From a virus, in IMG/VR virus record IMGVR_UViG_3300032431_000007, positions 1 through 64,000 of that record: a stretch of 64,000 nt of DNA; one strand, written 5' to 3'. This document shows positions 1 to 64,000 of this stretch, piece by piece (the stretch's first letter is position 1; each line of letters opens with the position of its first letter). The notes under the pieces were generated by a model. It saw only the letters and a list, made by a program, of their open reading frames with translations. It made no database searches and was not told where the DNA came from. The position numbers were made by a program, and so were the translations under genes.

Positions 1-1
1 T

Positions 2-427
2 ATCGGCGCACCGCCCACCCATGCGCAGGTTAGCGACCACTCGATTACATTCCACTACAGCGATCAGCGATGGCTTCGGACGCAGCTTTATAGCATGGAC
101 TGGCCGGATTTGGAAGGTATTCTTAATCGTGACGCTACTTACAAGCCGGTGCCTCCCGCGCTTGTTGACGGGTTAGACGCTATCAAAAGCTTCTTGGAAA
201 AGGATACAAACGTCTACCTGAAGGGTGACACGATCTATACATCGGAGGCCGACGGTATTGGCGCAAGCTATCAGGTTGCGGGCCTAGATGCGGTTGGAAT
301 CTATAAGTTTGAAATGCTTATGATGATGGCGAGCGCTGCAAAGCAGGTTGACTTTTCTACCTATCCGGCACCATGCTGTTTCCTTAACGATACAATGCGC
401 GGCGTAATTATTGGGCTTCGTCCATGA
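2..427 (+). CDS. Probable DNA polymerase sliding-clamp-like protein, 5' truncated
   Basis: The frame is open from the window edge, so the gene begins upstream; the first internal ATG at 95 has no convincing ribosome binding site. The visible 141 residues end in a segment (FSTYPAPCCFLNDTMRGVI) that resembles the C-terminal strand region of beta-clamp-like phage proteins, where a Phe and a basic-Gly pair precede the last strand. The stop overlaps the DNA polymerase start by ATGA, which supports a processivity factor translated with its polymerase. The assignment rests on position and a weak fold impression; a protein of unknown function in the replication operon is the alternative. Confidence 0.5.
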   Translation: MGAPPTHAQVSDHSITFHYSDQRWLRTQLYSMDWPDLEGILNRDATYKPVPPALVDGLDAIKSFLEKDTNVYLKGDTIYTSEADGIGASYQVAGLDAVGIYKFEMLMMMASAAKQVDFSTYPAPCCFLNDTMRGVIIGLRP

Positions 428-2469
428 GCAGACGTGCAGACGCCTTCGGATTATTTTGGGAAGATTTACCTAAGCAAAAGGGTAAAGGAACTAGGACTGT
501 GCGCGAGCGCGGCCCGCACCCCTCTATACCTGTAACAAATTGGCGGCCTCCGTCTGATTGGCCTAACCTCGGCGCGGCGAAGTTGATCGGCTTTGACGTT
601 GAAACCTACGATCCTGAATTGACTACGGCGGGGCCGGGCTGGTCTCGGGACAGCGGGCACCTGATAGGATTTTCTTGCGCGGTCGAAGACGGCACTGGTT
701 GGTATTTTCCGATAGCGCACGAAACACAGACAGAACTTAATATGGACAAGGACAACGTTCTTGCCTTTATGAAGTATTGGCTTGAAAAGTCAATCCCAAA
801 AGTAGGCGCGAACTTAATATATGATACGGGCTGGTGCAAAGAGAACGGTATTGAAGTCGGCGGGCGTCTTTATGATGTGCAGTTCGCAGAGGCGCTGCTG
901 AATAGCGAGACGCCAGATGTCAGTCTGGAGGCTTTATCCCAGAAGTATCTTGGGATCGGCAAACAAACAAACATTCTTTACGACTGGCTCGCTTCCTGGC
1001 TCGGCGGTGCGGCTAATGACCGACAGCGGGCGAACTTATATCTATCGCCGCCGTCGCTGGCTGGCCCCTACGGCGAAGCCGATGCGGCGCTTCCGATCCA
1101 TATTCTAAAAGCGCAATGGCCGCTGATGGAAAAGCGCGGCATCCTAGACCTGTTTGACTTAGAATGCCGCTTGATCCCCCTACTCGTCAAGATGCGGTTT
1201 CGCGGGGCGCCCGTTGATCTGGATCAGGCGCAACAGACCTATGACAGCCTCGGCGACGACCTAGTGACGGTCGAGAAACAGTTAAAGGCCATTGCGGGAC
1301 AGCCGGTTAACGCTAACGCGGGTGAATCTATTGCCAGCGCGTTTAAGCGTAACGGACTAGAAATACCAACGATTGTTGATAGAAAAACAGGTAAGGAGCG
1401 CGTCAGCTTTTCTGTCGATACGCTCGAGGCTATTGAGCATCCAATCGCGGAAACTATCCTTGAGTATCGTCGGATCGCAAAAGTTCGTAACGTCTTTGTA
1501 AAAGCCTACATTCTCGACAAGAACGTAAACGGGCGTGTTCACTGCTCATTCCACCCGCTGCGTGGACTAGGATCGGGCACAAGATCGGGCCGCTTTTCTA
1601 GTTCAGATCCAAATCTTCAAAACATCCCGGTGCGAACAGAAATCGGTAAAAAAGTTCGTAGGGCGTTCGGTAAGAAAGGTGTTCTTTGGATTAAGTTTGA
1701 CTACAGCCAGATCGAATACCGGATGCTTGCTCACCATGCGGTTGGCCCCGGAAGCGATGAGCTACGGTGGCGCTATAATAATGACCCCGATCTTGATTAT
1801 CATATTTTCACACAAGATTTGATTAGACTTAAGACTGGTATTGAACTAGAGCGCCGCCCGGTTAAAAACATTAACTTTGGCCTGATTTATGGTATGGGAA
1901 AGAAAAAGCTTATCGCCGATCTAATTAAGTTTAGCGGCGGCGGTAAAGTTGATAAGCAAACAGGGGAACTTATGTATAGCAGCTATCACGAAGCTGTTCC
2001 GTTTGCTAAAGCTACGATGGATGCCGCAGCAAACGAAGTGCATCGGACAGGCTACGTTGAAACAATACTTGGCCGTAAATCTGATTTTAACGGTTGGACA
2101 TCAAAGCAGTATGAAGCTGGCCGGCTGTCGCTTTCTTTCGAGGCCGCTTCGTCTAAGTGGGGCGCATACAATATCGAGCGCAGTCACACGCACAAGGCAT
2201 TGAATCGTAAGTTACAAGGCGGTGCCGCAGACGTTATGAAAAAGGCAATGGTAGAAGCATACGAAGCTGGACTCTTTGCTGATGATGCTTGCGGTATACC
2301 CTGCCTAACTGTTCATGATGAGCTTGATTTTGACTATGAAAACGGAGTTGACTTGTCGGCCCCGTGTTGGACAGAGTTTAAGAATCTTATGGAAACGGCA
2401 ATGCCAGGACTGTTAGTCCCGGTTCGGATGGACGGCAGCTTCGGGCCTAATTGGGGTTCAATAGATTAA
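424..2469 (+). CDS. polA: Family A DNA polymerase with 3'-5' exonuclease domain
   Basis: This is the phage replicative polymerase, 681 residues, without the 5' nuclease domain of bacterial Pol I. The exonuclease domain shows DVET (D58, E60), an ANLIYD segment (Exo II) and YGEAD (Exo III). The polymerase domain shows motif A, FDYSQIEYR with D426; motif B, RRPVKNINFGLIYGMG at about 477-490; and motif C, VHDE at 630-633. The motif B Phe485 matches E. coli F762, so the enzyme should discriminate against dideoxynucleotides. All catalytic residues are present, so it should be active and proofreading. The start overlaps the upstream clamp-like gene (ATGA), and a promoter follows its stop, separating it from the small genes downstream. 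Confidence 0.96.
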   Translation: MSRRADAFGLFWEDLPKQKGKGTRTVRERGPHPSIPVTNWRPPSDWPNLGAAKLIGFDVETYDPELTTAGPGWSRDSGHLIGFSCAVEDGTGWYFPIAHETQTELNMDKDNVLAFMKYWLEKSIPKVGANLIYDTGWCKENGIEVGGRLYDVQFAEALLNSETPDVSLEALSQKYLGIGKQTNILYDWLASWLGGAANDRQRANLYLSPPSLAGPYGEADAALPIHILKAQWPLMEKRGILDLFDLECRLIPLLVKMRFRGAPVDLDQAQQTYDSLGDDLVTVEKQLKAIAGQPVNANAGESIASAFKRNGLEIPTIVDRKTGKERVSFSVDTLEAIEHPIAETILEYRRIAKVRNVFVKAYILDKNVNGRVHCSFHPLRGLGSGTRSGRFSSSDPNLQNIPVRTEIGKKVRRAFGKKGVLWIKFDYSQIEYRMLAHHAVGPGSDELRWRYNNDPDLDYHIFTQDLIRLKTGIELERRPVKNINFGLIYGMGKKKLIADLIKFSGGGKVDKQTGELMYSSYHEAVPFAKATMDAAANEVHRTGYVETILGRKSDFNGWTSKQYEAGRLSLSFEAASSKWGAYNIERSHTHKALNRKLQGGAADVMKKAMVEAYEAGLFADDACGIPCLTVHDELDFDYENGVDLSAPCWTEFKNLMETAMPGLLVPVRMDGSFGPNWGSID

Positions 2470-2472
2470 GCC

Positions 2473-2501
2473 TTGACCGGCGCGCGCCGTTGTGCTAGGT
2501 T
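2473..2501 (+). promoter_or_regulatory. Sigma70-type promoter with palindromic spacer
   Basis: The -35 box TTGACC (2473-2478) and -10 box TAGGTT (2496-2501) are separated by exactly 17 bp. The spacer holds the perfect palindrome GGCGCGCGCC (2479-2488). It lies just after the polA stop and would drive the small genes, DNA ligase and regulators from 2566 to 5883. The same architecture recurs at 36897, 53798, 54846, 57149 and 61445. Confidence 0.65.
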
Positions 2502-2565
2502 AACACACGGGCAGCGCGCGGATAAAGAACGTGAATCAAGCGCTGGCTTTATAGGAGCGAAACTG

Positions 2566-2670
2566 ATGACACTGATCTTTAACGGGCAAGCACTCTCGAC
2601 ACTGCCCCCGGAGCAAGCGCAGCGCGCCCTGCTGGAACTCATCGCTTACATGAACGGAGCAAAGTCGTGA
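2566..2670 (+). CDS. Small hypothetical protein, 34 aa
   Basis: The ATG is preceded by AGGAGCGAAACTG, a strong ribosome binding site, and the stop overlaps the next GTG start (GTGA), so this short frame is very likely translated. The product has a hydrophobic start (MTLIFNGQAL) followed by an amphipathic helix rich in Gln, Ala and Leu. No family is recognised. It is the first gene after the promoter at 2473. Confidence 0.6.
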   Translation: MTLIFNGQALSTLPPEQAQRALLELIAYMNGAKS

Positions 2671-3065
2671 ATACCGAGCGCCTTAATGGGATACTGAACT
2701 GGCTGGAGTCCGCGGAAGAAGCGCTGCTCTTTAATATGGGCACCTTTACTTTTGTTCCGAATACGGCAAAAGCTGAGAACAACTGGTGCGGGACATCTTG
2801 CTGCCTCGCAGGTTATACGGTGATAACTTACGGAGATTTTGTTCCTGGAAATACAGTGATACACGTCTTTGAAGACGCGTGGAAGCTGCTCGAATTGACC
2901 TACGCGGAGGCGCGGGCTTTGTTCTATTGCAAAAGTCTTGCTGGCCGCGACCTTTGGCTCACCTTCGATGGCATCACTCGGTCGCAAGCGGCGCAGGCGG
3001 TTAGGAATCTTATTGATTGCGGCGATCCGAAATGGGAGGTTATTTGTGCTTACCCCTTTCCTTAA
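2667..3065 (+). CDS. CGTxxC family protein of unknown function, copy 1
   Basis: The GTG start overlaps the previous stop. The product has 132 residues. It shares with two other proteins in this window (47364-47702 and 48558-48902) an N-terminal Asn/Leu-rich helix, a central NxCGTxxC(L/I)AG motif (here CGTSCCLAG), a later AxxLF segment, and a C-terminal IT..A.. helix. Proteins with this CGTxxCxAG signature are common in phages and plasmids, and their role is not known to me. The two cysteines could bind metal or form a disulfide. This copy carries extra cysteines and a longer C-terminus than the other two. Confidence 0.75.
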   Translation: MNTERLNGILNWLESAEEALLFNMGTFTFVPNTAKAENNWCGTSCCLAGYTVITYGDFVPGNTVIHVFEDAWKLLELTYAEARALFYCKSLAGRDLWLTFDGITRSQAAQAVRNLIDCGDPKWEVICAYPFP

Positions 3066-3186
3066 CATAAAAGAGGGCTGGATTTACTACAAAATCCGCC
3101 AGCAAGACGGCACGTTCCAGATCATGGAATGTGTAGATACGATCAGCAACCGCCTCTTTGTTGAATGGGTCCAAATCCATGACTAA
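3046..3186 (+). CDS. Small hypothetical protein, 46 aa
   Basis: The GTG at 3046 follows a GGGAGG ribosome binding site inside the end of the preceding gene; a longer frame upstream has no such site. The product is a short beta-rich sequence with aromatic residues (WIYYKIRQQDG) and no recognised family. Its stop overlaps the next start. Confidence 0.5.
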   Translation: MLTPFLNIKEGWIYYKIRQQDGTFQIMECVDTISNRLFVEWVQIHD

Positions 3187-3433
3187 ACTTCATCCTGACT
3201 TTGCAGCATTTATCATTAACTACGCAAAGAAGAAAGAAGAAGAGCGTAAGGAAAAGGCGTTAGGACCGGCGCTGTTTGTTAATCTTAGGAACGGCGGCAA
3301 CCTACACAAGCGCCCAGCCTGCGATCTGTGGTTCGTCTTGTTGGCCACCGTGTTCTGGTTGGCGCTTATGGCTATTCCCGCCATTCTGGCTATTCTAGCA
3401 GGGATGGGAGTTATGACGTGGCTCTTATCTTGA
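3179..3433 (+). CDS. Small membrane protein
   Basis: The ATG at 3179 overlaps the previous stop. The 84-residue product has a charged Lys/Glu-rich N-terminal half and a C-terminal hydrophobic stretch of about 30 residues (from LWFVLLATVFW to VMTWLL), enough for one long or two short membrane helices. The charged half should stay in the cytoplasm. Function unknown; a lysis or superinfection role cannot be judged from sequence. Confidence 0.55.
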   Translation: MTKLHPDFAAFIINYAKKKEEERKEKALGPALFVNLRNGGNLHKRPACDLWFVLLATVFWLALMAIPAILAILAGMGVMTWLLS

Positions 3434-3696
3434 TACCGATCGTTATTCGCGGTGTTCATTACGAGTCGCAAGCCGCAGCGGCCCGCGCGTTTAATGTTTC
3501 GCACGTTACTATTACACGGGCAGTTAATCGAGGTACGCAAGATAGAATTGGTTTAGGGACCGGCAAGCGGCCTATAGTTTGGGACGGCGTTGAATACAGC
3601 AGTATTATAGACGCCGCCCGCGCGGCTGGATTGACTCGCCATAAGTTTAGGATTCTCAGAGACAGTATCGACAAACAGAAAAAGGACACCAAATGA
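3418..3696 (+). CDS. NUMOD1-like helix-turn-helix DNA-binding protein
   Basis: The GTG at 3418 follows GGGAG at a good distance; the upstream extension is unlikely to be used. The 92-residue product contains two short repeats of the type seen in NUMOD1 and related modules: a G-V/M-x-Y/F strand, then SxxxAAxAxxVSxxTIxxA (IRGVHYESQAAAARAFNVSH, then WDGVEYSSIIDAARAAGLTR). It should bind DNA through the helix-turn-helix. A related single module is at 52418-52612. Such modules usually accompany homing nucleases, but no nuclease domain is attached here, so a regulatory role is more likely. Confidence 0.65.
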   Translation: MALILIPIVIRGVHYESQAAAARAFNVSHVTITRAVNRGTQDRIGLGTGKRPIVWDGVEYSSIIDAARAAGLTRHKFRILRDSIDKQKKDTK

Positions 3697-4619
3697 AACC
3701 GATGCTAGCTAGTGATTGGGATGAAGACAAGCAGTCATACCCTGTCTTGCTCCAACCGAAGATCGACGGCGTTCGCGCGCTTAACCTGTCAGGTCGATTG
3801 ACAGGCCGCAGCCTGAAAGAGTTTAACAACGTCTACATCACCGAAAAGTTTAGCATACCAGAGTATGTTGGCTTTGACGGTGAGATGGCGGCGGAGAAAG
3901 AAACGCACCCGGACCTTTGCCGCTTGACCACAAGCGCGCTAGGGACCATCGCAGGCGCCCCGCGCGTGGTCTGGCATGTCTTTGACCTTGTGACCCCTGC
4001 AACCGCTGGCCAGCCTTATGCGGCCCGGTGGCGGGCAATGTTTGATAAGGTCGCGGGCTTGCCGCCCGATCTTGCCGCCTGTCTGCATGTCGTTCCACAG
4101 ATCAAGTGCGACAGAAAAGCTGATGTTGAACAAAACGACGAGAACCTACTCGTGCTTGGCTACGAAGGGACCATTCTTCGCGCACCCGGCGGCGTTTACA
4201 AACACGGACGAAGCACAGTCCGCGAGGGCGGTCTACTTCGAATTAAACGCTTTAATGATTCGGAGGGCGTAGTCGTCTCCATCCAAGAAGGCCAGACAAA
4301 CAATAATGAGGCCAAGATCAACGAACTTGGTCATACCGAGCGCAGCAGTCACCAAGAAAATATGTCACCTAACGGCATGATCGGAACGCTATCCGTTAAG
4401 CTACTATCCGATATTACGTTCGGAGAAAAGACGCTGCACAAGGGCGAAGTCGTAACGATCGGCGCGGGAAGACTAACCGCGCAGGAACGTGAAGACTACT
4501 GGAACTATCCAAACACGATCTTGCAGCGGATCGTTAAGTTCCAATACTTTCCTAAGGGCGTAAAGGAGAAACTGCGCTTCCCGACCTTTCAAAGCTTCCG
4601 CAGCAGTGTGGATATGTAA
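3693..4619 (+). CDS. ATP-dependent DNA ligase
   Basis: The 308-residue protein is of the small T7-type ligase family that seals nicks during phage replication. The adenylation motif is QPKIDGVR with nucleophile K23; motif III is WHVFDL, motif IV YEGTILR and motif V LLRIKRF. The C-terminal OB-fold region follows from about residue 215. All adenylation residues are intact. Its start overlaps the previous stop (ATGA), placing it in the operon from 2566 and close to the DNA polymerase. Confidence 0.94.
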   Translation: MKPMLASDWDEDKQSYPVLLQPKIDGVRALNLSGRLTGRSLKEFNNVYITEKFSIPEYVGFDGEMAAEKETHPDLCRLTTSALGTIAGAPRVVWHVFDLVTPATAGQPYAARWRAMFDKVAGLPPDLAACLHVVPQIKCDRKADVEQNDENLLVLGYEGTILRAPGGVYKHGRSTVREGGLLRIKRFNDSEGVVVSIQEGQTNNNEAKINELGHTERSSHQENMSPNGMIGTLSVKLLSDITFGEKTLHKGEVVTIGAGRLTAQEREDYWNYPNTILQRIVKFQYFPKGVKEKLRFPTFQSFRSSVDM

Positions 4620-4634
4620 ACCCAGGAGACTAAA

Positions 4635-4970
4635 ATGCTTAAGAACTTGATGCTTACTGCCGCGCTCTTGACAACGGCGGCCACCGCTTCGGCGGAAGTG
4701 ACTATGGACGATCAGAGCGTTGCGGACATGATGACGATTATCGCGCTCGTCGGGGAATTCTGCAGTTTTGATTTGAGTGAGGAAGCCGACACCCTTCTCG
4801 TTGACTTCTTTGCTCATCTGTCGAGCAAGTATCCTGAGACGGACATTGGCGATGCTATCGCGGTGTCTGGAAGGATGGTCATAGAGCAGCGTAACGCGGC
4901 GGTAAGTGAAGAAGCTTGGTGTGCAGAAAAGCTGTTGCTCGGTCCTGAATACTGGAGCGAAGCAAACTGA
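4635..4970 (+). CDS. Secreted or periplasmic small protein
   Basis: The ATG follows AGGAGACTAA. The 111-residue product begins with a clear signal peptide (MLKNLMLTAALLTTAATASA, cleavage predicted after ASA). The mature part is acidic, predicted helical, and has two cysteines (about positions 43 and 96), which would allow a disulfide in the periplasm. No family is recognised. An envelope role such as superinfection immunity is possible but unsupported. Confidence 0.6.
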   Translation: MLKNLMLTAALLTTAATASAEVTMDDQSVADMMTIIALVGEFCSFDLSEEADTLLVDFFAHLSSKYPETDIGDAIAVSGRMVIEQRNAAVSEEAWCAEKLLLGPEYWSEAN

Positions 4971-4971
4971 G

Positions 4972-5286
4972 ATGTCACACTTTTCGTTCGCCCAAGCTAT
5001 CACAAGGAAACTACAGGTGATCTCAGATCAAGAGCTAAAAGCTACTACACTTACTGATCTTGAAATTGTGCATCAGTATCGAGGATCAACAGACCCGGCA
5101 GTTTTGCAACTAAGCAACCGACTCGTCAAGAATCATTATGAGACGGAACTGTTGCGCGATGAAGCGGAAGACGCCGCTGGTTTTCAACGGCGTATTAACC
5201 AACTTGAACACGAGTTAAATAAAGAAGAAACGGAGCACGTCGCAACCAAGAAAGAGTTAGAATCCTATAGGAGGGTTTACGGATGA
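4972..5286 (+). CDS. Hypothetical coiled-coil protein
   Basis: The ATG at 4972 starts one base after the previous stop; 104 residues. The second half is charged and heptad-like (RRINQLEHELNKEETEHV), so a coiled coil is likely. No enzymatic motif is visible. The stop overlaps the start of the next small gene. Confidence 0.6.
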   Translation: MSHFSFAQAITRKLQVISDQELKATTLTDLEIVHQYRGSTDPAVLQLSNRLVKNHYETELLRDEAEDAAGFQRRINQLEHELNKEETEHVATKKELESYRRVYG

Positions 5287-5354
5287 AAGATGTTGTTGTA
5301 ATAGTTCTGTGCGCGGTGATCTTACTTTTACTCGGCCAATGTCTAATACCCTGA
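5283..5354 (+). CDS. Tiny membrane peptide, 23 aa
   Basis: A very strong ribosome binding site (AGGAGGGTTTACGG) precedes this ATG, and the start overlaps the previous stop by ATGA. The product is almost a single hydrophobic helix (VVVIVLCAVILLLLGQC) with short ends. Its size and signals suggest a translated single-span microprotein. Function unknown. Confidence 0.5.
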   Translation: MKDVVVIVLCAVILLLLGQCLIP

Positions 5355-5382
5355 AATCGCCAGCTACAGAAGGAAACTATAG

Positions 5383-5883
5383 ATGCCTATCACCGACGAG
5401 CAACTTAGAGCAGAGTGCGCGGCAGGGGCTTCCCGCCCACAGATTGCGGTTAAGTACGGGGTGTCTGTTCAGACAATCTACGGCAGGGGCAGAAAACTAG
5501 GTCTAAAGTTCGTCTCTTATTGGACAACGGCGGAAGGCCGCGCGCGAAGAGGTGTACTGACTAAAGCACTCTTTGCTGACCCCGAAGAAAAGATTATACG
5601 GATGGCGCAACTAACAGCGGGGAAAATGAAACCCGGGAAAAAAGCTGCGGCCAAAGACAGGTATGAGAAAGAGAAAAATAAGTATCTCAAGTTGCTGTCA
5701 CCTATTGAGATGAAAGATTACCTCAACTTACATAAGATGGGGATGAGCAACTCAAACGCGTTTATTATGATGGCTCGACCGGACGTTGCCAAAGTCTGGG
5801 AATCGACACGACGCGGAAAACTAGAGGTTAAAAAAGCGGCTGAGCGTTTGGATAAAAAAAGCCAGCCCCGAGAGGCTGGCTAA
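5383..5883 (+). CDS. Putative helix-turn-helix regulator
   Basis: The 166-residue basic protein has an N-terminal helix-turn-helix of the resolvase/sigma-region type (AAGASRPQIAVKYGVSVQTIYGR, about residues 13-35), followed by Lys-rich helices. It probably binds DNA. It is the last rightward gene before the late module. Its final codons overlap the stem-loop of the leftward terminator at 5854-5880, so the two converging operons end almost on each other. Confidence 0.6.
   Translation: MPITDEQLRAECAAGASRPQIAVKYGVSVQTIYGRGRKLGLKFVSYWTTAEGRARRGVLTKALFADPEEKIIRMAQLTAGKMKPGKKAAAKDRYEKEKNKYLKLLSPIEMKDYLNLHKMGMSNSNAFIMMARPDVAKVWESTRRGKLEVKKAAERLDKKSQPREAG
5854..5880 (-). terminator. Intrinsic terminator of the leftward late operon
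   Basis: On the minus strand a GCCAGCC/GGCTGGC stem with a six-base loop is followed by seven U residues. It sits 29 bp past the endolysin stop. It overlaps the 3' end of the converging rightward gene, where the stem alone (without a U run) could also slow transcription. Confidence 0.85.
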
Positions 5884-5908
5884 GTCGCCTGACGCAGGAA
5901 GGAACCCG

Positions 5909-6646
5909 TCAGGATTCGTTTGTGCTGACAGTTCCGCCTGTCATCTGAACGCGCCGACCGCTCGGCACAAATCCATAGCGCGCGTCTGGCCACCGGGAGC
6001 CGTTTTTGCGCAGGCGCTTCTTTGACAGTGGCGCGATGCTCACCATGTTGTTCTGGTTGCCGCCAAGTACGTAGAAGTTATCTTCGGACTCCCCAGCGTA
6101 GAAGCCAACATGGCCCTTCCAGCTGTCCGGCGACCCGCGCCAGAAGGACAGAATACAACCGCGCTGCGGAGCGACGTGCTGCCCCCAAGATGACCAATTC
6201 GCGGCCAGATATGGGTTGCTTGGAACCACGATATCAGGGATGGTCCTGCGAAGAGAAGTCTCTGCGTAATCTCCGCACCAAGCAATATCCGAAGGATCGC
6301 CGATTGTCCTTCCGTCCGACCTAAGCCAAAGAGAAAGCTCGCGGTTGTCGCGAATCTCGTGCTTTCCCATCATCTGCAATCCGAAGACATACCAAGGCAT
6401 GTCTTCCGAAGCGTTGGGCAGGATACTGCCCAACGGGCGACTGTCCCCGACTAGAAGCGCCCAAGTCAGCGGCCCGATACTCAACGAGTTGGACAGACCA
6501 ACCGATTGCTTGAAGTTGACCAGAGCGTGATTGGTGTTCATCCCGCGGAGGCCGTCAATGACGAGCGGTTTCCCGTTTGCGCCAAAGTAACCGCGACGAT
6601 TAAGAGCGTCCTGCACGACCTTAATATCATAGATCATTGTCATCAT
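5909..6646 (-). CDS. Endolysin: peptidoglycan-binding domain plus TIGR02594-type CHAP amidase
   Basis: This enzyme should degrade host peptidoglycan at lysis. The N-terminal 60 residues form a PGB_1-type wall-binding repeat (VVQDALNRRGYFG...IDGLRG...FKQSVGL). The C-terminal domain matches the TIGR02594 NlpC/P60-CHAP family: WCGDY with the nucleophile Cys, RGCILSFWRGS, GHVGFY with the catalytic His, and VLGGNQNNMVSI. There is no signal peptide, so it needs a holin. The start is chosen among ATGs at 6646, 6643 and 6637, all near the end of the holin-like gene; longer versions would overlap that gene fully. It is the last gene of the late operon. Confidence 0.9.
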   Translation of the reverse strand: MMTMIYDIKVVQDALNRRGYFGANGKPLVIDGLRGMNTNHALVNFKQSVGLSNSLSIGPLTWALLVGDSRPLGSILPNASEDMPWYVFGLQMMGKHEIRDNRELSLWLRSDGRTIGDPSDIAWCGDYAETSLRRTIPDIVVPSNPYLAANWSSWGQHVAPQRGCILSFWRGSPDSWKGHVGFYAGESEDNFYVLGGNQNNMVSIAPLSKKRLRKNGSRWPDARYGFVPSGRRVQMTGGTVSTNES

Positions 6647-6905
6647 TCCACAAAACAAGGTGACGGGTGCCGTTAAGGCGTTCGATGTAAGCCCAGAGGC
6701 CCAGAACGGCGGTGATAATGGGACCGGCGACAGTGATGAACGCTTCCCCGTCGATACCGATGAAGCCAAGGATCACCGCGACCGCACTTAGCAGACCCGG
6801 AATATCGGTGGCCGCCGATATGTCGATGGACTGTTCCAGCCCGGTCAAGATGGCCGCAGCCGTCGCATAGAACGACCGCGCCTTAAAGATACTCAGATCA
6901 CGCAT
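6627..6905 (-). CDS. Holin-like membrane protein
   Basis: The 92-residue product has two or three hydrophobic segments (roughly LLSAVAVILGFIGI and FITVAGPIITAVLGLWAYI) with a short charged C-terminus. It overlaps the start of the endolysin. Size, topology and position fit a holin that releases the endolysin through the inner membrane. No family-specific motif is seen. The two-transmembrane protein at 31760-32113 is another holin candidate. Confidence 0.6.
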   Translation of the reverse strand: MRDLSIFKARSFYATAAAILTGLEQSIDISAATDIPGLLSAVAVILGFIGIDGEAFITVAGPIITAVLGLWAYIERLNGTRHLVLWNDDNDL

Positions 6906-7182
6906 TGTCTCTCTCCTCTATAAAGGTTGGTGGCTCCCAACCCGGTCGAACGTAGTTCTTAAGAAGTGTTTCTTCTGCTGCTGTCATCGCAAGCACAGAA
7001 GGAACTAGCATCGAGCCGTCCTCCGCGTAGGCCGATTCACGATGGTTTGTTCTTGCTCGGGCAAAAGCCTCTTCTTTGGAAATCATGTCACTCGTTTGCC
7101 GAATTGGATCATCACTTGTGACAAGGTAAGTGATCGTATTCCCTTCGGAATCTTTAGTTGTCCTATAGGCGAAGTATTCCAT
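6898..7182 (-). CDS. Hypothetical protein next to fibre gene
   Basis: The ATG at 7182 follows AGGGGGAAAT. The 94-residue product is polar, begins with a short beta-rich part (YFAYRTTKDSEGNTITYLVT) and ends in a Pro/Trp-containing tail. It lies between the fibre-like gene and the holin-like gene. This position often holds small tail-fibre assembly or fibre-cap proteins, which is a guess here. Confidence 0.5.
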   Translation of the reverse strand: MEYFAYRTTKDSEGNTITYLVTSDDPIRQTSDMISKEEAFARARTNHRESAYAEDGSMLVPSVLAMTAAEETLLKNYVRPGWEPPTFIEERDNA

Positions 7183-7190
7183 ATTTCCCC

Positions 7191-8588
7191 CTAGCAGCAA
7201 GTAAAGGTATGCCGCGCGATTTGGATATTGAAGGCCGTATTTTCGACTAGAGAGCCCACGGCGACGAGCGCGTTGGCAAAAACCTGAAGTCGGAAATCAT
7301 AAGTGTTCATTCCGGGAACGGTGGCAGTATAACGAACACCAGAAACACTAAATTCAGTGCCGGATGGTTGATCTGCGGTAATCCCGATGTTTCCGCCAAT
7401 TTCTACATTTACCCAAGGACCACCGTTCTGGGACACCTGCACAACAAAGTTGATCGAGCCTGTTGAGATGTTATTCGCGACACGAAACCCACCTTGCAGC
7501 GTTATCATAACAGGATTATTGGCGCAGGCTTCGCTGTCCATATTTACGGAGAAAACGGCGCTCGTCGCGTTTACAGGAGTAGCCGGAGTGCATTGAAAAA
7601 TAAAAGCCGGGATGCCCAGCACAACCGCGGAGGGGCGCACAAAGAACCGTGTTTGACTCCCGTCGCATTTTGTAACAACCATATCCCCCGCGAAGGTCGG
7701 AGTCTCGCAAGAAATATCCATAACTGGATTAGGGCATTCGCTGGCGACAGTATAGGTCAGTTGATTGTTAGGGCCGATAGTAGCCGATACGTCAATTCCC
7801 GGCCCCGGATTAATAAGAGTGGGCGAGGTGTTAGCAGGCGTTGAGACCGTGTAGGTAATCCGGCCCGTCACCGGGTTAACAGTTGGAACGATAGTTGCAT
7901 TAGCCCCAGCGGCAACAAGAGGGTAGGGAACAAGACACCCTTGCAGCTGAGTTAATGCCGCAGGGCTGGCGCAAAGAGCGGAAGCAATAAGCTGTCCATT
8001 TGTCGAAACAGTGTAGGTAATCTGGCCTTCAACACCGATTGTCGGCGTTACAAGAATGTGCGCGCCTGCCGCGACAATAGGATAAGGGGTCAGACAGTCT
8101 TGAACAGCCGCGATTGCCGCAGGAGTGGCGCAGATGGCTTGTGCCAGACTTAGCGTTGTGAGACGCCGAATGTTTCCAAGACCATCGCAGACGATCATAG
8201 ATTCATTCGCGAGGGCAGCGTAAGCGGCCCCCGCGATTGGCAGCATGGAGCAGAGATGGGTCTGGACCTGCCGCCAAAGAGTCGAAGGGCCGGTCTCTGT
8301 AACATACCCGATAAAGGCGGCGCTAAGATTGCAAACAGAGTCGCAATTCCAGTTCCCGTTAGGGTTCATGGTCGCGGCGAGGCACATCATCTCGGATTGG
8401 AATCCGTTAATCTGTGCCGCTGTGATTCTCGCCGTGCAGTCGTCAGGCAGATACAGAATAGCGCAGGATGACGTAAAGAGCGCCGGGGGGCAATAGTCGT
8501 TAGAGACCCCGGCGGGCGCAAGACAAACTCCGTCCGTGCCTCGGACTGTTATGGCACCTTGCGCAAGCGTTGGAATGATTCCGGGCAT
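7191..8588 (-). CDS. Tail fibre-like structural protein with internal repeats
   Basis: The 465-residue protein contains two close repeats of about 55-60 residues near its middle, each with C-A-x-P-A-A...QxCLxPYPxVAAGA...PT...GxITYTVST, and a third partial copy. Such beta-repeat structure and its place after the baseplate genes fit a fibre or baseplate-associated adhesin. The C-terminal part looks like a beta-sandwich and ends in FTCC. It has about 20 cysteines, which is very unusual for a fibre. Receptor binding is inferred from position only. Confidence 0.65.
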   Translation of the reverse strand: MPGIIPTLAQGAITVRGTDGVCLAPAGVSNDYCPPALFTSSCAILYLPDDCTARITAAQINGFQSEMMCLAATMNPNGNWNCDSVCNLSAAFIGYVTETGPSTLWRQVQTHLCSMLPIAGAAYAALANESMIVCDGLGNIRRLTTLSLAQAICATPAAIAAVQDCLTPYPIVAAGAHILVTPTIGVEGQITYTVSTNGQLIASALCASPAALTQLQGCLVPYPLVAAGANATIVPTVNPVTGRITYTVSTPANTSPTLINPGPGIDVSATIGPNNQLTYTVASECPNPVMDISCETPTFAGDMVVTKCDGSQTRFFVRPSAVVLGIPAFIFQCTPATPVNATSAVFSVNMDSEACANNPVMITLQGGFRVANNISTGSINFVVQVSQNGGPWVNVEIGGNIGITADQPSGTEFSVSGVRYTATVPGMNTYDFRLQVFANALVAVGSLVENTAFNIQIARHTFTCC

Positions 8589-8600
8589 CTTTGCTACTCC

Positions 8601-9695
8601 TTACAGGCCGGGACGAAGGAACCAGCCGGGTTGTCCAGCAGACGGCCCTCCGGTGGCCGGAAACGTATTGGCAAGGATCGCTGCGCGAGGGATGGGCTGG
8701 CTAAGTTGATTCCCGACAAAGAAAACCTCTAGAGTTATTGCGCCGGGCGGGATGCTTATTCTTGCATCAATAATATGGACAATGTTAATCGCGTTGAAGG
8801 TTGCCAGCGCGTTTAGCTGCCCGTTCCCGCTTCGTGCATAAACCCAAGGCCCCACCCCAACGCGATATCTCCAAAACAAGCGAGTGCTCGTTTGGTAAGC
8901 GTCGTTCGCCGTAGCTAGCTGTTGCAAAAAGAAACGGGAAGTTAGGTCGTATACTCTTTGACAATCGTTTTCAAACGTCATTACGGTCATCCGCGAGTTA
9001 ATAATACGCGCGTTGTTTAGAACACCTAGTCCGAGGTTGTCGTCTGCGAGAAGATCGGTAAGATCGTAATAGTTTGTTGGATTTGCAAAGTTGGTTGGAA
9101 TAACAAATCCCTGTGTATTAGGAGGAAGATGTGCTGCAACATTGACAAAAGATCCGGAGGCGCTGGGCGCCTCGCTTTCAGAGTATCTGGCAATCCGCTG
9201 ACAACCATCATCGTTGATGAGAACAAGTTGGCTAATAGTTCCGCACGTCTGACCGACATCGGGAATGTTCCCGGTAATGCACTCGACAAAGAACTCATTA
9301 AACAATCTGCGCAGTTGAACTCTGACGTTGTTGACGCGGGCAATCTGTGTGCAGGGGCCGACCGTGTTAAGCCCGAGTATCGCTTCAAGATTTTCCAGCA
9401 GCGGCTCGGCTTCGAAAGTTGCGGTAAGACAGCCCTCCAGCGCGTTTTCAACGGTGCTCGTCATCGCCCGGCATAGGTTATCCAGACGAGTGCAGTCGTA
9501 TGCGAGCCCGCCGCAGTTAACGGCGTTCAGAATTTCCGACATGACGGCGTTCGCCGCAGCCGGATCAAAACGCGGCTGACAGCGAGATGTGCTATGAAAC
9601 AGTTCGCCAGCCGGCCCACAGTTCATAGAAGGAACGTTTGTGCTGTTAAGCGCCTCGTTGGCAGGGACGCCGCTATTTGGGAATACGCCGGACAT
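8601..9695 (-). CDS. Cysteine-rich tail or baseplate-associated protein
   Basis: The 364-residue protein starts with MSGVFPNSGVPANE and has about 11 cysteines, mostly in the N-terminal half (NCGGLAYDCTRLDNLC). The C-terminal half has the look of a beta-structured fibre-type domain (WRYRVGVGPWVYARSG). No family is recognised. It follows the Mu gp48-like gene, where fibre genes normally begin, so it is probably a virion protein. Confidence 0.6.
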   Translation of the reverse strand: MSGVFPNSGVPANEALNSTNVPSMNCGPAGELFHSTSRCQPRFDPAAANAVMSEILNAVNCGGLAYDCTRLDNLCRAMTSTVENALEGCLTATFEAEPLLENLEAILGLNTVGPCTQIARVNNVRVQLRRLFNEFFVECITGNIPDVGQTCGTISQLVLINDDGCQRIARYSESEAPSASGSFVNVAAHLPPNTQGFVIPTNFANPTNYYDLTDLLADDNLGLGVLNNARIINSRMTVMTFENDCQRVYDLTSRFFLQQLATANDAYQTSTRLFWRYRVGVGPWVYARSGNGQLNALATFNAINIVHIIDARISIPPGAITLEVFFVGNQLSQPIPRAAILANTFPATGGPSAGQPGWFLRPGL

Positions 9696-9710
9696 GGGAG
9701 CTCCTATGTG

Positions 9711-10664
9711 TCAGGGTGTTGCGATGCCAGCGCATCGAGAGATTATATTGGGGCACTTATTGTTGAGGATAGAACGAACAATGCACTCGGCTGCGATAAC
9801 AGCAGGAAAGAGCATAACGTCGATTTCCGCGCCGCACACATACCGCTGAACGGCGGCCACCGTTCGGTTCGTCTTGGCGCACTGTTCGTTCGCGGTCGGA
9901 CACGCGGCGATTGTCATCCCCACGTTGCAGATTTCTAGTTGCACTTCTTCGCAAAAACAAGGAGGCCCCTCATCGGCTTCTTCACAGTTACCGGCAAGGT
10001 ATTCTTGAACATCTTCCGGATAGGGAGTTAGCGGACGAATCACGGCGCCAAGTGGAGAGATAACCCAATTTAGCCCATCGAGGTTCTTTATAACGCCCCG
10101 GCTCGCTCTTGTCAGCGCCTGCAAGATGTTATACTTGAGCGCACACTCAAAATCTAAGGGGTAGTTTTGCTCGCAGTAAACAACACCGCAGCCTTCATCG
10201 CGTATAAAGGGGAAAAGTTCGCCGATAAAAGGTGAAGGGCAATGCTGGCGATAGCAATCTTCCCATCCCATACGGTCGAGCCAGTCGTCCAAAGTCGTGA
10301 CAGCGGTGGCCGGGTTCACTTCCCGGATAGACGGCCACAGAATATTAGAGATCATGTCGTGAAGAACGCGAGCGCCGTAAACCGCGTAAGAAATCATCGA
10401 CGGGCAATCCTCGACTACTATGCAGACAGAAGTTGCACAAGGGTCGTAATCCCCACCCTCTTGAAGCCGAGCGGTTGCCTCTATCTTTTGCCTGTCCCAC
10501 ATAGGCCCTGTCGGCAGAATGTCGATAAAAGAGCAGGCTGTCGAGCAGAAGGGGATACAGAGCGGATCGGGGCAGCACTCATCACTTGCAAGGCTGCTAA
10601 AAGGCCGGTTCCCATCTACACCAAGAAGAAGTGGTCCGGGATAAAGCATTGCGTCAGTTGTCAT
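9711..10664 (-). CDS. Mu gp48-like baseplate wedge protein (YmfQ/DUF2313 type)
   Basis: In Mu-like tails this protein joins gp47 to build baseplate wedges. The N-terminal segment IDILPTGPMWDRQ matches the LLPxGxxW signature of the family, and the central region (ALKYNILQALTRASRGVIKNL) is the conserved helical part. The start overlaps the gp47-like stop (ATGA), as in Mu. At 317 residues it is longer than Mu gp48 and holds 23 cysteines (over 7%), many in CxC or CC pairs, with a C-terminal Cys-rich extension from about residue 220. Confidence 0.75.
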   Translation of the reverse strand: MTTDAMLYPGPLLLGVDGNRPFSSLASDECCPDPLCIPFCSTACSFIDILPTGPMWDRQKIEATARLQEGGDYDPCATSVCIVVEDCPSMISYAVYGARVLHDMISNILWPSIREVNPATAVTTLDDWLDRMGWEDCYRQHCPSPFIGELFPFIRDEGCGVVYCEQNYPLDFECALKYNILQALTRASRGVIKNLDGLNWVISPLGAVIRPLTPYPEDVQEYLAGNCEEADEGPPCFCEEVQLEICNVGMTIAACPTANEQCAKTNRTVAAVQRYVCGAEIDVMLFPAVIAAECIVRSILNNKCPNIISRCAGIATP

Positions 10665-11878
10665 AAGCAGACCCCTTCACCAGAGCCCGTTTGATTTATA
10701 TAGATATTCCTTACGCAGGGCAGGAAGTCACAGTTTGGTTCCAGGTCGCAGCTAGAAAGGGAGGTGTTTACCGCATCTAACGGATCGACCAGTTCAAAGC
10801 GGGAGGAGAAGTTTTTGTCGGCTCCCACGATACCGGCGATTATCGTTTCTATCGACCGCGAGCTAAGAAGGATTGATGGACTGATCGTTGAGAAGAACTC
10901 CCTAATCTGATTCTGGATAGCCGTGCGCTGTGTGGTTGAGATGCAGTCGGCTATGTCGATGTAAAGATCAATCGGAAGCGGATTTACTGCAAAAACTCTT
11001 CCGCATATGCCAATCTCAACCTGACCCAGACCGTAACCTTGTGGCGAACCGAAAAGCCATTGTTGAATCTCAGCGACAACTCCAGGAGGTGCAATTCCGC
11101 AGGGAAAGGAATTGTCAAACATGACATAGAATTCCATTTTGCCGCCGCAATCCTTGCAACCGCAATTTTCGCAATCTGCGGGAAGATTGTCCGCGCACCG
11201 GCAGCAGCTCCCAGCTCTTTGCAGGGCACGAGTCGCGCAAGGCCACTCAAGAATCTTGTCGATAATCCAAGTATTCGTTGCCCTTGGATTGTATTGCAGA
11301 CGGCGAAGGTAGCGCGCGCGAAAAGCTTCGCATTCTTCGGCTACGGCGCCATTACAAAAAGAACCTCCGCAGACTTGGACAGTGGCACTAACTCCGGCAA
11401 CGACAGTGGTCATAGAGCCGGTGGCCCCCGGTGTATTTCCTGCCGGACCCGCTACTAATGCTCTAACACGGATGACAACCGTGCCGTTAGCTCCTATTTC
11501 TGACGGCTGCGTAGTGACGCTTGCCGTGATAAAGTTTTGAAGACCTATAGCAAACTGTAGCGGCGACGGTAGCGGAGTATTGGCGGTTCCAGTCAATTTG
11601 ACGTAACCTTGGGCGAAGACAGCGGGCCTCGGGTAGACCCCGTTGGCCGCTGCCAGCTCTTGCAGATTTTCACAGCAAGCTTCTCTGGGATCGCGCTCTT
11701 TCCAAGCCTGCTCTGCGACGGCATAAAGCTGTTCAGCAATCGCATAGTTTACAGAAGCGGCATACCATTCATTGCTTTCGGGTATAATAGACGCACCGCC
11801 GAGGACTGTGCTAGAAAACAGATTAAGGTATCTGTTAAAGAGCGCCTGTGGGTCTGGGCGTTCAAGTTTACAGGTCAT
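10661..11878 (-). CDS. Baseplate J-like protein (Mu gp47 type)
   Basis: This is the main baseplate wedge protein of contractile tails. The ordering between gp46-like and gp48-like genes and the region GYVKLTGTANTPLPSPLQF...VVIRVRALVAGPAGNTPGATG match the Baseplate_J family core. The ATG at 11878 is preferred because it sits just after the previous stop. An unusual insertion at about residues 225-250 packs CCRCADNLPADCENCGCKDCGG, a zinc-ribbon or disulfide-like cluster inserted in a domain that normally lacks it. The protein has about 21 cysteines in 405 residues. Confidence 0.85.
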   Translation of the reverse strand: MTCKLERPDPQALFNRYLNLFSSTVLGGASIIPESNEWYAASVNYAIAEQLYAVAEQAWKERDPREACCENLQELAAANGVYPRPAVFAQGYVKLTGTANTPLPSPLQFAIGLQNFITASVTTQPSEIGANGTVVIRVRALVAGPAGNTPGATGSMTTVVAGVSATVQVCGGSFCNGAVAEECEAFRARYLRRLQYNPRATNTWIIDKILEWPCATRALQRAGSCCRCADNLPADCENCGCKDCGGKMEFYVMFDNSFPCGIAPPGVVAEIQQWLFGSPQGYGLGQVEIGICGRVFAVNPLPIDLYIDIADCISTTQRTAIQNQIREFFSTISPSILLSSRSIETIIAGIVGADKNFSSRFELVDPLDAVNTSLSSCDLEPNCDFLPCVRNIYINQTGSGEGVCL

Positions 11879-11880
11879 AT

Positions 11881-12420
11881 CTAGTTCCACACCCATCCGT
11901 TGATTAGACGCGCAGCATTTATTCCAACATTAACATTCTCGGTTCCACGACCAAATATTGTAATGCTGAGCTGCATTCTGCCGTTACCTAGATACTTTGA
12001 TGTAACTTCTACTTTTGATGCAACACCGCGAGCAATTAGCCGCTGGAGAGTTGACTCTGCTATAGCGGCAATCATATTGACGTTTTCATTAATCCTGCCC
12101 GTTGCTGGAACAGCCCGCATTAGTGTTCCAACGGTAGCCGGTCCGGATTCAATATAACTTTCCGACCAGTGGCCTCCTTGACTTCCAGGACGATAGCCGC
12201 ACTCCGAGTCGGTCAACTTCCCATCAGTCATTAGCATATTTATCACAAGGCCGCGAAGCCAACCGACGGTGCTAATTGTTTTTCCATCTGGCGAATTAAT
12301 AAAAGACAGTCCGGGGGAACCGCAGTCGGCTCCGCAGATTTCGTCAGAACCGCAGGCGTCCGGCTGTGTCGCCCAGAACAGCTTCCTGCGGGTTGCGGCT
12401 GGAACAGAGCAGATAGCCAT
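11881..12420 (-). CDS. Mu gp46-like baseplate protein
   Basis: The 179-residue protein contains the family pattern L-(x)-NMLMTDGKLTDSE...GGHWSE in the centre and a helical then beta C-terminus (AESTLQRLIARGVASKVEVTSKYL), as in Mu gp46/GPW-gp25-type wedge proteins. It lies between the spike and the gpJ-like gene, the conserved order. The N-terminus carries an added Cys-rich segment (DACGSDEICGADCGS). Start and stop overlap the neighbours. Confidence 0.75.
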   Translation of the reverse strand: MAICSVPAATRRKLFWATQPDACGSDEICGADCGSPGLSFINSPDGKTISTVGWLRGLVINMLMTDGKLTDSECGYRPGSQGGHWSESYIESGPATVGTLMRAVPATGRINENVNMIAAIAESTLQRLIARGVASKVEVTSKYLGNGRMQLSITIFGRGTENVNVGINAARLINGWVWN

Positions 12421-13112
12421 TAGCTAGGGCCTCCTGTATTGCTACCGCCCGGAAATACGCCGCCGTGGGTATGGGTACTGCCCACGTTGACGCCATTGTG
12501 CCGAAGCGCCCCGCTTGTTATATCAACAGATGCAGCGGCGATTGTCAAGGCTCCTCCCGCCGAGATATCGGCTGATCCGCCGATGGCCACCGTGGCATTA
12601 CCAGAGACACTAATAGAGACGTTACCGCCAATCGTAACTTCGCCGTCTGCCGCGATGTTAATCGTGCCTCCGCCCGCAAGGTTGAACGTGGCGTTGTCGC
12701 CAACGATTCCAAGCGTGATCGACCTGTTGGGGCCGAGGACGTAATTTCCGTCTGTAAGGAATGTTTCGTCGGCATTAAACTCTATCCTTCTTGCGGGGTC
12801 CGTGGGGTGTTGAACGCCACCCTGCCCTTCTCCCCATTGATGCTGTAGCCCGCGCGGAATCGTTGCAATCACAACCTTATCGTTAACATCAGAACCCAAA
12901 GACAGCATAACCATTTCGGCATCGCTGTCAGCAGGGAGGTTAAAGCCGTAGCCAAGGTTAAGCAGCGGCACTTCTTCGTCGAGGGTGCCGGTTCCTCGAA
13001 CCGACATGCTGGCCCCCGCGCCGGGGACGTAAACGAGCGAGCCCCAAACTCCGCGCTCTACGAGGTCTTGGATATCGCGTGTTCTAGAAGAATACGGAAT
13101 GAAGCTTGTCAT
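12420..13112 (-). CDS. Mu gp45-like baseplate spike protein
   Basis: This trimeric spike punctures the outer membrane. The N-terminal OB-like domain is followed by repeated beta-helix strands with Gly-Asn/Ser-Val-Ile alternation (TINIAADGEVTIGGNVSISV) and a C-terminal tip with STHTHGG, the HxH motif that coordinates iron in gpV/gp45 spikes. The ATG at 13112 overlaps the stop of the winged-helix gene. It has no cysteine, unlike most neighbours. Confidence 0.88.
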   Translation of the reverse strand: MTSFIPYSSRTRDIQDLVERGVWGSLVYVPGAGASMSVRGTGTLDEEVPLLNLGYGFNLPADSDAEMVMLSLGSDVNDKVVIATIPRGLQHQWGEGQGGVQHPTDPARRIEFNADETFLTDGNYVLGPNRSITLGIVGDNATFNLAGGGTINIAADGEVTIGGNVSISVSGNATVAIGGSADISAGGALTIAAASVDITSGALRHNGVNVGSTHTHGGVFPGGSNTGGPS

Positions 13113-13402
13113 ATCCAACTCTTTTCTTCGTTGTTCCAGACAAGCCTATAACCGACCCCGTAAGCGGCAACAACACGCCCCTTCTCTTTAAGCGCCTTAT
13201 TAACTTGTCTTGCGCAGCTATTAAGATATTCCGGCGAGCGCGGAATCCCTGTAACATCTTCAATCGCGTAGCAAAGACTTTCCTTAGTCACAACTCTTCC
13301 TTTGGCCTGATGGAGACGCGTAAGAAACGTTGACGGGACTCTACTAAGCCCGGGAAAGTCGGACATAAAATCTGCGATCTGCTGTTTTGTTTCGGTATCC
13401 AT
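13109..13402 (-). CDS. Stand-alone OmpR/PhoB-type winged-helix protein
   Basis: The 97-residue product reads as one Trans_reg_C effector domain: a helix with TRLHQAKGRVVTKESLCYAI (helix 1 to wing entry), YLNSCARQVNKALKEKG (recognition helix region) and the hairpin RVVAAYGVGYRL, close to the IxTVRGxGYRL end of response regulators. There is no receiver domain. It probably binds DNA and could regulate transcription, although it is embedded between the hub (gp44-like) and spike (gp45-like) genes and overlaps the spike start. A structural reuse of the fold in the baseplate is the alternative. Confidence 0.7.
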   Translation of the reverse strand: MDTETKQQIADFMSDFPGLSRVPSTFLTRLHQAKGRVVTKESLCYAIEDVTGIPRSPEYLNSCARQVNKALKEKGRVVAAYGVGYRLVWNNEEKSWI

Positions 13403-13426
13403 GCTGGCCTCTTACGATGGAATTAG

Positions 13427-14758
13427 TCACTGTGGCCCTGCCGTAGGCGGTAATGATACGGGCGGCGGGTTATTTGAAGGTACTCCGGAAAGAATCGACT
13501 CCTGGTCAAAAAGATCGGGTTGAACCCCAGCCTTGTACTGCTCTAGATCGGCTATGTAGCCGGGGCGCGTTTCTGGATACTCGTTTCGCCATTCACCGGG
13601 CGCTTCTAAAAGCGGCGCACCGCCACTGTTATCATTCACGCCGGACAGAATTTTACCGTTAGCGTCAAGCCCGGTCCCCGCACCTGTTTGACTTTGAAAC
13701 CTAGACGGCGGCGGCGATAGTGTCAGTTTAGTTTCAAGCGTTTTATCGGCGGTTACGATATACTCCAGATCAGTAACTTCAAAGCTGCCGCTAACGCCTG
13801 CCGGTGGAATAGAAACGTTATGCAGCGTTCCCAGATCCCAGGGTTCACCTGTTGACTGCTGGAGGTGGAATACAGTCAGCTCGATCTTACGACTGGCAGC
13901 GCTACGCCGGTTAGCCTCGTACTGAATACGCTTGTTAAGCAGCTCAGGTGTAGCGTCGCCGTAAAGTTGAACAACAGTTCGGCTAACGGCGGTCGTATCC
14001 GGTATCGTTGAAGCGGCAATCGTTTTGATTACAGCCGCGTCACCCCAGACCTCTTTAGCGATCTTCTGACCTTTAACTACAACTAGAGCGCGCTCTAAAT
14101 CTTCTGCCTGCTCTGTGCTAAACGATAAAATGTTTCTGCCCAAAACAATATCTTCGCCAATAACGGTTCTGGGTCCGTCTGTAACACGCAGTTTTCCCTC
14201 GCGGGTTTCATACATATAAAGCGATGTTGCCTCAGCAACACGATAAAGTTCTTGGGAGATTATACCGCCGTCTCTGAACCGCACTTTATCCAACTGGTCA
14301 GTAGAAGCTTCCCAGTCAATTTCAATTTCCCACGGTGTAACAAGCGCGTCGAAGACAGAGCGCGTTGTAGGGCGCAGCATTGTTCCGGTCGGGTGCCCGT
14401 GACTGCTATCGACCAGATATTTCGTCTTACCGCGACAGGTCAAACGCACCGTGTATTCGTTTGGACCAATAGACAGATTTGACGAACCTTCCGAATCGCC
14501 AGTTGTTCCAGGTTCGCCAGACTGCGCGGCAGTATCGCGCCGCCGATCAACGATTCCGGTAAAGGCTAACTTACCTCCGACATAGACGAGGATTTCACGA
14601 CCTTTAGACGCATCTTTCAGAAAGGGGGCCTCGGGCAACCATCCCATAAATATAGAGACAGTAAGCTCGCCTGTCATGTTAGCTTTAGACCGCTTAAGCC
14701 TCATTTCTGTATAGCCAACCAACTCTTTGCGGTCAATAAAGATTCTAACTACTACCAT
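13427..14758 (-). CDS. Baseplate hub protein (Mu gp44/P type)
   Basis: The 443-residue protein matches the gpP/gp44 hub that forms the base of the tail tube: N-terminal VRIFIDRKELVGYTEM strand, GWLPEAPFL, a VYVGGKLAFTGIVDRR tube-like hairpin, then the YTVRLTCRGKTKYLVDSS segment typical of the family. The C-terminal about 90 residues are Pro/Gly-rich and disordered. It overlaps the DNA circularisation-like gene by one base and precedes the spike, the order found in Mu. Confidence 0.85.
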   Translation of the reverse strand: MVVVRIFIDRKELVGYTEMRLKRSKANMTGELTVSIFMGWLPEAPFLKDASKGREILVYVGGKLAFTGIVDRRRDTAAQSGEPGTTGDSEGSSNLSIGPNEYTVRLTCRGKTKYLVDSSHGHPTGTMLRPTTRSVFDALVTPWEIEIDWEASTDQLDKVRFRDGGIISQELYRVAEATSLYMYETREGKLRVTDGPRTVIGEDIVLGRNILSFSTEQAEDLERALVVVKGQKIAKEVWGDAAVIKTIAASTIPDTTAVSRTVVQLYGDATPELLNKRIQYEANRRSAASRKIELTVFHLQQSTGEPWDLGTLHNVSIPPAGVSGSFEVTDLEYIVTADKTLETKLTLSPPPSRFQSQTGAGTGLDANGKILSGVNDNSGGAPLLEAPGEWRNEYPETRPGYIADLEQYKAGVQPDLFDQESILSGVPSNNPPPVSLPPTAGPQ

Positions 14759-15933
14759 CAGCGCACCGCCACAACTCGGGGGCCAACGCGACCTGCCGTA
14801 GTTACAACGTTCAAAGCTTCGATTTCACGATGCCGCTTAGCGTCCCCGTAAACTGAATATGCGGCGGTAAGCGGATGGACCGATCCCGAAAAGTTAAATT
14901 CTGTAAATCCGGGAGCGTTGTATGCCTTATCGTACAAGGCAGCGGTAACTTCGGTCTTGAATTGGGAAAGAGCGATAAATAGTTTGTTCTCGCATATACG
15001 ACTGGCATAGGCCATCTCTCCAAGCAAGATCGTTTCTATTGCATCAATCTGCTCAAAAATTTCAGACGAACGTAGTGACGGTGTTTGAAACGAACCCTGC
15101 GCCATATAGGCCGCAGCTATAATTCTGACGTTAGAATAGATTGCGTCTTCTGCATCGGACGCCGGAGCAGCAAAAGTTGATTGAAGAGCGGCTCCGTTAG
15201 CCAGCCTCCGAAAAGCGGCAAACTGGTTGGCCTCCGTTAGGTTGCTGGCCAGAAGCTGCATACCAACCGCGAGCGCGCGGTCAGTAATTTCAACGTCGGA
15301 GGCCAGCGCCCCGTCGAGCACGACCGTCTCTAGATCGTAAACATAACGGTTGCGGGTTTGCCCTGGAACGGTTGCCAGTAGATACTCGTTCATAATATTA
15401 TTGACTTGACCCTGCGCCGCCGATACAACCGCTTGTTTGCGAAAAGGTTGGACAGCGTTAGGGGCGAATCGTGAAGTAAAGTTTTCCCTACTTGCCCCAA
15501 TTATAGGGCCGAGCACAAGGCCGAGCAGTTGCCCAAGAAACGAAAAGCCATTGGGCCATTCGTTTGCTTCGACAAATTGCAGGTCAAGATAGGTAACGCC
15601 GCCTTCTTCTTCCATCTTGTCGGAAACGACAAGCCTTGTGCAGGCAGCTCTGACTACGCCGCGCGTAGGGTGAACAAGAATTCCCGGGCCGGGCAGTTCA
15701 CAAACGGCAATTAGGGCGGCAGCTAGAATATTGTGGTTGTTAGTTGCCAGCCGCCCCTTAAGATTATACTTTCTTATGCGACGACCGAGATCAGCATATC
15801 CAGTTTGTTCACCAAACGGAAACTCACCTTCGGCACCGCGTCTTCCGTGCTCAGAGTCTGCCTCTAGCGCAAGGAAAGGGACAAACTTAAAGCTTGCGGG
15901 AAGGTAAGGTTCATTGTAACAAGCTTCGGCCAT
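14758..15933 (-). CDS. Mu gpN-like tail/baseplate protein (DNA circularisation family)
   Basis: The 391-residue protein has the family N-terminus: SFKFVPFLALEADSEHGRRGAEGEFPF..TGYADLGRRIRKYNLKGRL, then ELPGPGILVHPTRGVV. Proteins of this group were named for DNA circularisation but in Mu-like phages are tail or baseplate components placed between tape measure and hub, as here. The C-terminal half is helical. Four cysteines are present, so it is less enriched than its neighbours. Confidence 0.8.
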   Translation of the reverse strand: MAEACYNEPYLPASFKFVPFLALEADSEHGRRGAEGEFPFGEQTGYADLGRRIRKYNLKGRLATNNHNILAAALIAVCELPGPGILVHPTRGVVRAACTRLVVSDKMEEEGGVTYLDLQFVEANEWPNGFSFLGQLLGLVLGPIIGASRENFTSRFAPNAVQPFRKQAVVSAAQGQVNNIMNEYLLATVPGQTRNRYVYDLETVVLDGALASDVEITDRALAVGMQLLASNLTEANQFAAFRRLANGAALQSTFAAPASDAEDAIYSNVRIIAAAYMAQGSFQTPSLRSSEIFEQIDAIETILLGEMAYASRICENKLFIALSQFKTEVTAALYDKAYNAPGFTEFNFSGSVHPLTAAYSVYGDAKRHREIEALNVVTTAGRVGPRVVAVR

Positions 15934-15947
15934 AGTCTTGTCCTATT

Positions 15948-18677
15948 CTAGAAAGGTCCGCTACCGCCGAGATTAACGGCGGGGTCAGGAGTCGCGGGAG
16001 CGCGGGCGGTTATCGTTACGCCGCCCATAGCAGCGGCAGCAGCCGCGCCAGCAATCGCTCCGAACTGCGCGGCAGACGAAAGCATCCCTTGCCCGGCGAT
16101 AGGGCCAAATTGCGCCGCCGCGTTTTCAATGGTAGGACCAACCTGCATAAGCTCGAACGCCGACTGGCTGAACACATCAGCAAAAGTGTCCGCCGTGTTA
16201 TTAGTTCCGTAAAGGCCCTGCGACTGACCTGTTACTTCTCTAAACACGGAGCCATATATACGCGCCAAATCAAGAGACGGTGTATGAGCAAAGCGATCAG
16301 CAATGTCAGCCGCGTTTGGAAACGACATCGGCGGTTGGCGAGAAGGGTCAAAAGAAGCGGCAGAAGACGGAGTAGCGGGCGCCGATTCATGGCCGGTTAG
16401 CTCTCTAAAGATGGCCGTGAAAAGACTGATACCGTCAATAGGCGCTCGGTTAACAAACGCTTCACGCCCGGTTTGGTAGGTATCAATAGCATCTTTTCTG
16501 TCATCAAACAGAGCCGCTGTTATTTTGCGGTTACTTTCCATAACCATCTCTGAATAATCAGTCACTGCCCAATCACGGAGCCTAACCATAGCAGAAGCGA
16601 CAGCCGCTATTGTGTCGGGCGCGGCGCCGTCAACAGGAAGATCAGCCATCCCTCCAGGAACTGCGGATGCTGCGATTATCTCCGCAGCGCTTGCGACAAG
16701 CGGCTTCATTAACGCTTCCATATCCTGCCGACGCTTTTGAGCCTCTTCAGCCGCAGGAGAAAGCGAGGGTCTGCCTCGGCGCCGTATATCATCCCACCGG
16801 GCCTCAAGCGCAGTTCTCGGGCGATCAGAACCTAACCCGACCGGAGTAGCGTAAAGTGCCGCAGCTATTCCGGCAGTCCAACCACCAATCGCAGGAAGAA
16901 AGCTCCACCAGCGACGAGGAGGTTGGCCACCGGGAGGAACGACCGGCGGGACTCCGCCAGTTCCGCCGCAACCGCAGGCGAGAAGCATCGCAGTATTAGC
17001 CTTCGTGGCGCCGGTATTAATAGCAAGCGCCCCGATCAACGGGCCTGTTCCAGCGAGCGTTGCGGCGCCTCCGGCAGCCGCCCTACCGATCATAGAAGCG
17101 CCCGTTATAAAGCCGAGAAGACGCAAGCCGAAGATAGCCGATTTTATTGTCCAAAAACCAAGGACTAGACCCGCGACAGCAGCCGATACTTGCTGCGTTC
17201 TTTCAGAAAGTTTAGCAAACTCACCACTAAGCGACTTTGCTGGACCGTAAAAACTTTCCATCCAGTTCGCCAGTCGATCAACCGGACCAGCCAAGCGTTC
17301 GAATAAAGGCACAAGCGTATCGACCGACATGGTGCTAAAAGAAGCAAAAAGATTTCGAAGTGATTGACCAAGATCACGTTGAGAGCCTGTGACGGCGTTA
17401 ACCATACCCGACTGCGCAGCTTGCCACGCTGAAAAATAACGTTCTTCTCCCGCAGCAATTTCTTGGGCTACTTGCCGCATTTCACGCGTAACAAAGCCCA
17501 TTTCTTGAAGGGCTATCCGAACAGCAATATTATCAGTAGGATCAACGCCTTGCGCAAGAAGTAGCGGGCGAATAACTGCCTGAACCCAAGCCTGTTGATT
17601 AGCAAGCAGCAGTTCCTCTTGGACGGGTCTACCATTCGGCCCGATAATACCAGAGGCAGTCAGCATATCTGTTTGAGCTTGCGAAACTCCGGCTTCTTGA
17701 GTTAGCGCCGTAAGCATCCTGTTTGTATTATCACCGACACGCCGACCGCCTTCGTCAAACGCGAGCATAAAGTTAAAGATACCCTGCTCGTCAAGTGTTA
17801 GGGCAGTGCCGCTAACCCGCAGAGCAGCTAGAAACGACTCGGGGCTAAACGTAGCCCCGGTTGCTCCGATACCGGCGGCATAGCCGCGCATAATAGCTTC
17901 TGCCCGCGCAGGGTCTTCACTGATCTGTGCAAACTCAAGAACTTTAGCAAGAATACTTGTGGCGCTTTCAGCCCGATCAGGAGTGACTGCGTAAATTCTT
18001 TCTTCCGCTTGAGCCGCAGCTAGTGCAATTCGGGCAAAGTTTGGGCCTGCCGCAGGTATAGACAACGCTATGTTGGAATAGAGTTTTGTTAGATCGTTTA
18101 TTGACAGCCCTTCAACCTGCGTCAAAGCTGCCACCGCCGCCGCGTTCACAAGCGGAATATTCGCGGGGGCCAGAGTCAAGTTTTGCGTAGTAGTAAGAGC
18201 TTGAGCGGTAAGGGCAGACTGCGCCCCGGAAATGACTACATTGCTCGCTTGCATATACAGTTGTCCGACAACAATATAAGAAAGCATCCGACCAAGAGTG
18301 AAAGGGTCAAGGATAGGGCCAGCCATCACGCCGCCCGTAAACCCCGGCCCGAAGTCATACCGATTGTTGCCGGTTCTACCACCGGCGCCGCGATTTCCGC
18401 CACCACCGGCTCCACCGCCTGCTCCGCCCCCGCCGCCCCATCCGGGGCCTATCGGAGGCATACGCCGGCTCAAGCCGCGAAGAAGCCGATCCAGTTGTTG
18501 AACTTTTGCGATGGTTTGGTTAATATTACGAAGATTGAAAGTGATATTAATGTTGCGAATACCAGCGCCGGCCCTTGCGGTGCGAAAAAGCGCCGCAAGA
18601 GACCGGTTAACATTGTTGATCTGCCGCGTTGACTGATCGGTTACTCTAAGGATGGCCTGCTCGACATACGTAACCAT
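15948..18677 (-). CDS. Tail tape measure protein
   Basis: At 909 residues it sets tail length and takes part in DNA delivery. It begins with helical repeats containing RTARAGAGIRNINITF, then a Gly-rich linker (about residues 75-105), a long Ala-rich helical region, and hydrophobic segments around residues 500-560 and 610 that may insert in the host membrane. Position directly after the chaperone pair is diagnostic. It has only two cysteines, in contrast to other tail proteins. Confidence 0.85.
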   Translation of the reverse strand: MVTYVEQAILRVTDQSTRQINNVNRSLAALFRTARAGAGIRNINITFNLRNINQTIAKVQQLDRLLRGLSRRMPPIGPGWGGGGGAGGGAGGGGNRGAGGRTGNNRYDFGPGFTGGVMAGPILDPFTLGRMLSYIVVGQLYMQASNVVISGAQSALTAQALTTTQNLTLAPANIPLVNAAAVAALTQVEGLSINDLTKLYSNIALSIPAAGPNFARIALAAAQAEERIYAVTPDRAESATSILAKVLEFAQISEDPARAEAIMRGYAAGIGATGATFSPESFLAALRVSGTALTLDEQGIFNFMLAFDEGGRRVGDNTNRMLTALTQEAGVSQAQTDMLTASGIIGPNGRPVQEELLLANQQAWVQAVIRPLLLAQGVDPTDNIAVRIALQEMGFVTREMRQVAQEIAAGEERYFSAWQAAQSGMVNAVTGSQRDLGQSLRNLFASFSTMSVDTLVPLFERLAGPVDRLANWMESFYGPAKSLSGEFAKLSERTQQVSAAVAGLVLGFWTIKSAIFGLRLLGFITGASMIGRAAAGGAATLAGTGPLIGALAINTGATKANTAMLLACGCGGTGGVPPVVPPGGQPPRRWWSFLPAIGGWTAGIAAALYATPVGLGSDRPRTALEARWDDIRRRGRPSLSPAAEEAQKRRQDMEALMKPLVASAAEIIAASAVPGGMADLPVDGAAPDTIAAVASAMVRLRDWAVTDYSEMVMESNRKITAALFDDRKDAIDTYQTGREAFVNRAPIDGISLFTAIFRELTGHESAPATPSSAASFDPSRQPPMSFPNAADIADRFAHTPSLDLARIYGSVFREVTGQSQGLYGTNNTADTFADVFSQSAFELMQVGPTIENAAAQFGPIAGQGMLSSAAQFGAIAGAAAAAAMGGVTITARAPATPDPAVNLGGSGPF

Positions 18678-18681
18678 GTCT

Positions 18682-18885
18682 TTATCTCACCCTTTTACGA
18701 TTTTGTTTTGATCCGGCTCCGCTCTTACCTTTGTTATTAGCCGCTGTGATCTTTTTCAGCAAACGATGAAATGCCGATAGTCTCACAGCGAGCACTTTAA
18801 GAGGCAAGTTCCTAACATCTTGGATAGGCGACGAGTAATAGCAGTGCTCAGCAACCGTATCCGCAACGTTAGTAGCGGCTTTCAA
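18682..18885 (-). CDS. Tail assembly chaperone, downstream part (gpT-like, probable frameshift product)
   Basis: This 67-residue frame overlaps the end of the upstream chaperone and has only a TTG start. Its C-terminal part is basic (KKITAANNKGKSGAGSK). In most tailed phages the gene before the tape measure is made as a short form and as a longer form through ribosomal frameshifting. Here a -1 shift in the T5 run at 18884-18888 would join this frame to the upstream gene. Separate translation by coupled reinitiation at TTG is possible. Confidence 0.6.
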   Translation of the reverse strand: MKAATNVADTVAEHCYYSSPIQDVRNLPLKVLAVRLSAFHRLLKKITAANNKGKSGAGSKQNRKRVR

Positions 18886-18892
18886 AAAGCCG
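18882..18892 (-). promoter_or_regulatory. Probable -1 ribosomal frameshift site
   Basis: On the minus strand the end of the chaperone reads GCT TTT TGA. A one-base backward slip of the Phe codon inside the T5 run gives TTT TTG AAA and enters the downstream frame without a stop. The heptamer is not the classic X XXY YYZ. The flanking bases can form a small GGCTTTTTGAAAGCC dyad. Confidence 0.45.
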
Positions 18893-19478
18893 GTGCGACT
18901 TTCTGGATGATCCCAACACCGTCGAGGTTTGTGATCTTGTCGATTGCCCAGCCGGGCAGGCGCATAAGCGATGGAGCGTCCAAAGGCTTTGCTACGCTGC
19001 GCAACAGTTCGAGCGACCGCGTTATCTCGTTTTCGCAGGCGAGAACATCTTCAATCTCACCATAAGTCGCAGCCAAAAACTCTAGGTCTTGGATAACGAT
19101 AGTGTCGCCTTTAGAATCTTTCATTTTAAGCGCCGTTCCAAGCCGGTAGACAAGCGGAGTGCTAACCCCGTCGCCCTCAAGAATTAAGCTACCTATCTCG
19201 CCCTGCTCTGTATCAAGGTCATCGAGGATTAGCCTAGCGGTGGCCACCGGCAGGGCCAAAAGATTTGCATCGTCAGGCATAAGGCGCTCGCCCGCAACCT
19301 TGAAGTGGACTTGTTTGCGGATACGTTCGCGCTGCAAAACCTGAAGCGGCTTTTTGCTGCCTATCATTTTTGAACTCATCGCCGCAAGTTCAACAAAAAA
19401 TAGCGGGTGTATTTCGATTTCATCGACGATCTTATCGCCGAACTTCACGGTATCGGTAAACTCGATCTTTTTAGGCAT
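18882..19478 (-). CDS. Tail assembly chaperone (gpG-like)
   Basis: The 198-residue protein precedes the tape measure and follows the tube, the fixed place of the G/GT chaperones that keep the tape measure extended during assembly. It starts with a beta-rich part (FTDTVKFGDKIVDEIEIHPL) and continues with helices rich in Leu and charged residues. Sequence similarity to named families is weak, so the call depends on gene order and the overlapping downstream frame. Confidence 0.7.
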   Translation of the reverse strand: MPKKIEFTDTVKFGDKIVDEIEIHPLFFVELAAMSSKMIGSKKPLQVLQRERIRKQVHFKVAGERLMPDDANLLALPVATARLILDDLDTEQGEIGSLILEGDGVSTPLVYRLGTALKMKDSKGDTIVIQDLEFLAATYGEIEDVLACENEITRSLELLRSVAKPLDAPSLMRLPGWAIDKITNLDGVGIIQKVAPAF

Positions 19479-19520
19479 AGCCTATTTCTCCTGCGGTTGC
19501 CCCTGCGTGAAATTGACACC

Positions 19521-19585
19521 GCCGCTCAGCCCGCAGGATAGCCGAGCGGCGATTAGTCCTCTGCCAGAGGCCAGTCAGGCAGAGG
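19521..19585 (-). other. Two intercistronic hairpins between tube and chaperone genes
   Basis: Inverted repeats GCCGCTC/GAGCGGC (19521-19550) and CCTCTGCC/GGCAGAGG (19558-19585) fill the gap below the tube gene. Neither has a U run on the minus strand, so they may stabilise or process the mRNA or cause partial termination, which would raise tube level relative to the chaperone. Confidence 0.5.
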
Positions 19586-19590
19586 CGTCC

Positions 19591-20007
19591 TTAAGCGGCT
19601 TGCCTAACCGCCGTACTCGGAAGAAGCTCGTCGATTTCTTTGAACGCAGCAGTAATCGTGACATCGTGGCCGTCAGAACTTTCTTCGCCGGTTGAAGTCC
19701 CCGACAGCCCGGTGACAACCATTCCGTTAAAGTGCTCGATGGTGATGTCCATCGAACCACAGCCTTGGTACAGCGCCAGCGGAATACCGAGATTGCGAAC
19801 AACCATAACGCTGATCTGGTTAGTGCCACGGGTTCGCCGCACGTACCCACCCGGAAGCGCTTCGTTTGAAAATTCGCACAGACGATAAGTCGGCTGCTCG
19901 CTGCCAGACAACTCGTGCGAAAATGGACCGTAAACCGCGTTCGAATCGCAGTCGGTAAATCGGATCAGAATGTTCCTGACGCCAATCTGGTTGTCGCAGT
20001 CAGCCAT
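19591..20007 (-). CDS. Tail tube protein
   Basis: The 138-residue protein lies directly after the sheath gene, where contractile-tail phages encode the tube. It is predicted mostly beta (RNILIRFTDCDSNAVYG, DVTITAAFKEIDEL), in keeping with the tube fold, and contains a conserved-looking EHFNGMVVTG hairpin. Five cysteines are present. The assignment rests on position and size. Confidence 0.7.
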   Translation of the reverse strand: MADCDNQIGVRNILIRFTDCDSNAVYGPFSHELSGSEQPTYRLCEFSNEALPGGYVRRTRGTNQISVMVVRNLGIPLALYQGCGSMDITIEHFNGMVVTGLSGTSTGEESSDGHDVTITAAFKEIDELLPSTAVRQAA

Positions 20008-20041
20008 GACAATTCTCCTTTAGATGGCTGTTGAAGAGATA

Positions 20042-20066
20042 CCGGCCCGCGCGATACGCGAGCCGG
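20042..20066 (-). other. Hairpin between sheath and tube genes
   Basis: CCGGC-c-CGCG / CGCG-a-GCCGG forms a stable stem just below the sheath stop on the minus strand. No U run follows. It resembles the other hairpins placed after highly expressed virion genes here. Confidence 0.45.
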
Positions 20067-20076
20067 AGGCCAACGC

Positions 20077-21582
20077 TTAGCAGTTGTTTAGAAGTTTCGG
20101 TTGGGCATTGACGACGATCTGCTTGATCCGAACCGGCGGACGATAGATCATATTCATGAACAGCTTACCGGGAATACCTCGGCAACGAGGTGCAATCTGG
20201 AAGTCGTCTACGATGGTAAGCTCTTCGTTTAGATTGTCGAACTCAGAGAACAGTAGCCCGACTTGACTCTTCGCCCATGCGCGCATGACCCCGAGCATCA
20301 TCCGGCGGTTAACGCCTCTTGCACCTTCACGAATGTTTGTTCCATCCGTGTAGTAGCCGAGGCCGTTAAACTGCTGAAGCTGCTCCGCAATCAAAATTGC
20401 CGTTCGTGTAGCAAGACGCCGCGAGCTGACATCTTGGAACGTCAAATTCTCGCGCCCTTCTGCATCGAAGCGGTTATTGGTGATGTCGTTGGTAATCATC
20501 GGCGAAGTGAGACGACCTTGACCACCGGCCACGGGAACGGTGACGACAAAGCCGCTGTCGCGAAGTTGATTCTGTTCGTCAAAGGTCCAGCAAGACGAGC
20601 AAGATTCAGGCTGCGACAAACAATCGAGAACACCAAAGTTCGGGCCTTGGATGCTAATCTCAGGATTGTCTTGCGTAAGGCAGCAGCTTTTCGCCGCGTA
20701 GGCGGCGACTTTGAGGTAGGGGAGAATCGGATCTTCTGGACAGTGAGCCAGCCGCGAGATCGTTGCGGAGTTTGTATCGCTCGCGAGAATTTGACCCAGA
20801 CTGCCGCTATTGTAGGTGTAACCGTGCCCGAAACACTGAGGCTTGTCGCAGGACCACGCTTCGTCAAGATATTCGATAAACCCGGTTTGAGCAACAGTTC
20901 CGTCCGTAAGCAGGGCCAAGCAGCAGACGCAGCAATCACCGAGTGCAGTCGCGTAATCAGAGGCCAGTATTGATCCCACACCAACAACAGTCTGCGCGAA
21001 CGCAACTGTAATTCCTCCAGGAGCGTAGTTATTGCGCCCGTGCCAGTTGTTGATTACGACGAGATTGTTTCCAATAACGCCGCCATTCTTGGCAGTAAGA
21101 GTAACAACTCCCGCCGCGTTTGTGGCGGTATAAGGGAAGTAAATAGAAATCGCCGCGTCGATTGCAGCGGCAATCTGTGTATTGGTTTGACCGGCTTCAA
21201 CCTCGACGCTGATATTGTACCGGCCAGCTCCCATGTAGAGGTCAATCCGCCCCGGAGAAGTCGCAGGACCACCTCCAATCGTAAGCGTGTACGCTGCGAC
21301 AAGCGCGCCCAAAGGATTAGGACGTGGGAGAGCAAAGATCTCAACCGCGTCATTGCCGCAACAGTTCATGGCAACTTTTAGCGACTCGGACAGCGCCCCG
21401 CCAACGCCGAACATAACATCTATGTCCGCAGTAGAGGTGATCTTTACCAACTGATTGAACGGAGCGAGGCCGGCGTTCATGCGCTGGCCTTCCAAAACTA
21501 GGCGGCAGCTCGTTCCCAAGACGTTAAGGCTTGGATCAAAGCAAAGACGAACAAAACCGTCGCGGAGAGCATCAAGTGCCAT
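20077..21582 (-). CDS. Contractile tail sheath protein (Mu gpL type)
   Basis: The 501-residue sheath polymerises around the tube and contracts at infection. The middle region shows the gpL-family pattern YTLTIGGG.ATSPGRIDLYMGAGRY, VEAGQTNTQIAAAIDAAI and VVTLTAKNGGVIGNNL, and the C-terminal domain ends in RGIPGKLFMNMIYRPPVRIKQIV, the part that packs on the tube. It has about 18 cysteines (NCCG, GDCCVCC, KSCC, ESCSSC), which is exceptional for a sheath. Confidence 0.9.
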   Translation of the reverse strand: MALDALRDGFVRLCFDPSLNVLGTSCRLVLEGQRMNAGLAPFNQLVKITSTADIDVMFGVGGALSESLKVAMNCCGNDAVEIFALPRPNPLGALVAAYTLTIGGGPATSPGRIDLYMGAGRYNISVEVEAGQTNTQIAAAIDAAISIYFPYTATNAAGVVTLTAKNGGVIGNNLVVINNWHGRNNYAPGGITVAFAQTVVGVGSILASDYATALGDCCVCCLALLTDGTVAQTGFIEYLDEAWSCDKPQCFGHGYTYNSGSLGQILASDTNSATISRLAHCPEDPILPYLKVAAYAAKSCCLTQDNPEISIQGPNFGVLDCLSQPESCSSCWTFDEQNQLRDSGFVVTVPVAGGQGRLTSPMITNDITNNRFDAEGRENLTFQDVSSRRLATRTAILIAEQLQQFNGLGYYTDGTNIREGARGVNRRMMLGVMRAWAKSQVGLLFSEFDNLNEELTIVDDFQIAPRCRGIPGKLFMNMIYRPPVRIKQIVVNAQPKLLNNC

Positions 21583-21586
21583 TGTG

Positions 21587-21787
21587 TTATTCCTTCTTAG
21601 CTGAAGCAGGCGCGGACGGCGCAGGCGGTTGCGATTCTTGGATCAAGTCTTCGTGATGGTTGAGAAGCCGCAAGATATACGGCGTCACTTGAACTGAGAT
21701 AAAGCGATCAGACGGGATCATTTCACCGCGAGGAGAAACCCGCGCGACCCTATCAGGCTTCGCTTTTACGTTAATTTTTTGTGGCAT
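21587..21787 (-). CDS. DUF2635-like small tail protein
   Basis: The 66-residue basic protein sits directly before the sheath gene, the usual place of Mu-like DUF2635 proteins, and has the similar pattern KAKPDRVARVSPRGEMIPSD near its start. The C-terminus is Pro/Ala-rich. Function in the family is unknown; a role in tail assembly is inferred. Confidence 0.5.
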   Translation of the reverse strand: MPQKINVKAKPDRVARVSPRGEMIPSDRFISVQVTPYILRLLNHHEDLIQESQPPAPSAPASAKKE

Positions 21788-21800
21788 AGCCGGTCTCCGG

Positions 21801-22370
21801 TTAGCAGGGTTTCTTAGGTTCTTCCTCGGGGCAGTCGCAACACTCGGGGTCTGGTTTACCGGGCGTTAAGGTTGACCACACTGTAAACTTGTATGGTTCT
21901 TCATCGCTTTCCAATTCGATTGGACACCATTCTTCGTTGACGATCAAGCGGAAAGCGATATAGACTGCAAACTCATCGCTTTCAACGTCCATCGTTTGAT
22001 AGGTGATAGCCCCGTTTCCTGGCGTTCGCCATTTGACGAGGTTAGAAAGAAGTCGATCTCTAACCCCTTCGTAGTCATAGAACGCAAAGAACGGCGTGTC
22101 TGAACCATCGTCGCGCTTATACTTTAGCGGCTCAAAGATGAACTGCAACACGATCTGAGACGCCAGCGTGATACGTTGGCCACCGTGTCGGCCCTGCGTT
22201 CCCTGTTCGGTGAGCAGCGCGACAACGGCGACAGGAAGCGTTGGGACGTTAGTTTGCTTGTCGAACGGATCGACTTCGCTGACAGCAAAGGCTCGGCCAC
22301 CAAGATCGGGAAACCATTCTGCAATCGCCGAAGCGAGGGCAATCAGAACGGGCTGTTTTAACGTTGCCAT
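21801..22370 (-). CDS. Tail terminator-like protein (Mu gp37 position)
   Basis: The 189-residue protein precedes the small protein and the sheath and follows the gp10-like connector, where Mu-like phages encode the tail terminator. The body is an alpha/beta domain (QPVLIALASAIAEWFPDLGGRAF; PTLPVAVVALLTEQG). A distinct C-terminal tail from about residue 165 is acidic and Cys-rich (PECCDCPEEEPKKPC) and looks added to the core domain. Confidence 0.6.
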   Translation of the reverse strand: MATLKQPVLIALASAIAEWFPDLGGRAFAVSEVDPFDKQTNVPTLPVAVVALLTEQGTQGRHGGQRITLASQIVLQFIFEPLKYKRDDGSDTPFFAFYDYEGVRDRLLSNLVKWRTPGNGAITYQTMDVESDEFAVYIAFRLIVNEEWCPIELESDEEPYKFTVWSTLTPGKPDPECCDCPEEEPKKPC

Positions 22371-22756
22371 TTAACCCACCTTCCCAGCGATCCTGAAAGT
22401 GCCCGACCTTCACGAAGTGCATTATGGGACATTTTACGCCGTGCCATATGTTTAGTGCCCGTCCGAAGCCAACGAGAGTAAGGCATGTTAGTTCCAATTT
22501 GGGCTTCATTAAGCGTGCTGTGAGCCCGCATTGATGCAATCAAGCGCCCTGTTTCAACAGCGGGGTATTCGCCCCGTGCCGATGCTTGATGATACCTCCC
22601 GCTCCGATAGTATATTTTGCCCGAGTGACCGCCGCGCATACCGCGCTTAAAGACGCGCTCCGAGTTCTGGGCGACTCGCGCTAACCAGAAGGCAACTACC
22701 CGCAAGTCTTTTCTTGCAAAGAAGATTCCCCAAGGTCTGAAGATTAGCCGGATCAC
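22358..22756 (-). CDS. HK97 gp10-like head-tail connector/tail completion protein
   Basis: The 132-residue basic protein starts with GTG at 22756. The stretch YPAVETGRLIASMRAH...QIGTNMPYSRWLRTGTKHMARRKMSHNAL matches the gp10-like pattern (GxL+xS...V.vGt...YA..lE.Gt..m..RPf). It helps close the head and attach the tail. It overlaps both neighbours. Confidence 0.75.
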   Translation of the reverse strand: MIRLIFRPWGIFFARKDLRVVAFWLARVAQNSERVFKRGMRGGHSGKIYYRSGRYHQASARGEYPAVETGRLIASMRAHSTLNEAQIGTNMPYSRWLRTGTKHMARRKMSHNALREGRALSGSLGRWVKWQR

Positions 22757-23184
22757 AACCGAACTCCAGTAGGTAGGCCAACAGCCGGGCCGTTACTCGG
22801 TGCGACAATATCATCGCCGCGCTCAACAAGGCGACAGTCAAAGATCAGATACTCAAAGTCTTTATTTTCGGTCTGGGTAATTTTAAGTATCTTAAACCAC
22901 CGCGCAGAACTTTTCAGACGAGCTTCATAAATCCAAGCCATTACGCTTACGTTCAGATTATATTGATACCGAATTTTTATCCGGTGCGTCAATATCGACC
23001 GCGCTTCGTTCATCGCGGCGCCGTTAGGGCTAAACGCTGACGCCCGAACAGGCAAGACCTCTGCCCAAAAACTTGCTGCTTCTTTGCGAGCCAATCTAAA
23101 CTCGCTCGGCGACACGACAACATCTTCCTGTCGGCAAAGCGTAATCCGGTGCTTTAGCGTAGCAAGACTCTTTTTATATAGCAT
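22753..23184 (-). CDS. Head closure/head-tail joining protein
   Basis: The start ATG at 23184 (MLYKKSLATLKHRI) overlaps the end of the connector gene; a longer frame begins inside that gene. The 143-residue product has a beta-barrel look (HRIKIRYQYNLNVSVMAWIYEARLKSSARWFKILKI), typical of SPP1 gp16-like stoppers: ILTHRIKIRY and W-K-I-L-K-I resemble the family strands. Position between connector and gp10-like supports this. Confidence 0.65.
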   Translation of the reverse strand: MLYKKSLATLKHRITLCRQEDVVVSPSEFRLARKEAASFWAEVLPVRASAFSPNGAAMNEARSILTHRIKIRYQYNLNVSVMAWIYEARLKSSARWFKILKITQTENKDFEYLIFDCRLVERGDDIVAPSNGPAVGLPTGVRL

Positions 23185-23857
23185 GGTCCACCGCGCTCCG
23201 CCAAATGTCGATGGCACCGGAGGCCAGCGCCGGGTTAGCGGCCTCTGTGATGCTAACTCCGCGGTTGTTTGGTGAACCAGAGGGAGTTACCGCGATAACG
23301 ACATCACCCGGATTTTCGATTACATGCGTTATATATTTCAACGCGCCAAGAGCAATAGCCGCTGGAATATCATTTTCGCAAGAAAATCCAGCCGTATACT
23401 GAAGCATGGGCTGGCTTGGTTGCTTGCAAGGATTGCAGCATCCTGCCCCGAAATCGCCGGGATGATTAGTCAGGCGCACCGTTCTGGAACCCACGGCTAC
23501 CGGAACTTGCTCGATTCCGCGCGACGTGTCGCCATAAAGATAGGCAAAGGGCTGAGCAAACGGATACTTTGCTGTGTGCTCGAAAAAGTAGTTGGCGCTG
23601 TTCCAAAAGCTGCCGGGGTAGGTTACGAGTTCTTGCATTACGCGCTGTCCGGTAAAAAACATTCCCGTATACTTCTCAGCGGCCTGTATCGCAGCGCGGC
23701 GATACAGTTGAAGTTGAGCGTCTGATACCGAAATTATGTCGTCGGTTTTTGTATGCTCGCGAACAAGGTCCAGAGACAAAATTTGCTCTAGATCAAAAGA
23801 AACTCCAGTCATTTCCCGCAGCTTATCCACCGGGCGAGAGGCGATTTCTTTTAGCAT
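23174..23857 (-). CDS. Head-tail connector (HK97 gp6-like)
   Basis: The ATG at 23857 follows GGAGGGG. The 227-residue protein has an N-terminal helical domain (ISVSDAQLQLYRRAAIQAAEKYTG) typical of gp6-like adaptors that sit under the portal, and a beta insertion. The C-terminal helix region (PAAIALGALKYITHVIENPG) fits the fold. It has four clustered cysteines (GAGCCNPCKQ; FSCEND). Confidence 0.65.
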   Translation of the reverse strand: MLKEIASRPVDKLREMTGVSFDLEQILSLDLVREHTKTDDIISVSDAQLQLYRRAAIQAAEKYTGMFFTGQRVMQELVTYPGSFWNSANYFFEHTAKYPFAQPFAYLYGDTSRGIEQVPVAVGSRTVRLTNHPGDFGAGCCNPCKQPSQPMLQYTAGFSCENDIPAAIALGALKYITHVIENPGDVVIAVTPSGSPNNRGVSITEAANPALASGAIDIWRSAVDHAI

Positions 23858-23879
23858 AGTTATACCCCTCCGCCTAAGT

Positions 23880-24629
23880 TTAGAAGCAGGACTTACACCG
23901 AATGTCATAGCATGACAAGTGAAAAAACTGATTCCGATCACAGTCGTTTGCCGGTTGCTTTATCGTCAGCCGATACTCGTCGCAAGCGCGGCAAGAAAGC
24001 GGCATTGTGATAGCAAAGCGAACAGTTTGAAAGTGCTGATCGGTATAGACCTTGGTGAGGTCGATGAACGGGACAAGCGCGGTATACTCACGCGGCGGCA
24101 AGCCGAGAGTCAGACCGACGCTCCAAACAACCGACCGAACAACAGAGCGCCCTTGCGCATCCGTTACTTTAACCCACGTAACGTCCCAACCTTGGAATCC
24201 GCTGTTCGGGGTATAGAGAAGGTTGGGGCTCGTGTTTCCGCCGGGCTGAGTTACCTGCCCTTTATATGGACCCCAAAGCGGCAGAATTTCGTATGTAAAA
24301 GAATTAAGCGCGGGCGTCAAATTGGTGGCGACACTCATGTTGACCGGAGTGTTTACGGGAGTATTAGGCGCCTGATAATTGGTGTTCTGTGGCGGCGCGA
24401 AGCCATCAATCGGCCCGGTCGGGCAATTCTCATCATTCAGCTTAATGTCGAACTGAAACGTTGGAACGATGCCAGGAAATCCGATAGGGACAGACCACGG
24501 CGCGTAATTTACCGTCACGAGGTTTGTTTCACCCGGACGGAGGCTAAGCGCAACGCAGCAACAAGTTCCGCACAAGTTGCCATTGGCTCCGGAAATACCG
24601 TCCCGAGCCTCGGCAGTGAAGTAAAGCAT
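23880..24629 (-). CDS. Putative head decoration or Ig-like virion protein
   Basis: The 249-residue product has a central cadherin/Ig-like beta-sandwich (LNSFTYEILPLWGPYKGQV...LLYTPNSGFQGWDVTWVKVTDAQG). It lies between capsid and connector genes. The ends are Cys-rich: LCGTCCCVALS near the start, and LSCRACDEY plus CYDIRCKSCF at the C-terminus. A decoration or surface role is inferred from the Ig-like fold and place. Confidence 0.6.
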   Translation of the reverse strand: MLYFTAEARDGISGANGNLCGTCCCVALSLRPGETNLVTVNYAPWSVPIGFPGIVPTFQFDIKLNDENCPTGPIDGFAPPQNTNYQAPNTPVNTPVNMSVATNLTPALNSFTYEILPLWGPYKGQVTQPGGNTSPNLLYTPNSGFQGWDVTWVKVTDAQGRSVVRSVVWSVGLTLGLPPREYTALVPFIDLTKVYTDQHFQTVRFAITMPLSCRACDEYRLTIKQPANDCDRNQFFHLSCYDIRCKSCF

Positions 24630-24654
24630 GATCGGTGGCCTCCGGTTGTAGGTG

Positions 24655-24674
24655 GCCCTGCCCGAAGGCAGGGC
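24655..24674 (-). other. Perfect hairpin with UUCG tetraloop
   Basis: On the minus strand GCCCTGCC-TTCG-GGCAGGGC forms an 8-bp stem capped by a C(UUCG)G loop, an exceptionally stable RNA hairpin. It lies in a 160-bp gap between the Pro/Ala-rich gene and the Ig-like gene. There is no U run, so it probably acts in mRNA protection or attenuation. Confidence 0.7.
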
Positions 24675-24789
24675 TAGTTAATCTAGGCGCGCTTACTCTA
24701 CGGCGTGCAAATGAAGCACGGCGCGCTAACGCGAACGACAGCGGGGTTTACCGGACAGGCCGGTCGACAGGTCAGGCGAGACATCGAGG

Positions 24790-25299
24790 TTATCCTTTCT
24801 TTTCAGGAACGTCGTTGCCGAATGGCTCGGACGATGACAGCGTGTCATTGAGTTGCCCCGTAAGCCACGGCGCGGCAGTCTGCGAAGGATCAGGCGCGGG
24901 CTTGGCAGGCTTGGCAGGGGCAGGGGCAGGGGCAGGGGCAGCAGGCTTGACCGGGGCAGCAGGCGCAGGCACAGGGACAGGGACCGGGGCAGGCGCAGGC
25001 GCAGGGGCAGGCGCAGGGGCCAAGGTTTCGTTTGCCCACTGGATTTCTTCATCAGTCGGCCAACGCGCGTAGTTCATATGGATCAGGCCGCTTGCAATAT
25101 CGGAATCGAAAAGACACAGCTTATCCGATTCATTCCACTCGATACGCATTTCAGGCTTTATGATATTTGGCCGATAAGTAAAAAACTTAACATTTTCAAT
25201 AACGCCGGTAAAATACTTCATTGTTACCGCAAAGTCACCGTCCAAAGATTCGACGGCACCATCCGAGCGCCGATAAACGTAGGGCATTGAACTTTCCAT
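24790..25299 (-). CDS. Head-region protein with Pro-Ala repeat linker
   Basis: The 169-residue product has an N-terminal folded part of about 90 residues and a C-terminal linker of AP/VP repeats (about residues 93-145) that ends in a short polar tail. Extended Pro-Ala linkers usually space domains or project from capsids. The start could be either ATG at 25299 or the one at 25287. No family is recognised; the location between capsid and connector suggests a head protein. Confidence 0.6.
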   Translation of the reverse strand: MESSMPYVYRRSDGAVESLDGDFAVTMKYFTGVIENVKFFTYRPNIIKPEMRIEWNESDKLCLFDSDIASGLIHMNYARWPTDEEIQWANETLAPAPAPAPAPAPVPVPVPAPAAPVKPAAPAPAPAPAKPAKPAPDPSQTAAPWLTGQLNDTLSSSEPFGNDVPEKKG

Positions 25300-25624
25300 T
25301 AATTCTTATCTTCCCTTTTACGAGCGGATCGCCTTTAACGTCCACTTCCTGCATGAAGTAAAACTTACAATCTTCGTCAGCGACTATCTCCAGCTCACGC
25401 GCGGGGATTTGTAGACTAAGGCGAAGAGTAGTAGCGGCCAGCATTCTTGGCTCCTTGCTTACGAGTTGTACCTTGGCTATCGGCGTGAACGGCGACGGTT
25501 GATAATCGCCAACAGCTGAGTATACTTCACAGAAAGCAACTTTCATGCCTTTTCGGAGTGAGGCGGTAAAGCGCACCGTCTGGCCACGGCGCGCTTTAAG
25601 AGGCCCTGCTATTAGGTTCCTCAT
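25235..25624 (-). CDS. Hypothetical head protein, beta-rich
   Basis: The ATG at 25624 follows the previous stop directly. The 129-residue product is basic and predicted mostly beta (GQTVRFTASLRKGMKVAFCEV, LRLSLQIPARELEIV). It lies three genes below the capsid gene in the head cluster. Function unknown. Confidence 0.5.
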   Translation of the reverse strand: MRNLIAGPLKARRGQTVRFTASLRKGMKVAFCEVYSAVGDYQPSPFTPIAKVQLVSKEPRMLAATTLRLSLQIPARELEIVADEDCKFYFMQEVDVKGDPLVKGKIRINGKFNALRLSALGWCRRIFGR

Positions 25625-25625
25625 C

Positions 25626-26033
25626 TTAGTTGCGCGGGCCTTGGCGAACAAGCATCGCGCGGACGTTCGGGGTCGAACCGGATACCGCTACAAGCCGAAC
25701 AAAGGCATCCGGGCGGCACGGGATCGTAGCCGAACAGATAGAACCAACCGGAGTGCCAGCCGGAATCGTAACGGTGGCCAGCGCGCCGGGGAGCAGGTTT
25801 TCGTCGCACATGGGAACGGCAAGAACGTCAACGAAAGTTCCGGGCAGGCAATTGTTTGCCGGAGACGGCGGAGCCGCTTGAACACGGAACACCGCATCGA
25901 CTGCGATAACGCCCGCGATCTGGAAAGACCAGCCGAAGCGAATAAACGGGCGAATGTCAGCCGAAAAAGCAACAGTTCCATCCCAAGCGATGCTCGGGAC
26001 GTTTTGGATTGCGGGATTACTTTGAACAGGCAT
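25626..26033 (-). CDS. Putative head decoration protein
   Basis: The 135-residue beta-rich product follows the capsid gene across a hairpin. Size and place match small decoration or head-stabilising proteins that follow HK97-type capsid genes. It contains SAQ-like beta strands (GTVAFSADIRPFIRFGWSFQI) and a Cys pair (GSICSATIPCRP). No clear family signature. Confidence 0.5.
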   Translation of the reverse strand: MPVQSNPAIQNVPSIAWDGTVAFSADIRPFIRFGWSFQIAGVIAVDAVFRVQAAPPSPANNCLPGTFVDVLAVPMCDENLLPGALATVTIPAGTPVGSICSATIPCRPDAFVRLVAVSGSTPNVRAMLVRQGPRN

Positions 26034-26064
26034 CTTGGTTCTCCATTAGGAGGGTTGATAGGAA

Positions 26065-26086
26065 GCGGGGAGACTTATCTCCCCGC
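26065..26086 (-). other. Hairpin after the capsid gene
   Basis: A perfect 9-bp stem GCGGGGAGA/TCTCCCCGC with a 4-base loop lies just below the capsid stop. A strong hairpin without a U run at this position would be suited to protecting the abundant capsid mRNA or reducing read-through. Confidence 0.6.
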
Positions 26087-26114
26087 GCGTCATCACGGAG
26101 TTACCCGAGATTGT

Positions 26115-27545
26115 TTACGGGCCGGAGACCAGCGTCCGAGCCGCAGGGCAGCACATAACAAAGCCGCCGTCTTTCGCGCCGAACTGGTACTTGACGCACC
26201 AAGCGGTGGAGCCGCCTTCGTACTGTTCCATGAACATGGGGCGGTGATTGACTGCCGCGTAAGCCATCGGCCACACGCCCGCCGCCATGATGAACGAACC
26301 AGCCGCAAACGGAGCAAGGGTCGAGCCCAAAGTTCCGCCGTTAGTTGGGTCAGGCAGACAGTTAGAGATTCGCACACGGTCGCGAACATCGCTCGGGCCA
26401 AAGCCCATCAGACCATCGCCGAACAAGAACCGACCCGAGTTGTCCACCATCGAAGCAAAGTAAGCGAACGTGTTCTGGTGCATGATAGCGGTAACGTCAC
26501 CATACTCCACAGGGGCTGAGGCCATAAACTGACGCAGGTCGGTGTGACGTGGGTTCTGAGCAGGCGTCTTAACCTTGGTGAAACAGTCCGCAGTCAGCCA
26601 GCCCAACGGTTCGTTAATGCCGTCGCCAGTGATGAGCGCCGCGTTCCGGTTGATCCGGTAGGACCGAGCGGCTGCGCGCATCATAAAGCCGAGAAAGTCG
26701 TAGTTGGCTTCACGAAGCGTATCACGCTGGAAACAGAAGACGCCGCGATAGTCGTAGGTATTACCGTTCAGCCACCGAATGTTACCTTCGGGGCCATACT
26801 CGGCGTCGCACTTCGCATCGCAGTCATACTTGCCGATGTCACCATACGATTCGACACGCGGATACATGAACGTCGAGCGCGAAACATTGACCGTCTCGTA
26901 AAGATCGAGCAACGAGGCGCATTCGATGTTACAGTCAACTTCAATCCCGAGCATCTCAGGCGAGAAGAAAGCCGCGTCCAGCGAAGCGGCATCGAACGCT
27001 TTGCGCTCACCGTCGGTAAAGTCGCGCACGATCTTGGACTTCGTTTCCAGGCCGACTTTCATCAGCTTGCGGACCGCCGAACGATAGTCGGCAGGATTCA
27101 CCAAGTTGTCGAGGTCTTCCCGAAACTCTTCACCAATACCACCTTTGAAAAGATGGGTCCGGCGCTGAAGTTCGATAGCAGCTTTGCGGTCAGAGTCAAT
27201 AAGCTCGCCGCCGCCCTTGTAGAGAGGACTGTCCATGTTCTTCTTGATCGAGTCGATAGCCGCTTCACACGCTTGCAGCTTTGCCAGCGCATCGGCGGCC
27301 TCCGTTGCCGCCTTGTTGATCTTGGAAGCGGTCTCGCCATCGGGCGCAACGCCATTAGACAGCTTCGACTTCAGGCTGGTTAACTCGATAGCTTGCGCGT
27401 CAAAGTTGCCCTTGAACGTCTTCATCAACGCTACGGCATCGCCGAGGTCTTTGGTCAGAGCTTCAACAGCAGCATCTTGCTGAAGACGATCGCCCGGAGC
27501 ATCCTTCTTCAGGAAAGCGCCGATCTTAAGTTCTTGCTTACGCAT
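26115..27545 (-). CDS. Major capsid protein, HK97 fold
   Basis: The 476-residue protein begins with a long charged helical delta domain (about residues 1-150) that is removed by the protease after assembly, followed by the HK97 core. The core shows FRED-like and DLVNPADYR, a central FMYPRVESYGD region, RSYRINRNAALITGDGINEPLG (typical of the family) and C-terminal VNHRPMFMEQYEGG. Eleven cysteines include DCNIEC, KYDCDAKCDAEYG and VMCC. It follows the protease gene, as expected. Confidence 0.9.
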   Translation of the reverse strand: MRKQELKIGAFLKKDAPGDRLQQDAAVEALTKDLGDAVALMKTFKGNFDAQAIELTSLKSKLSNGVAPDGETASKINKAATEAADALAKLQACEAAIDSIKKNMDSPLYKGGGELIDSDRKAAIELQRRTHLFKGGIGEEFREDLDNLVNPADYRSAVRKLMKVGLETKSKIVRDFTDGERKAFDAASLDAAFFSPEMLGIEVDCNIECASLLDLYETVNVSRSTFMYPRVESYGDIGKYDCDAKCDAEYGPEGNIRWLNGNTYDYRGVFCFQRDTLREANYDFLGFMMRAAARSYRINRNAALITGDGINEPLGWLTADCFTKVKTPAQNPRHTDLRQFMASAPVEYGDVTAIMHQNTFAYFASMVDNSGRFLFGDGLMGFGPSDVRDRVRISNCLPDPTNGGTLGSTLAPFAAGSFIMAAGVWPMAYAAVNHRPMFMEQYEGGSTAWCVKYQFGAKDGGFVMCCPAARTLVSGP

Positions 27546-27566
27546 GGTTAATCTCCGAGTGCGTGG

Positions 27567-28343
27567 TTAAAACAGGCCCTTCAAATCACCGATCAAGGTG
27601 GACAGAGCTGCAATTTTTTCTTTCGCCACAAGGGCGGGACGCTCCGCAACCGGCTCGAACAGCTTGTAGTTCAGCTTGACCGCACGGGTCAAGCGCGCTG
27701 CCGCGTTTCGGCTTTTGACGAGCCCATCGGCGACCAGCGCCTTTTCGAGCTCTGCCATCGTTGAGTAAATGCCATCGTCGGGCATCTCCTTCATGTAGGT
27801 CATAACGGCCTCGGGGTTGCCCGGGAACGGCACGATAGAGACTTCTTCCAGCTCGCCCTTGTTGATCTGGAGATATTCTTCTTTGTTGGCATCAATCTTA
27901 AACTCGTACTCTTCAAGATAGAAGCCAACGGAGAAGCTAAACCCTCCGACCATCATTGCCGCTTCGTAAGCATCGCGGACGTAGCTGATTTTCATGTTCA
28001 GTTCGGATTCGATCCAAAGGCTTTGGCCCCTTGTCTCAAGAACCCGGATAGCTCCGGCTACGCGGTCGCGGTCGTGACCGATCAACAGCTTGATGCCTTT
28101 CGGCCCCGTCAAGCCCTTGGATTGAATCGAAGCGTTAAACGCGCCGGGCACAACGACATGCCGGTAAAGGTCCAGATCAGGAGTTGACGCCCATCCTGCG
28201 ACATAGCCTTCCGGCAGCGTGTCGCCGATTGCCTTGATAGCGAGAACAGCCTGAATTTCGTCGGCGCTCGCAGGAACATACTTGAGGTCCAGCCTTTGGC
28301 GACGGGCTGGAGCTTCTTTCTTAAACAGCCGTCTGCTGGTCAT
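27567..28343 (-). CDS. Prohead protease (HK97 gp4, peptidase U35/S78)
   Basis: The serine protease matures the prohead by cutting scaffold segments. With the ATG at 28343 (RBS AGGAAA) the protein has 258 residues and overlaps the portal end; 28349 is an alternative start. Catalytic features are LLIGHD (His90), GGFSFSVGF (Ser138) and LEEVSIVPFPGNPEA (Glu near 171). The C-terminal helical region after about 190 may act as a scaffold part. Order portal-protease-capsid is classical. Confidence 0.88.
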   Translation of the reverse strand: MTSRRLFKKEAPARRQRLDLKYVPASADEIQAVLAIKAIGDTLPEGYVAGWASTPDLDLYRHVVVPGAFNASIQSKGLTGPKGIKLLIGHDRDRVAGAIRVLETRGQSLWIESELNMKISYVRDAYEAAMMVGGFSFSVGFYLEEYEFKIDANKEEYLQINKGELEEVSIVPFPGNPEAVMTYMKEMPDDGIYSTMAELEKALVADGLVKSRNAAARLTRAVKLNYKLFEPVAERPALVAKEKIAALSTLIGDLKGLF

Positions 28344-29661
28344 TTGCATTTTCCTGATTTGGAGCACCACTTTCATCCGTTTCACCAGAAGCCGCCCCTT
28401 GGGCAGCGCCTGTATTAAACGGACTGGCTGGTAACTCTGTTGTCGCTTTCCATCCGAAAAGCTGACGCTTTTCATTAGTCGTAAGAAACGAAACGAACGA
28501 TATAGAGCGCATGGCATTAATCCGCGCTTCGACCATTGTCGGGATAGAGTCAACATCGGCAACAATGCGAACTCCTGGAGGGCAAAGTAGCGCGCTTAGG
28601 CCCTGAAAGATCGGCTCGATATAAGCCGGTAAAACTGTATCCTGCCAAAACGACAACCGGCTATCGCCGAAGTTGCCGGTAAACTTAGCAGCATCAGAAG
28701 CGCCGATCCCGCTAACAGCCAATGGGATTCCGAAGGCCCCGAAGATCAGCCGCGCCATATCGTCGCTCGGCACCTTGCTGTGAATGTCCGACAAGTCGTT
28801 ATCCAACTTGTGAATCTCAATGTCACCTGCATTCTGCAGAACCGGAACACTACCCGATCCTACTCCGCCGCTTACAGAATCGGCGGCCAAGTGCTTCTTC
28901 AAGGCTTCAAGCTGCGGCGCTGTCAGTGTTTTAGAGCAAGTTACCATGTATCGCACATTCGGGTGCCCGGAGGCTGACTTAATCGCGCGAATGAGAAGAT
29001 GCTTAATCACGTCAGCAGGAAGCCCAATCGCGCGGAGCGGGCTAATAACATCATCGCGGTTCTGATAACCCTTTAGACCGGGTTTCCAGATTTGCCCGAC
29101 GAAGCCATCCTTGGCCCCCGGCTTCCAGGTGACGCGAGAAGGCCATTCTTTAGCCTCTACACCAAGCCCGTAGATATACGCAGATACGATACCGCGCTCG
29201 TTCAACTTAACTTGGACCAGTTTGGACTCAAGGGGATAAATCCCCGTGGCGCGCTCTGGGTGTACGGCGCTAAACGCCAACTTGAATGCAACTCTCCCGT
29301 ATCCAGCATAGTTCAGGGCCAGCCAGTAGCGAAGTTGCGCAGCGGTCAGATCAGGATTAGGATGATCTAGCAGACTTTGAATTTCTGTGATAACGCGCGA
29401 TTTGCCCGCTCTGTCCGAAGCTGGAGCGTAAGGATCAACTTCAGTAATCCAACGGACCTGCTGAACAGCTTCAGCAATTTTCTGCAACGCGCGGTAGATG
29501 ATAGGATGGCGGAGTGCGTTTTCCATACTAACATAATCATCAGCACGTAGAATAGCAACGCCGGTTTCACTGTTCAGGTAAAAAACGTCAGGTTGAACGG
29601 GCGCATCAGCAATGCTCCGCTCTGGTGCCGCCTTTTGTCTAAAGAGTGTTGGAAACCGCAT
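28321..29661 (-). CDS. Portal protein, HK97 type
   Basis: The 446-residue portal forms the ring for DNA entry. Family features include the N-terminal YVSMENALRHPIIYRALQKIAEAVQQVRW helix, the wing region with LLDHPNPDLT, and the C-terminal stem/crown with AFGIPLAVSGIGASDAAKF and FWQDTVLPAYIEPIFQGL. The C-terminal 40 residues are polar and disordered. It follows the large terminase by nine bases. Confidence 0.9.
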   Translation of the reverse strand: MRFPTLFRQKAAPERSIADAPVQPDVFYLNSETGVAILRADDYVSMENALRHPIIYRALQKIAEAVQQVRWITEVDPYAPASDRAGKSRVITEIQSLLDHPNPDLTAAQLRYWLALNYAGYGRVAFKLAFSAVHPERATGIYPLESKLVQVKLNERGIVSAYIYGLGVEAKEWPSRVTWKPGAKDGFVGQIWKPGLKGYQNRDDVISPLRAIGLPADVIKHLLIRAIKSASGHPNVRYMVTCSKTLTAPQLEALKKHLAADSVSGGVGSGSVPVLQNAGDIEIHKLDNDLSDIHSKVPSDDMARLIFGAFGIPLAVSGIGASDAAKFTGNFGDSRLSFWQDTVLPAYIEPIFQGLSALLCPPGVRIVADVDSIPTMVEARINAMRSISFVSFLTTNEKRQLFGWKATTELPASPFNTGAAQGAASGETDESGAPNQENANDQQTAV

Positions 29662-29670
29662 CTCAAGCCC

Positions 29671-30891
29671 CTAAATGTAAAGCACGTCTTGCTCATCTTG
29701 AGCATGAGAGGTTAGCGATTCCTCTTCAACCGCGTATCGAATTGCGTCAATACAGTGGTCAACTTGTCCGGGAGCAGGAAGCGGAAGCGGTTTACCGTTT
29801 GGGTCGGTGTGCCATTTATAGTCTCGGACCTCTTCAGCAGTTATTGGACAATCCGGCGAAATAACAAGCTCCATGCCCTGAAGCCAGTTAATGCCGTTTT
29901 TGATAGAACCCGCGCCCTTACGAGCGGAAAATACGCTAAACCCACAAGACTGCAAAAACTCGATAGTTTCTGGTCTTGCGCTATCCGCTGTAATTGGCCA
30001 GTCGCGGGCCTCCGGTATTCCGTCCATCAGCGCCGGGAGGTCGCGGTTTGGAACCTTGTAGCCCACAGCTTCGTTGGCGATGTAAACGATGCCTTCCTCT
30101 TGCAGCACGTAGAGCTTGATAGTTACGTTCGGGTCTGCCGAGTAGCCAAAATCCATTCCAAAACGCGGGCGGGCTTTGCCGGGGTCGATCCTTCCGACTC
30201 GCCAGTTGTCGAAGATTGCAACGTCTGGGTTTTCATCGTAGCCGCCTTCCCAAATGTGAACGTGACGCTTTGGGGACTTAAGTGAACGACGATACTCAGA
30301 CGGCATACGCGTTTGCATAAAGAACGGATTGTCGCGCCAGCTTACTTTCCTTACGTAGGCATTTTCAGGGACAGCGGCGCCACGAAACAGGTTGTCAACC
30401 GGATCGGTGCGGTATCGCGGATTCCAAGACCAGATCAGACGAGACCCTGTTGAACGAATAGTCGGGATTATGACCTCGACCGACCGCGCCGTAAAAGTAT
30501 GCGCCTCTTCACCCCAAAAGATCGTAGCACCCTCAAGCGACTTCGCGCTGTCCGGGTTACGATCCATGCCGATAAACGACAACCGGGAGCCGGTCACTAG
30601 GTTGACGATTTCGCGTTCAGTCGAGTTAAAGTGCGCACTCATCCCCATAGCTTTAATCTTGATTTCGAGCAACTCTTTAACAGAGTCTCTGATCGAGATT
30701 TGAAACTGCCGCCCGCAAACGATCCGCTCTTGTGAGCGGGAGGCTTGTGCAATAAGCGCTTCAGCAACGCTGTGCGATTTACCGCCGCCCCGACCTCCAA
30801 AAAACGCATAATGCTCAACAGCCCGCCGCGTTTCTGGAAATACGCCGGTCCAAAGAGGCAGAAACGCTTCAGGGATTTGCAGGTTGCTCAT
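29671..30891 (-). CDS. terL: Terminase large subunit
   Basis: The packaging motor and nuclease, 406 residues. The ATPase domain shows Walker A FFGGRGGGKS (about 31-39) and Walker B IFWGEEA. The RNase H-like nuclease domain shows RFGMDFGYSADPN, ITADSARPETIEFL and VDHCIDAIRYA, each with an acidic metal ligand. It matches the PBSX/TIGR01547-type group. Its ATG overlaps the stop of the upstream 52-aa gene (TAATG). Confidence 0.94.
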   Translation of the reverse strand: MSNLQIPEAFLPLWTGVFPETRRAVEHYAFFGGRGGGKSHSVAEALIAQASRSQERIVCGRQFQISIRDSVKELLEIKIKAMGMSAHFNSTEREIVNLVTGSRLSFIGMDRNPDSAKSLEGATIFWGEEAHTFTARSVEVIIPTIRSTGSRLIWSWNPRYRTDPVDNLFRGAAVPENAYVRKVSWRDNPFFMQTRMPSEYRRSLKSPKRHVHIWEGGYDENPDVAIFDNWRVGRIDPGKARPRFGMDFGYSADPNVTIKLYVLQEEGIVYIANEAVGYKVPNRDLPALMDGIPEARDWPITADSARPETIEFLQSCGFSVFSARKGAGSIKNGINWLQGMELVISPDCPITAEEVRDYKWHTDPNGKPLPLPAPGQVDHCIDAIRYAVEEESLTSHAQDEQDVLYI

Positions 30892-31049
30892 TACACCGTC
30901 TTGCGCGTCACCGGAGCAGTCGGAGCGCCGCGCATCGTTGCGCTCTGATACGTCTGAGCCTTAGCTAGACTGTCGCCGCCTGTTGGAGCCACTACCCGGC
31001 TACTGGTAGGCGGTCGCGCCACCGACTTGTTTCCGCATCCACAGCCCAT
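30891..31049 (-). CDS. Small protein with MGCGCG start, 52 aa
   Basis: The ATG follows GCAGGAGAGAATC, a strong binding site, and the stop overlaps the terL start, so translation is likely. The product starts MGCGCGNKS and is otherwise Thr/Ala/Val-rich and probably unstructured. The N-terminal CxC could bind metal. It is not a signal-peptide lipoprotein. Function unknown. Confidence 0.6.
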   Translation of the reverse strand: MGCGCGNKSVARPPTSSRVVAPTGGDSLAKAQTYQSATMRGAPTAPVTRKTV

Positions 31050-31090
31050 GATTCTCTCCTGCGAAGTTGTTACTGGCCTATCAGTCTAGC

Positions 31091-31363
31091 CTAGACTATT
31101 GCGCTTAGCAAGGCCCCGATTGCTATTCCGACCACAAAGCCGACGATTAGCCCCCGGAACGTCAAGCAGCACGGGCAAGAAGTCCAAAGATACCCGGTCA
31201 TTCGGCTTGTCCAATGCTCGGGAGTAGAGCACCAAGGCGGGACCAATCGTTCACTAAAGTAGGCCATAGCGTTTGACAGCCAGTTGTCTTCCCAGTCAAC
31301 CGTCTCGTCGTGTTCGTCTGGCCAGTCCGGCCAGTTAGGCCGGTACGTGAAGGGGTTAACCAT
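31091..31363 (-). CDS. Small membrane protein with Trp-rich start
   Basis: The ATG at 31363 is chosen over an upstream TTG because GGAG lies at the right distance. The 90-residue product has an aromatic and acidic N-terminal half (NWPDWPDEHDETVDWEDNWL), a Cys cluster (CPCC) and a C-terminal membrane helix (GLIVGFVVGIAIGALLSAIV). Function unknown. Confidence 0.55.
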   Translation of the reverse strand: MVNPFTYRPNWPDWPDEHDETVDWEDNWLSNAMAYFSERLVPPWCSTPEHWTSRMTGYLWTSCPCCLTFRGLIVGFVVGIAIGALLSAIV

Positions 31364-31760
31364 CAATCAGCTCCGGAGCGTGCTGGACCCCGACTGCACA
31401 GAGGACTGCCTTAGGAGTAAGACACTGCGCAGCTTCTTCTGCTGAGATAATACCGAACCAGACAGGCGGATGGTTGTCTCCCGGAATTGAAATTATGCAG
31501 CGCCCGCCCTTGTGCAAACACACGAGCTCTGCTACCGCCATCTTGCGGAGTAGAGCAGGCATCGGACCATCGGCGAACATAAACATAACGCAAAGTTGGC
31601 CACCGTTGAGCGCGTTCGCTAAGTCTTTTGGCGACAGTTCCCAAAGCGAAGTCATCATCGGGACGCCGTAGACGATTTCATCCCTTACGTGAAGCGTTAG
31701 GAATTCTTTTTGCCCTTTGGCGAGGGCGCGGGTTGCTCCGTTAATCCTGAGCGGTATCAT
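31356..31760 (-). CDS. Hypothetical phage protein, NGATxxL type
   Basis: The 134-residue protein starts IPLRINGATRALAKGQKEF and contains SLWELSPKDLANALNGG and NHPPVWFGI, a pattern found in a family of small phage proteins of unknown role. It is soluble, with four cysteines in the second half. It overlaps both neighbours, forming a small cassette between the tail spike and terL. Confidence 0.55.
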   Translation of the reverse strand: MIPLRINGATRALAKGQKEFLTLHVRDEIVYGVPMMTSLWELSPKDLANALNGGQLCVMFMFADGPMPALLRKMAVAELVCLHKGGRCIISIPGDNHPPVWFGIISAEEAAQCLTPKAVLCAVGVQHAPELIDG

Positions 31761-32113
31761 TATTGACCTCCTGCGGAAGGGTTTACCTCGTAGTTCATCT
31801 TGACGATATGGCGCTCTACGAGAAGCGACATTAAACGATCATGCTGCGTCTGTAGAGCGGAATGGGACGCCTTTATGAGCGCCAACTCCTGCTCTAAGTC
31901 TAGCACGCGATTGCGGAGCTTTTCTTCTTCGAAACGCTCGCCGAACAGTCGGGGCAGGGCGGTAGCTGCCGAGGACATAAGTCCGCCTATAAGAAGAAGT
32001 ATGATGTTCTCACTCGCCGTAGGAAGCGGGACGTATGTCAAGAAGACAACGAGCCCGAATATTGCGGTAAGAAACAAGAAGGCAGCCCATTTTTCGAAGA
32101 GATTGGCGGTCAT
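31760..32113 (-). CDS. Two-transmembrane protein with C-terminal coiled coil
   Basis: The ATG at 32113 follows ACGAGGATAATCTT. The 117-residue product has two hydrophobic helices (FLFLTAIFGLVVFLTYV; IILLLIGGLMSSAATAL) followed by a charged coiled coil (about residues 60-95). This topology fits some phage holins or spanin partners. It is far from the endolysin, so a second lysis function is only a possibility. Confidence 0.55.
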   Translation of the reverse strand: MTANLFEKWAAFLFLTAIFGLVVFLTYVPLPTASENIILLLIGGLMSSAATALPRLFGERFEEEKLRNRVLDLEQELALIKASHSALQTQHDRLMSLLVERHIVKMNYEVNPSAGGQ

Positions 32114-32171
32114 AAGATTATCCTCGTTCTGTATCATGAATAACTTAGACTCCAGAACGAGAATTAACTCG

Positions 32172-32232
32172 CGCCCCTCGGCAGTCTTGTTTCGGCTCAG
32201 TCAGGGGCGAGACCGGCTCTCCACGGTCTCGC
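32172..32232 (-). other. Overlapping hairpins after the tail spike gene
   Basis: Inverted repeats CGCCCCT/AGGGGCG (32172-32209) and GCGAGACC/GGTCTCGC (32207-32232) share three bases and cannot both form fully. They lie in the 157-bp gap after the tail spike stop. No U run follows on the minus strand. The pair may act as an attenuator or a processing site. Confidence 0.5.
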
Positions 32233-32270
32233 ACTTACTTGCACGCTCAAAACTGCGCGGATACTTAACT

Positions 32271-34775
32271 CTACAGGCTAGGGATAACACCCGCACGACT
32301 GATACGAACAACAACATCTACATCGGTGGCCAAGCCAGCACTCGCCGTATAGATAAGAACGGCGAAACTGATAAGGCCGTAGGCTCCGGTTTTACGAACA
32401 ACCGGTGGAGTGCGAAGAACAAGCGCGTTCGGCCCCGCGTATTCAATGTCTTCGATAGTCAGCTTGTCTGTTCCGTTTGGCGCAATCCTATTGCTCCTGA
32501 ACGTTCTGACAGTCAGATCTGGTTCCGCGACCCTTAGTTCGACAGAGAAGCCCCGGATACCCGCGATAGGTAGGTTGTTCCGGCGCAGAACCTCGACTAC
32601 GGCTACGCCCTCGTAGTAGTCGCCCACGGCGAGACTGCCGGGTAGAGTAGCAGGGGTGACCGCTTCCACGCCGCGCGTGTTAGCATTGTTCAGCAGAGAA
32701 AGGTCGCAGTCAAACCGAAGTTCGATTGCCGTATCATCCCCGGCTCCGACTTTTGCAACCGTCAAATCACCTTGGGGAGTTGCCGGGGCAATTCCTGACC
32801 AAGACGAAGTTGCGCCCGCGCTGGTTGTGGTTGTTACGGTCCACCCATCCGGAACAATGTTGGGGAGGGTGTTTACGTTTTGACCGTTGATCGTAAACGT
32901 CCCGTTGGAGACGGCATTCCCCGAACGGGCTAGAGTGCCGCCCGTCCCGGTCATCAGAGCATTGGTGTTGAACGTGACAGGACCGCCAGTCCCCGGAAGC
33001 CCTTGCACAATCCCCGGGAAGTATAGGTCGAGCGCGGTGCGGTAGAACGACGCGAGCAGCCGAACGCCTGCACTCGCAGACAGGTGCAAGCCATCGTAAA
33101 CTAGACTGTCGAGAATGTCGTTCTCGCTGACGGTTCCGATCACTCTTGTCGGATCGTAGAAGGCGGCTCTTGGGTCGATCACACGAACCAGTCCGTTAAG
33201 GCTCGGCTCGGCTGCGAGCGAACTTACGAGAAGCGCGTTGAAGGCGTTGACCCATGTGATTCTCTGATCTGGAACGATCGCGTATCTCGGTCCCGGCGGA
33301 ACCGCGAGATGGTTGGTTTGGTTGAACGCGTTCGCCGTGTTTCCTCTTGGCAGAACAGTTGACAGGAAGATGGGAACGTTAAAGGCGAGAATGATCTCTC
33401 TGCAAATCTTCACAACGTTGGCATAAGATGCAGCAGGCGAGAAGGTTGTCACGCCGTCATTGGTTCCGGCCTGAAAGATAAACGCATCTGGACGAAGAGC
33501 AACAGGTATTGCTGCAAATCTTGCCAAGAAGTTGGCCAAGTAGAAAGGCGAGTTATCCGGAGGAGCCTGACGAGCGAACTGGCCTGTGTTGAACCCACCG
33601 ATACCGTGGTTGATCTGGTACGGCATACTGTATTTTCCACGGGACAGCCCCTCGAGCCAAGGCGAGAAACCCCACGAAACCCCACCTACGGGAGTAGTCA
33701 AGTTTGTCGGCCAGTTTTCCAGCTGCGGGTCCATCGGAGGAGCGCCGGTAATGTCTTGGCATCGCTGAGCGAAGCTGTCTCCATAGATACCGATCCGAAG
33801 CGGGGCGGGAAGAATGACAACAGACGTGGTAGGAGTCGCTGTTCTAGCGGTTGACCACGGGCCGTTACCGATTGCGTTGACAGCGCGGACTTCGACGGAG
33901 GCCAACGTGTTCGCCAGCACGTTGACGATACGCTGGCCCAATCCCAGCCCGACGAGAGTCTGCGGCGCACCTGCGCCCACCCGCCACTGTAGAGCCGTGA
34001 GAGGCGACGCACCGTCGAACGGTAGCCCGGTGAGAGTAAGCGCCAGTTGGTTCCCTGCCGGGCTCGGATTATCAACAAGCGACCAATCGGCAAGCTGGAA
34101 AGCGGACGGAATCGTGGTCACAGTCGGTGTGGAAGCCGAGTTAACGTTCGCCGCGCTAACCACGTTGCTGGCCGTTATCCGAACGCGAATCGTATTGCTC
34201 ACATCGGCCTGAACAAGAGTGTAAGTGCTCGCCGTAGCGCCCGCGATGTTTGCGACTCCCCGCTGCCACTGGTAAGCGTAGGTAATCGGATTCGTTCCAG
34301 TCCAAGTTCCGACCGTCGAAGTCAAAACCTGCCCGAGCTGCGGCACACCTGTTACTTGAGGAAGAACGGTATTGACCGGTAGAACCGCTGCCGGAACAAT
34401 TCTCGTAACGATGGACGTTGCGTTCGGAAGTGTCGTGTTTGCGGCGGTGTAGGTCATAACGAGCGAACGAGCGCCGGATGCAGTCTTTGGAATAGTATAA
34501 GAGTTGCCGACCATGTTCGCGGTTACGTTAACCAAGTCGAGCGTCAAAACCCGCGTAACATTTGGGAAAGGAAAACCGTCCACAATAGGGGGCGTGTAGA
34601 CGTAGAGCATATTGGCATCTTGGTCGGTCACAACGACGGAAGCTTGCACAAGAATAGAAGGCGCAACCGGCACATCTGGGTTGTTACCGCAGCACGCAAC
34701 AGGGGCGGAGGCGATCGGGAGCGTTTCAATTGGCGCTGGAACGCAGGGAAGAGAACAGTGTAATTTACTCACCAT
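32271..34775 (-). CDS. Tail spike/fibre with Ig-like domains and SGNH esterase
   Basis: The 834-residue protein has an N-terminal beta region, an Ig-like domain of the GQVLTSTVGTWTGTNPITYAYQWQRG type (about residues 150-215), a fibronectin III-like domain (about 230-315), and an SGNH/GDSL hydrolase domain from about 325. Block I is GIYGDSF (Ser near 331), block II GIGGFNTGQ, block III GTNDG (near 439) and block V DGLHLS with Asp/His (near 561). The C-terminus is a beta-sandwich. It probably de-acetylates host surface polysaccharide during adsorption. Placement between the terminase genes is unusual. Confidence 0.85.
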   Translation of the reverse strand: MVSKLHCSLPCVPAPIETLPIASAPVACCGNNPDVPVAPSILVQASVVVTDQDANMLYVYTPPIVDGFPFPNVTRVLTLDLVNVTANMVGNSYTIPKTASGARSLVMTYTAANTTLPNATSIVTRIVPAAVLPVNTVLPQVTGVPQLGQVLTSTVGTWTGTNPITYAYQWQRGVANIAGATASTYTLVQADVSNTIRVRITASNVVSAANVNSASTPTVTTIPSAFQLADWSLVDNPSPAGNQLALTLTGLPFDGASPLTALQWRVGAGAPQTLVGLGLGQRIVNVLANTLASVEVRAVNAIGNGPWSTARTATPTTSVVILPAPLRIGIYGDSFAQRCQDITGAPPMDPQLENWPTNLTTPVGGVSWGFSPWLEGLSRGKYSMPYQINHGIGGFNTGQFARQAPPDNSPFYLANFLARFAAIPVALRPDAFIFQAGTNDGVTTFSPAASYANVVKICREIILAFNVPIFLSTVLPRGNTANAFNQTNHLAVPPGPRYAIVPDQRITWVNAFNALLVSSLAAEPSLNGLVRVIDPRAAFYDPTRVIGTVSENDILDSLVYDGLHLSASAGVRLLASFYRTALDLYFPGIVQGLPGTGGPVTFNTNALMTGTGGTLARSGNAVSNGTFTINGQNVNTLPNIVPDGWTVTTTTSAGATSSWSGIAPATPQGDLTVAKVGAGDDTAIELRFDCDLSLLNNANTRGVEAVTPATLPGSLAVGDYYEGVAVVEVLRRNNLPIAGIRGFSVELRVAEPDLTVRTFRSNRIAPNGTDKLTIEDIEYAGPNALVLRTPPVVRKTGAYGLISFAVLIYTASAGLATDVDVVVRISRAGVIPSL

Positions 34776-34784
34776 CGGAGTCTC

Positions 34785-34994
34785 CTACGTCGCTGTTGCG
34801 TCGATTTGCTTGGTGTTCGCGGAGCCGGAGGCGTAAGAAACTTTGCCGCCACCCATAAAGAAGAGCGCGTTGTAATTACCGGGGACGGTGGCCAGCTTTT
34901 CCAAAACCACTTTCCACTCTTCTTGCGTCAAGTCAGCCGGGGCGCGGCGCGCGTAATAGCCGTCAAGCCACGCGCAAAACTGATCGAGTTTCAT
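34785..34994 (-). CDS. Small hypothetical protein
   Basis: The 69-residue product has a helical N-terminal half (MKLDQFCAWLDGYYARRAPADLTQEEW...) with the pattern FxxWLxGxxxxxxxxLTxxQWxxIxxKL, seen in small phage proteins encoded beside terminase or tail genes. The Gly/Ser-rich end is disordered. Function unknown; it precedes the tail spike gene. Confidence 0.55.
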   Translation of the reverse strand: MKLDQFCAWLDGYYARRAPADLTQEEWKVVLEKLATVPGNYNALFFMGGGKVSYASGSANTKQIDATAT

Positions 34995-35083
34995 CTGCGA
35001 TTCCCATGTAAAAGGTTTGAGGAAGGAGGCTCGGGCATCAAGCGCTCCTCCCTCTAGGACAGTGGTGCGGCGCAGTCCAAGGA

Positions 35084-35563
35084 CTAAACTTCGTCGCTCT
35101 CGGCTGTCTTTTCGTCGGGGTTCAAGAACGTCCCCGATGCAATAGGCGTGATATTGAAGGCGACCGGCGGTGCGCCCACAATACCACCCAATTCTGTTTT
35201 CTCGGCGAGGCCGAGATCGCGCGAGATGATCGTTGAATTCAACGTCCCAGCAGCGGCATTTTCGAACTTCTGGTTGTAGATGGCCTGCTCAACAAGCTCC
35301 ATCACCTCAGCCCAATCGTCCCCGAGCAGCTTGTAGCCTTCCATGCGCGAAGCCGGAATCGACAAGTGCTGCGCAAGGCCGGATTTCGTAAACGCACGAA
35401 CTTTTGACTTGTCAGCGCGAACGATCCCGCCCTTATACTGAAAAACCTGCTCATCTTGTATCGGGGTATCAACGCACCACTCGAAATAGCCAACGCAGGC
35501 ATCAAGGAAGTCTTGTGCTGTCAGGAAGACGCGCTTCGCTTTGATGGTCAAGTGCTTATACAT
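35084..35563 (-). CDS. terS: Terminase small subunit-like DNA-packaging protein
   Basis: The 159-residue protein shows the gp3-type small terminase pattern: AFTKSGLAQHLSIPASRMEGY (DNA-binding helices), VMELVEQAIYNQKFENAAAGTLNSTIISRDLGLAEKTE, where the LGLxxK segment ends the conserved core. It selects DNA for packaging. It is the first structural-module gene after the candidate late promoter. Between it and terL lie the tail spike and four small genes, which is uncommon. Confidence 0.8.
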   Translation of the reverse strand: MYKHLTIKAKRVFLTAQDFLDACVGYFEWCVDTPIQDEQVFQYKGGIVRADKSKVRAFTKSGLAQHLSIPASRMEGYKLLGDDWAEVMELVEQAIYNQKFENAAAGTLNSTIISRDLGLAEKTELGGIVGAPPVAFNITPIASGTFLNPDEKTAESDEV

Positions 35564-35629
35564 GAATTATCCATAGCGCCGCAGCGGGCTTGCCCACCGG
35601 GCACGACATCGCGGGTGCGATTCCCGGAC

Positions 35630-35658
35630 AGCTAAGCAGACGGAAGCCCGCCTGTCAA
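35630..35658 (-). promoter_or_regulatory. Candidate leftward late promoter before terS
   Basis: On the minus strand TTGACA (35653-35658) and TTAGCT (35630-35635) are 17 bp apart. The -35 is perfect and the -10 is weak. It overlaps the hairpin at 35647-35676 and lies 67 bp upstream of the terS start. Confidence 0.4.
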
Positions 35659-35676
35659 GATAAAAGTGACAGCGGG
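35647..35676 (-). terminator. Hairpin at the end of the NusG-like gene
   Basis: CCCGC-TGTCA/TGACA-g-CGGG (with one bulge) encloses the stop codon region of the KOW gene. The loop rather than the flank holds the T residues, so it is an imperfect terminator. It may separate the upstream cassette from the late operon or be bypassed by antitermination. Confidence 0.4.
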
Positions 35677-36062
35677 TGCTGGATATATTGCGTCCCTATG
35701 CGGACACGGGCATCTTCACCCTTAACTTTGACGACTAGCCCGATCAAACCCTTGAACGGACCAGCCCTAACTTGAACAACGCTGCCCGTTCGCGGTGGAA
35801 GCCGAGGCAGTTCATTCAGCATCGTTTGCAATAGCTTCAACTCTTCAATGTCAACCGTTTTAGGCCGGTCAGCCGCATCGTAGGCCAGCACACGAACCCT
35901 GAATTTTTCCGGGCAGACCCTCCGCATCGCTGGCCACCGGTTTGGTGGAATAAAAGCGTAGCCGGGCATCATGGCCCGACCTTCCTTAATCGGAACCCAA
36001 ACCTTATACTGTTCGCCCCAACAGAATAACTCATACGGATAAGCGCATGTAAGAACTATCAT
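35655..36062 (-). CDS. NusG/RfaH-like KOW-domain protein
   Basis: The ATG at 36062 overlaps the previous stop (ATGA). The 135-residue product has an NGN-like first half (EQYKVWVPIKEGRAMMPGYAFIPPNRWPAM, with the PGYxF signature) and a C-terminal KOW motif (GSVVQVRAGPFKGLIGLVVKVKG). This is the domain order of NusG paralogues that bind RNA polymerase and reduce pausing or termination. Standing directly before the long late operon, it may be a dedicated antiterminator. Confidence 0.75.
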   Translation of the reverse strand: MIVLTCAYPYELFCWGEQYKVWVPIKEGRAMMPGYAFIPPNRWPAMRRVCPEKFRVRVLAYDAADRPKTVDIEELKLLQTMLNELPRLPPRTGSVVQVRAGPFKGLIGLVVKVKGEDARVRIGTQYIQHPLSLLS

Positions 36063-36391
36063 GTCTGCCAAGGCGCCTTGACTGTGAATTCCAGCGGTTG
36101 AATTTTGACGACAGGCCGCTGAGCAACGGACGCAACAACAGGCTTACGAGCCTCTAGCGGTTGGTACTTCTTCTTGGCGCCCGGCGGCGGGAACGTAATC
36201 TGAACGCCGGTAGGCGAGTGGATCAGACACAAATCTTTCAGGTCGGTGATGTCGTACCACTTCGGGATTGCAACGATAACCCAACCGTTATTTGGTTCGA
36301 GTGTCGTGTAAGCGTGACCGACCCGCTCATCCAGCTTAAGAAGATCAATCGCGGCTTGGGCTTCGTCTCTAGTTGGATAGTAGAACATCAT
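36059..36391 (-). CDS. Hypothetical protein
   Basis: The ATG at 36391 overlaps the previous stop. The 110-residue product has an alpha/beta N-terminal part (FYYPTRDEAQAAIDLLKLD...GWVIVAIP) and a Pro/Lys-rich second half. It is translationally coupled to the NusG-like protein. No family is recognised. Confidence 0.5.
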   Translation of the reverse strand: MMFYYPTRDEAQAAIDLLKLDERVGHAYTTLEPNNGWVIVAIPKWYDITDLKDLCLIHSPTGVQITFPPPGAKKKYQPLEARKPVVASVAQRPVVKIQPLEFTVKAPWQT

Positions 36392-36570
36392 TGGCCACCG
36401 GCTGCGAAGTAGATGACGGCAAGAATCACAAACGGCCACAGGAATATGCTGCTCCCGATATCACGCATAGCAAACACGGGGTAGAGTATATACCTGACAA
36501 TCAGGAATAGAGCAGCAAGAACCAGCAGCTTGGTAAAGAAGCCGCCGCCTCCAACGGGGATATAAAACAT
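36388..36570 (-). CDS. Small two-span membrane protein
   Basis: The ATG at 36570 follows AAAGGAACTAGAT. The 60-residue product has two hydrophobic helices (FTKLLVLAALFLIVRYILYPVF and IFLWPFVILAVIYFAAG) joined by a short polar loop. Function unknown. Confidence 0.55.
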   Translation of the reverse strand: MFYIPVGGGGFFTKLLVLAALFLIVRYILYPVFAMRDIGSSIFLWPFVILAVIYFAAGGQ

Positions 36571-36586
36571 ATCTAGTTCCTTTCTT

Positions 36587-36856
36587 TTATTCGCCGTGGT
36601 ACTGCCACAGCACAGCGTTGCAGTAAGCATGAACGGCACCGATGGTTAAGCCTGTCTTGTGGCTATGATGCAAGTGGACGGGGTTCTTCAAAAACCCCGG
36701 CGGAAACTTACTCCACACTATCTTTTTGTTTTGCACAGGGGTCTCGTATACACCGATTCCACAGTGACAGCATTTCCCAGCTTGGGAAGCTACATAAGCG
36801 TTACGAACCCTACGCCGCTCTTCCGGAGTTAGACTGTCGTATAAAACGGGTTGCAC
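36587..36856 (-). CDS. HNH endonuclease-like zinc protein
   Basis: The GTG at 36856 follows AAGGAGAAACAAG. The 89-residue product has a first CCHC pair (GKCCHCG), then LHHSHKTGLTIGAVHAYCN, close to the T4 endonuclease VII/HNH pattern HxDHcHxTGxxRGxLCxxCN, with one Cys replaced by His-Ala-Tyr-Cys spacing. Zinc binding and DNA cleavage or packaging support are likely; HNH proteins often work with terminases. First gene of the leftward cassette. Confidence 0.7.
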   Translation of the reverse strand: MQPVLYDSLTPEERRRVRNAYVASQAGKCCHCGIGVYETPVQNKKIVWSKFPPGFLKNPVHLHHSHKTGLTIGAVHAYCNAVLWQYHGE

Positions 36857-36883
36857 CTTGTTTCTCCTTGTTGCCCTGTCACT

Positions 36884-36912
36884 ACCTTAACAGCCCTTGC
36901 ACCCGGTGTCAA
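36884..36912 (-). promoter_or_regulatory. Leftward promoter of the divergent pair
   Basis: On the minus strand TTGACA (36907-36912) and TAAGGT (36884-36889) are separated by 17 bp, a near-consensus sigma70 promoter 28 bp before the HNH gene start. Its -35 half overlaps the rightward promoter, so both cannot be occupied together. Confidence 0.7.
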
Positions 36913-36925
36913 GACGTGCTAGGAT
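36897..36925 (+). promoter_or_regulatory. Rightward promoter of the divergent pair
   Basis: TTGCAC (36897-36902) and TAGGAT (36920-36925) are 17 bp apart, 27 bp upstream of the Hjc-like gene. It shares the GTGCTAGG core around the -10 box with the promoter at 2473. Confidence 0.65.
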
Positions 36926-36951
36926 AGGGCAGGCAGCAGGGATAAACCAGA

Positions 36952-37368
36952 ATGACGTTTGGTGCGAAGCAGAAGGGAGCTAACGGCGAACGTGAGCTTG
37001 CCGTACTTTTGATGGTATGGGCACGAGAGATCGGTGTCGAGTTGGACTTACTGCGCAATCTAGAGCAGGTCCGTTCCGGTGGCCACGACCTAATCGGTCT
37101 TCCAGGGTTGGCCACCGAATGTAAGCGGGTTGAAGGCTTAGCCGTGGCCGAGTGGTGGCGTCAAACCGTCTCACAAGCCGAGCGAGCAGGCGCGCGCCCC
37201 TTTCTATGCTACAGACAGAACCGTAAGCGGTGGAAATTCGTAACTAAGACATGGGTGTGGCCGGCCTCCGTTTGTGAGATCGTCGTCACAATGGACGAAC
37301 CAGAAGCCCGGCTTTGGTTTCACGGCCATTTAATCAACGAAGAACGCAAAAGAATCGAAGGCGGATAA
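36952..37368 (+). CDS. Hjc-like PD-(D/E)XK endonuclease, putative Holliday junction resolvase
   Basis: The 138-residue protein has the nuclease core: KGANGERELAVLL (Glu), RNLEQVRSGGHDLIGLPGLATECKR with Asp and the ECK catalytic strand, and a helix with WWRQTVSQAERAGARPFLCYRQNR. Phage homologues with this RNLEQxRxGGxDL pattern are usually named Holliday junction resolvases and resolve replication intermediates before packaging. It is the first rightward gene after the divergent promoters. Confidence 0.78.
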   Translation: MTFGAKQKGANGERELAVLLMVWAREIGVELDLLRNLEQVRSGGHDLIGLPGLATECKRVEGLAVAEWWRQTVSQAERAGARPFLCYRQNRKRWKFVTKTWVWPASVCEIVVTMDEPEARLWFHGHLINEERKRIEGG

Positions 37369-37507
37369 TTCGGCGTTTACAGGCGTTTTACCTATGCTTT
37401 CAGTCATAATTGACTAGAATCCGGCGATTATGGCCAAAATTCTAAAAACGCTAAATCCAGATATTTGATATTTTGAAATCCAGAGTTTTGAAATGTTTAA
37501 GTCAGGC

Positions 37508-37535
37508 TTGACTAGAGCCCTGTTTATTCTAGAAG
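37508..37535 (+). promoter_or_regulatory. Candidate promoter at the left of the repeat region
   Basis: TTGACT (37508-37513) and TAGAAG (37530-37535) are 16 bp apart. No gene follows closely; a transcript from here would cross the repeat array and could prime replication or be an untranslated leader. A second TTGACTAGA lies at about 37406 without a good -10. Confidence 0.35.
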
Positions 37536-37747
37536 TGAGTTATTTTTGAAAATATAAAATGTTGCAAGAGGCCATGCCGCCCGCGTTTTTCGACACCCCG
37601 CCTCACAAAATTGCCCCGGCACCCCTGAATTCGTAATTTTATTGCGCGCAGCATTTTTGCAACGGTTCGTGGCCTTTCTGCAACTGTGATCTTTTTGCCG
37701 ACTCGAATGATCGGCGGCGTTCGACATATTTGCAACGTGTTCTTTTT

Positions 37748-37826
37748 GCCACAGTTCGTGGCAATTCAGCAACGCGACAAATATACCACGGTTCGTGGCA
37801 TATCGGTAACGTGTTATTTCGGTAAC
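37748..37826 (+). repeat. GTTCGTGGC / GGTAAC degenerate repeat set
   Basis: Copies of GTTCGTGGC occur near 37665, 37754 and 37790, two of them inside dyads (GCCACAGTTCGTGGC at 37748-37762; CCACGGTTCGTGG at 37786-37798). Half-sites GCAAC or GGTAAC recur between them at roughly 20-bp steps, ending in GTTATTTCGGTAAC (37813-37826), which resembles the main array beside it. Confidence 0.6.
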
Positions 37827-37851
37827 AGTCACCACGTAATTTTCTTGCGTT

Positions 37852-37927
37852 GTTATCTGATAACAAATCTCTGTTATCTGATAACCGTCCGGTGTTATCT
37901 GATAACCGTCTTCGGTTATCTGATAAC
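37852..37927 (+). repeat. Four 13-bp dyads GTTATCTGATAAC at exact 21-bp spacing
   Basis: Identical GTTATCTGATAAC copies start at 37852, 37873, 37894 and 37915. Each is a 6-bp dyad around one central base. The 21-bp period is two DNA turns, so bound proteins would line up on one face. The 8-bp spacers differ. This is the form of an iteron or operator array. Confidence 0.85.
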
Positions 37928-38180
37928 CATGCGCTGACGTCATGGCTCCCATGCACGGCACGCCACAGCGTCCAGCGCGTACCTAATCCGTTCTAAAACG
38001 TTTTAGCTATGCGTCCGGCGCCGCTACCGCTGGCAACGCATAGGCGGGTCGCTGACGGGCCGGTTGCCGGGCCGTCACTCGGACCCGTAAAAACCCGACT
38101 TGCCAGTTGCACATTTTTTAGGCAAACGACTCCCAAAAGGCAAACAGATATTTTTGATCTAAACGACAAACTAGATGATT

Positions 38181-38208
38181 TTGACCTTGTAACCGGGCCG
38201 GATAAGTT
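38181..38208 (+). promoter_or_regulatory. Candidate promoter for the 38286 gene
   Basis: TTGACC (38181-38186) followed after 16 bp by TAAGTT (38203-38208). Spacing is one base short of the other promoters here. It lies about 78 bp upstream of the start codon. Confidence 0.35.
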
Positions 38209-38285
38209 TACTTAGGATGCATGGGCAGTGCGATAGCTTTGTCCAAAACCCGGCCAAACTGGCCACAACCAAGGATCAAGACAAG

Positions 38286-38948
38286 ATGACACGCAAGACA
38301 ACCAATCCCGCCGACACGCTGGCCACGCTGGCCGATGACACGCTGGCCACGCTGGCCACAATGGCGACCGATCCGGCAACCGATCTGGCAACCGATGACG
38401 TGACCGATCCGGTGGCCGATGACGTGACCGGCGACGATGACGTGACCGGCGACGATGCAACCGGCGACGATGCAACCGATCCGGTGGCCGATGACGTGCT
38501 GCCGATTATCCCGCCCGTACCGCAAGACTTGACCGATACAGTCGCGGTCAAGGCATACATCGCGGCAGTCAAGGCACGGGCCGATATGGTCAAGGCGATT
38601 GCCAAACGTGACCGGGACAATGCGGCAGCGCTGGCCAAGCTTGCCCAGCAAGCCCGGCGTGACGCTGGCCGGGGCAATGGCTTGCTTGCTGCACTGGCCA
38701 AGGCGCAAGCTGCCGATGCAAAAGTGCAAGCCGATGCAACCGCCCTGCGCGATGCAATCCCGGTCTTTGCCGGGCTGTTTGACGCTGCCGGTGGCAATCT
38801 GCCGCGCGGTACTTGCAAGGCGTTGCGGATCGTTGCGCATGATTTTGTCGCGCTGGGCTTGTCGCGCGGTCTGTTTGTCAAAGCTGCCGCGATGTCGGGG
38901 ATTGATACGACGACTGCCGGTTGCCAATGGGCAGCATCCGGCGTCTGA
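38286..38948 (+). CDS. Ala/Asp-rich protein with acidic repeats
   Basis: The ATG at 38286 is preferred to one at 38217 because AAGGA lies upstream. Of 220 residues, the first 70 are low-complexity and acidic (repeats of LATLA, DPATD and TGDDDVTGDDATGDDAT); the middle is an Ala/Lys coiled coil (about 75-150); the last 70 residues form a compact domain (GTCKALRIVAHDFV...AAMSGIDTTTAG). The last domain loosely resembles the C-terminus of the 61511-62185 protein. Possibly a DNA- or nucleoprotein-associated protein; unproven. Confidence 0.6.
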   Translation: MTRKTTNPADTLATLADDTLATLATMATDPATDLATDDVTDPVADDVTGDDDVTGDDATGDDATDPVADDVLPIIPPVPQDLTDTVAVKAYIAAVKARADMVKAIAKRDRDNAAALAKLAQQARRDAGRGNGLLAALAKAQAADAKVQADATALRDAIPVFAGLFDAAGGNLPRGTCKALRIVAHDFVALGLSRGLFVKAAAMSGIDTTTAGCQWAASGV

Positions 38949-38958
38949 TTGCAGGTAG

Positions 38959-38982
38959 CAGGCTGGCCGATAGGCCAGCCTG
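38959..38982 (+). terminator. Perfect 10-bp hairpin after the 38286 gene
   Basis: CAGGCTGGCC-GATA-GGCCAGCCTG lies ten bases after the stop. It lacks a U run (TCAACG follows), so termination may be partial; it could also protect the upstream mRNA. Confidence 0.55.
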
Positions 38983-39015
38983 TCAACGTGCAATCCCGCG
39001 CGCCAAGGATATACA

Positions 39016-39330
39016 ATGCCTGATCCCCTACTGTTTGCGTTTAACACGATTGATCCCGCAACCGTTGCAAGTAGGATTGCAGATCGGTTTAGCGCTGATC
39101 CAAATGGCAATTGCGACTGCGCGCAATTGGTGCGCCGCATGGTAACGGATCATTTGTTTGACGATGATGTAAACTGCAATCTGCATTTGTCAGACAATGG
39201 CGCCGCATTGTATCGCCAAACGTTTTTGACGTTTGACGATATCAAAGATTATTTGGTCAATACATATCGGCCAGATATGGGCAATGCCGATATCGCCGGG
39301 CCGGTTATGGTTGCGGTATTGTGCGTCTGA
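39016..39330 (+). CDS. Hypothetical protein
   Basis: The 104-residue acidic product starts after AAGGATATACA. It contains three Cys near the middle (GNCDCAQLV...VNCNLHL) and a FDDIKDYLVNTY helix. No family is recognised. It shares base composition with the 38286 gene (frequent GATC, TTGC, GGCC), which suggests the two arrived or evolved together. Confidence 0.6.
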   Translation: MPDPLLFAFNTIDPATVASRIADRFSADPNGNCDCAQLVRRMVTDHLFDDDVNCNLHLSDNGAALYRQTFLTFDDIKDYLVNTYRPDMGNADIAGPVMVAVLCV

Positions 39331-39354
39331 TTGCATCCCCTTGTCAGACTATCC

Positions 39355-39377
39355 AAGGCGCACCAATGGTGCGCCTT
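39355..39377 (+). terminator. Hairpin after the 39016 gene
   Basis: AAGGCGCACC-AAT-GGTGCGCCTT is a perfect 10-bp stem with a three-base loop, 25 bases after the stop. The downstream side has AAGTCGTTTGG rather than a clean U run. Confidence 0.55.
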
Positions 39378-39786
39378 AAGTCGTTTGGGCTGGCCGGTTG
39401 CCGCTGGCCGGTTGCCGGTTGTTCTGGCCGGTTGCTGGCCGGTTGCCGGTGGCCGGGCTGGATCGGTGGCCGGTGGCCGGTTGCTGGCCGGGCTTGCCGG
39501 TTGCTGGGCTTGCTGGCCGGATCGGATCGGATCGGATCGGATCGTTCGACAGGATTGTCAGACAATCTTGTTCGGCAGGATCGTCAGACGATTGCGTTCG
39601 GCACAACCGTTCGGCAGGATCGTTCGGCAGGATCGGTGCCGGTTGCCGGGCCGGTGCCGGGCCGGTGCCGGATCGGTTGCCGCTGCCGCTGGCCGGTTGC
39701 TGGCCGGTTGCTGGCCGGGCCGGGCTTGTCCTTGTCCTTGTCCTTGTCCTTGTCCTTGTCCTTGTCCTTAACAAAAGGTTCGATCA
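39378..39786 (+). repeat. Non-coding block of simple and inverted repeats
   Basis: The block has GGTTGCTGGCCGG-type repeats (39390-39520), five GGATC units (39519-39543), two dyads around GTCAGAC (GATTGTCAGACAATC at 39552-39566; GATCGTCAGACGATT near 39579-39593), several GTTCGGCAGGATC units, GGCCGGTGCC repeats, and seven CTTGTC hexamers (39725-39766). Open frames exist in all phases only because the repeats avoid stops. No gene is supported. Confidence 0.7.
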
Positions 39787-39963
39787 ATGCCACAAGTTCC
39801 GATAACCATCGCGGCCCTGTCCTTGCTCGCTACGCTGGCCACCGTGTCCGGCGCCTTCGACCCGGCCCCGTCCTTCGACTGCCTGTCCTTGTCCTTCGAG
39901 TCCTATCTGTCCTTGGATAAGTTCGAACGTGACGCCTGCGAAGTTTACCTCGAAACCCGCTAG
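39787..39963 (+). CDS. Small secreted protein, 58 aa
   Basis: The ATG follows AAAAGGTTCGATCA. The product has a signal-peptide-like start (MPQVPITIAALSLLATLATVSGA) and a short mature part with two cysteines (FDCLSLSFESYL; DACEVYLETR). The coding sequence is rich in GTCCTT, the same hexamer as the repeat array just upstream. Function unknown; an envelope location is likely. Confidence 0.5.
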   Translation: MPQVPITIAALSLLATLATVSGAFDPAPSFDCLSLSFESYLSLDKFERDACEVYLETR

Positions 39964-39990
39964 TCCTAGCGCCAACAAAGGAATACCCTA

Positions 39991-40188
39991 ATGTCCACGA
40001 AAATGTATCGCGCACAGATCGTCGCGCACCACGACTTCGGCAATGTCCGTTACCAGTCGTTCCATCTGTCCTTGGACGGGGCTTGGAACGCCTGCGCGGC
40101 AGCGCTGGCCGAGGCGAAGGCCAAGGAAGAACCCGAATGGCACTATTACCTCGACCAGACCGTAACCCCGATGACATTGGAAGCGTGA
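39991..40188 (+). CDS. Hypothetical protein, 65 aa
   Basis: Starts after an AAAGGAATACCCTA site. The small protein has a beta strand (YRAQIVAHHDFGNVRYQSFHLSLD) and an Ala-rich helix. No family recognised. It begins a run of short tightly spaced genes to 41719. Confidence 0.55.
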   Translation: MSTKMYRAQIVAHHDFGNVRYQSFHLSLDGAWNACAAALAEAKAKEEPEWHYYLDQTVTPMTLEA

Positions 40189-40189
40189 T

Positions 40190-40378
40190 ATGGAAACCCT
40201 GCACCAAGAACTTGACGGCATGACGACCTACTGGCTGAAAATGCCGCGCGGTCAGAACGAAATAGACTTTTTGAAGCGGATCTGCATGGTCGCTGATCTG
40301 ACCGAACTGACCATCCCGATGATCCAGACGGAAGGCTGGTCCTTGGACATGAAACTAGGCCGGTGCTGCGCCAGATAG
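40190..40378 (+). CDS. Hypothetical protein, 62 aa
   Basis: Starts one base after the previous stop. The product is a mixed alpha/beta sequence (TTYWLKMPRGQNEIDFLKRIC) ending in Cys-Cys-Ala-Arg. No family recognised. Confidence 0.55.
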   Translation: METLHQELDGMTTYWLKMPRGQNEIDFLKRICMVADLTELTIPMIQTEGWSLDMKLGRCCAR

Positions 40379-40384
40379 GTCGAA

Positions 40385-40418
40385 ACCGGCGCAAGCCGGT
40401 CCATCCGTTGAGCGGATG
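40385..40418 (+). other. Twin hairpins, first with GCAA tetraloop
   Basis: ACCGGC-GCAA-GCCGGT (40385-40400, a GNRA-loop hairpin) and CATCCG-TTGAG-CGGATG (40402-40418) lie side by side between two small genes. There is no U run. They may cap the upstream mRNA or serve as a protein or ribosome control site before the gene at 40442. Confidence 0.55.
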
Positions 40419-40441
40419 CTGACGAGACCAAGGAGACGGAA

Positions 40442-40633
40442 ATGAACCTTAAGGACTTTAAGCCCAAGCCGGTGCAAGGCTTGTATTCGTACGACCACTT
40501 CGAAGGTCCTGACGGGGCCTTTATCCAGAGCCATCATTCCGGCGACCATTGGGTGTTCCAAGCGCCGGACGGGTCGCGCAAGACGTTCTATCAGTTCGGG
40601 CCTCTGAAGGCCCATGTGGAGGCAATCCAATGA
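40442..40633 (+). CDS. Hypothetical protein, 63 aa
   Basis: The ATG follows AAGGAGACGGAA. The product has a compact beta pattern (GLYSYDHFEGPDGAFIQSHH; HWVFQAPDGSRKTFYQFG). It overlaps the next start (ATGA). Function unknown. Confidence 0.6.
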   Translation: MNLKDFKPKPVQGLYSYDHFEGPDGAFIQSHHSGDHWVFQAPDGSRKTFYQFGPLKAHVEAIQ

Positions 40634-40848
40634 CACGGCAAGAAGCAGAACACGCGCTCGATGGCCACCGGCTGTTCGCAGTCATGTCGAACGGGCGGCA
40701 CTGGCTGGCCCGGCGCAATGGCGCTACCAAGGTCTGGAAGACCCGTCCTGACGAGTACCGGATACCGATCAAGGTCGGTCTGAAGTCCTGTGGCTACATC
40801 ACGGATGAATCTGTCCTTGGTGAACATTTTGTTGTGAAGGAGTCCTGA
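40630..40848 (+). CDS. Hypothetical protein, 72 aa
   Basis: Starts by ATGA overlap with the previous gene. A small basic protein with alternating strands (RLFAVMSNGRHWLARRNGATKVW). No family recognised. Confidence 0.6.
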   Translation: MTRQEAEHALDGHRLFAVMSNGRHWLARRNGATKVWKTRPDEYRIPIKVGLKSCGYITDESVLGEHFVVKES

Positions 40849-40849
40849 C

Positions 40850-41155
40850 ATGAAAAAGTTCTATGTGTTCGTCCAAGTCAATCCCAGCCAGGAGCTCCGG
40901 GAACTTTACCCGCTGGCGGCACAGTTGCGTGACACCGAGTCGAGCTTGCCTCTCGACCAGGAAGTTGGTTTTAAGGATATGGGCCACGTCCGCTCCTACT
41001 ACAACGGAATGCTCGCCGCATGGGGCCTTTCGAACGGTTATCGCCACGGCGTCGAACTGACAAGCCGTGGCTCGGTCGAGCGGAAAACGGCGGTGTATGA
41101 GAACCCCGTCAACATAATCTACAAGATGTCCGCTGTCCTGATGGCAAAGGAATGA
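40850..41155 (+). CDS. Hypothetical protein, 101 aa
   Basis: The start follows AAGGAGTCCTGAC. The product is alpha/beta (KKFYVFVQVNPSQELRELYPLAAQLR; SYYNGMLAAWGLSNGY). The stop overlaps the lipoprotein-like gene. Function unknown. Confidence 0.6.
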   Translation: MKKFYVFVQVNPSQELRELYPLAAQLRDTESSLPLDQEVGFKDMGHVRSYYNGMLAAWGLSNGYRHGVELTSRGSVERKTAVYENPVNIIYKMSAVLMAKE

Positions 41156-41304
41156 TCGAAGTCCTTGTCCTTGTCCTGAGCCTTGTCCTACCCGGCTGTC
41201 CTTACGAGGACAGCCGGAACTGCTACTGGAACGCGGAAACCCGCGGCAATCTTGAAGGCGACAGTTTTGTGAACGTCGCCGGATACAACCTGAGGAGTGA
41301 ATAA
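41152..41304 (+). CDS. Small lipoprotein-like protein, 50 aa
   Basis: The ATG overlaps the previous stop. A hydrophobic start of Val-Leu repeats (VLVLVLSLVLPGC) ends in a lipobox-like LPGC, followed by CPYEDSRNCYWNAETRGN and SFVNV. The C-P-x-E-D-S..C-x-W-N-A pattern occurs in a group of small conserved phage proteins. The repeat VLVLVL is encoded by GTCCTT hexamers, as in the upstream array. Probably exported; function unknown. Confidence 0.55.
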   Translation: MIEVLVLVLSLVLPGCPYEDSRNCYWNAETRGNLEGDSFVNVAGYNLRSE

Positions 41305-41305
41305 C

Positions 41306-41719
41306 ATGGCCCTGAACTTTGACGTATCGAATATCATCGACCATGAATACATCACAACCGCCTACAAAAAGCCTGGCGATGAAGATCCCCGGGTTCTTTG
41401 GAACCCGGTGACCGAGGCGCTGGTCTGGGCGTCGATCCCGTGCGGGTTTGATTCGATCACTATCAAAAACTTGGACGTTGTTCAATCGCGGGTCGCCATC
41501 TGGCAGCAGGTTATGGGTTCCTTGCTTACCGCCGCATTCGTGACGCACGACGACATTTCGAAGCACATCGGCCTGACTACCAACGCCTCGACCAAGACGC
41601 CACTTGTGTTCGCCGGTTACATGCTGGAGCGCCTCGCGGACAATGCCAAGCGTTCCGAGCGGGTCCAAGCGTTCAATGCGATGGACAAAATCGGTTGGAA
41701 GGGTCGCGCACCGTCCTGA
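41306..41719 (+). CDS. Hypothetical protein, 137 aa
   Basis: The ATG at 41306 fits GAGGAG better than the GTG at 41297. The helical product (AIWQQVMGSLLTAAFVTHDDISKHIG; LVFAGYMLERLADNAKRSERV) has no recognised family. Last gene before a strong terminator. Confidence 0.6.
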   Translation: MALNFDVSNIIDHEYITTAYKKPGDEDPRVLWNPVTEALVWASIPCGFDSITIKNLDVVQSRVAIWQQVMGSLLTAAFVTHDDISKHIGLTTNASTKTPLVFAGYMLERLADNAKRSERVQAFNAMDKIGWKGRAPS

Positions 41720-41742
41720 ACTACCCGACCTGAATCCGAAGC

Positions 41743-41772
41743 AAAGGCCGCACCGCAAGGTGTGGCCTTTTT
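41743..41772 (+). terminator. Intrinsic terminator
   Basis: AAAGGCCGCACC-GCAA-GGTGTGGCCTTTTT forms a long stem with one G-U pair, a GCAA loop and a U5 run. It ends the rightward operon of small genes that begins near 39787. Confidence 0.9.
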
Positions 41773-41891
41773 GCAACTGTCCTGCGCGGCCCTACAAGCC
41801 ACCCTAGGCGGCGAAGTCGGGCTTGGCCGATAGGACTAGCGCCCTGTCCTTCCCTGCCCGGCCCTTGCCCGTCCTATCGCCCGGCGCGGGT

Positions 41892-42419
41892 CTAGGGGAC
41901 GCTGGCCACCGGCTCGGCCAAAATCCCGCCGATCTTCAGCAATTCGTGGTTTTGATGCAAGCTGATCTCCGGCGGTTTCGGCGCGTTCCAATCCCGCAGG
42001 TCCGGGAAAACTTCGCTTGCCTTATGAAACGTCCGCAGCCGTTCGAGACGCATCTCGCGGCCTTCCGTCCAAAGCAAATTGTTTTTGTCTTCGTAAAAGT
42101 ATTTCAAATCTAAAATCCGATCAGCTCGAAACCAAGCCGATCGGGGACTTTCTTTCCTAAGCTTTGAATCGTCCCAAAACCTTTTCCAGAAAACAATCGA
42201 CTGACGCGGGCCGACGGCCACCGTTTCGTCCTTTCCGACAAAAACCAATCCAACTCCGCAAAGCCAGCCGATCAAGTCCAGCTCCGGCCTATAACCGACT
42301 TTCCTGGCAAAAACTTCCATCGGGTTAAAATCCCGCTTAAACTCCTTTTTACCAATTCCCAGCTTAAAGTCCAACGTCGCGATATCTTCCCTTAAAGTCC
42401 AAATCTTGTCACTGTCCAT
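41892..42419 (-). CDS. Hypothetical protein on the opposite strand
   Basis: The ATG at 42419 follows AAAGGTGGTGAAG. The 175-residue soluble, basic-acidic protein has many aromatic residues (FWKRFWDDSKLRKES; LDLKYFYEDKNNLLW) and no family I recognise. It faces the terminator from the right and is one of only two leftward genes in the early region, together with the primase-helicase. It may share the latter's expression timing. Confidence 0.65.
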   Translation of the reverse strand: MDSDKIWTLREDIATLDFKLGIGKKEFKRDFNPMEVFARKVGYRPELDLIGWLCGVGLVFVGKDETVAVGPRQSIVFWKRFWDDSKLRKESPRSAWFRADRILDLKYFYEDKNNLLWTEGREMRLERLRTFHKASEVFPDLRDWNAPKPPEISLHQNHELLKIGGILAEPVASVP

Positions 42420-42998
42420 CTTCACCACCTTTTGAATTGCAACATAGTTTATTTGGGCAAACCTATTTATTATAGTTATTTTTTTTTTGTTTGAATTTGG
42501 GGGCTTATGCCTGTGTAACTGTGTAAACTATACTAACTATCAGCAGTGCTAATTTACAGCCCCTCAAGTTCTTAGATTCACACACCCACATCCGCCCAAA
42601 TCCGACCACTCTCGCTTACATCCATCCTCGAGCCCAGAAGCCTGAACGCACCCGCCCGCGCGCCCGTCCACGCACTGCCCACCTAGTTACCTATTTATTC
42701 CCGTAACCCATTGATTTCATTAGATAAAAACATAGTTGCCACCTAGTTGCCGACCTATTTATTTTGGCTAAGTCATTGTTTTTGCAGGGTTTTCCCCACA
42801 TAGTCGCTCCTAACCCCTTGATTTCATGCGTTATTTATCAAATCAACCGTTCCCGCCCTGCCGATCAGCCCAATTTACCTGAATTTGACTCTAGATTTAG
42901 CCTGAATTTGGCTTAATCCGGTTCCTGAACACGGTTCTAGGGCTTGACTTATCACCAGCAACGGTGGCCAACGGCTGAACACGACTCTAGAAGCCGGT
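42420..42998. other. AT-rich intergenic region with direct repeats
   Basis: These 579 bases contain no supported gene. CCTATTTATT occurs at 42462, 42690 and 42754; TTGATTTCAT at 42711 and 42818; CACCTAGTT at 42680 and 42740. A T10 run lies near 42480, and TTTTCCCCACA near 42790 loosely resembles a DnaA box. Its AT content contrasts with the genome, and it lies next to the primase-helicase. It may hold an origin and the promoter of the 41892 gene. Confidence 0.5.
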
Positions 42999-45473
42999 TC
43001 AAGCGTCTGGGCCCAATTCAACGACATTGTAAACATGCCAGCTCGCTTTGCCGGAGCTGTGAAACTCCCAAAGCCCTTTCTCAGAACCATATTCAGCTGC
43101 TTTGCGCATAATGTCCCCGGTTGTATGGAACCCGCGTTTACCGCCATCAACCAAACCGGCGGCCAGCTTTGAATGCTTACGGTCAGTTCCGGTTGACGTA
43201 AACATCTGGCTGTTCATTCTGCGCTGCATAAAGGATATTTCAAAGTCCAGCTTATTTCTACCGATGTAGGTTTTCGACGGTTCTTTTTGGGAAAGCTGGT
43301 CTATCGCGTATTCGTGCATTGCGCTCAGCACTCGTTCCATCGGGTCTTCAAAGTCCGTCGAATTCACCTGCTCTGACCGCCGACTTTCATCGACTAGGGC
43401 TTGTGCCGCGTCTAGGTCTTCCAACTCAATAACGGTGGCCACCAAGTTCCTGGTCCGTGCGTGGATCAGCGCCGCCCGAAGGATCAACTGTTCGTAGCGT
43501 GTCCGCTGTGCCCAAGCCAACGATGGAACATTGTCTTTGTTTTGACGGCGGTAGGAAGTCCGCTGGTCCAGCAAGGCTTCCATTTTTGTTGCTGCTTGGG
43601 GCGAAAACGCAAAAATTCTCTTTTGATCTTGGAGTACGGGGTGCATTGCTACTGCTGGCTGCTTATCGCTCATCTGAGCCGGGTTCTCGCCGCGCAGGGC
43701 TTCGGCCGCTAACCTTTCGAACAGGTCTAGGATTTGGTCTGGGACTTGAACTGAGTCGTGCAGGACTGACTGGCCTACGTCCGAGGCGTCTATCTGGAAC
43801 GACAGCTTACGGGCGGTCTCCCCGGTGGCCACCTGTTGCGTTCCTATGATCGTTTCTTTGGTCGCTTCTTCAAGGATCGAAATGTTGCTGCCGTAGGAGT
43901 CGGGCAGGATTTCGGCTAGGCCCTTGAAGGTTTTTCTTGAATAGGCCGCTTGGCTTATGTTTTGCATGTTGGCTGCGCGAACTGATTCTACGTCGCCTGC
44001 GAGTGATTTGTTTTGGATACCTGCTTCTGACGATACTGACAGGCTTGACAGTGTTTTCAGACAGTCCAGCGCCATTCGTTTCGCGCCGTAGGTAGGCTTC
44101 AGTCCGTCCAGCGTTGACAGGTCTTTCATAAAGATTAGGTCTTGCCTCGCTAGGGCTCGTTCACGGAGGCCCTGGAGGATCATTTCGTGGGCGCGGCGGC
44201 AGCTATCTTTTCCGGTTCCGTTGATGGCCATTACGCGGATATTCAAGACCGGCGGATTCTCCTTTAGGGAATCTTTACGTCCGGCAAATGATGCTACTAG
44301 AAGCCATGCAAAGATGATTGCCAAGTCCCGCTGAGGATCGTTCATTACGCTGGAATAAATCCACGACGCGATGATCCTTAAGTTGCCCGTTGGTTCGGGC
44401 ATCGTCGTATATTTCAGGCGAACTTTGCCGCGTGGTGGCAGCGGATTGTCTTTTAGGAATTTTTCTTGAGCTGCTTGCTTGGCTTGCATGTAACCCTGGA
44501 ACAGACGTTGGCCAACGGTTAGGTGATGGACCATGTTCTGGGCCGGGTGCGGGTCGCCTAGTTCCCAGCCGTAGCCGATTGCGTTCACGGCCTGCTGCGC
44601 TAAATCTTTTTCACATATGTAATGGGCGAATATGTCGAAACTGTCGCCGATCCTTCCGCCCTGTGCCGGTGCGCCTAGTCCATTCGTTGCATCGGACTGC
44701 GACAGGGAGAACCACGAGCCGTCATCGTGAAGCCGGGTCGCGTAGGAGGTCGAGGTCTGGTAAGGGCTGCGCCAATTTACTTCGTCAAGGGTCTGGTAGT
44801 TCGCTAGGGCTAGAAGTTGGTGCGTCGGGTATCGGTCATTGAACCAGCCACGGGCGCCGTTGCGCGATTTTTTCAAGGAATCTGATTTGGGGGCTGTTTG
44901 GGCTTGGAGCATTAGGCTGCGGGCTAGGTCGAAGATCGGACCTTGCTGGCTTGGAATCGGCGGGCCTTCGACGATTGCGTAGTCGTAAGCAACGGAGGCC
45001 ACCGGCAGGAAGATAATCTGGGATGCGTGTTCGAGGCGGCGGTCTGGAATTAGATCGTTGGACAGTATGTCCATCAGAGCGCGTTGCATCCACTGGTACT
45101 GGAAGCCGTTCATTAGGTCTTGGGTTGGAATTAGTACCCGCCAGCGGAGGGCGTCCGGGGTTGCCGAGGCTGTTGTGTAAAGAATGTAATTGTAGTAGCC
45201 GATCCGGTTTTGAAGTATCTGGATCAGGGATTCTTTGCTTACATGGCCCTCGTCCATATCGAGGACGAGGGCACAAAACTGTCCAGTTTCAAGCTGTTGG
45301 CTGCGCTTTCGGGCGCTTGGACCGTGCTCACTACTAAATATTGCCCAATAGGCTTCAGCCTTTGGTAATTGACAGGGATTCTGTAATAACCCTAGCAGGG
45401 CCTCAAATGTTGCGGTGTCATAGTCAGACGCTCTAGAGTCGTAAAGACCCTTGCCGCAGCAAAAAGTTCGCAT
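42999..45473 (-). CDS. Primase-helicase, PrimPol-like N-terminus with P-loop domain
   Basis: The 824-residue protein starts at ATG 45473 (RBS GCAGGGA). The N-terminal third looks like an archaeo-eukaryotic primase: FCALVLDMDEG carries the DxD metal site, followed by LRWRVLIPTQD and DRRLEHASQIIFLP. The middle shows a P-loop AINGTGKDSCRRA (unusual GTGKDS) with a Walker B-like ISILEEA further on. The C-terminus has winged-helix-like segments. It should prime and unwind DNA for the polymerase. The P-loop sequence is divergent, so helicase activity is less certain than priming. Confidence 0.7.
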   Translation of the reverse strand: MRTFCCGKGLYDSRASDYDTATFEALLGLLQNPCQLPKAEAYWAIFSSEHGPSARKRSQQLETGQFCALVLDMDEGHVSKESLIQILQNRIGYYNYILYTTASATPDALRWRVLIPTQDLMNGFQYQWMQRALMDILSNDLIPDRRLEHASQIIFLPVASVAYDYAIVEGPPIPSQQGPIFDLARSLMLQAQTAPKSDSLKKSRNGARGWFNDRYPTHQLLALANYQTLDEVNWRSPYQTSTSYATRLHDDGSWFSLSQSDATNGLGAPAQGGRIGDSFDIFAHYICEKDLAQQAVNAIGYGWELGDPHPAQNMVHHLTVGQRLFQGYMQAKQAAQEKFLKDNPLPPRGKVRLKYTTMPEPTGNLRIIASWIYSSVMNDPQRDLAIIFAWLLVASFAGRKDSLKENPPVLNIRVMAINGTGKDSCRRAHEMILQGLRERALARQDLIFMKDLSTLDGLKPTYGAKRMALDCLKTLSSLSVSSEAGIQNKSLAGDVESVRAANMQNISQAAYSRKTFKGLAEILPDSYGSNISILEEATKETIIGTQQVATGETARKLSFQIDASDVGQSVLHDSVQVPDQILDLFERLAAEALRGENPAQMSDKQPAVAMHPVLQDQKRIFAFSPQAATKMEALLDQRTSYRRQNKDNVPSLAWAQRTRYEQLILRAALIHARTRNLVATVIELEDLDAAQALVDESRRSEQVNSTDFEDPMERVLSAMHEYAIDQLSQKEPSKTYIGRNKLDFEISFMQRRMNSQMFTSTGTDRKHSKLAAGLVDGGKRGFHTTGDIMRKAAEYGSEKGLWEFHSSGKASWHVYNVVELGPDA

Positions 45474-45533
45474 GTTGTCCCTGCCTTCAGCCCTATCCTT
45501 AAGCATAGGGGCAAGCCGCCCAGCGCGCAAGCC

Positions 45534-45561
45534 GCTATATCTAGGCCAGCTCTAGGGACAA
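45534..45561 (-). promoter_or_regulatory. Leftward promoter of the primase-helicase
   Basis: On the minus strand TTGTCC (45556-45561) and TATAGC (45534-45539) are 16 bp apart, 60 bp before the start codon. The spacer CTAGAGCTGGCCTAG is almost palindromic. Confidence 0.55.
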
Positions 45562-45581
45562 GGCGCTAGGTGACAAGGTAC

Positions 45582-45610
45582 TAGACCGGCCCGGCGTGAC
45601 GTGCTATAAG
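45582..45610 (+). promoter_or_regulatory. Rightward promoter of the accessory cluster
   Basis: TAGACC (45582-45587) and TATAAG (45605-45610) are 17 bp apart, 47 bp before the first gene. GTGC precedes the -10 box as in the promoters at 2473 and 36897. It diverges from the primase-helicase promoter 20 bp away. Confidence 0.55.
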
Positions 45611-45656
45611 GGGCAAGCCCCGGCACGGTGCAGCGGCCTGAACTAAGGAATCTAGA

Positions 45657-45923
45657 ATGAACTACCTTGTCACCGAAGCAAGCGATGATCTGGGCTGTAG
45701 TTACTTTAACTTTAGCGTCAGTCTTTCCGAAGCAATCGAGGAATTGAACGGCCATACATCGGACTTGCTGGACCCGAAATGCTTTGCCAACGAAGCCGAT
45801 CTTACGGCGGCGACGGCCGAGCTTGCTGCTATGAAAGCCAAGCTTGCAGAAGTATATGCGTGGGCGTCGGATACGTCACAGAAAATCTGGATCGACTGCG
45901 GCGTTGTCGGAAAGGAGGCGTAA
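45657..45923 (+). CDS. Hypothetical protein, 88 aa
   Basis: Follows AAGGAATCTAGA. A helical, acidic product with a heptad-like part (ANEADLTAATAELAAMKAKLAEV) that may form a coiled coil. First gene of the accessory operon; directly abuts the next. Confidence 0.6.
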   Translation: MNYLVTEASDDLGCSYFNFSVSLSEAIEELNGHTSDLLDPKCFANEADLTAATAELAAMKAKLAEVYAWASDTSQKIWIDCGVVGKEA

Positions 45924-46277
45924 ATGAAAGCGATCAATGTCGCGCGCCTGCGAAGGGCAATGGCGTGTTCTAATCAAGTAAACGCCCTTTACGAACTCGT
46001 TGGCGATGAAGACGCGCCCTTGACGATCGAGTTTGCAATCGAACATGCAACCGTGTTCGCTTGGGATTGGGCCGCGTATCAGTTTCTTTCGTATGACGGC
46101 TGTACGGAATACCGTGCCGACTGTAAGTCGTTCCGGGAGCACTATGAAAACGAATGCGATAGTGTTCGGATGCTCGATATTGATTCTGATCTACGTTATA
46201 AAATGTATAAGCCGCTAGCTGACCATTTTAACCGCTCGCGTGCGGTGCTGTTCGCAACCATCTATCTAAGAGGTTGA
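45924..46277 (+). CDS. INVARLR family protein, copy 1
   Basis: The 117-residue product is clearly homologous to the 46645-46950 protein: both start M-x-x-INVARLR+, continue ACSxQV...VG..DAPLTIEFA+EHA..F.WDWAA and end LFATIYL+. This copy has an insertion of about 15 residues before the C-terminus. No outside family is recognised. The pair flanks one unrelated gene, so it arose by local duplication. Confidence 0.65.
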   Translation: MKAINVARLRRAMACSNQVNALYELVGDEDAPLTIEFAIEHATVFAWDWAAYQFLSYDGCTEYRADCKSFREHYENECDSVRMLDIDSDLRYKMYKPLADHFNRSRAVLFATIYLRG

Positions 46278-46280
46278 ATT

Positions 46281-46658
46281 ATGCAGAAGTCTGACTTCCA
46301 AAAACGGCCCTTGTTTCACACCATCAGCCACAAGCTTCGTGATCGGGTCGGAGGCCATCAGTGCAACCTGAACCACGAATGGACCAAGGCTAATCGTAAG
46401 AAACTGCGCAGGCAGCACGTCGAGGCAATTATCCTTGGTATGCAAGAATACCACCTGATGATCGAAGCGCAGATCGAAGAGCAGAACGAAACTTATGGTT
46501 TTGAAAACTTCTTTGATGACTATTATCGAGAGCCAGAACCAGAGCCAGAACCAGAAGAAGATCCTTGGGACTATTACCCAGAACCGGAAGACTATGCAGA
46601 AGATTTTGATCCTTTCTGTGACCTGCTTGAGGAAGGATACATAGATGGAACCTATTAA
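46281..46658 (+). CDS. Acidic protein with Pro-Glu repeats
   Basis: The 125-residue product has a basic helical N-terminal half (KLRDRVGGHQCNLNHEWTKANRKKLRRQH) and a very acidic C-terminal half with EPEPEPEPEEDPWDYYPEPED. The opposite charges suggest self-association or nucleic-acid mimicry, unproven. Between the two INVARLR paralogues. Confidence 0.6.
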   Translation: MQKSDFQKRPLFHTISHKLRDRVGGHQCNLNHEWTKANRKKLRRQHVEAIILGMQEYHLMIEAQIEEQNETYGFENFFDDYYREPEPEPEPEEDPWDYYPEPEDYAEDFDPFCDLLEEGYIDGTY

Positions 46659-46950
46659 CGTCGCGCGTCTAAGGAAAAAGCTAGCCTGCTCTGGCCAAGT
46701 CCAAACCTTTATCGCCGTGGTCGGATATGGCGATGCGCCTTTGACGATCGAGTTCGCCGTCGAACACGCGGGGAAATTCGATTGGGATTGGGCCGCCGAC
46801 AAACTTCTTTCGATTGACGGCTACATCGAATACACGCTGGCTTCGAGGCCGCTGTGGCTTGACTATTATACTGACGATAAGATCGAACACGCTGAATACA
46901 AGATCGGCCTCGCAAAACTGTTCGCAACCATCTACCTGAAGGATGCGTAG
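46645..46950 (+). CDS. INVARLR family protein, copy 2
   Basis: The 101-residue paralogue of 45924-46277. The start overlaps the previous gene end and follows GAGGAAGGATACATAG. The 3' end of the gene (AACCATCTACCTGAAGGAT) is repeated 250 bp downstream, after the next gene. Confidence 0.65.
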   Translation: MEPINVARLRKKLACSGQVQTFIAVVGYGDAPLTIEFAVEHAGKFDWDWAADKLLSIDGYIEYTLASRPLWLDYYTDDKIEHAEYKIGLAKLFATIYLKDA

Positions 46951-47194
46951 ATGAAAACGCCTGAAATAGAACACAACAACCATAAGGCCATACGTTACAA
47001 AGTTCTTCTTTCATTTGTCTATCCTGGAAATCAGGATGGATACATGATCGAAGAATCGAGCCATGCTGACAACAAAGAACAAGCTGTTCTTGAAGTTCTC
47101 ATGAATCATATGCAAGAGCCTGCACCCCTTTCAGGCATTGCTGTTTATGAACTGATATTTACCTGCTGAAAACCAAACCATCTACCTGAAGGAT
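46926..47194 (+). repeat. 19-bp direct repeats flanking the 46951 gene
   Basis: AACCATCTACCTGAAGGAT occurs at 46926-46944 and 47176-47194, and a diverged version (AACCATCTATCTAAGAGG) ends the 45924 gene. In the INVARLR genes this sequence encodes the terminal TIYLKD. The second copy lies outside any gene of that family, so it is a relic of a further copy or the footprint of an insertion. Confidence 0.75.
46951..47169 (+). CDS. Hypothetical protein, 72 aa
   Basis: Starts one base after the previous stop, using the GAAGGATGC segment as binding site. The product is alpha/beta (RYKVLLSFVYPGNQDGYMIEE; AVLEVLMNHMQ). It lies between 19-bp direct repeats and may have been inserted as a unit. Function unknown. 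Confidence 0.6.
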   Translation: MKTPEIEHNNHKAIRYKVLLSFVYPGNQDGYMIEESSHADNKEQAVLEVLMNHMQEPAPLSGIAVYELIFTC

Positions 47195-47199
47195 ACAAA

Positions 47200-47364
47200 A
47201 TGAACTACCATGTCGCCCGAATCAAGACCGGCAGCGGTACTTACGTTCGCGTCAAGCTGACGCCGACGAATAGCTTTATCGCCGCGCAAGCCGAGGCGGT
47301 AAAGCTTGAAGCTGAACTGAGCAAGCGCAACAACTGGCCCGCTACGATAAGGATGATCGAATAA
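47200..47364 (+). CDS. Small hypothetical protein, 54 aa
   Basis: The ATG follows CTGAAGGATACAAA, the repeated sequence, which serves as the ribosome binding site. The product (ARIKTGSGTYVRVKLTPTNSF, then an Ala/Glu helix) has no recognised family. The stop overlaps the next start (TAATG). Confidence 0.55.
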   Translation: MNYHVARIKTGSGTYVRVKLTPTNSFIAAQAEAVKLEAELSKRNNWPATIRMIE

Positions 47365-47702
47365 TGAATCGAAACAATTTGGACCTGCTGATCGACTCCC
47401 TCGAAGACGGCACGGTTTATGGTAAAGATGTCCGGTTTAGAATGGACTTCTTTGTTCTTGAAAATTACTGCGGGACTGCCGCCTGTCTCGCGGGGCACTG
47501 CGCGCTTCTTGGTCGCATGGAAGACTATAATCACGGCGGCGTGTTTGATTTTGCGATGGACTGGCTGGAGATTCCTTTTTCCATAGCCAAGCCTATGTTC
47601 CTGGAACCGGGCGAGCTTAAATATGCCCAAATCACGACTGCGGTAGCGGTCAAGATGTTGGAAAACTTCCGCGCAACCAACAAAGTCGAATGGAGTCTGT
47701 AA
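47364..47702 (+). CDS. CGTxxC family protein, copy 2
   Basis: The 112-residue protein shows the family layout: N-terminal NLDLLIDSLEDG, VRFRMDFF, NYCGTAACLAGHCALLG, then FDFAMDWLEIP, AKPMFLEPGEL and the C-terminal ITTAVAVKMLENF helix. It is more similar to the 48558 copy than to the 2667 copy. It overlaps the LKTW-family gene. Role unknown. Confidence 0.75.
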   Translation: MNRNNLDLLIDSLEDGTVYGKDVRFRMDFFVLENYCGTAACLAGHCALLGRMEDYNHGGVFDFAMDWLEIPFSIAKPMFLEPGELKYAQITTAVAVKMLENFRATNKVEWSL

Positions 47703-47974
47703 TGCCACGTTTTGTAATCAATAACAACGGCGACGACCCCGATCAACTTCGGGCCAAGTTCCAGCGGCTGTTCGATGCAGCCCTGGAAATAGAGCATGAG
47801 CTTAAGGAGATCGGGGCCAGCGCGCTGCACGGTCGGAACTATCAGACGCTTGCTTTCCATCTGGAGGCCCGCAATCAGGACATGATGGAACTTAAAGCGT
47901 TTGCCCGCGTGATTGTCGAGTTGAAGACGTGGGCCGCTGACGGTTACGCTCGGTCACAGCCGGGAGACTTTTGA
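47702..47974 (+). CDS. LKTW family protein, copy 1
   Basis: The ATG at 47702 overlaps the previous stop. The 90-residue helical protein shares with 48152-48370 the pattern KFQ+LFDA...(I/L)EH.L...LAF.L.ARN.D+....A.V...LKTW. Together with the neighbouring CGTxxC gene it forms a duplicated two-gene unit. Function unknown. Confidence 0.65.
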   Translation: MPRFVINNNGDDPDQLRAKFQRLFDAALEIEHELKEIGASALHGRNYQTLAFHLEARNQDMMELKAFARVIVELKTWAADGYARSQPGDF

Positions 47975-48135
47975 TGTCCGAATCTGTGGCGCGGTTAATA
48001 GTCGCCTCGATCGCAGGTTTTATCGCTGGTGTGTTCCTCTACCAGTGGATTTCCGCTTCAAACTTGGGAGACTACACGTTCGCTTTCCAAGGGTTCGTAA
48101 TGTCGATGCTTGTTATCTTCGTCGTAAAAAACTAA
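47974..48135 (+). CDS. Small membrane protein, 53 aa
   Basis: Starts by ATGA overlap. Two hydrophobic segments (LIVASIAGFIAGVFLYQWI and FVMSMLVIFVV) predict two membrane helices. Lies between the duplicated units. Function unknown. Confidence 0.55.
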   Translation: MSESVARLIVASIAGFIAGVFLYQWISASNLGDYTFAFQGFVMSMLVIFVVKN

Positions 48136-48151
48136 ACTCAAGGAGACTAAA

Positions 48152-48370
48152 ATGACCGAAAGCGCGCCTAAAGAAATGGCTGTCAAATTCCAAGCGTTGT
48201 TTGACGCGACTGTCGCTTTGGAGCACAGCCTTGCACAGCTTGTTCTGGAAGACCAGAGAGTTACGAACTGGTTGGCGTTCTTGCTGAGAGCCCGCAACCA
48301 CGACATAACAGCTATCGCAGAGCTTGCCTTCGTTTCGAACAAGCTTAAAACGTGGACAGAAGGAGACTAA
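48152..48370 (+). CDS. LKTW family protein, copy 2
   Basis: The 72-residue paralogue of 47702-47974, ending NKLKTWTEGD. It starts after AAGGAGACTAAA, the same initiation sequence as at 4635 and 48372. Shorter at the N-terminus than copy 1. Confidence 0.65.
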   Translation: MTESAPKEMAVKFQALFDATVALEHSLAQLVLEDQRVTNWLAFLLRARNHDITAIAELAFVSNKLKTWTEGD

Positions 48371-48371
48371 A

Positions 48372-48554
48372 ATGGCTGAGAACCAAAACGACCTCGTTGG
48401 GCTGGCGCAAGACGCGCTCCAAAATGGTTTTTCTCCAGACGGGGAACTTATTGTGTCCTTGATGAGGTATAGGTACGGCTTGCTCCTACCGGGGGCCGTC
48501 GAACTGCTTAATGAACTTGACGCTCGTTACAACAACTCTGTCCTGGAGGGCTAA
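48372..48554 (+). CDS. Hypothetical protein, 60 aa
   Basis: The ATG at 48372 follows AAGGAGACTAAA. A helical product (LVGLAQDALQNGF; PGAVELLNELDARYN). No family recognised. Confidence 0.55.
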   Translation: MAENQNDLVGLAQDALQNGFSPDGELIVSLMRYRYGLLLPGAVELLNELDARYNNSVLEG

Positions 48555-48557
48555 ACA

Positions 48558-48902
48558 ATGAACATCGACAACATGAACCTGCTGATCGCGACACTTGAAG
48601 CAGAAGTGTTCCCAGACGGAAAAGCTTTTACTTTCGATATGGCGTCGTGGATTAACAGATCGGATTGTGGAACTGTTGCTTGCATAGCCGGAACCGCTGC
48701 AATCCTCGGCGGTATGAAAGACTTGTGGTTAGGCGGCGTCAGGGACTTTGCTGCGAACTGGCTCGACATTGATCGTGCCGATTCGTATAATTTGTTTCTT
48801 TGGACAGGAAAGTTGGACTATCACGAAATAAATCGCGATGTCGCGGTTGCCTGTCTGAAAAGATTCCGCGACACCGGCACCGTGGTTTGGCTTCGCAAAT
48901 GA
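48558..48902 (+). CDS. CGTxxC family protein, copy 3
   Basis: The 114-residue protein has NMNLLIATLEAEV, SDCGTVACIAGTAAILGG, VRDFAANWLDID, YNLFLWTGKL and the INRDVAVACLKRF helix, aligned over its length with 47364-47702. The order LKTW then CGTxxC here is reversed relative to the first unit. The stop overlaps the acetyltransferase start. Confidence 0.75.
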   Translation: MNIDNMNLLIATLEAEVFPDGKAFTFDMASWINRSDCGTVACIAGTAAILGGMKDLWLGGVRDFAANWLDIDRADSYNLFLWTGKLDYHEINRDVAVACLKRFRDTGTVVWLRK

Positions 48903-49279
48903 GCAACAGTCTGTATATAAAGCTCGAAGAGCCGCTCGGGTTGGCTGTCCTTGATACGGTCGCCTATCATGAAGAAGGGTGGTTTATTATCACCCGACTA
49001 AATGTTCCTAAGCCTCACAGAGGTAAAGGACTCGCGAGAAAATTAATGCAACTTGTGTGTGACGATTTCGACTTACACGGGTACGGTATACTGCTTGAAG
49101 TAGCTCCAAGCGACGGCCTTGGATATAAGCAGCTTGTTAAGTTCTACAATAAGTTTGGGTTCAAACTTCACACCAGACTAGGGATAATGACGCGCCATCC
49201 CAGCCTCCAAAATAGGGCTGGCGTTCCGCCCCTGTCCCTGCTATGGTCTGGGGAGACGGCCCCACAACCAAGGAACTGA
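48899..49279 (+). CDS. GNAT-family acetyltransferase
   Basis: The 126-residue protein shows GNAT motif A, VPKPHRGKGLARKLMQLVCDD (the R/Q-x-x-G-x-G/A loop binds acetyl-CoA), then LLEVAPSD and motif B-like KFYNKFGFK. It should transfer an acetyl group to a host or phage target. The C-terminal 30 residues after GIMTRHP are Pro-rich and probably disordered. The target is unknown; modification of host proteins during infection is possible. Confidence 0.85.
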   Translation: MSNSLYIKLEEPLGLAVLDTVAYHEEGWFIITRLNVPKPHRGKGLARKLMQLVCDDFDLHGYGILLEVAPSDGLGYKQLVKFYNKFGFKLHTRLGIMTRHPSLQNRAGVPPLSLLWSGETAPQPRN

Positions 49280-49282
49280 ATG

Positions 49283-49495
49283 ATGCTAAAGATTCGCGGT
49301 AAAGGTGTCGTCAACACTGATACGCAACTCGGGGACGGGAATACAGTGATCCCGAAGGGCGTAAGGGTAAAAATTCTAAGCAATGAAGTAGACGGCAGGT
49401 TCGTGATACATTGCTTAGATTATGTCGGAAGAAGAAAGCCCCACGGGGTTGTCACAGCAAACCATGTAACCAAGGAACTGAATAATGGCGTATGA
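49283..49495 (+). CDS. Hypothetical beta-rich protein, 70 aa
   Basis: The second of two adjacent ATGs is chosen by analogy with the next gene, whose initiation region (AACCAAGGAACTGAATAATG) is almost identical to this one (AACCAAGGAACTGAATGATG). The product is a small beta barrel-like sequence (NTVIPKGVRVKILSNEVDGRFVIHCLD). Function unknown. Confidence 0.55.
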   Translation: MLKIRGKGVVNTDTQLGDGNTVIPKGVRVKILSNEVDGRFVIHCLDYVGRRKPHGVVTANHVTKELNNGV

Positions 49496-49715
49496 TAAAG
49501 TCGAACTTTACGAAGTCTACAGCGACGGTCGGCCCCGCCGGTTGATGAACACCATCGACTGCGGTTCCAGGTTTACCAGCGTGAAGCCGAGCCTTACCCC
49601 GCTGGAAGCGGCGCAGGACTTGGCCAACGGTTGGAAGCAGGCGGGGCCACGCCCAGATTCCAAGTACGTCGCTCTGTGCTACGGTCGCAAATCCATCGAA
49701 GAAAGGAACCTGTGA
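49485..49715 (+). CDS. Hypothetical protein, 76 aa
   Basis: Starts 7 bases after AAGGAA. The product begins with a strand pair (KVELYEVYSDGRPRRLMNTID) and has a helix (LTPLEAAQDLANGWKQ). No family recognised. Confidence 0.55.
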   Translation: MAYDKVELYEVYSDGRPRRLMNTIDCGSRFTSVKPSLTPLEAAQDLANGWKQAGPRPDSKYVALCYGRKSIEERNL

Positions 49716-49924
49716 TGACAATGGTTGTCCACTACCCCTCCAAAAAGGAACTTAAAGCCAGCATCGGGCAAAAACTGCACTACACCGAGACCTCGATCTT
49801 TGGCCCGGAGTTTAAGGACAACGGAACATTTCCGGTGGCCAACCGTCCGCACATCACGAAGATCGGTCGCGAGTTTTTCGCGCAGGTCACGATGAAGAAC
49901 GGCTTGATCGACAAGGTGGTTTGA
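49715..49924 (+). CDS. Hypothetical protein, 69 aa
   Basis: The ATG at 49715 follows AAAGGAACCTGTG and overlaps the previous stop. A small basic beta-rich protein (LHYTETSIFGPEFKDNGTFPV). Found directly before a terminator. Confidence 0.55.
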   Translation: MTMVVHYPSKKELKASIGQKLHYTETSIFGPEFKDNGTFPVANRPHITKIGREFFAQVTMKNGLIDKVV

Positions 49925-49936
49925 TTCCAGCGGTTT

Positions 49937-49959
49937 GGGGCAACGCGAGTTGCCCCTTT
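49937..49959 (+). terminator. Intrinsic terminator
   Basis: GGGGCAA-CGCGAG-TTGCCCC followed by TTT, 12 bases after the previous stop. The U run is short, so read-through to 49991 is likely. Confidence 0.65.
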
Positions 49960-49990
49960 CCCGTGCAATCAAGCGCGCAAGGAAACTGCA

Positions 49991-50431
49991 ATGGGAAGTC
50001 GTAAACAGACAATTGCGATCAGCTTCGCCCAAGCCTATGAAAAGCTTGTGGGCGACATCGAGGACGTTGCTGCTGTTGTTCGCGAGAGCGCGGACAATAT
50101 GGCCGAGCGTGCTCCGGACGCTGATCGGACTCAGCTGTGTGAGTCTGCTGCGGATGAGCTGGAAAGCTTTGCGCTGCCGGACGTTCCGGACGGCGAGTTC
50201 GCGGACGTGTCCTATGTCATCGACGACCGCAAAAATGTTTCGAAAGCCGTGCAAGTGAGCAATCTGGCGGCAGCGGCCGAGGCGATTCTCGGGCAGGTGG
50301 AATCGGCGGTCAGCGAATACGAAGCTGACTATACCGACGACGTGAATGATGACCCATACGGTGATGACCTGCGCGAGTTTTCGGATGCGTTGTCCGATAT
50401 TGTAGCAACGCTACAAAATATAGAGTTCTAA
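49991..50431 (+). CDS. Hypothetical acidic helical protein, 146 aa
   Basis: Starts after AAGGAAACTGCA. The product is strongly acidic and helical (DIEDVAAVVRESADNMAERAPD; EYEADYTDDVNDDPYGDDLREF). No family recognised. The charge would suit DNA mimicry, without further support. Confidence 0.6.
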   Translation: MGSRKQTIAISFAQAYEKLVGDIEDVAAVVRESADNMAERAPDADRTQLCESAADELESFALPDVPDGEFADVSYVIDDRKNVSKAVQVSNLAAAAEAILGQVESAVSEYEADYTDDVNDDPYGDDLREFSDALSDIVATLQNIEF

Positions 50432-50447
50432 TCAAGCGAGGTAGGCT

Positions 50448-50936
50448 ATGACCCGACTCTTGGTCCTAAGTGTTCTTGTCGCCGCGCCGGTAGCTCTAGC
50501 TGCGGCGACGGTGGCTATTGCCCCGAGAGAAGTCCATCCGTTCCTTGAGTGGGGCGTGGTCGATGTCGAATATATGCTGGTCATAGAAGCGGAAGACGGT
50601 CGAACCGCCTTCCGCAGGATCGGCCCCGACCAATGCCTTGCGAAGTATCAGGACGGTCCCATAACCTGCGAGGAGATTGACTTCTCCTTTGCCCCGCCGG
50701 AAGTTCCGCCTGTTGTCGGATCGCTTTTGCCGCCCGGTACGTCGCCCGGTGGCGGTGGCGGTGGCGGTGGTGGCAATCCTCGGCCTCCGTTTGATCCGCT
50801 CGACCCGATTCGGCCGGTTGATCCTGTCCCGCCGATTGATCCGATCCTGCCGCCGATTCCTTTGCCTGCGACAGGCTGGCTGTTCCTGCTGTGGATTGCA
50901 GCGTTTCTTTACATGAGAAAGACCTCTAATGGCTAA
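50448..50936 (+). CDS. Exported protein with VPLPA-CTERM-like sorting signal
   Basis: The 162-residue protein has an N-terminal signal peptide (MTRLLVLSVLVAAPVALAAA), a small domain with one Cys pair (CLAKYQDGPITCEE), a Gly-run and Pro-rich linker (about 95-135), and a C-terminal IPLPATGWLFLLWIAAFLYMRK. The last part matches the VPLPA-CTERM layout: xPLPA motif, hydrophobic helix, basic end. Such signals are cut by exosortases in Rhodobacterales and related bacteria. A plain two-anchor envelope protein is the alternative. Confidence 0.65.
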   Translation: MTRLLVLSVLVAAPVALAAATVAIAPREVHPFLEWGVVDVEYMLVIEAEDGRTAFRRIGPDQCLAKYQDGPITCEEIDFSFAPPEVPPVVGSLLPPGTSPGGGGGGGGGNPRPPFDPLDPIRPVDPVPPIDPILPPIPLPATGWLFLLWIAAFLYMRKTSNG

Positions 50937-51267
50937 ATATCCAATCATAAAGCACCCTCATTCAGGCCAAGAGATGCCGAGAGAGCTTTTTGTCCGAGCC
51001 GGAAAAAGCTCCTGGCTTTTTCCAGTGATGGAAGAGGATGGCGACGTGCGTTTTATCCGAGAAGACGTTCACAACGCCCATGTTGAAGCGGCGGTATTTT
51101 CCGCCTTGCAACCGAAAGTAAAAACCATGACCGAGACACCGGGGGTGGTCGAAGTCAACCGCCTGTTTGAAATTATAATCAATCGCTACGACTTGCGACC
51201 TTCTGAAGCTCGTGCGTTGATTGCAGAAATGGACGACCGCTTTTTGCTGAAAGACATTCATTCATGA
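50929..51267 (+). CDS. Hypothetical protein, 112 aa
   Basis: Overlaps the end of the VPLPA gene. An alpha/beta N-terminal half (ELFVRAGKSSWLFPVMEEDGDVRFI) and helical C-terminus (VNRLFEIIINRYDLRPSEARALIAEMDD). No family recognised; coupled to the next gene by ATGA. Confidence 0.55.
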   Translation: MAKYPIIKHPHSGQEMPRELFVRAGKSSWLFPVMEEDGDVRFIREDVHNAHVEAAVFSALQPKVKTMTETPGVVEVNRLFEIIINRYDLRPSEARALIAEMDDRFLLKDIHS

Positions 51268-51515
51268 CCCAGACAGTCGAAGACTACCTTGCTGAGCGCA
51301 ACGCAGCGTTTGAAGCCGGTGACTTAGAATGGGCGCGTCGAATGCTACCAGCCGGAAGCAGCGATACTTTCGTCGCTATAGCATTCCACAAGGCGCGGTA
51401 TGACTGCGCCGCCGTCTCTGACGCCAAGCGGATCGAGAGCCGTGACTGGCTTGTGTCGCGTCTTCTAACAGACGTTAACGGTGAAATAATCGACGCAAAC
51501 CTGCCGGGAGGATAA
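51264..51515 (+). CDS. Hypothetical protein, 83 aa
   Basis: A helical product (VEDYLAERNAAFEAGDLEWARRMLP; AFHKARYDC) of the type common among small phage accessory proteins. No family recognised. Confidence 0.55.
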   Translation: MTQTVEDYLAERNAAFEAGDLEWARRMLPAGSSDTFVAIAFHKARYDCAAVSDAKRIESRDWLVSRLLTDVNGEIIDANLPGG

Positions 51516-51518
51516 GCT

Positions 51519-51824
51519 ATGAACGACAGTAACAAGAACTATCAAGGAACTTACTTTATCATCCAAGCGTGGTTGGCGTCGAGCCCAAACCACCCTCGAT
51601 GGTCCGATGTTGCGAAGACTGCTATTGCGGGCTGGTCGGAATTTGAAAAGACGTCGGGTAGAATGGACTATTCTTTTGGTCAGTTCTGGACAGACGTTCT
51701 GGCTTGGGACAACCAAGCAGACGCTAAAGCCGCGTTCCTTATCCTTAATGGAAGACCACAGAAATATAAGATTCGTTTGATCCAGGTTTGGATTTCTCGT
51801 ATAGAACAGGAAGTGACGTCATGA
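51519..51824 (+). CDS. Hypothetical protein, 101 aa
   Basis: Starts after GGGAGGATAAGCT. A helical, Trp-rich product (FIIQAWLASSPNHPRWSDVAKTA; FGQFWTDVLAWDNQ). No family recognised. Confidence 0.55.
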   Translation: MNDSNKNYQGTYFIIQAWLASSPNHPRWSDVAKTAIAGWSEFEKTSGRMDYSFGQFWTDVLAWDNQADAKAAFLILNGRPQKYKIRLIQVWISRIEQEVTS

Positions 51825-52054
51825 ACGACGACAAATATCTGATAGGCTCAAACTGGCATCATGTCAAGACAGGAAAGGCGTATCACATCGTCTTGCTTTC
51901 GACGCGGGAAAGCGATCAAGCGACCTTGGTAAGCTACAAGGACAGCAACACGGCTTCCCCTCCAATCTGGACGCGACCCGCGTCTGAGTTCTTTGACGGT
52001 CGGTTCGTCCGGCTGTTCCTTGGCTACCGATTCCCGGAGGACGAATTACTGTGA
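51821..52054 (+). CDS. DUF1653-like protein
   Basis: Starts by ATGA overlap. The 77-residue product has NWHHVKTGKAYHIVLLSTRESD, then YKDSN...PPIWTRPASEFFDGRFVRL, matching the DUF1653 pattern (G-x-Y-x-H-x-K-x-x-x-Y...Y...W-x-R-P-x-x-x-F). The family is small and of unknown function, found in bacteria and phages. Confidence 0.65.
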   Translation: MNDDKYLIGSNWHHVKTGKAYHIVLLSTRESDQATLVSYKDSNTASPPIWTRPASEFFDGRFVRLFLGYRFPEDELL

Positions 52055-52260
52055 TCGTCGTTTACATGCGGGACGAGAACAAGAAAAAGTTGCGCCGCGA
52101 ACTTAAAGCCGCGCTCGCCCGCGAGGCGGCGCTGCGTGAAGGATTAGAATATATCTTCGCCTACTCTTTCGGGTGGAAGAAAACTAGTCCTGCAATACAC
52201 ATGGGCGAAGTCGCCCTTAACACTTTGGAGGGAAAGCCGTGGCCGAAAATAAAAATCTGA
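52051..52260 (+). CDS. Hypothetical protein, 69 aa
   Basis: Begins with GTG overlapping the previous stop. A basic helical product (KLRRELKAALAREAALREGLEYIF) that may form a coiled coil. Overlaps the next gene. Confidence 0.5.
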   Translation: MIVVYMRDENKKKLRRELKAALAREAALREGLEYIFAYSFGWKKTSPAIHMGEVALNTLEGKPWPKIKI

Positions 52261-52421
52261 CAGAGCAGCTTACTACGCTGCTTCGTCATCAGGCAAACCT
52301 GAACGATGAAATCCTCGTTCGACTGAGTGTTCTGGAGATAGGCAAGTCCCGCTGGTTGATGTTTTTCGTCATCGTTTTCGGTGCCGTCATTGGCAACATC
52401 ATTGCGGGGTTCCTGCCATGA
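52239..52421 (+). CDS. Small membrane protein with cytoplasmic helix
   Basis: The GTG at 52239 follows TTTGGAGGGAAAGCC, a strong site. The 60-residue product has a helical N-terminal part (LTEQLTTLLRHQANLNDEIL) and one C-terminal membrane span (WLMFFVIVFGAVIGNIIAGFL). It resembles small haemolysin XhlA-type or tail-anchored phage proteins in outline only. Confidence 0.55.
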   Translation: MAENKNLTEQLTTLLRHQANLNDEILVRLSVLEIGKSRWLMFFVIVFGAVIGNIIAGFLP

Positions 52422-52612
52422 ACGCATATCTAGCCAAGGTGTCAATCCCCGTTACAATTCGTGGTATGCGGTTTGCTTCGTACTCCGAAGCCGGTAGGCA
52501 TTTCGGCGTGACCCGGCAAGCGGTACACCATGCCGCAAGAAAGAACCTTCTGGACAAAGTGGGTCTGCCTAGAACGGGAGAGAAGAAAAAGAGCGGGGCG
52601 AAGCCATGCTAA
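52418..52612 (+). CDS. NUMOD1-like single helix-turn-helix protein
   Basis: The 64-residue basic product contains one module, VTIRGMRFASYSEAGRHFGVTRQAVHHAA, close to the module repeated twice in the 3418-3696 protein. The start overlaps the previous stop by ATGA. Probably binds DNA. Confidence 0.65.
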   Translation: MNAYLAKVSIPVTIRGMRFASYSEAGRHFGVTRQAVHHAARKNLLDKVGLPRTGEKKKSGAKPC

Positions 52613-52803
52613 CTGATGCCGACCGCGCCATCCCCTGCCGAGTCGAAGTCCATCGCGATAACGGAGGCTACCTTGCTGTCTTTATCGGGCAGCGCGAACC
52701 GGAGTCTAACTATATCTCCGTCCTGCATCGTAATTGGCACATATCCGCTGACGCTGCCGTGAACAACCCCGGTATGAACGTCCAAACAAGAATGGATATG
52801 TAA
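52606..52803 (+). CDS. Hypothetical protein, 65 aa
   Basis: Overlaps the previous gene. Beta-rich N-terminal half (IPCRVEVHRDNGGYLAVFIGQRE). No family recognised. Confidence 0.5.
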   Translation: MLTDADRAIPCRVEVHRDNGGYLAVFIGQREPESNYISVLHRNWHISADAAVNNPGMNVQTRMDM

Positions 52804-52988
52804 TGCAATTATATCCTAATGTCAAAGGCCCTTTGTTTGTCCAGCGCGGGCTTATCTCTAAGCGTTGGTATATTCACGGCTACGTTCCCGGCGTATCTGC
52901 CGCAGTTCGCGTTCGTGCAAGTGACACAAGTTTTCGAACTAGGGGAGAAGCCCTAGCAGCTTTGAAGGAGATGACACATGACAAATGA
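52803..52988 (+). CDS. Hypothetical protein, 61 aa
   Basis: Starts by TAATG overlap. A basic beta-rich product (PLFVQRGLISKRWYIHGYVPG) ending in a short helix (RGEALAALKEMTHDK). No family recognised. Confidence 0.5.
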   Translation: MQLYPNVKGPLFVQRGLISKRWYIHGYVPGVSAAVRVRASDTSFRTRGEALAALKEMTHDK

Positions 52989-53796
52989 TCTAGTTGAAGA
53001 TGGTCCTGCATATCTAACCGAATTGCAGGACGAAATCTTGCGCGCAACTATCCTGATGGACAAGACAAAGCTTGAATACATTCGTTACGTTGGGGCGCGG
53101 TTGTTACAGGCGCGAACCATCTGCGATGATCCTGTCCTGAACAAAAGTATACCGGGCGAGAACCCAAATATCAAGTTCGGTCTGTGGCTTTCAGGCAATT
53201 TGACTGAAAGGCTGCCACAAAAAACGGCTCACCGATACCGGACGATGATCGAGCGCCTCGGCAGTTTTTCTAATGAAGATTGGGATAAGGTCGGGCTGTC
53301 AAACTGCTATGTCCTTTTGACCAAAGAAGATTCGGTTATTAACCGGGTCTTTGAGCGGGCGCGCGAAGCAGAACGTCCGCTAACCGCCGATCAGGTAACG
53401 CTGCTGCTCTATACCCCGGTTAACCTTCCGCCTGATCTACCGGCCGAACTTCGCCCGCCGCCTGCCGGTTATATCGCGCCGCCTGTCGTTATCCCTGCCG
53501 CCCTGCCCGACGCTCGGCCGCTTGCCGCGCAACCGTCCTTTACGCGCTCGGTTGCTGATCTGCCCGACGCTCCGGCCCCGGCCCCGGCCCCTAGCGCCGC
53601 TTACGTCGAATGGGGCGGTAAATCTCCGTCCTGTCTGGACGACTACCCGCTCGCGCTTCGGGCCGGTGCCCTACACTTCAAACACCGGCATTCACTGGCC
53701 GAGGTAACGGTGGCCACCGGCTTGGCGGGCGCGGCTCTGCGCGATGCCCTGCTGTTCGCCTACGCCTTTGTTGAGGGGCAGCGTTCAATAGATTAA
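52978..53796 (+). CDS. Hypothetical protein with DUF3102-like start and Pro-rich linker
   Basis: The 272-residue protein has a helical N-terminal domain (YIRYVGARLLQARTICDD...FGLWLSGNLTERLPQKTAHRYRTMIERLG) like the DUF3102/ParB-linked region where L-x-x-A-x-x-x-x-x-H/D..F..WL...G.S..TA.+Y+ recurs. A Pro/Ala-rich linker (about 145-215) leads to a C-terminal helix-turn-helix-like part (HSLAEVTVATGLAGAALRDALLF). A DNA-binding or regulatory role is possible. The 3' end carries one of the three perfect CGGTGGCCACCG sites. Confidence 0.6.
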   Translation: MTNDLVEDGPAYLTELQDEILRATILMDKTKLEYIRYVGARLLQARTICDDPVLNKSIPGENPNIKFGLWLSGNLTERLPQKTAHRYRTMIERLGSFSNEDWDKVGLSNCYVLLTKEDSVINRVFERAREAERPLTADQVTLLLYTPVNLPPDLPAELRPPPAGYIAPPVVIPAALPDARPLAAQPSFTRSVADLPDAPAPAPAPSAAYVEWGGKSPSCLDDYPLALRAGALHFKHRHSLAEVTVATGLAGAALRDALLFAYAFVEGQRSID

Positions 53797-53797
53797 C

Positions 53798-53826
53798 TTG
53801 ACTTCAGCCGGGATACCGGCTAGGCT
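53798..53826 (+). promoter_or_regulatory. Promoter with operator-like dyad in the spacer
   Basis: TTGACT (53798-53803) and TAGGCT (53821-53826) are 17 bp apart. The spacer carries the perfect dyad AGCCGG-GATA-CCGGCT (53807-53822), which reaches into the -10 box. It drives the genes from 53850. Confidence 0.65.
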
Positions 53827-53849
53827 GGGTGGCAAGGTAGGAGACAACC

Positions 53850-54026
53850 GTGGCGAAGATAAAAGAACGGCAAGACATCGAACCAGCGAAGTTTAAGTCG
53901 CTGTTGGAGGCGGGAGCTATTCGTCCCGCGTCTGTCGATGACGTATGGGGGACTCATCACGACCGCCCTCTTATCAATCACCCGAACACCGGGCAACCCT
54001 ATGTAACAACGATGAGGATGCAATGA
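53850..54026 (+). CDS. Small hypothetical protein, 58 aa
   Basis: The GTG follows AGGTAGGAGACAACC. The product (KIKERQDIEPAKFKSLLEAGAI, then a His/Pro-rich end) has no recognised family. It overlaps the next start. Confidence 0.55.
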   Translation: MAKIKERQDIEPAKFKSLLEAGAIRPASVDDVWGTHHDRPLINHPNTGQPYVTTMRMQ

Positions 54027-54175
54027 CTGATCCTGATGATAAAGACGTTCCCGCCGAGCCCGCCGAGCCGACCTTGTGTGTCGGCGTCTTTCTTGACAAT
54101 GGGACCATAGAGTTCAAAAATATGGACATCGAAGACTTTGTCGGACTGATGCAGCAACTTCTGGGAGGCGACTGA
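54023..54175 (+). CDS. Small acidic protein, 50 aa
   Basis: Starts by ATGA overlap. An acidic product with PAEPAEP and one strand-helix unit (VGVFLDNGTIEFKNMDIEDFVGLMQQLL). No family recognised. Confidence 0.55.
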   Translation: MTDPDDKDVPAEPAEPTLCVGVFLDNGTIEFKNMDIEDFVGLMQQLLGGD

Positions 54176-54414
54176 TGCAGAACGTAGTCAAACTGCGGCA
54201 CGCCCCCGAGCAACAGTCGCGCCAAGAAATCATGCAAATTTTGTCTTACGCTATCCAAGACTTCGGGTCGCTTAAGATGCTGTCCATTCGCACGGGCCTT
54301 TCCGTAAGCTGCCTTCGGTCGATCGTCAACGAACGGACCTCCTGGCCGCGCTGGGTTACGTTCCAAGTCCTGTGCGATATTCTGAACCTCCAACTTACAT
54401 TAAGGAAACTGTGA
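54175..54414 (+). CDS. Cro/C1-like helix-turn-helix regulator
   Basis: The 79-residue product holds an XRE-type domain: FGSLKMLSIRTGLSVSCLRSIVNERTSWPRWVTFQVLCDILN, with the turn between LSIRTGLS and VSCLRSI. It is a likely repressor for the dyad-bearing promoters at 53798 or 54846, which flank its small operon. It is not a CI-like lysogeny repressor by size or context. Confidence 0.7.
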   Translation: MQNVVKLRHAPEQQSRQEIMQILSYAIQDFGSLKMLSIRTGLSVSCLRSIVNERTSWPRWVTFQVLCDILNLQLTLRKL

Positions 54415-54839
54415 TGGCCGAAACCTTTGAAGAGTACGTGGCTAAGTGGGATACGCTGGTCGCGCAGATCGAAGTCTTTAAGAGGCAGATGAAACCGCTG
54501 GTCGAAAAAGAAATGGAAATGCGGCGGGCAATCCATCGGCAGATTGCGGCGGCGATGGGCGATTTGTTCAAAGAAGGTATGAACAATTATCCGATGCTGG
54601 ATGGCCGCAAGCTGAAGGTCCAGAACGGCATAAAGCGCGAAATCGACACGATAATGATCCCCGTCGCGCGGGAAGCATACCGGCTGCTGAATCATCGCGA
54701 GGTGCCGTTTGATGATCTGCTCCGGACAAAATTCGAACTGTCCAAGGTTGACTGGAACAAGGTCAGTGTCGAAGGCAAGGCGGCTGTCTCTGTTATGATT
54801 ACTTCTAAGCCCGACACGCCTTCTGTCGTGCTGGATTAA
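54414..54839 (+). CDS. Hypothetical helical protein
   Basis: The ATG at 54414 overlaps the previous stop. The 141-residue product starts with a coiled-coil-like helix (EEYVAKWDTLVAQIEVFKRQMKPLVEKEMEMRRAI) and has a short alpha/beta end. Proteins of this outline (KxxLxPxxxxEMxLR) are frequent in phage replication clusters; the function is unknown to me. Confidence 0.6.
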   Translation: MAETFEEYVAKWDTLVAQIEVFKRQMKPLVEKEMEMRRAIHRQIAAAMGDLFKEGMNNYPMLDGRKLKVQNGIKREIDTIMIPVAREAYRLLNHREVPFDDLLRTKFELSKVDWNKVSVEGKAAVSVMITSKPDTPSVVLD

Positions 54840-54845
54840 TTTCAC

Positions 54846-54874
54846 TTGACTAGCGGGCGCAAGCCTGCTAGTCT
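54846..54874 (+). promoter_or_regulatory. Promoter overlapped by a 26-bp dyad
   Basis: TTGACT (54846-54851) and TAGTCT (54869-54874) are 17 bp apart. The inverted repeat GACTAGC...GCTAGTC (54848-54873) covers both boxes, so a dimeric regulator bound there would block RNA polymerase. The same dyad could end the previous transcript as a hairpin. Confidence 0.65.
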
Positions 54875-54919
54875 AACCCGAGGCCGGGCAGGCAAGCCCG
54901 ATAATCAAGGAACCAAGGA

Positions 54920-55255
54920 ATGATCCCTTTTAGCGACATGGAAAGAGCTGGGTTGCTCCCGACGCTCTTCAGTGAGGATGATCCGCGTCCCGCTTATGAG
55001 CAGCTTCCTGCGAACTATAAGTTCGATGTTACGTTGTCGAGATTTACGCTGACCGGCAACGGTACAAAGGATTGGCGGCTTCGCTATCCAGGAAACTTGC
55101 CGCTGGAACCAGTCAGCTTCGCCATGCTGCGCGGCGTGGCCCTCGTGTTGTTTGAAGACAACTGGCTGGCTATCATTCAGCCGGATGGTGCCTATAAAGT
55201 GCTCGCGCATAACTGGACTAATCCCGAGCCGGCGCGGGTTCCGCCGGTAAGTTAA
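54920..55255 (+). CDS. Hypothetical protein, 111 aa
   Basis: Follows AAGGAACCAAGGA. Beta-rich product (KFDVTLSRFTLTGNGTKDWRLRYPG; VALVLFEDNWLAIIQPDG). No family recognised. First gene behind the 54846 promoter. Confidence 0.6.
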   Translation: MIPFSDMERAGLLPTLFSEDDPRPAYEQLPANYKFDVTLSRFTLTGNGTKDWRLRYPGNLPLEPVSFAMLRGVALVLFEDNWLAIIQPDGAYKVLAHNWTNPEPARVPPVS

Positions 55256-55266
55256 GGAGTGTTTTT

Positions 55267-55524
55267 ATGCTGGCTGAACAACTTCAACAGTACGTGAATC
55301 TTCGGTCGCTTTCCGACGCCGCTTTTGCGGGCGGATCGGAAGGTGTGGACGAGCTTAACTTCGAAGACGAACCGGACGGCGACGAGCCGGACGAGGATGC
55401 TCCGGACGAAGACGACGCTGACGAACACGGTTCCGATAACGTTGACGACGATGGCGACGAGGACGAACCCTACGACGATGGCGAAGATGACGGCGAAGAT
55501 GACGGGGACGATACGACCGATTAA
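55267..55524 (+). CDS. Extremely acidic protein, possible DNA mimic
   Basis: The 85-residue product has an ordinary helix at the start (AEQLQQYVNLRSLSDAAF) and then about 50 residues of Asp and Glu with few others (EPDGDEPDEDAPDED and onward). Net charge is far below zero. Phage anti-restriction and anti-nucleoid proteins are often acidic DNA mimics, but those are folded; here the tail is low-complexity, so simple charge-based binding or an artefact of GAC repeats is equally possible. Confidence 0.55.
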   Translation: MLAEQLQQYVNLRSLSDAAFAGGSEGVDELNFEDEPDGDEPDEDAPDEDDADEHGSDNVDDDGDEDEPYDDGEDDGEDDGDDTTD

Positions 55525-55551
55525 CTTTTCCTAGGCGGCGAAAGCTGCGGG

Positions 55552-55669
55552 CGTGATCGGGCCTTCCAGCGATCACGTCTTAGGAAGCAAACCATTAACG
55601 AGGTTAATGGGGGCGTGGTCGGTCTGTGCAATGCACCTCTGACCTTAAAAGAGCGGCTGTGCATTGCAC
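55552..55669 (+). promoter_or_regulatory. Operator-like cluster before the Sak4 gene
   Basis: In order: hairpin CGTGATCG/CGATCACG (55552-55577), dyad CCATTAA-CGAGG-TTAATGG (55592-55610), and two 11-bp quasi-palindromes GTGCAATGCAC (55626-55636) and GTGCATTGCAC (55659-55669), 33 bp centre to centre. The last two are reverse complements of each other. No clear sigma70 promoter lies among them. Regulation of the recombination operon is likely. Confidence 0.6.
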
Positions 55670-55690
55670 CCCGCCAACTGGAAGGCGACT

Positions 55691-56386
55691 ATGGCACTTA
55701 ACTGGAATACAACTGACAAAGCCGGTGCTACTCACGGAATAAAGGCACTGGTTTTTGGCGCCGCTGGGACTGGAAAGACCAGCCTTTGCGGAACTGCACC
55801 ATCGCCACTTATCATCAGCGCGGAAGCCGGGCTCCTGTCCCTGCGCGCGAAGAAGATACCCGTCCTGGAAGTCAAGACAATTCAAGATGTCTGGGACGCC
55901 TTGAACTGGTGCAAAACGGATGCCGCCAAAAGCGGGTTCCATACGATCTGCCTCGACTCTATTAGCGAGATTGTGGAAACAGTCCTTGCTAATGAGAAGA
56001 AGAAGACAAAAGACCCGCGGGCGGCTTACGGCGAAATGGCAACGCTAAGCATTGAGCTGGTGAAAGCCTTCCGCGATCTGCCGGGTTTCAACGTGCTCGT
56101 CACGGCGAAACAAACTATAGTCACCGATACCGTTACCGGAATCTCGCGGGCGCAACCGACAGCGCCGGGGCAACAGGTCGGTTCAGCACTTCCATATCTT
56201 TTTGATCTGGTGATGCACGCTTCGACTGATAAAGACCCTCAAGGCAAGGTCTATCACTACCTTCGCACACACGCGGCGTTTAACGCGGAGGCCAAAGACA
56301 GGAGCGGGGCGCTCGACGAAATCGAATTCCCTGACTTTGCGAATATCATTAACAAGATCATGGCGGCTGCGCCGCCTGCCGCATAA
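55691..56386 (+). CDS. Sak4-like RecA-fold ATPase (AAA_24)
   Basis: The 231-residue protein is a phage recombinase-type ATPase of the Sak4/AAA_24 group. Walker A is GAAGTGKTSLC (residues 23-33) and the Walker B strand is FHTICLDSISE. A KxxxDPRxAYGxM segment (KDPRAAYGEMATLSIELVKAFRDL) and QPTAPGQQVGSALPYLFDLVM are typical. It promotes single-strand annealing or exchange, and in phages is usually encoded with a DUF669/SSB-like protein, as here. The ATG at 55691 follows GGAAGGCGACT. Confidence 0.85.
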   Translation: MALNWNTTDKAGATHGIKALVFGAAGTGKTSLCGTAPSPLIISAEAGLLSLRAKKIPVLEVKTIQDVWDALNWCKTDAAKSGFHTICLDSISEIVETVLANEKKKTKDPRAAYGEMATLSIELVKAFRDLPGFNVLVTAKQTIVTDTVTGISRAQPTAPGQQVGSALPYLFDLVMHASTDKDPQGKVYHYLRTHAAFNAEAKDRSGALDEIEFPDFANIINKIMAAAPPAA

Positions 56387-56401
56387 CCCAGGAGACCAGA
56401 T

Positions 56402-57094
56402 ATGGTTCAACTAAACTTTAACGCGGCTCAATACGAGCCTTCCAGTGGCGCCGCAGATGTATTTGAAACGGGCGAGTACCCGTTTCAGATTGTCGCGTCA
56501 GAACTGAAACCAACGAAGTCCGGCAATGGCCAGATGATTGTCTTCACCTTGGCGTGCCTTGAAGAAGGTATGAACGGGCGCAGGCTTTCGGTGCGTCTGA
56601 ACGTCGTAAACCAAAGTGCTCAAGCAGTCGATATCGCTTTCAGGGAACTGTCCGCGATCTCGCATGTCTGCGGTATTTTGAACTGGCAGGACACGCAACA
56701 ACTTCACGGGCGCCCGTTTCGCGTTCGCGTCGAAAAAACTCCGCGGTCGGACGATCCTACCAAGTTCGGCAACGAAATTCGTGGCTACCTCGACTCGCAG
56801 GGCAATCTTCCTGGCAAGGGGCAGTCGCTCGCCCCTAGCGCTGCGCCACAACCTCCGGCGCAACCTCCGGTGCAGCAGTTCGCGCCTCCCGTTGCCGCGC
56901 CCTTCGCCCCGCCCGTTGCTGCGCCTGTAGCGGCCCCGGTGGCGCCGCCCTTTGCCGCGCCTGTAGCGGCCCCTGTAGCGGCCCCTGTTGCGGTTGCGGC
57001 CCCGGCCCCTGCCGCGCCGCCGTTCGCCGCGCCTGCCGGTGTAGCGCCTCAGCCGTGGGTGCCACCGGGCTGGCCTCCGGTGGCGCCGGCCTAA
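56402..57094 (+). CDS. DUF669-type single-strand DNA-binding protein
   Basis: The 230-residue protein matches DUF669 in its first 140 residues: FETGEYPFQIVASELKPTKSGNGQMIVFTLACLEEG, NVVNQSAQAVDIAFRELSAIS and FRVRVEKTPRSDD...NEIRGYL. The C-terminal 90 residues are Pro/Ala repeats (VAAPVAAPVAP), like the flexible tails of SSB proteins but without the usual acidic tip. The partner of the Sak4-like ATPase. Confidence 0.8.
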   Translation: MVQLNFNAAQYEPSSGAADVFETGEYPFQIVASELKPTKSGNGQMIVFTLACLEEGMNGRRLSVRLNVVNQSAQAVDIAFRELSAISHVCGILNWQDTQQLHGRPFRVRVEKTPRSDDPTKFGNEIRGYLDSQGNLPGKGQSLAPSAAPQPPAQPPVQQFAPPVAAPFAPPVAAPVAAPVAPPFAAPVAAPVAAPVAVAAPAPAAPPFAAPAGVAPQPWVPPGWPPVAPA

Positions 57095-57106
57095 GCTATG
57101 ACAACC

Positions 57107-57139
57107 GCGACGGCTTCCAACCGGAGGCCGTCGCTTCTT
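57107..57139 (+). terminator. Intrinsic terminator after the DUF669 gene
   Basis: GCGACGGC...GCCGTCGC with a 12-base loop is followed by TTCTT. It separates the Sak4-DUF669 pair from the next promoter. Confidence 0.7.
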
Positions 57140-57148
57140 AAAAATCGC

Positions 57149-57177
57149 TTGGCTTCCGCGCTGGCGCGTGGTATAGT
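57149..57177 (+). promoter_or_regulatory. Promoter of the DUF2786-helicase operon
   Basis: TTGGCT (57149-57154) and TATAGT (57172-57177) are 17 bp apart. The spacer has CGCG-CTGG-CGCG (57157-57168). It drives 57225 to about 61425. Confidence 0.6.
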
Positions 57178-57224
57178 GTCTAGAGGCGCGGCACTGTGTC
57201 GCCCTGTAACCAAGGAATAAACAA

Positions 57225-57929
57225 ATGTCGATAGCTGAAACGATCCGCAAGATCATTGCGAAAGCAGACAGCACCGCGCACCCGGAAGAGGCTTCGGTCT
57301 TTATGGAGAAGGCGCTGAGGATGATGGAAGCGCACGGTCTGTCGCTGCTGGAACTCGGGCGGCTGGATAGCGATAATCCGGTCGGCGTGGATATGTATTT
57401 CTTTGAATCCACAAAAACGACCGAGTGGCGCCAAACGCTGGGAACGCAGCTTGCAAAGTATTTCGGATGCCGGTTGATTGTTCTTCGCAGCAAGGATATG
57501 TTCGGCAAGACCCAAAATATCTATCATTCGCTTGCCGGGCGCGAATCGGCCCGCGTAACCTATCAACTCATGTGGCCGTATGTTTTGCGGCAAGTTATGA
57601 AGCAGGCTGCCGAGGCCAATCGTAACGGCGAATATAAGCACCCGTCGCAAGGTTATAAAGCAGTTGCCGACGCGCTGAGCCTTCGGCTGATGCGGTTGAA
57701 TAGGGACAGGGCTGCGGCAGCTCCCGAACAGCGCGGGGTTAACGCTCTCGTTCCGGTCGATCTGATCCAATTCGCCATAGACGAAGCGTTTGCGGCTACC
57801 GGCGGGACGAAAAAAACCGCTGGTAAGAAAGTGCGAGTCGATGATAACGCGATGAGTCGCGCTTCGTCGATCAGTCTGCACCGTCAAGCTTCGGCTGACA
57901 CGGCTGTGCGAAGAATCGGTTCGCGGTAA
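57225..57929 (+). CDS. DUF2786 protein
   Basis: The 234-residue protein begins with the DUF2786 pattern IRKIIAKADSTAHPEEASVFMEKALRMMEAHGLS and continues with an alpha domain (WRQTLGTQLAKYFGCRLIV; AGRESARVTYQLMWPYVLRQV), as in phage proteins with the DUF7168 second domain. The biochemical role is unknown; such proteins are often near recombination genes. It follows GTAACCAAGGAATAAACAA. Confidence 0.8.
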   Translation: MSIAETIRKIIAKADSTAHPEEASVFMEKALRMMEAHGLSLLELGRLDSDNPVGVDMYFFESTKTTEWRQTLGTQLAKYFGCRLIVLRSKDMFGKTQNIYHSLAGRESARVTYQLMWPYVLRQVMKQAAEANRNGEYKHPSQGYKAVADALSLRLMRLNRDRAAAAPEQRGVNALVPVDLIQFAIDEAFAATGGTKKTAGKKVRVDDNAMSRASSISLHRQASADTAVRRIGSR

Positions 57930-58417
57930 TGCCAATCAGAGCGACGGTAATTTCCGACGCTTCGGTATATGAAGAAGGCCGTCCCCCAAATCAAAAAGTT
58001 TTTGGGGGATGGGCGGCTCATGTTCGAATTGACGGTAATCCAAAGCCTATAAGGGGCTATGGTTCAATTCATAACACCACGGCCAAACTCACAAGCACAA
58101 CTTGTGAGATGTTTGCCGCTATAAATGGAATATGGCTTGCCAAGGAGAAAGGTGCGACAGAGGTTCTAGTCAGGTCTGACTGCATGGCGGTTATCAGCGC
58201 CATAACAAAGGGCGATCTAAGCTTTAAGATGCTCGAGATTTGGCATGTGGCGCTTACTCACGCAAAGTGCCTCGACGTAAGCTTGCGCGCCCATCATGTT
58301 CGCGCACACACGGAGGCCGCAGACGCGACTTCGTGGATTAACGATTGGTGCGACCGTCACGCCCGGAGGGGCATGTCTTTTTCAAGAAAGGGGATCAAAT
58401 GTCTAGAACTGCGGTAG
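57929..58417 (+). CDS. rnhA: Ribonuclease HI
   Basis: The 162-residue enzyme removes RNA primers from RNA-DNA hybrids. It carries the catalytic set D10 (VISDAS), E60 (TTCEMFAAING), D84 (VRSDCMAVI) and D142 (DWCDRHAR), with the HHVRAH motif. All metal ligands are present. The start shares one base with the previous stop, and its end overlaps the nuclease gene. Confidence 0.9.
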   Translation: MPIRATVISDASVYEEGRPPNQKVFGGWAAHVRIDGNPKPIRGYGSIHNTTAKLTSTTCEMFAAINGIWLAKEKGATEVLVRSDCMAVISAITKGDLSFKMLEIWHVALTHAKCLDVSLRAHHVRAHTEAADATSWINDWCDRHARRGMSFSRKGIKCLELR

Positions 58418-59379
58418 AGAATATAAGGCTGGCGGTCGAAAAAGCTTCGCAAGGAGTTTTAAGCACGCGAGATGCTGATAAGAAGCGCGGGCACCTCGGC
58501 GCGAGCCAAATTGGCCACCGTTGCCCGCGTCAATCGTGGTACGCATTCCGTTGGTTCTATCAAGGCCAACACACCGGGCGGCTGCTCCGATTGTTTAATC
58601 GCGGGCACGAAGAAGAAGCGCGGCTGTTGCGCTGGCTCCGGGCGGCAGGTTACGAAGTCCGTGACCATAGCCAGAGACTTTGGTACTACGACGGACCGGA
58701 AGGCGGCGAGCGCTACCTTCTAACTGACTGGGAGCACAAGAACCCGCCCTATTACGAAGATGTTAGCGGTGATGCGCGCCATACTGCGCTCGCTAAAGAA
58801 CAGGGTGTCAGCCCGAAACAGTGGGGTTTTGTTGACGAACAAACGTCGTTCTTTAGCGGCGAGTGCGACGGTCTGATTCGTGGTCCAAACCTGCCCGAAG
58901 GTTGGGGCACAGTCGAGTTTAAGACGATGAACGATAAGTCGTTCAAAGACGTTACAAACAAAGGCGTCATGTCGTCAAAGCCTGTTTATTGGATTCAGTC
59001 GCAGATATACATGCGCAAGCTGAACATGAACTGGTGTCTTTTTGTTTCGACAAACAAGAATGACGATGATATTTACTACGAAATACTGCATCTTAAACCA
59101 GAAGTCGCGGATCAGTATATAGATTTAGCGCGCAGTATCATTCGCGCCCAAAGTGCCCCGGCTCGGATTACGGAAGACCCGTCGTGGTTTGAATGTAAGT
59201 TTTGCGACTTTCGGGAAATCTGTCACTACGGCGAAGCGCCAAAGAAGAACTGTCGGACCTGCCAATACTCGGTGGCCACCGATCTGGGCGCGTTCCACTG
59301 TAATCTACACCACGGCGACATTCCGTTTGACTTCCAGCAGGTCGGATGCGATCAATGGCTCCAGCATTATTCCGTTTGA
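58399..59379 (+). CDS. RecB/Cas4-type PD-(D/E)XK exonuclease
   Basis: The ATG at 58399 follows AAAGGGGATCAA. The 326-residue protein has an N-terminal Cys (GHRCPRQSWYAFRW), the nuclease core FSGECDGLI and WGTVEFKTM (D...ExK), the Q-motif YWIQSQIYM, and a C-terminal Cys cluster CKFCDFREIC...CRTCQYS with further Cys. This layout is that of Cas4/AddB-like nucleases, probably with an Fe-S cluster or zinc. It should process DNA ends for recombination. The 3' end is partly duplicated into the next gene. Confidence 0.82.
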   Translation: MSRTAVENIRLAVEKASQGVLSTRDADKKRGHLGASQIGHRCPRQSWYAFRWFYQGQHTGRLLRLFNRGHEEEARLLRWLRAAGYEVRDHSQRLWYYDGPEGGERYLLTDWEHKNPPYYEDVSGDARHTALAKEQGVSPKQWGFVDEQTSFFSGECDGLIRGPNLPEGWGTVEFKTMNDKSFKDVTNKGVMSSKPVYWIQSQIYMRKLNMNWCLFVSTNKNDDDIYYEILHLKPEVADQYIDLARSIIRAQSAPARITEDPSWFECKFCDFREICHYGEAPKKNCRTCQYSVATDLGAFHCNLHHGDIPFDFQQVGCDQWLQHYSV

Positions 59380-59417
59380 CTTTTAACAGGTAGGTCGCGA
59401 ACAATGGCACCAGCACT
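59320..59417 (+). repeat. 49-bp tandem duplication across the nuclease-helicase junction
   Basis: ATTCCGTTTGACTT...CAGCATT (59320-59368) is followed at once by a second copy (59369-59417), 40 of 49 bases identical. The period is not a multiple of three. Copy 1 encodes the nuclease C-terminus; copy 2 contains the nuclease stop region, the spacer and the helicase start ATGGCACCAGCAC. Confidence 0.85.
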
Positions 59418-61224
59418 AAATCCTCGCGACTATCAAGTAGCCGGAGCGGAAGCGCTCTGGCAAGTCGTTCACGAACACCCCGATAAAAATCCGCTCGTTG
59501 TGATGGCAACCGGGCTCGGTAAAAGCTTGAGCATTGGTATGTTTGTATACCAGATGCTCAGCGTTTATCCGCACGTTCGGATTATGGCCGTGACCCACGT
59601 TAAGGAACTCGTGGAGGGCAACTATCGGGCACTGTTAAATCTATGGCCGGGCGCACCGGCGGGCGTCTATAGCGCCGGTCTAGGCCAGCGAGAGACCCGC
59701 GCGCAAGTAACCTACGCCGGGATCGGCTCGGTCGTCAAGCGCGCCGCTTCTTTTGGTCACATCGACTTTCTCATTATCGACGAAGCGCACCGGATCAGCG
59801 ATAACGATAGCGCACAATATTCAAATTTTATTACTGATCTAAAAAGAAAAAATCCTAATTTGATTGTGATAGGCTTTACCGCTACGGCATTTCGAATGAG
59901 CTCGGGATTTCTTACTGACGGTGAACTCTTTGATGTCGAATGCTTTAACATTGGCCACGGCGAGTCTTTTGTGTGGGCTATTGAAAACGGCTACCTTATG
60001 CGGCTTGTTCCAAAGCATCCGGGTTTTCAGCTAGACGACAGCGGCGTTGGAATTATGGCGGGCGACTTTGATAACAAAGCTGCATCGCAGGCTATGAAAG
60101 ACCAAGATATTCTTGAGCGAGCAGTCGATACGACGATTGCGTTTGCTAACGAGCAAAACAGGCGGTCTATTCTTGCCTTCTGCCAGTCGATCGAGGACGC
60201 CGAACTTGTGGCGGATATGTTTCGTTACAAAGGCTTTCCTTTTGAAGCGGTCCATAGCAAGCGAAAAGATCGTGACGAAGTGCTTAAGGATTTTAAGTCT
60301 GGTAAGTTACGCGGCGTCAGCAATCAAAACGTTCTAACAACAGGCTTCGATAATCCTAAAATCGACCTGATAACTATGCTCCGGTTAACGCGGTCGCCCG
60401 GCCTTTGGGTTCAAATGCTGGGCAGGGGCACCCGTCCGGTATTCGCGCCGGGGTATGACATATCAACACTCGATGGAAGAAAGCAGGCTATCCTTGCAGG
60501 CCCCAAGCAAAGTTGCTTGGTTCTAGATTTCGTCGGCAACACCGAGCGGCTTGGCCCGATAAACTATCCTAATCTTCCGCGTAGACGTGGAAGCGGGGCG
60601 GGATCACTTCCTGTCCGCATGTGCCCGCAATGCAATACTTACTTGCACATTTCTATCAAAACCTGCACTGAATGCGGGTATGAGTTTCCGCCGCCCGAGC
60701 GGTTAAAGCCGCAAGCGTCTGAATCAGAGCTTGTGTCTAGTCAAGTCCTTGATCTTTCGATACAGCCGCCCGCAAAAGAGTTTGGCGTGTTTGCCGTTCA
60801 TCGAATGATATGCAGCCACAACACGGGCAAGGGCGGAAAACTTGATACGATGCGCGTTGATTACTTCAGCGGTGTTCGGCGGTTTAGCACTTGGGTTTGT
60901 TTCGAACACCTTAAAGACTCCTTTCCGCAAAGGCGGGCGGCGACGTGGTGGAAATCACACCGGGGGCCGATGCCGGTTCCGATTAAGATTGATGACGCTG
61001 TTGATAAAGCGGCTAATTTAGAAAAGCCTATGTTTGTCCGAGTGTGGCTTAATACGAAGTATCCCGAGATTGATGGATACGACTTTCGTGGGACTAGGTT
61101 TGAGTTGCCCCCGGAGTTAGGCGGGCCACCGTTACAGGCGCCCGAGCCTGATGCAAGCGAGCCGAAGGCTAGTGACTATCCGGCTTACACGGGCGGATAC
61201 TTTGAAGGTGAACCGCCTTTTTAG
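59404..61224 (+). CDS. SF2 DEAD/DEAH-type DNA helicase
   Basis: The 606-residue helicase has the Q-region NPRDYQVAG, motif I VMATGLGKS (33-41), motif II LIIDEAHRI (DEAH at 126-129), motif III GFTATAF, motif V LTTGFDNPKIDLI and motif VI QMLGRGTRP. After the helicase core comes a zinc ribbon, CPQCNTYLHISIKTCTECGYEFP, and a C-terminal domain of about 170 residues. It likely remodels forks or branches with the neighbouring nuclease and RNase H. The start lies in the second copy of the 49-bp duplication. Confidence 0.92.
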   Translation: MAPALNPRDYQVAGAEALWQVVHEHPDKNPLVVMATGLGKSLSIGMFVYQMLSVYPHVRIMAVTHVKELVEGNYRALLNLWPGAPAGVYSAGLGQRETRAQVTYAGIGSVVKRAASFGHIDFLIIDEAHRISDNDSAQYSNFITDLKRKNPNLIVIGFTATAFRMSSGFLTDGELFDVECFNIGHGESFVWAIENGYLMRLVPKHPGFQLDDSGVGIMAGDFDNKAASQAMKDQDILERAVDTTIAFANEQNRRSILAFCQSIEDAELVADMFRYKGFPFEAVHSKRKDRDEVLKDFKSGKLRGVSNQNVLTTGFDNPKIDLITMLRLTRSPGLWVQMLGRGTRPVFAPGYDISTLDGRKQAILAGPKQSCLVLDFVGNTERLGPINYPNLPRRRGSGAGSLPVRMCPQCNTYLHISIKTCTECGYEFPPPERLKPQASESELVSSQVLDLSIQPPAKEFGVFAVHRMICSHNTGKGGKLDTMRVDYFSGVRRFSTWVCFEHLKDSFPQRRAATWWKSHRGPMPVPIKIDDAVDKAANLEKPMFVRVWLNTKYPEIDGYDFRGTRFELPPELGGPPLQAPEPDASEPKASDYPAYTGGYFEGEPPF

Positions 61225-61233
61225 GAGTTACAA

Positions 61234-61425
61234 ATGATCGACCTTAATAAACTTCACCAACGGATCAGTGCGCTTTTAGAGGAGGCACGGTTCGATCATA
61301 GCTGCCTTAACTGTGAATATTTTAATGAGCCAACAGAGTTATGCGAAGCGCATGGCAATGTCCGGCCACCGGCTAGGGTTCTGGTTAGCGGTTGTGCGAC
61401 CCATTGCCCAAAGGTGCCTTTTTGA
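61234..61425 (+). CDS. Small Cys-rich metal-binding protein
   Basis: Follows TAGGAGTTACAA. The 63-residue product has a helix, then CLNCEYF...ELCEAHGNVRPPARVLVSGCATHC. The C-x2-C...C...PP..V...GC pattern is common in small phage proteins and fits zinc or iron-sulfur binding. Function unknown. Confidence 0.65.
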   Translation: MIDLNKLHQRISALLEEARFDHSCLNCEYFNEPTELCEAHGNVRPPARVLVSGCATHCPKVPF

Positions 61426-61444
61426 CTAGGTGTCATTTTTCCGC

Positions 61445-61473
61445 TTGCTATCCCGTGCGCGGCCTGATAAGAT
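61445..61473 (+). promoter_or_regulatory. Promoter of the Ala/Lys-rich gene
   Basis: TTGCTA (61445-61450) and TAAGAT (61468-61473) are 17 bp apart, 38 bp before the ATG. A TTGACT at 61425 has no -10 at a good distance. Confidence 0.55.
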
Positions 61474-61510
61474 ACCTTATCGGTAACACCACCGAAACCA
61501 GGAGCCAACT

Positions 61511-62185
61511 ATGGCCAGACAGAAAGTAAAACAAATGGACAACGAAACCATCGAACCTGAAGCGCCCGTCGAAGCCCCTGCCGCCGTCGAGCCGCACCCT
61601 GCTGCCCTTACCCCGGCCGAGCAAGCTATCGCGATGCTTCGCGAAAAGGCCGCTGCCGCTGCCGCTGATCTTCAGGTGAAGCAGGCCGCTGCCGCTGTCG
61701 CCGCTGCCGCTGCCGCCGAGCGCGCGGCTGTTGCCGCTCAGGACCGTGAAGCCCGCAAGCAGCTCGTCGAAGCCAACAAGGCGTTGAAAGCGGCTGAAGG
61801 CGAAGCGAAAAAGGAAGCGCGTGACGCTGCCAAAGCCGTGGCCGAACTCGACAAGCAGGCCAAGACTGACGAGCGCGCGGCGGCAAAGGCCCTGCGGGAA
61901 GCAGAAAAAGCGGCCAAAGAAGCCAACAAAGTTCAGCGCGCTGACCGGATCAAGCAGAACGGTGTCACGATGCCGGTGGCCACGAGCATCTGCGGGCAGG
62001 CGTGGGCGATCTTTAACGCGGTTTCGGGCGCGTTGCAGTCTCCGGCTCCTTACAACGCTTGCACCGATCTGGCGACTGCCTCGGGGATCAATCCGGCAAC
62101 GCTGAAGACGCAGTACGCACTGTGGCGCAAGTTCTACGGCGTCCGCAATGTTGCTGTCGCTTCGGGTGCAATCCCCACTTCGTAA
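61511..62185 (+). CDS. Ala/Lys-rich histone-like protein
   Basis: The 224-residue product has a Pro/Glu start, a long Ala/Lys/Glu helix (about residues 37-145; AAAAAADLQVKQAAAAVAAA, then EAEKAAKEANKVQRAD), and a C-terminal domain of about 70 residues (MPVATSICGQAWAIFN...GINPATLKTQYALWRKF). The helical body resembles histone H1-like or TolA-like sequences. The C-terminus loosely matches that of the 38286 protein. A nucleoprotein role is inferred. It has its own promoter and terminator, suggesting high or separate expression. Confidence 0.65.
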   Translation: MARQKVKQMDNETIEPEAPVEAPAAVEPHPAALTPAEQAIAMLREKAAAAAADLQVKQAAAAVAAAAAAERAAVAAQDREARKQLVEANKALKAAEGEAKKEARDAAKAVAELDKQAKTDERAAAKALREAEKAAKEANKVQRADRIKQNGVTMPVATSICGQAWAIFNAVSGALQSPAPYNACTDLATASGINPATLKTQYALWRKFYGVRNVAVASGAIPTS

Positions 62186-62225
62186 TCGCGCGCTTGAATC
62201 CTCCCGGATAGAGTAGCGTGATAAG

Positions 62226-62260
62226 GCCCACGGCGAATCTTCTCTCGTCGTGGGCTTTTT
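62226..62260 (+). terminator. Intrinsic terminator
   Basis: GCCCACG...CGTGGGC with a 16-base loop region (partly paired) and a U5 run, 40 bases after the 61511 gene. It separates it from the queuosine-type genes. Confidence 0.85.
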
Positions 62261-62282
62261 CTTTAACAACTAGGGCATCAAA

Positions 62283-63008
62283 ATGTTGAATACACAACCT
62301 ATCGCGAAGCCAGCTTCTGGCGACGGAAGACAGCTTGTCGTCCATTCTATATTCCACACAATCCAAGGTGAGGGGCCGTTCTGCGGCAGACCCGCCGTCT
62401 TCGTGCGCCTGTCGGATTGCAACCTGACTTGTCCACTCTGCGATACGGAATACACTTCCATCCGCATGACAATGACGCCGGTTGAAATCTTCAAGATCAT
62501 CTCCCGAACCTTTATACAGGACGGTGGCCTAGTCGTGCTGACTGGCGGCGAGCCGTTCCGACAGCCCGTTGGGATGCTTCTGCGGGCGTTGACCTCGGAG
62601 GGGTTTGCCGTCCAGATCGAGACGAACGGAACGCTGCCCCCGCAAGACTTCATCTACGAGCGCGATCTTATGGGAAGCCCGATGCCGGGGTGCGCTTACA
62701 TCGTGTGCAGCCCGAAGACCGGCAAGATAAATCCTGAAACCTTGATGCAGACTTGCGCGCTTAAGTATGTCGCCCGTGCGGATGACCTTGAGGAAGATGA
62801 CGGGCTTCCCCGGACGGCGCTCGGACATAGCGCCCATCCCAGACTTGCGCGGCCTCCGTTGTTTTGGCGGCGTCCGGTATACCTCCAGCCTGCCGATGAG
62901 CAGGACGAGGTTAAGAACCGCGCTAACCGTCTGGCAGTTGCCAAATCCTGTATGCAGTTCGGCTACACGATCCAACTACAGACCCACAAACTCCTAGAAC
63001 TTGAATAA
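62283..63008 (+). CDS. queE: 7-carboxy-7-deazaguanine synthase, radical SAM
   Basis: QueE converts 6-carboxytetrahydropterin to 7-carboxy-7-deazaguanine. The 241-residue protein has SIFHTIQGEGPFCGRPAVFVRLSDCNLTCPLCDTEY with the CX3CX2C cluster (C46, C50, C53) for the 4Fe-4S cluster, and VVLTGGEPF and VQIETNGT for SAM and substrate binding. The F-x-IQGEGxxxG substrate loop is intact. It is followed by queC 12 bases later, so a phage preQ0 operon is clear. Confidence 0.93.
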   Translation: MLNTQPIAKPASGDGRQLVVHSIFHTIQGEGPFCGRPAVFVRLSDCNLTCPLCDTEYTSIRMTMTPVEIFKIISRTFIQDGGLVVLTGGEPFRQPVGMLLRALTSEGFAVQIETNGTLPPQDFIYERDLMGSPMPGCAYIVCSPKTGKINPETLMQTCALKYVARADDLEEDDGLPRTALGHSAHPRLARPPLFWRRPVYLQPADEQDEVKNRANRLAVAKSCMQFGYTIQLQTHKLLELE

Positions 63009-63020
63009 CGAGGGCAACCA

Positions 63021-63785
63021 ATGGCGGCGAGAAATAATGACGCTTGCGTAGTCGTGCTATCCGGCGGGCAAGACTCGACAACGTGCCTATTCTGGGCAAA
63101 AGAATTCTACAGCGAGGTCCATGCGGTCACGTTCGACTATGGGCAGCGCCATTCGATCGAGATTGACGCCGCGTTCATCGTCGGTCAAATGGCGGGCGTT
63201 GCATCGCATAAGCTGATAAAGCTCGGTAACATTTTGGAGGGGACAAGCCCGTTGGTTAGCGATGCTCCGCTGGAGCAGTACGCGGATCACCAGTCCCTTC
63301 CCGGCGGTCTTGAAAAGACCTTCGTCCCGATGCGCAATCAGTTGTTCCTTACGGTGGCCGCGAACCGCGCCTACTGTCTTGGAATATCAAATCTGGTGAC
63401 AGGCGTCTGCCAAGAAGACAGCGGCGGTTATCCAGATTGTCGGCGGGACTTTATCGAATCGCTGGAAAAGACCAGTCGCATGGGAACATTTACCGGCGAG
63501 GACGAAACACTTCCCTATCTCTACATTATCACGCCGCTGATGTATCTGACAAAAGCCCAAAGCGTTCACATGGCGTTTGCGAACCCAAGGTGCTGGGAGG
63601 CGCTGGCCTATACGCACACCTCCTACGATGGAAAGTATCCGCCGACCGGCCACGATCATGCAACGCTTCTAAGGGCTAAGGGCTTTGAAGAAGCAGGTCG
63701 GCCTGATCCGCTTGTTCTGCGCGCTTGGCGCCAAGGCGTGATGGACCTCCCGGGAACGGCTAACTATGCGGGGTGCGCGCTTTGA
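63021..63785 (+). CDS. queC: 7-cyano-7-deazaguanine synthase, zinc cysteines replaced
   Basis: QueC makes preQ0 from CDG with ATP and ammonia. The 254-residue protein has the PP-loop VVLSGGQDSTTCLFWA (14-20), DYGQRHSIEID and NLVTGVCQEDSGGYPDCR, all as in the family. The C-terminal zinc site is changed: at positions that hold C188, C197, C200 and C203 in E. coli QueC are S201, T209, D212 and T215 (context TSYDGKYPPTGHDHATLLRAKGF). The rest of the domain aligns well, so this is not decay. The product could be preQ0 made without zinc or an altered base. Confidence 0.9.
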   Translation: MAARNNDACVVVLSGGQDSTTCLFWAKEFYSEVHAVTFDYGQRHSIEIDAAFIVGQMAGVASHKLIKLGNILEGTSPLVSDAPLEQYADHQSLPGGLEKTFVPMRNQLFLTVAANRAYCLGISNLVTGVCQEDSGGYPDCRRDFIESLEKTSRMGTFTGEDETLPYLYIITPLMYLTKAQSVHMAFANPRCWEALAYTHTSYDGKYPPTGHDHATLLRAKGFEEAGRPDPLVLRAWRQGVMDLPGTANYAGCAL

Positions 63786-64000
63786 CTTATGTTTCCAGCA
63801 AGACATTCGGCCACGACCTCGGGCTGTCGTGCTGTTTTCGGCAGTGGCGAGCCGATAGTCATTGCCGAATGCTTCACGGCTATGCGCTGGCTATCCATCT
63901 TGAGTTCGAAGCTGACACCCTAGACGACAAGAATTGGGTGGTTGACTTTGGTTCGATGAGAAGCTTAAAGGATATGTTTGGACAGCTTTTCGATCATACA
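63782..64000 (+). CDS. queD: 6-carboxytetrahydropterin synthase-like protein, 3' truncated by window
   Basis: The gene begins with TTG at 63782, overlapping the queC stop (TTGA), and runs past the window edge. The visible 73 residues match the phage QueD-like group: SSKTFGHDLGLSCCFRQWRADSHCRMLHGYAL, then NWVVDFGSMRSLKDMFGQLFDHT. The catalytic Cys in the SHC segment and the DH pair are kept. Two of the three usual zinc His positions read Phe (SCCF for AAH) and Tyr (HGY for HGH). Completes queE-queC-queD. Confidence 0.8.
   Translation, partial: MTYVSSKTFGHDLGLSCCFRQWRADSHCRMLHGYALAIHLEFEADTLDDKNWVVDFGSMRSLKDMFGQLFDHT

Follow-up and report, generated by a model that had tools for sequence, protein, structure and literature searches.

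Does a QueC that has lost all four cysteines of its structural zinc site still make preQ0? The question is raised by a queC-type gene without zinc cysteines (63021..63785, + strand; 254 aa, ATG start, TGA stop) in a window of 64,000 nucleotides of viral DNA, which is part of a 65,505-base record. The gene is preceded by queE (62283..63008, + strand; phrog_2076, 2e-54), which encodes a radical SAM protein of the CDG synthase type with CxxxCxxC at CNLTCPLC and a GGEP motif, and is followed by queD (63773..64000, + strand; phrog_2389, 7e-41), which extends past the window end to 64234 of the record and has a variant zinc site (FRQWRADSHCRMLHGY). Beyond the window, folE and a truncated dpdA-like gene were found (phrog_887, 7e-53; 198 aa), the latter running off the record end at 65505, so that all five genes are present in the order queE-queC-queD-folE-dpdA. 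The surrounding genes encode a terminase, a portal protein, a major head protein, a tail sheath protein and a DNA polymerase. The phage deazaguanine operon proposed in the initial annotation was therefore recovered, with the five pathway genes beside phage structural genes.

The zinc site of QueD is altered in this operon too. Among the 101 QueD proteins compared, 62 carried FRQxRAxSHCxxLHGY-like motifs, which lack two of the three zinc histidines of canonical QueD (His to Phe/Tyr, and HGH to HGY), with Gln27, His33 and Trp58 newly invariant and the catalytic Cys, DH and Glu retained. The window QueD (L002:3774-4235) scored 39.7 bits, below the QueD equivalog cut-off of 89.25. Elsewhere, annotated nucleoside deoxyribosyltransferases were observed near Cys-less queC genes in Edwardsiella phage ZHS (L023, 8338-8748) and Aminobacter phage Erebus (L030, 6295-6681), where another route to deazaguanine nucleotides is possible.

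The window protein scored 163.2 bits against the NCBIfam QueC equivalog TIGR00364 (cut-off 150.3) and 167.9 bits against the Pfam profile PF06508 (cut-off 22), and its AF2 model (pLDDT 93.3) gave the QueC structures 2pg3 and 3bl5 as the best PDB matches. The SGGxDS phosphate loop was found as SGGQDS at residues 14-19 (63060..63077, + strand), and the whole motif was invariant in alignment A2. The other reference motifs and residues of QueC, namely YxQxHxxE, VPxRN, YPDC and K165/Y189 (PMC13329287), were located at Y40-E47, V102-N106, Y137-C140, K178 and Y202, respectively. Y202, which corresponds to the essential E. coli residue Y189 (PMC13329287), is the Tyr directly after the first zinc Cys position. 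The amidotransferase fusion of Gat-QueC, which serves dG+ synthesis, was absent from the 254-aa protein, whose PP-loop is at residue 14 and which has no second Pfam domain. The Gat-QueC of phage 9g, although active, did not bring back Q in tRNA of E. coli delta-queC (PMC6884629).

In the alignment to relatives, the four zinc Cys positions are occupied by Ser201 (tcc, 63621-63623), Thr209 (acc, 63645-63647), Asp212 (gat, 63654-63656) and Thr215 (acg, 63663-63665), a gap-free one-for-one substitution. For the position-by-position comparison, zinc-keeping relatives of equal loop length were used as references, such as those of Desulfovibrio (L120, THTCYAGVFPPCGKCHSCVLR) and Zixibacteria (L108, THTCYKGEYPPCGHCHACLLR), against the window loop THTSYDGKYPPTGHDHATLLR; in place of the zinc knuckle, the loop reads S201-Y-D203-G-K-Y-P-P-T209-G-H-D212-H213-A-T215 (63621..63665, + strand). 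Alignment to the solved QueC structures 2PG3 and 3BL5 gave the same four assignments. The reading of Ser, Thr, Asp and Thr in an otherwise well-aligned segment, made initially from the window alone, was thus confirmed by both the zinc-type relatives and the solved structures. The C(x)8CxxCxxC zinc-binding motif was absent from the window protein, and no Cys occurred at the four positions across a set of 113 sequences. The window protein is accordingly filed as a zinc-site-free QueC variant and not as a canonical QueC: it agrees with QueC in profile, fold and catalytic motifs and lacks the zinc hallmark.

A homologue alignment with compensating cysteines would have spoken against a zinc-free enzyme, and the alignment made here revealed none among the most conserved cysteines of the Cys-less set (22, 130, 140 and 191). 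Cys 22, 130 and 140 are also present in canonical QueC (2PG3, 3BL5), and Cys191, at 87%, is not invariant, and compensating cysteines were therefore rejected. A pseudogene, decay or a sequencing error was rejected as well, on the basis of the 113 concordant sequences and a dN/dS of ~0.07 between the window queC and its nearest homologues (L003, L004). This value indicates purifying selection, in line with the earlier proposal that selection has kept the gene.

Relatives were taken from IMG/VR contigs, isolate phages (Ares being sampled as a relative of phage Rosebush) and GTDB genomes, yielding a 181-sequence alignment. Of these sequences, 113 were without Cys at all four positions, 67 had all four Cys and one had three; because sampling centred on the window protein, the Cys-less share is not representative of QueC at large. 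No intermediates with one or two zinc Cys occurred among the 181 aligned sequences. What had appeared to be a peculiarity of one phage is thus found clade-wide, in 113 sequences including bacterial ones. The three-Cys sequence is the second QueC paralogue of Vibrio phage vB_VcorM_GR7B (L019), in which two adjacent QueC-like genes were observed (5001-5807 and 5887-6591), one near the window type with zinc Cys and one a distant paralogue. Each catalytic residue checked was kept in all 113 Cys-less sequences (S14, G16 and D18; Y40, Q42, H44 and E47; P103, R105 and N106; Y137, D139 and C140; K178; Y202; R218), and these residues include those shown or proposed to be essential in E. coli QueC (PMC13329287).

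Two further features mark the Cys-less class. The C-terminal tail, D229-P230 to P244...Y249 in the window protein (63705..63767, + strand; AF2 pLDDT about 94-97), carries a P-x3..5-Y motif that was present in 113/113 Cys-less sequences versus 0/68 of the zinc type. The loop itself is also conserved: His213 was present in 113/113 and His199 in 112/113, position 203 held Asp in 108 of the 113 and Cys in another 4, and exactly one Asp stood at 210/212 in 108/113, with two Asp in none. Cys203 occurs as SYCG in the marine bacterial QueC proteins L113, L114, L116, L117 and L264, a ligand-competent swap that hints at a possible metal role. The strongest rival to a zinc-free loop braced by the tail builds on the same residues. 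In that rival, Cys4 has been replaced by a different metal site of H199, D203 (or Cys203), H213 and perhaps Asp 210/212, and the enzyme would still be metal-dependent. The near-invariance of both histidines, the restriction of position 203 largely to two metal-ligand letters and the single Asp at 210/212 are what such a site would call for. However, H199 is also present in 60/68 zinc-type QueC proteins and so probably has another role, L137 has Ala at position 203, and phage Iggy QueC has no Asp at 210/212. We therefore regard a His/Asp metal site as rather unlikely.

The class is also found in bacteria, where it is the sole full-length QueC in 12 genomes, that of the cultured Brackiella oedipodis and 11 small marine genomes carrying the labels Dadabacteria, Hydrogenedens, TMED58 or unnamed bacterium. 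As 11 of the 12 are MAGs or single-cell genomes, "only QueC" may there reflect incompleteness; the pattern repeats in those 11 and holds in the one cultured isolate. QueA, TGT, QueF, QueD and a QueE-like protein were found in 12/12, the QueA frame being in pieces in G016. In L118, queE lies directly 3' of the Cys-less queC, among housekeeping genes. QueF reduces preQ0, and a Cys-less QueC should therefore deliver preQ0 in bacteria that have QueF.

The relatives of Brackiella kept the zinc Cys in 24/24 QueC motifs read. In the marine clade, QueC was Cys-less in 14/14 genomes, whereas more distant relatives kept the zinc site in 16/16 read. In Brackiella oedipodis, a betaproteobacterium, the phage-like Cys-less queC (L103, 5974-6810) lies apart from the other que genes. 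In a tree with rough bootstrap values, computed after removal of the zinc loop and tail, the Brackiella QueC groups among phage proteins, which suggests that the gene was acquired from a phage. In Sinorhizobium psoraleae (L107/G006), a Cys-less QueC was observed in a folE/queD/queE/QueF-type cluster that looks like a prophage, and the genome has a second full-length QueC.

On the same tree, whose bootstrap had not settled, the Cys-less trait shows at least three changes of state, and zinc-type QueC proteins of Desulfovibrio and some cyanobacteria fall inside Cys-less groups. A single origin of the trait was rejected on this basis. The changes may go back to independent loss of the zinc site, to its regain or to swaps of the C-terminal part; identity by region favoured none of these, and the loop-tail covariation signals follow subgroups and are uninformative.

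Among phages, the Cys-less class fills a clade that includes Iggy, and a QueF-type gene was located close to the Cys-less queC in 20/80 IMG/VR viral loci and 3/13 phage isolate loci. Stenotrophomonas phage Bhz54 is another isolate with this class. P. aeruginosa, the host of Iggy, has a QueC of its own. Iggy DNA is reported as dPreQ0-modified (PMC11008142); the phage enzyme is a putative source of this modification, to which host preQ0 may contribute. The QueC of MMDA13, called "a canonical QueC protein" in PMC7472734, was likewise found without the four Cys.

The initial annotation had also allowed that the loss of the zinc site changes the product. In this case the enzyme would stop at ADG, or leave CDG, and the phage DNA would bear an ADG or CDG base. 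ADG is a known QueC intermediate (PMC13329287), and dADG is present in some phages (PMC6884629, PMC8306585). However, the QueC of Campylobacter phage CPt10, which is listed as dADG-modified (PMC8306585), keeps all four zinc Cys, and loss of the zinc site is thus no marker of ADG production. An ADG-specific enzyme was rejected on these grounds. The QueF-type genes near the Cys-less queC of many phages, its standing as the single full-length QueC of bacteria that have QueF, TGT and QueA, and the dPreQ0 reported for Iggy (PMC11008142) also speak against a stop at ADG, which we consider very unlikely.

A last alternative holds that this QueC homologue has lost its catalytic activity or taken on another task, such as protein deazaguanylation in the manner of Cap9 or QatC, while the phage draws on host preQ0. 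Repurposed QueC homologues do exist in Cap9 and QatC (PMC13329287, PMC13279940), and preQ0 is made by many hosts. However, the canonical motifs are all kept in the Cys-less set and lost in QatC, the zinc site is retained in Cap9 and QatC, and the gene is embedded in queE-queC-queD-folE-dpdA, with housekeeping use of the class in bacteria. No neighbours of the Cap9 or QatC defence systems (CD-NTase; QatA, QatB, QatD) were found, the neighbours being queE, queD, folE and the dpdA-like gene. Such a loss or change of function appears extremely improbable.

Taken together, the window protein is likely a zinc-site-free QueC that converts CDG to preQ0 for putative insertion by DpdA, with its loop presumably held by polar residues and the tail. 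In the proposed mechanism, QueE-made 7-carboxy-7-deazaguanine, ATP and ammonia would be turned into preQ0 through the normal two steps, CDG to ADG to preQ0, and the phage DpdA-like transglycosylase would then place preQ0 in phage DNA in exchange for guanine. In place of the zinc staple of ordinary QueC, redesigned polar residues (D203, H213 and a single Asp at 210 or 212) and the conserved C-terminal tail would hold this loop. According to PMC13279940, the conserved QueC-like fold of QatC, a relative of QueC, is completed by its zinc site, a structural role. The perfect association of the tail with the Cys-less trait supports the idea that loop and tail could take over the job of zinc, presumably by packing together. 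For the window phage, preQ0 as the product, its insertion by DpdA and the structural part played by loop and tail are inferred. Of the two outcomes considered at the outset, a zinc-free QueC that makes preQ0 is therefore favoured by the 12 genomes in which the class is the sole full-length QueC beside QueD, QueE, QueF, TGT and QueA, by the nearby QueF-type genes in phages and by the dPreQ0 reported for Iggy; an altered product is disfavoured by CPt10.

The zinc motif is one of two QueC hallmarks in a 2026 family-wide study (PMC13329287), and no prior description of a Cys-less QueC class was found in the open-access literature searched. Because a large, conserved Cys-less family exists and provides the sole full-length QueC found in some bacteria, QueC can probably do without the zinc site that has long counted as its hallmark. 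A wider proposal, which we hold to be doubtful, is that a widespread class swapped Cys4 for a His/Asp staple or metal site together with a diagnostic tail and displaced the zinc-type QueC in some bacteria, and that, with QueD short of two zinc histidines in many of the same phage operons, the preQ0 pathway of these phages may have become less zinc-dependent. If the Cys-less class indeed acts as the only QueC in some bacteria, Cys4 zinc would be unnecessary for the chemistry, and the class would offer a natural comparison for the role of the zinc site. Annotation pipelines would be warned against calling a Cys-less queC broken, and the product in a large phage group would become predictable as preQ0 or its QueF and QueF-L derivatives.

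Compared with known systems, the Cys-less class shares the PP-loop, YxQxHxxE, VPxRN, YxDC, the Lys and the Tyr in the zinc loop with canonical QueC (E. coli, B. subtilis 3BL5 and Pectobacterium 2PG3), and the window protein has the fold and the operon with queE, queD and folE in common with it. Unlike canonical QueC, the class has no C(x)nCxxCxxC and has a conserved C-terminal tail, an invariant H213 and Asp/Cys203. Cap9 of type IV CBASS and QatC share the QueC fold and PP-loop with the window protein but differ in their defence context, protein substrate and retained zinc Cys. The QueC of Vibrio phage GR7B (L019), which matches 95% of the window protein at 47% identity, keeps the four Cys. 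The Queuovirinae phages CAjan (dPreQ0) and 9g (Gat-QueC, dG+) have the same pathway genes in a similar order around dpdA and DNA polymerase genes; their QueC proteins keep the four Cys, whereas that of Iggy, in the same subfamily, is Cys-less.
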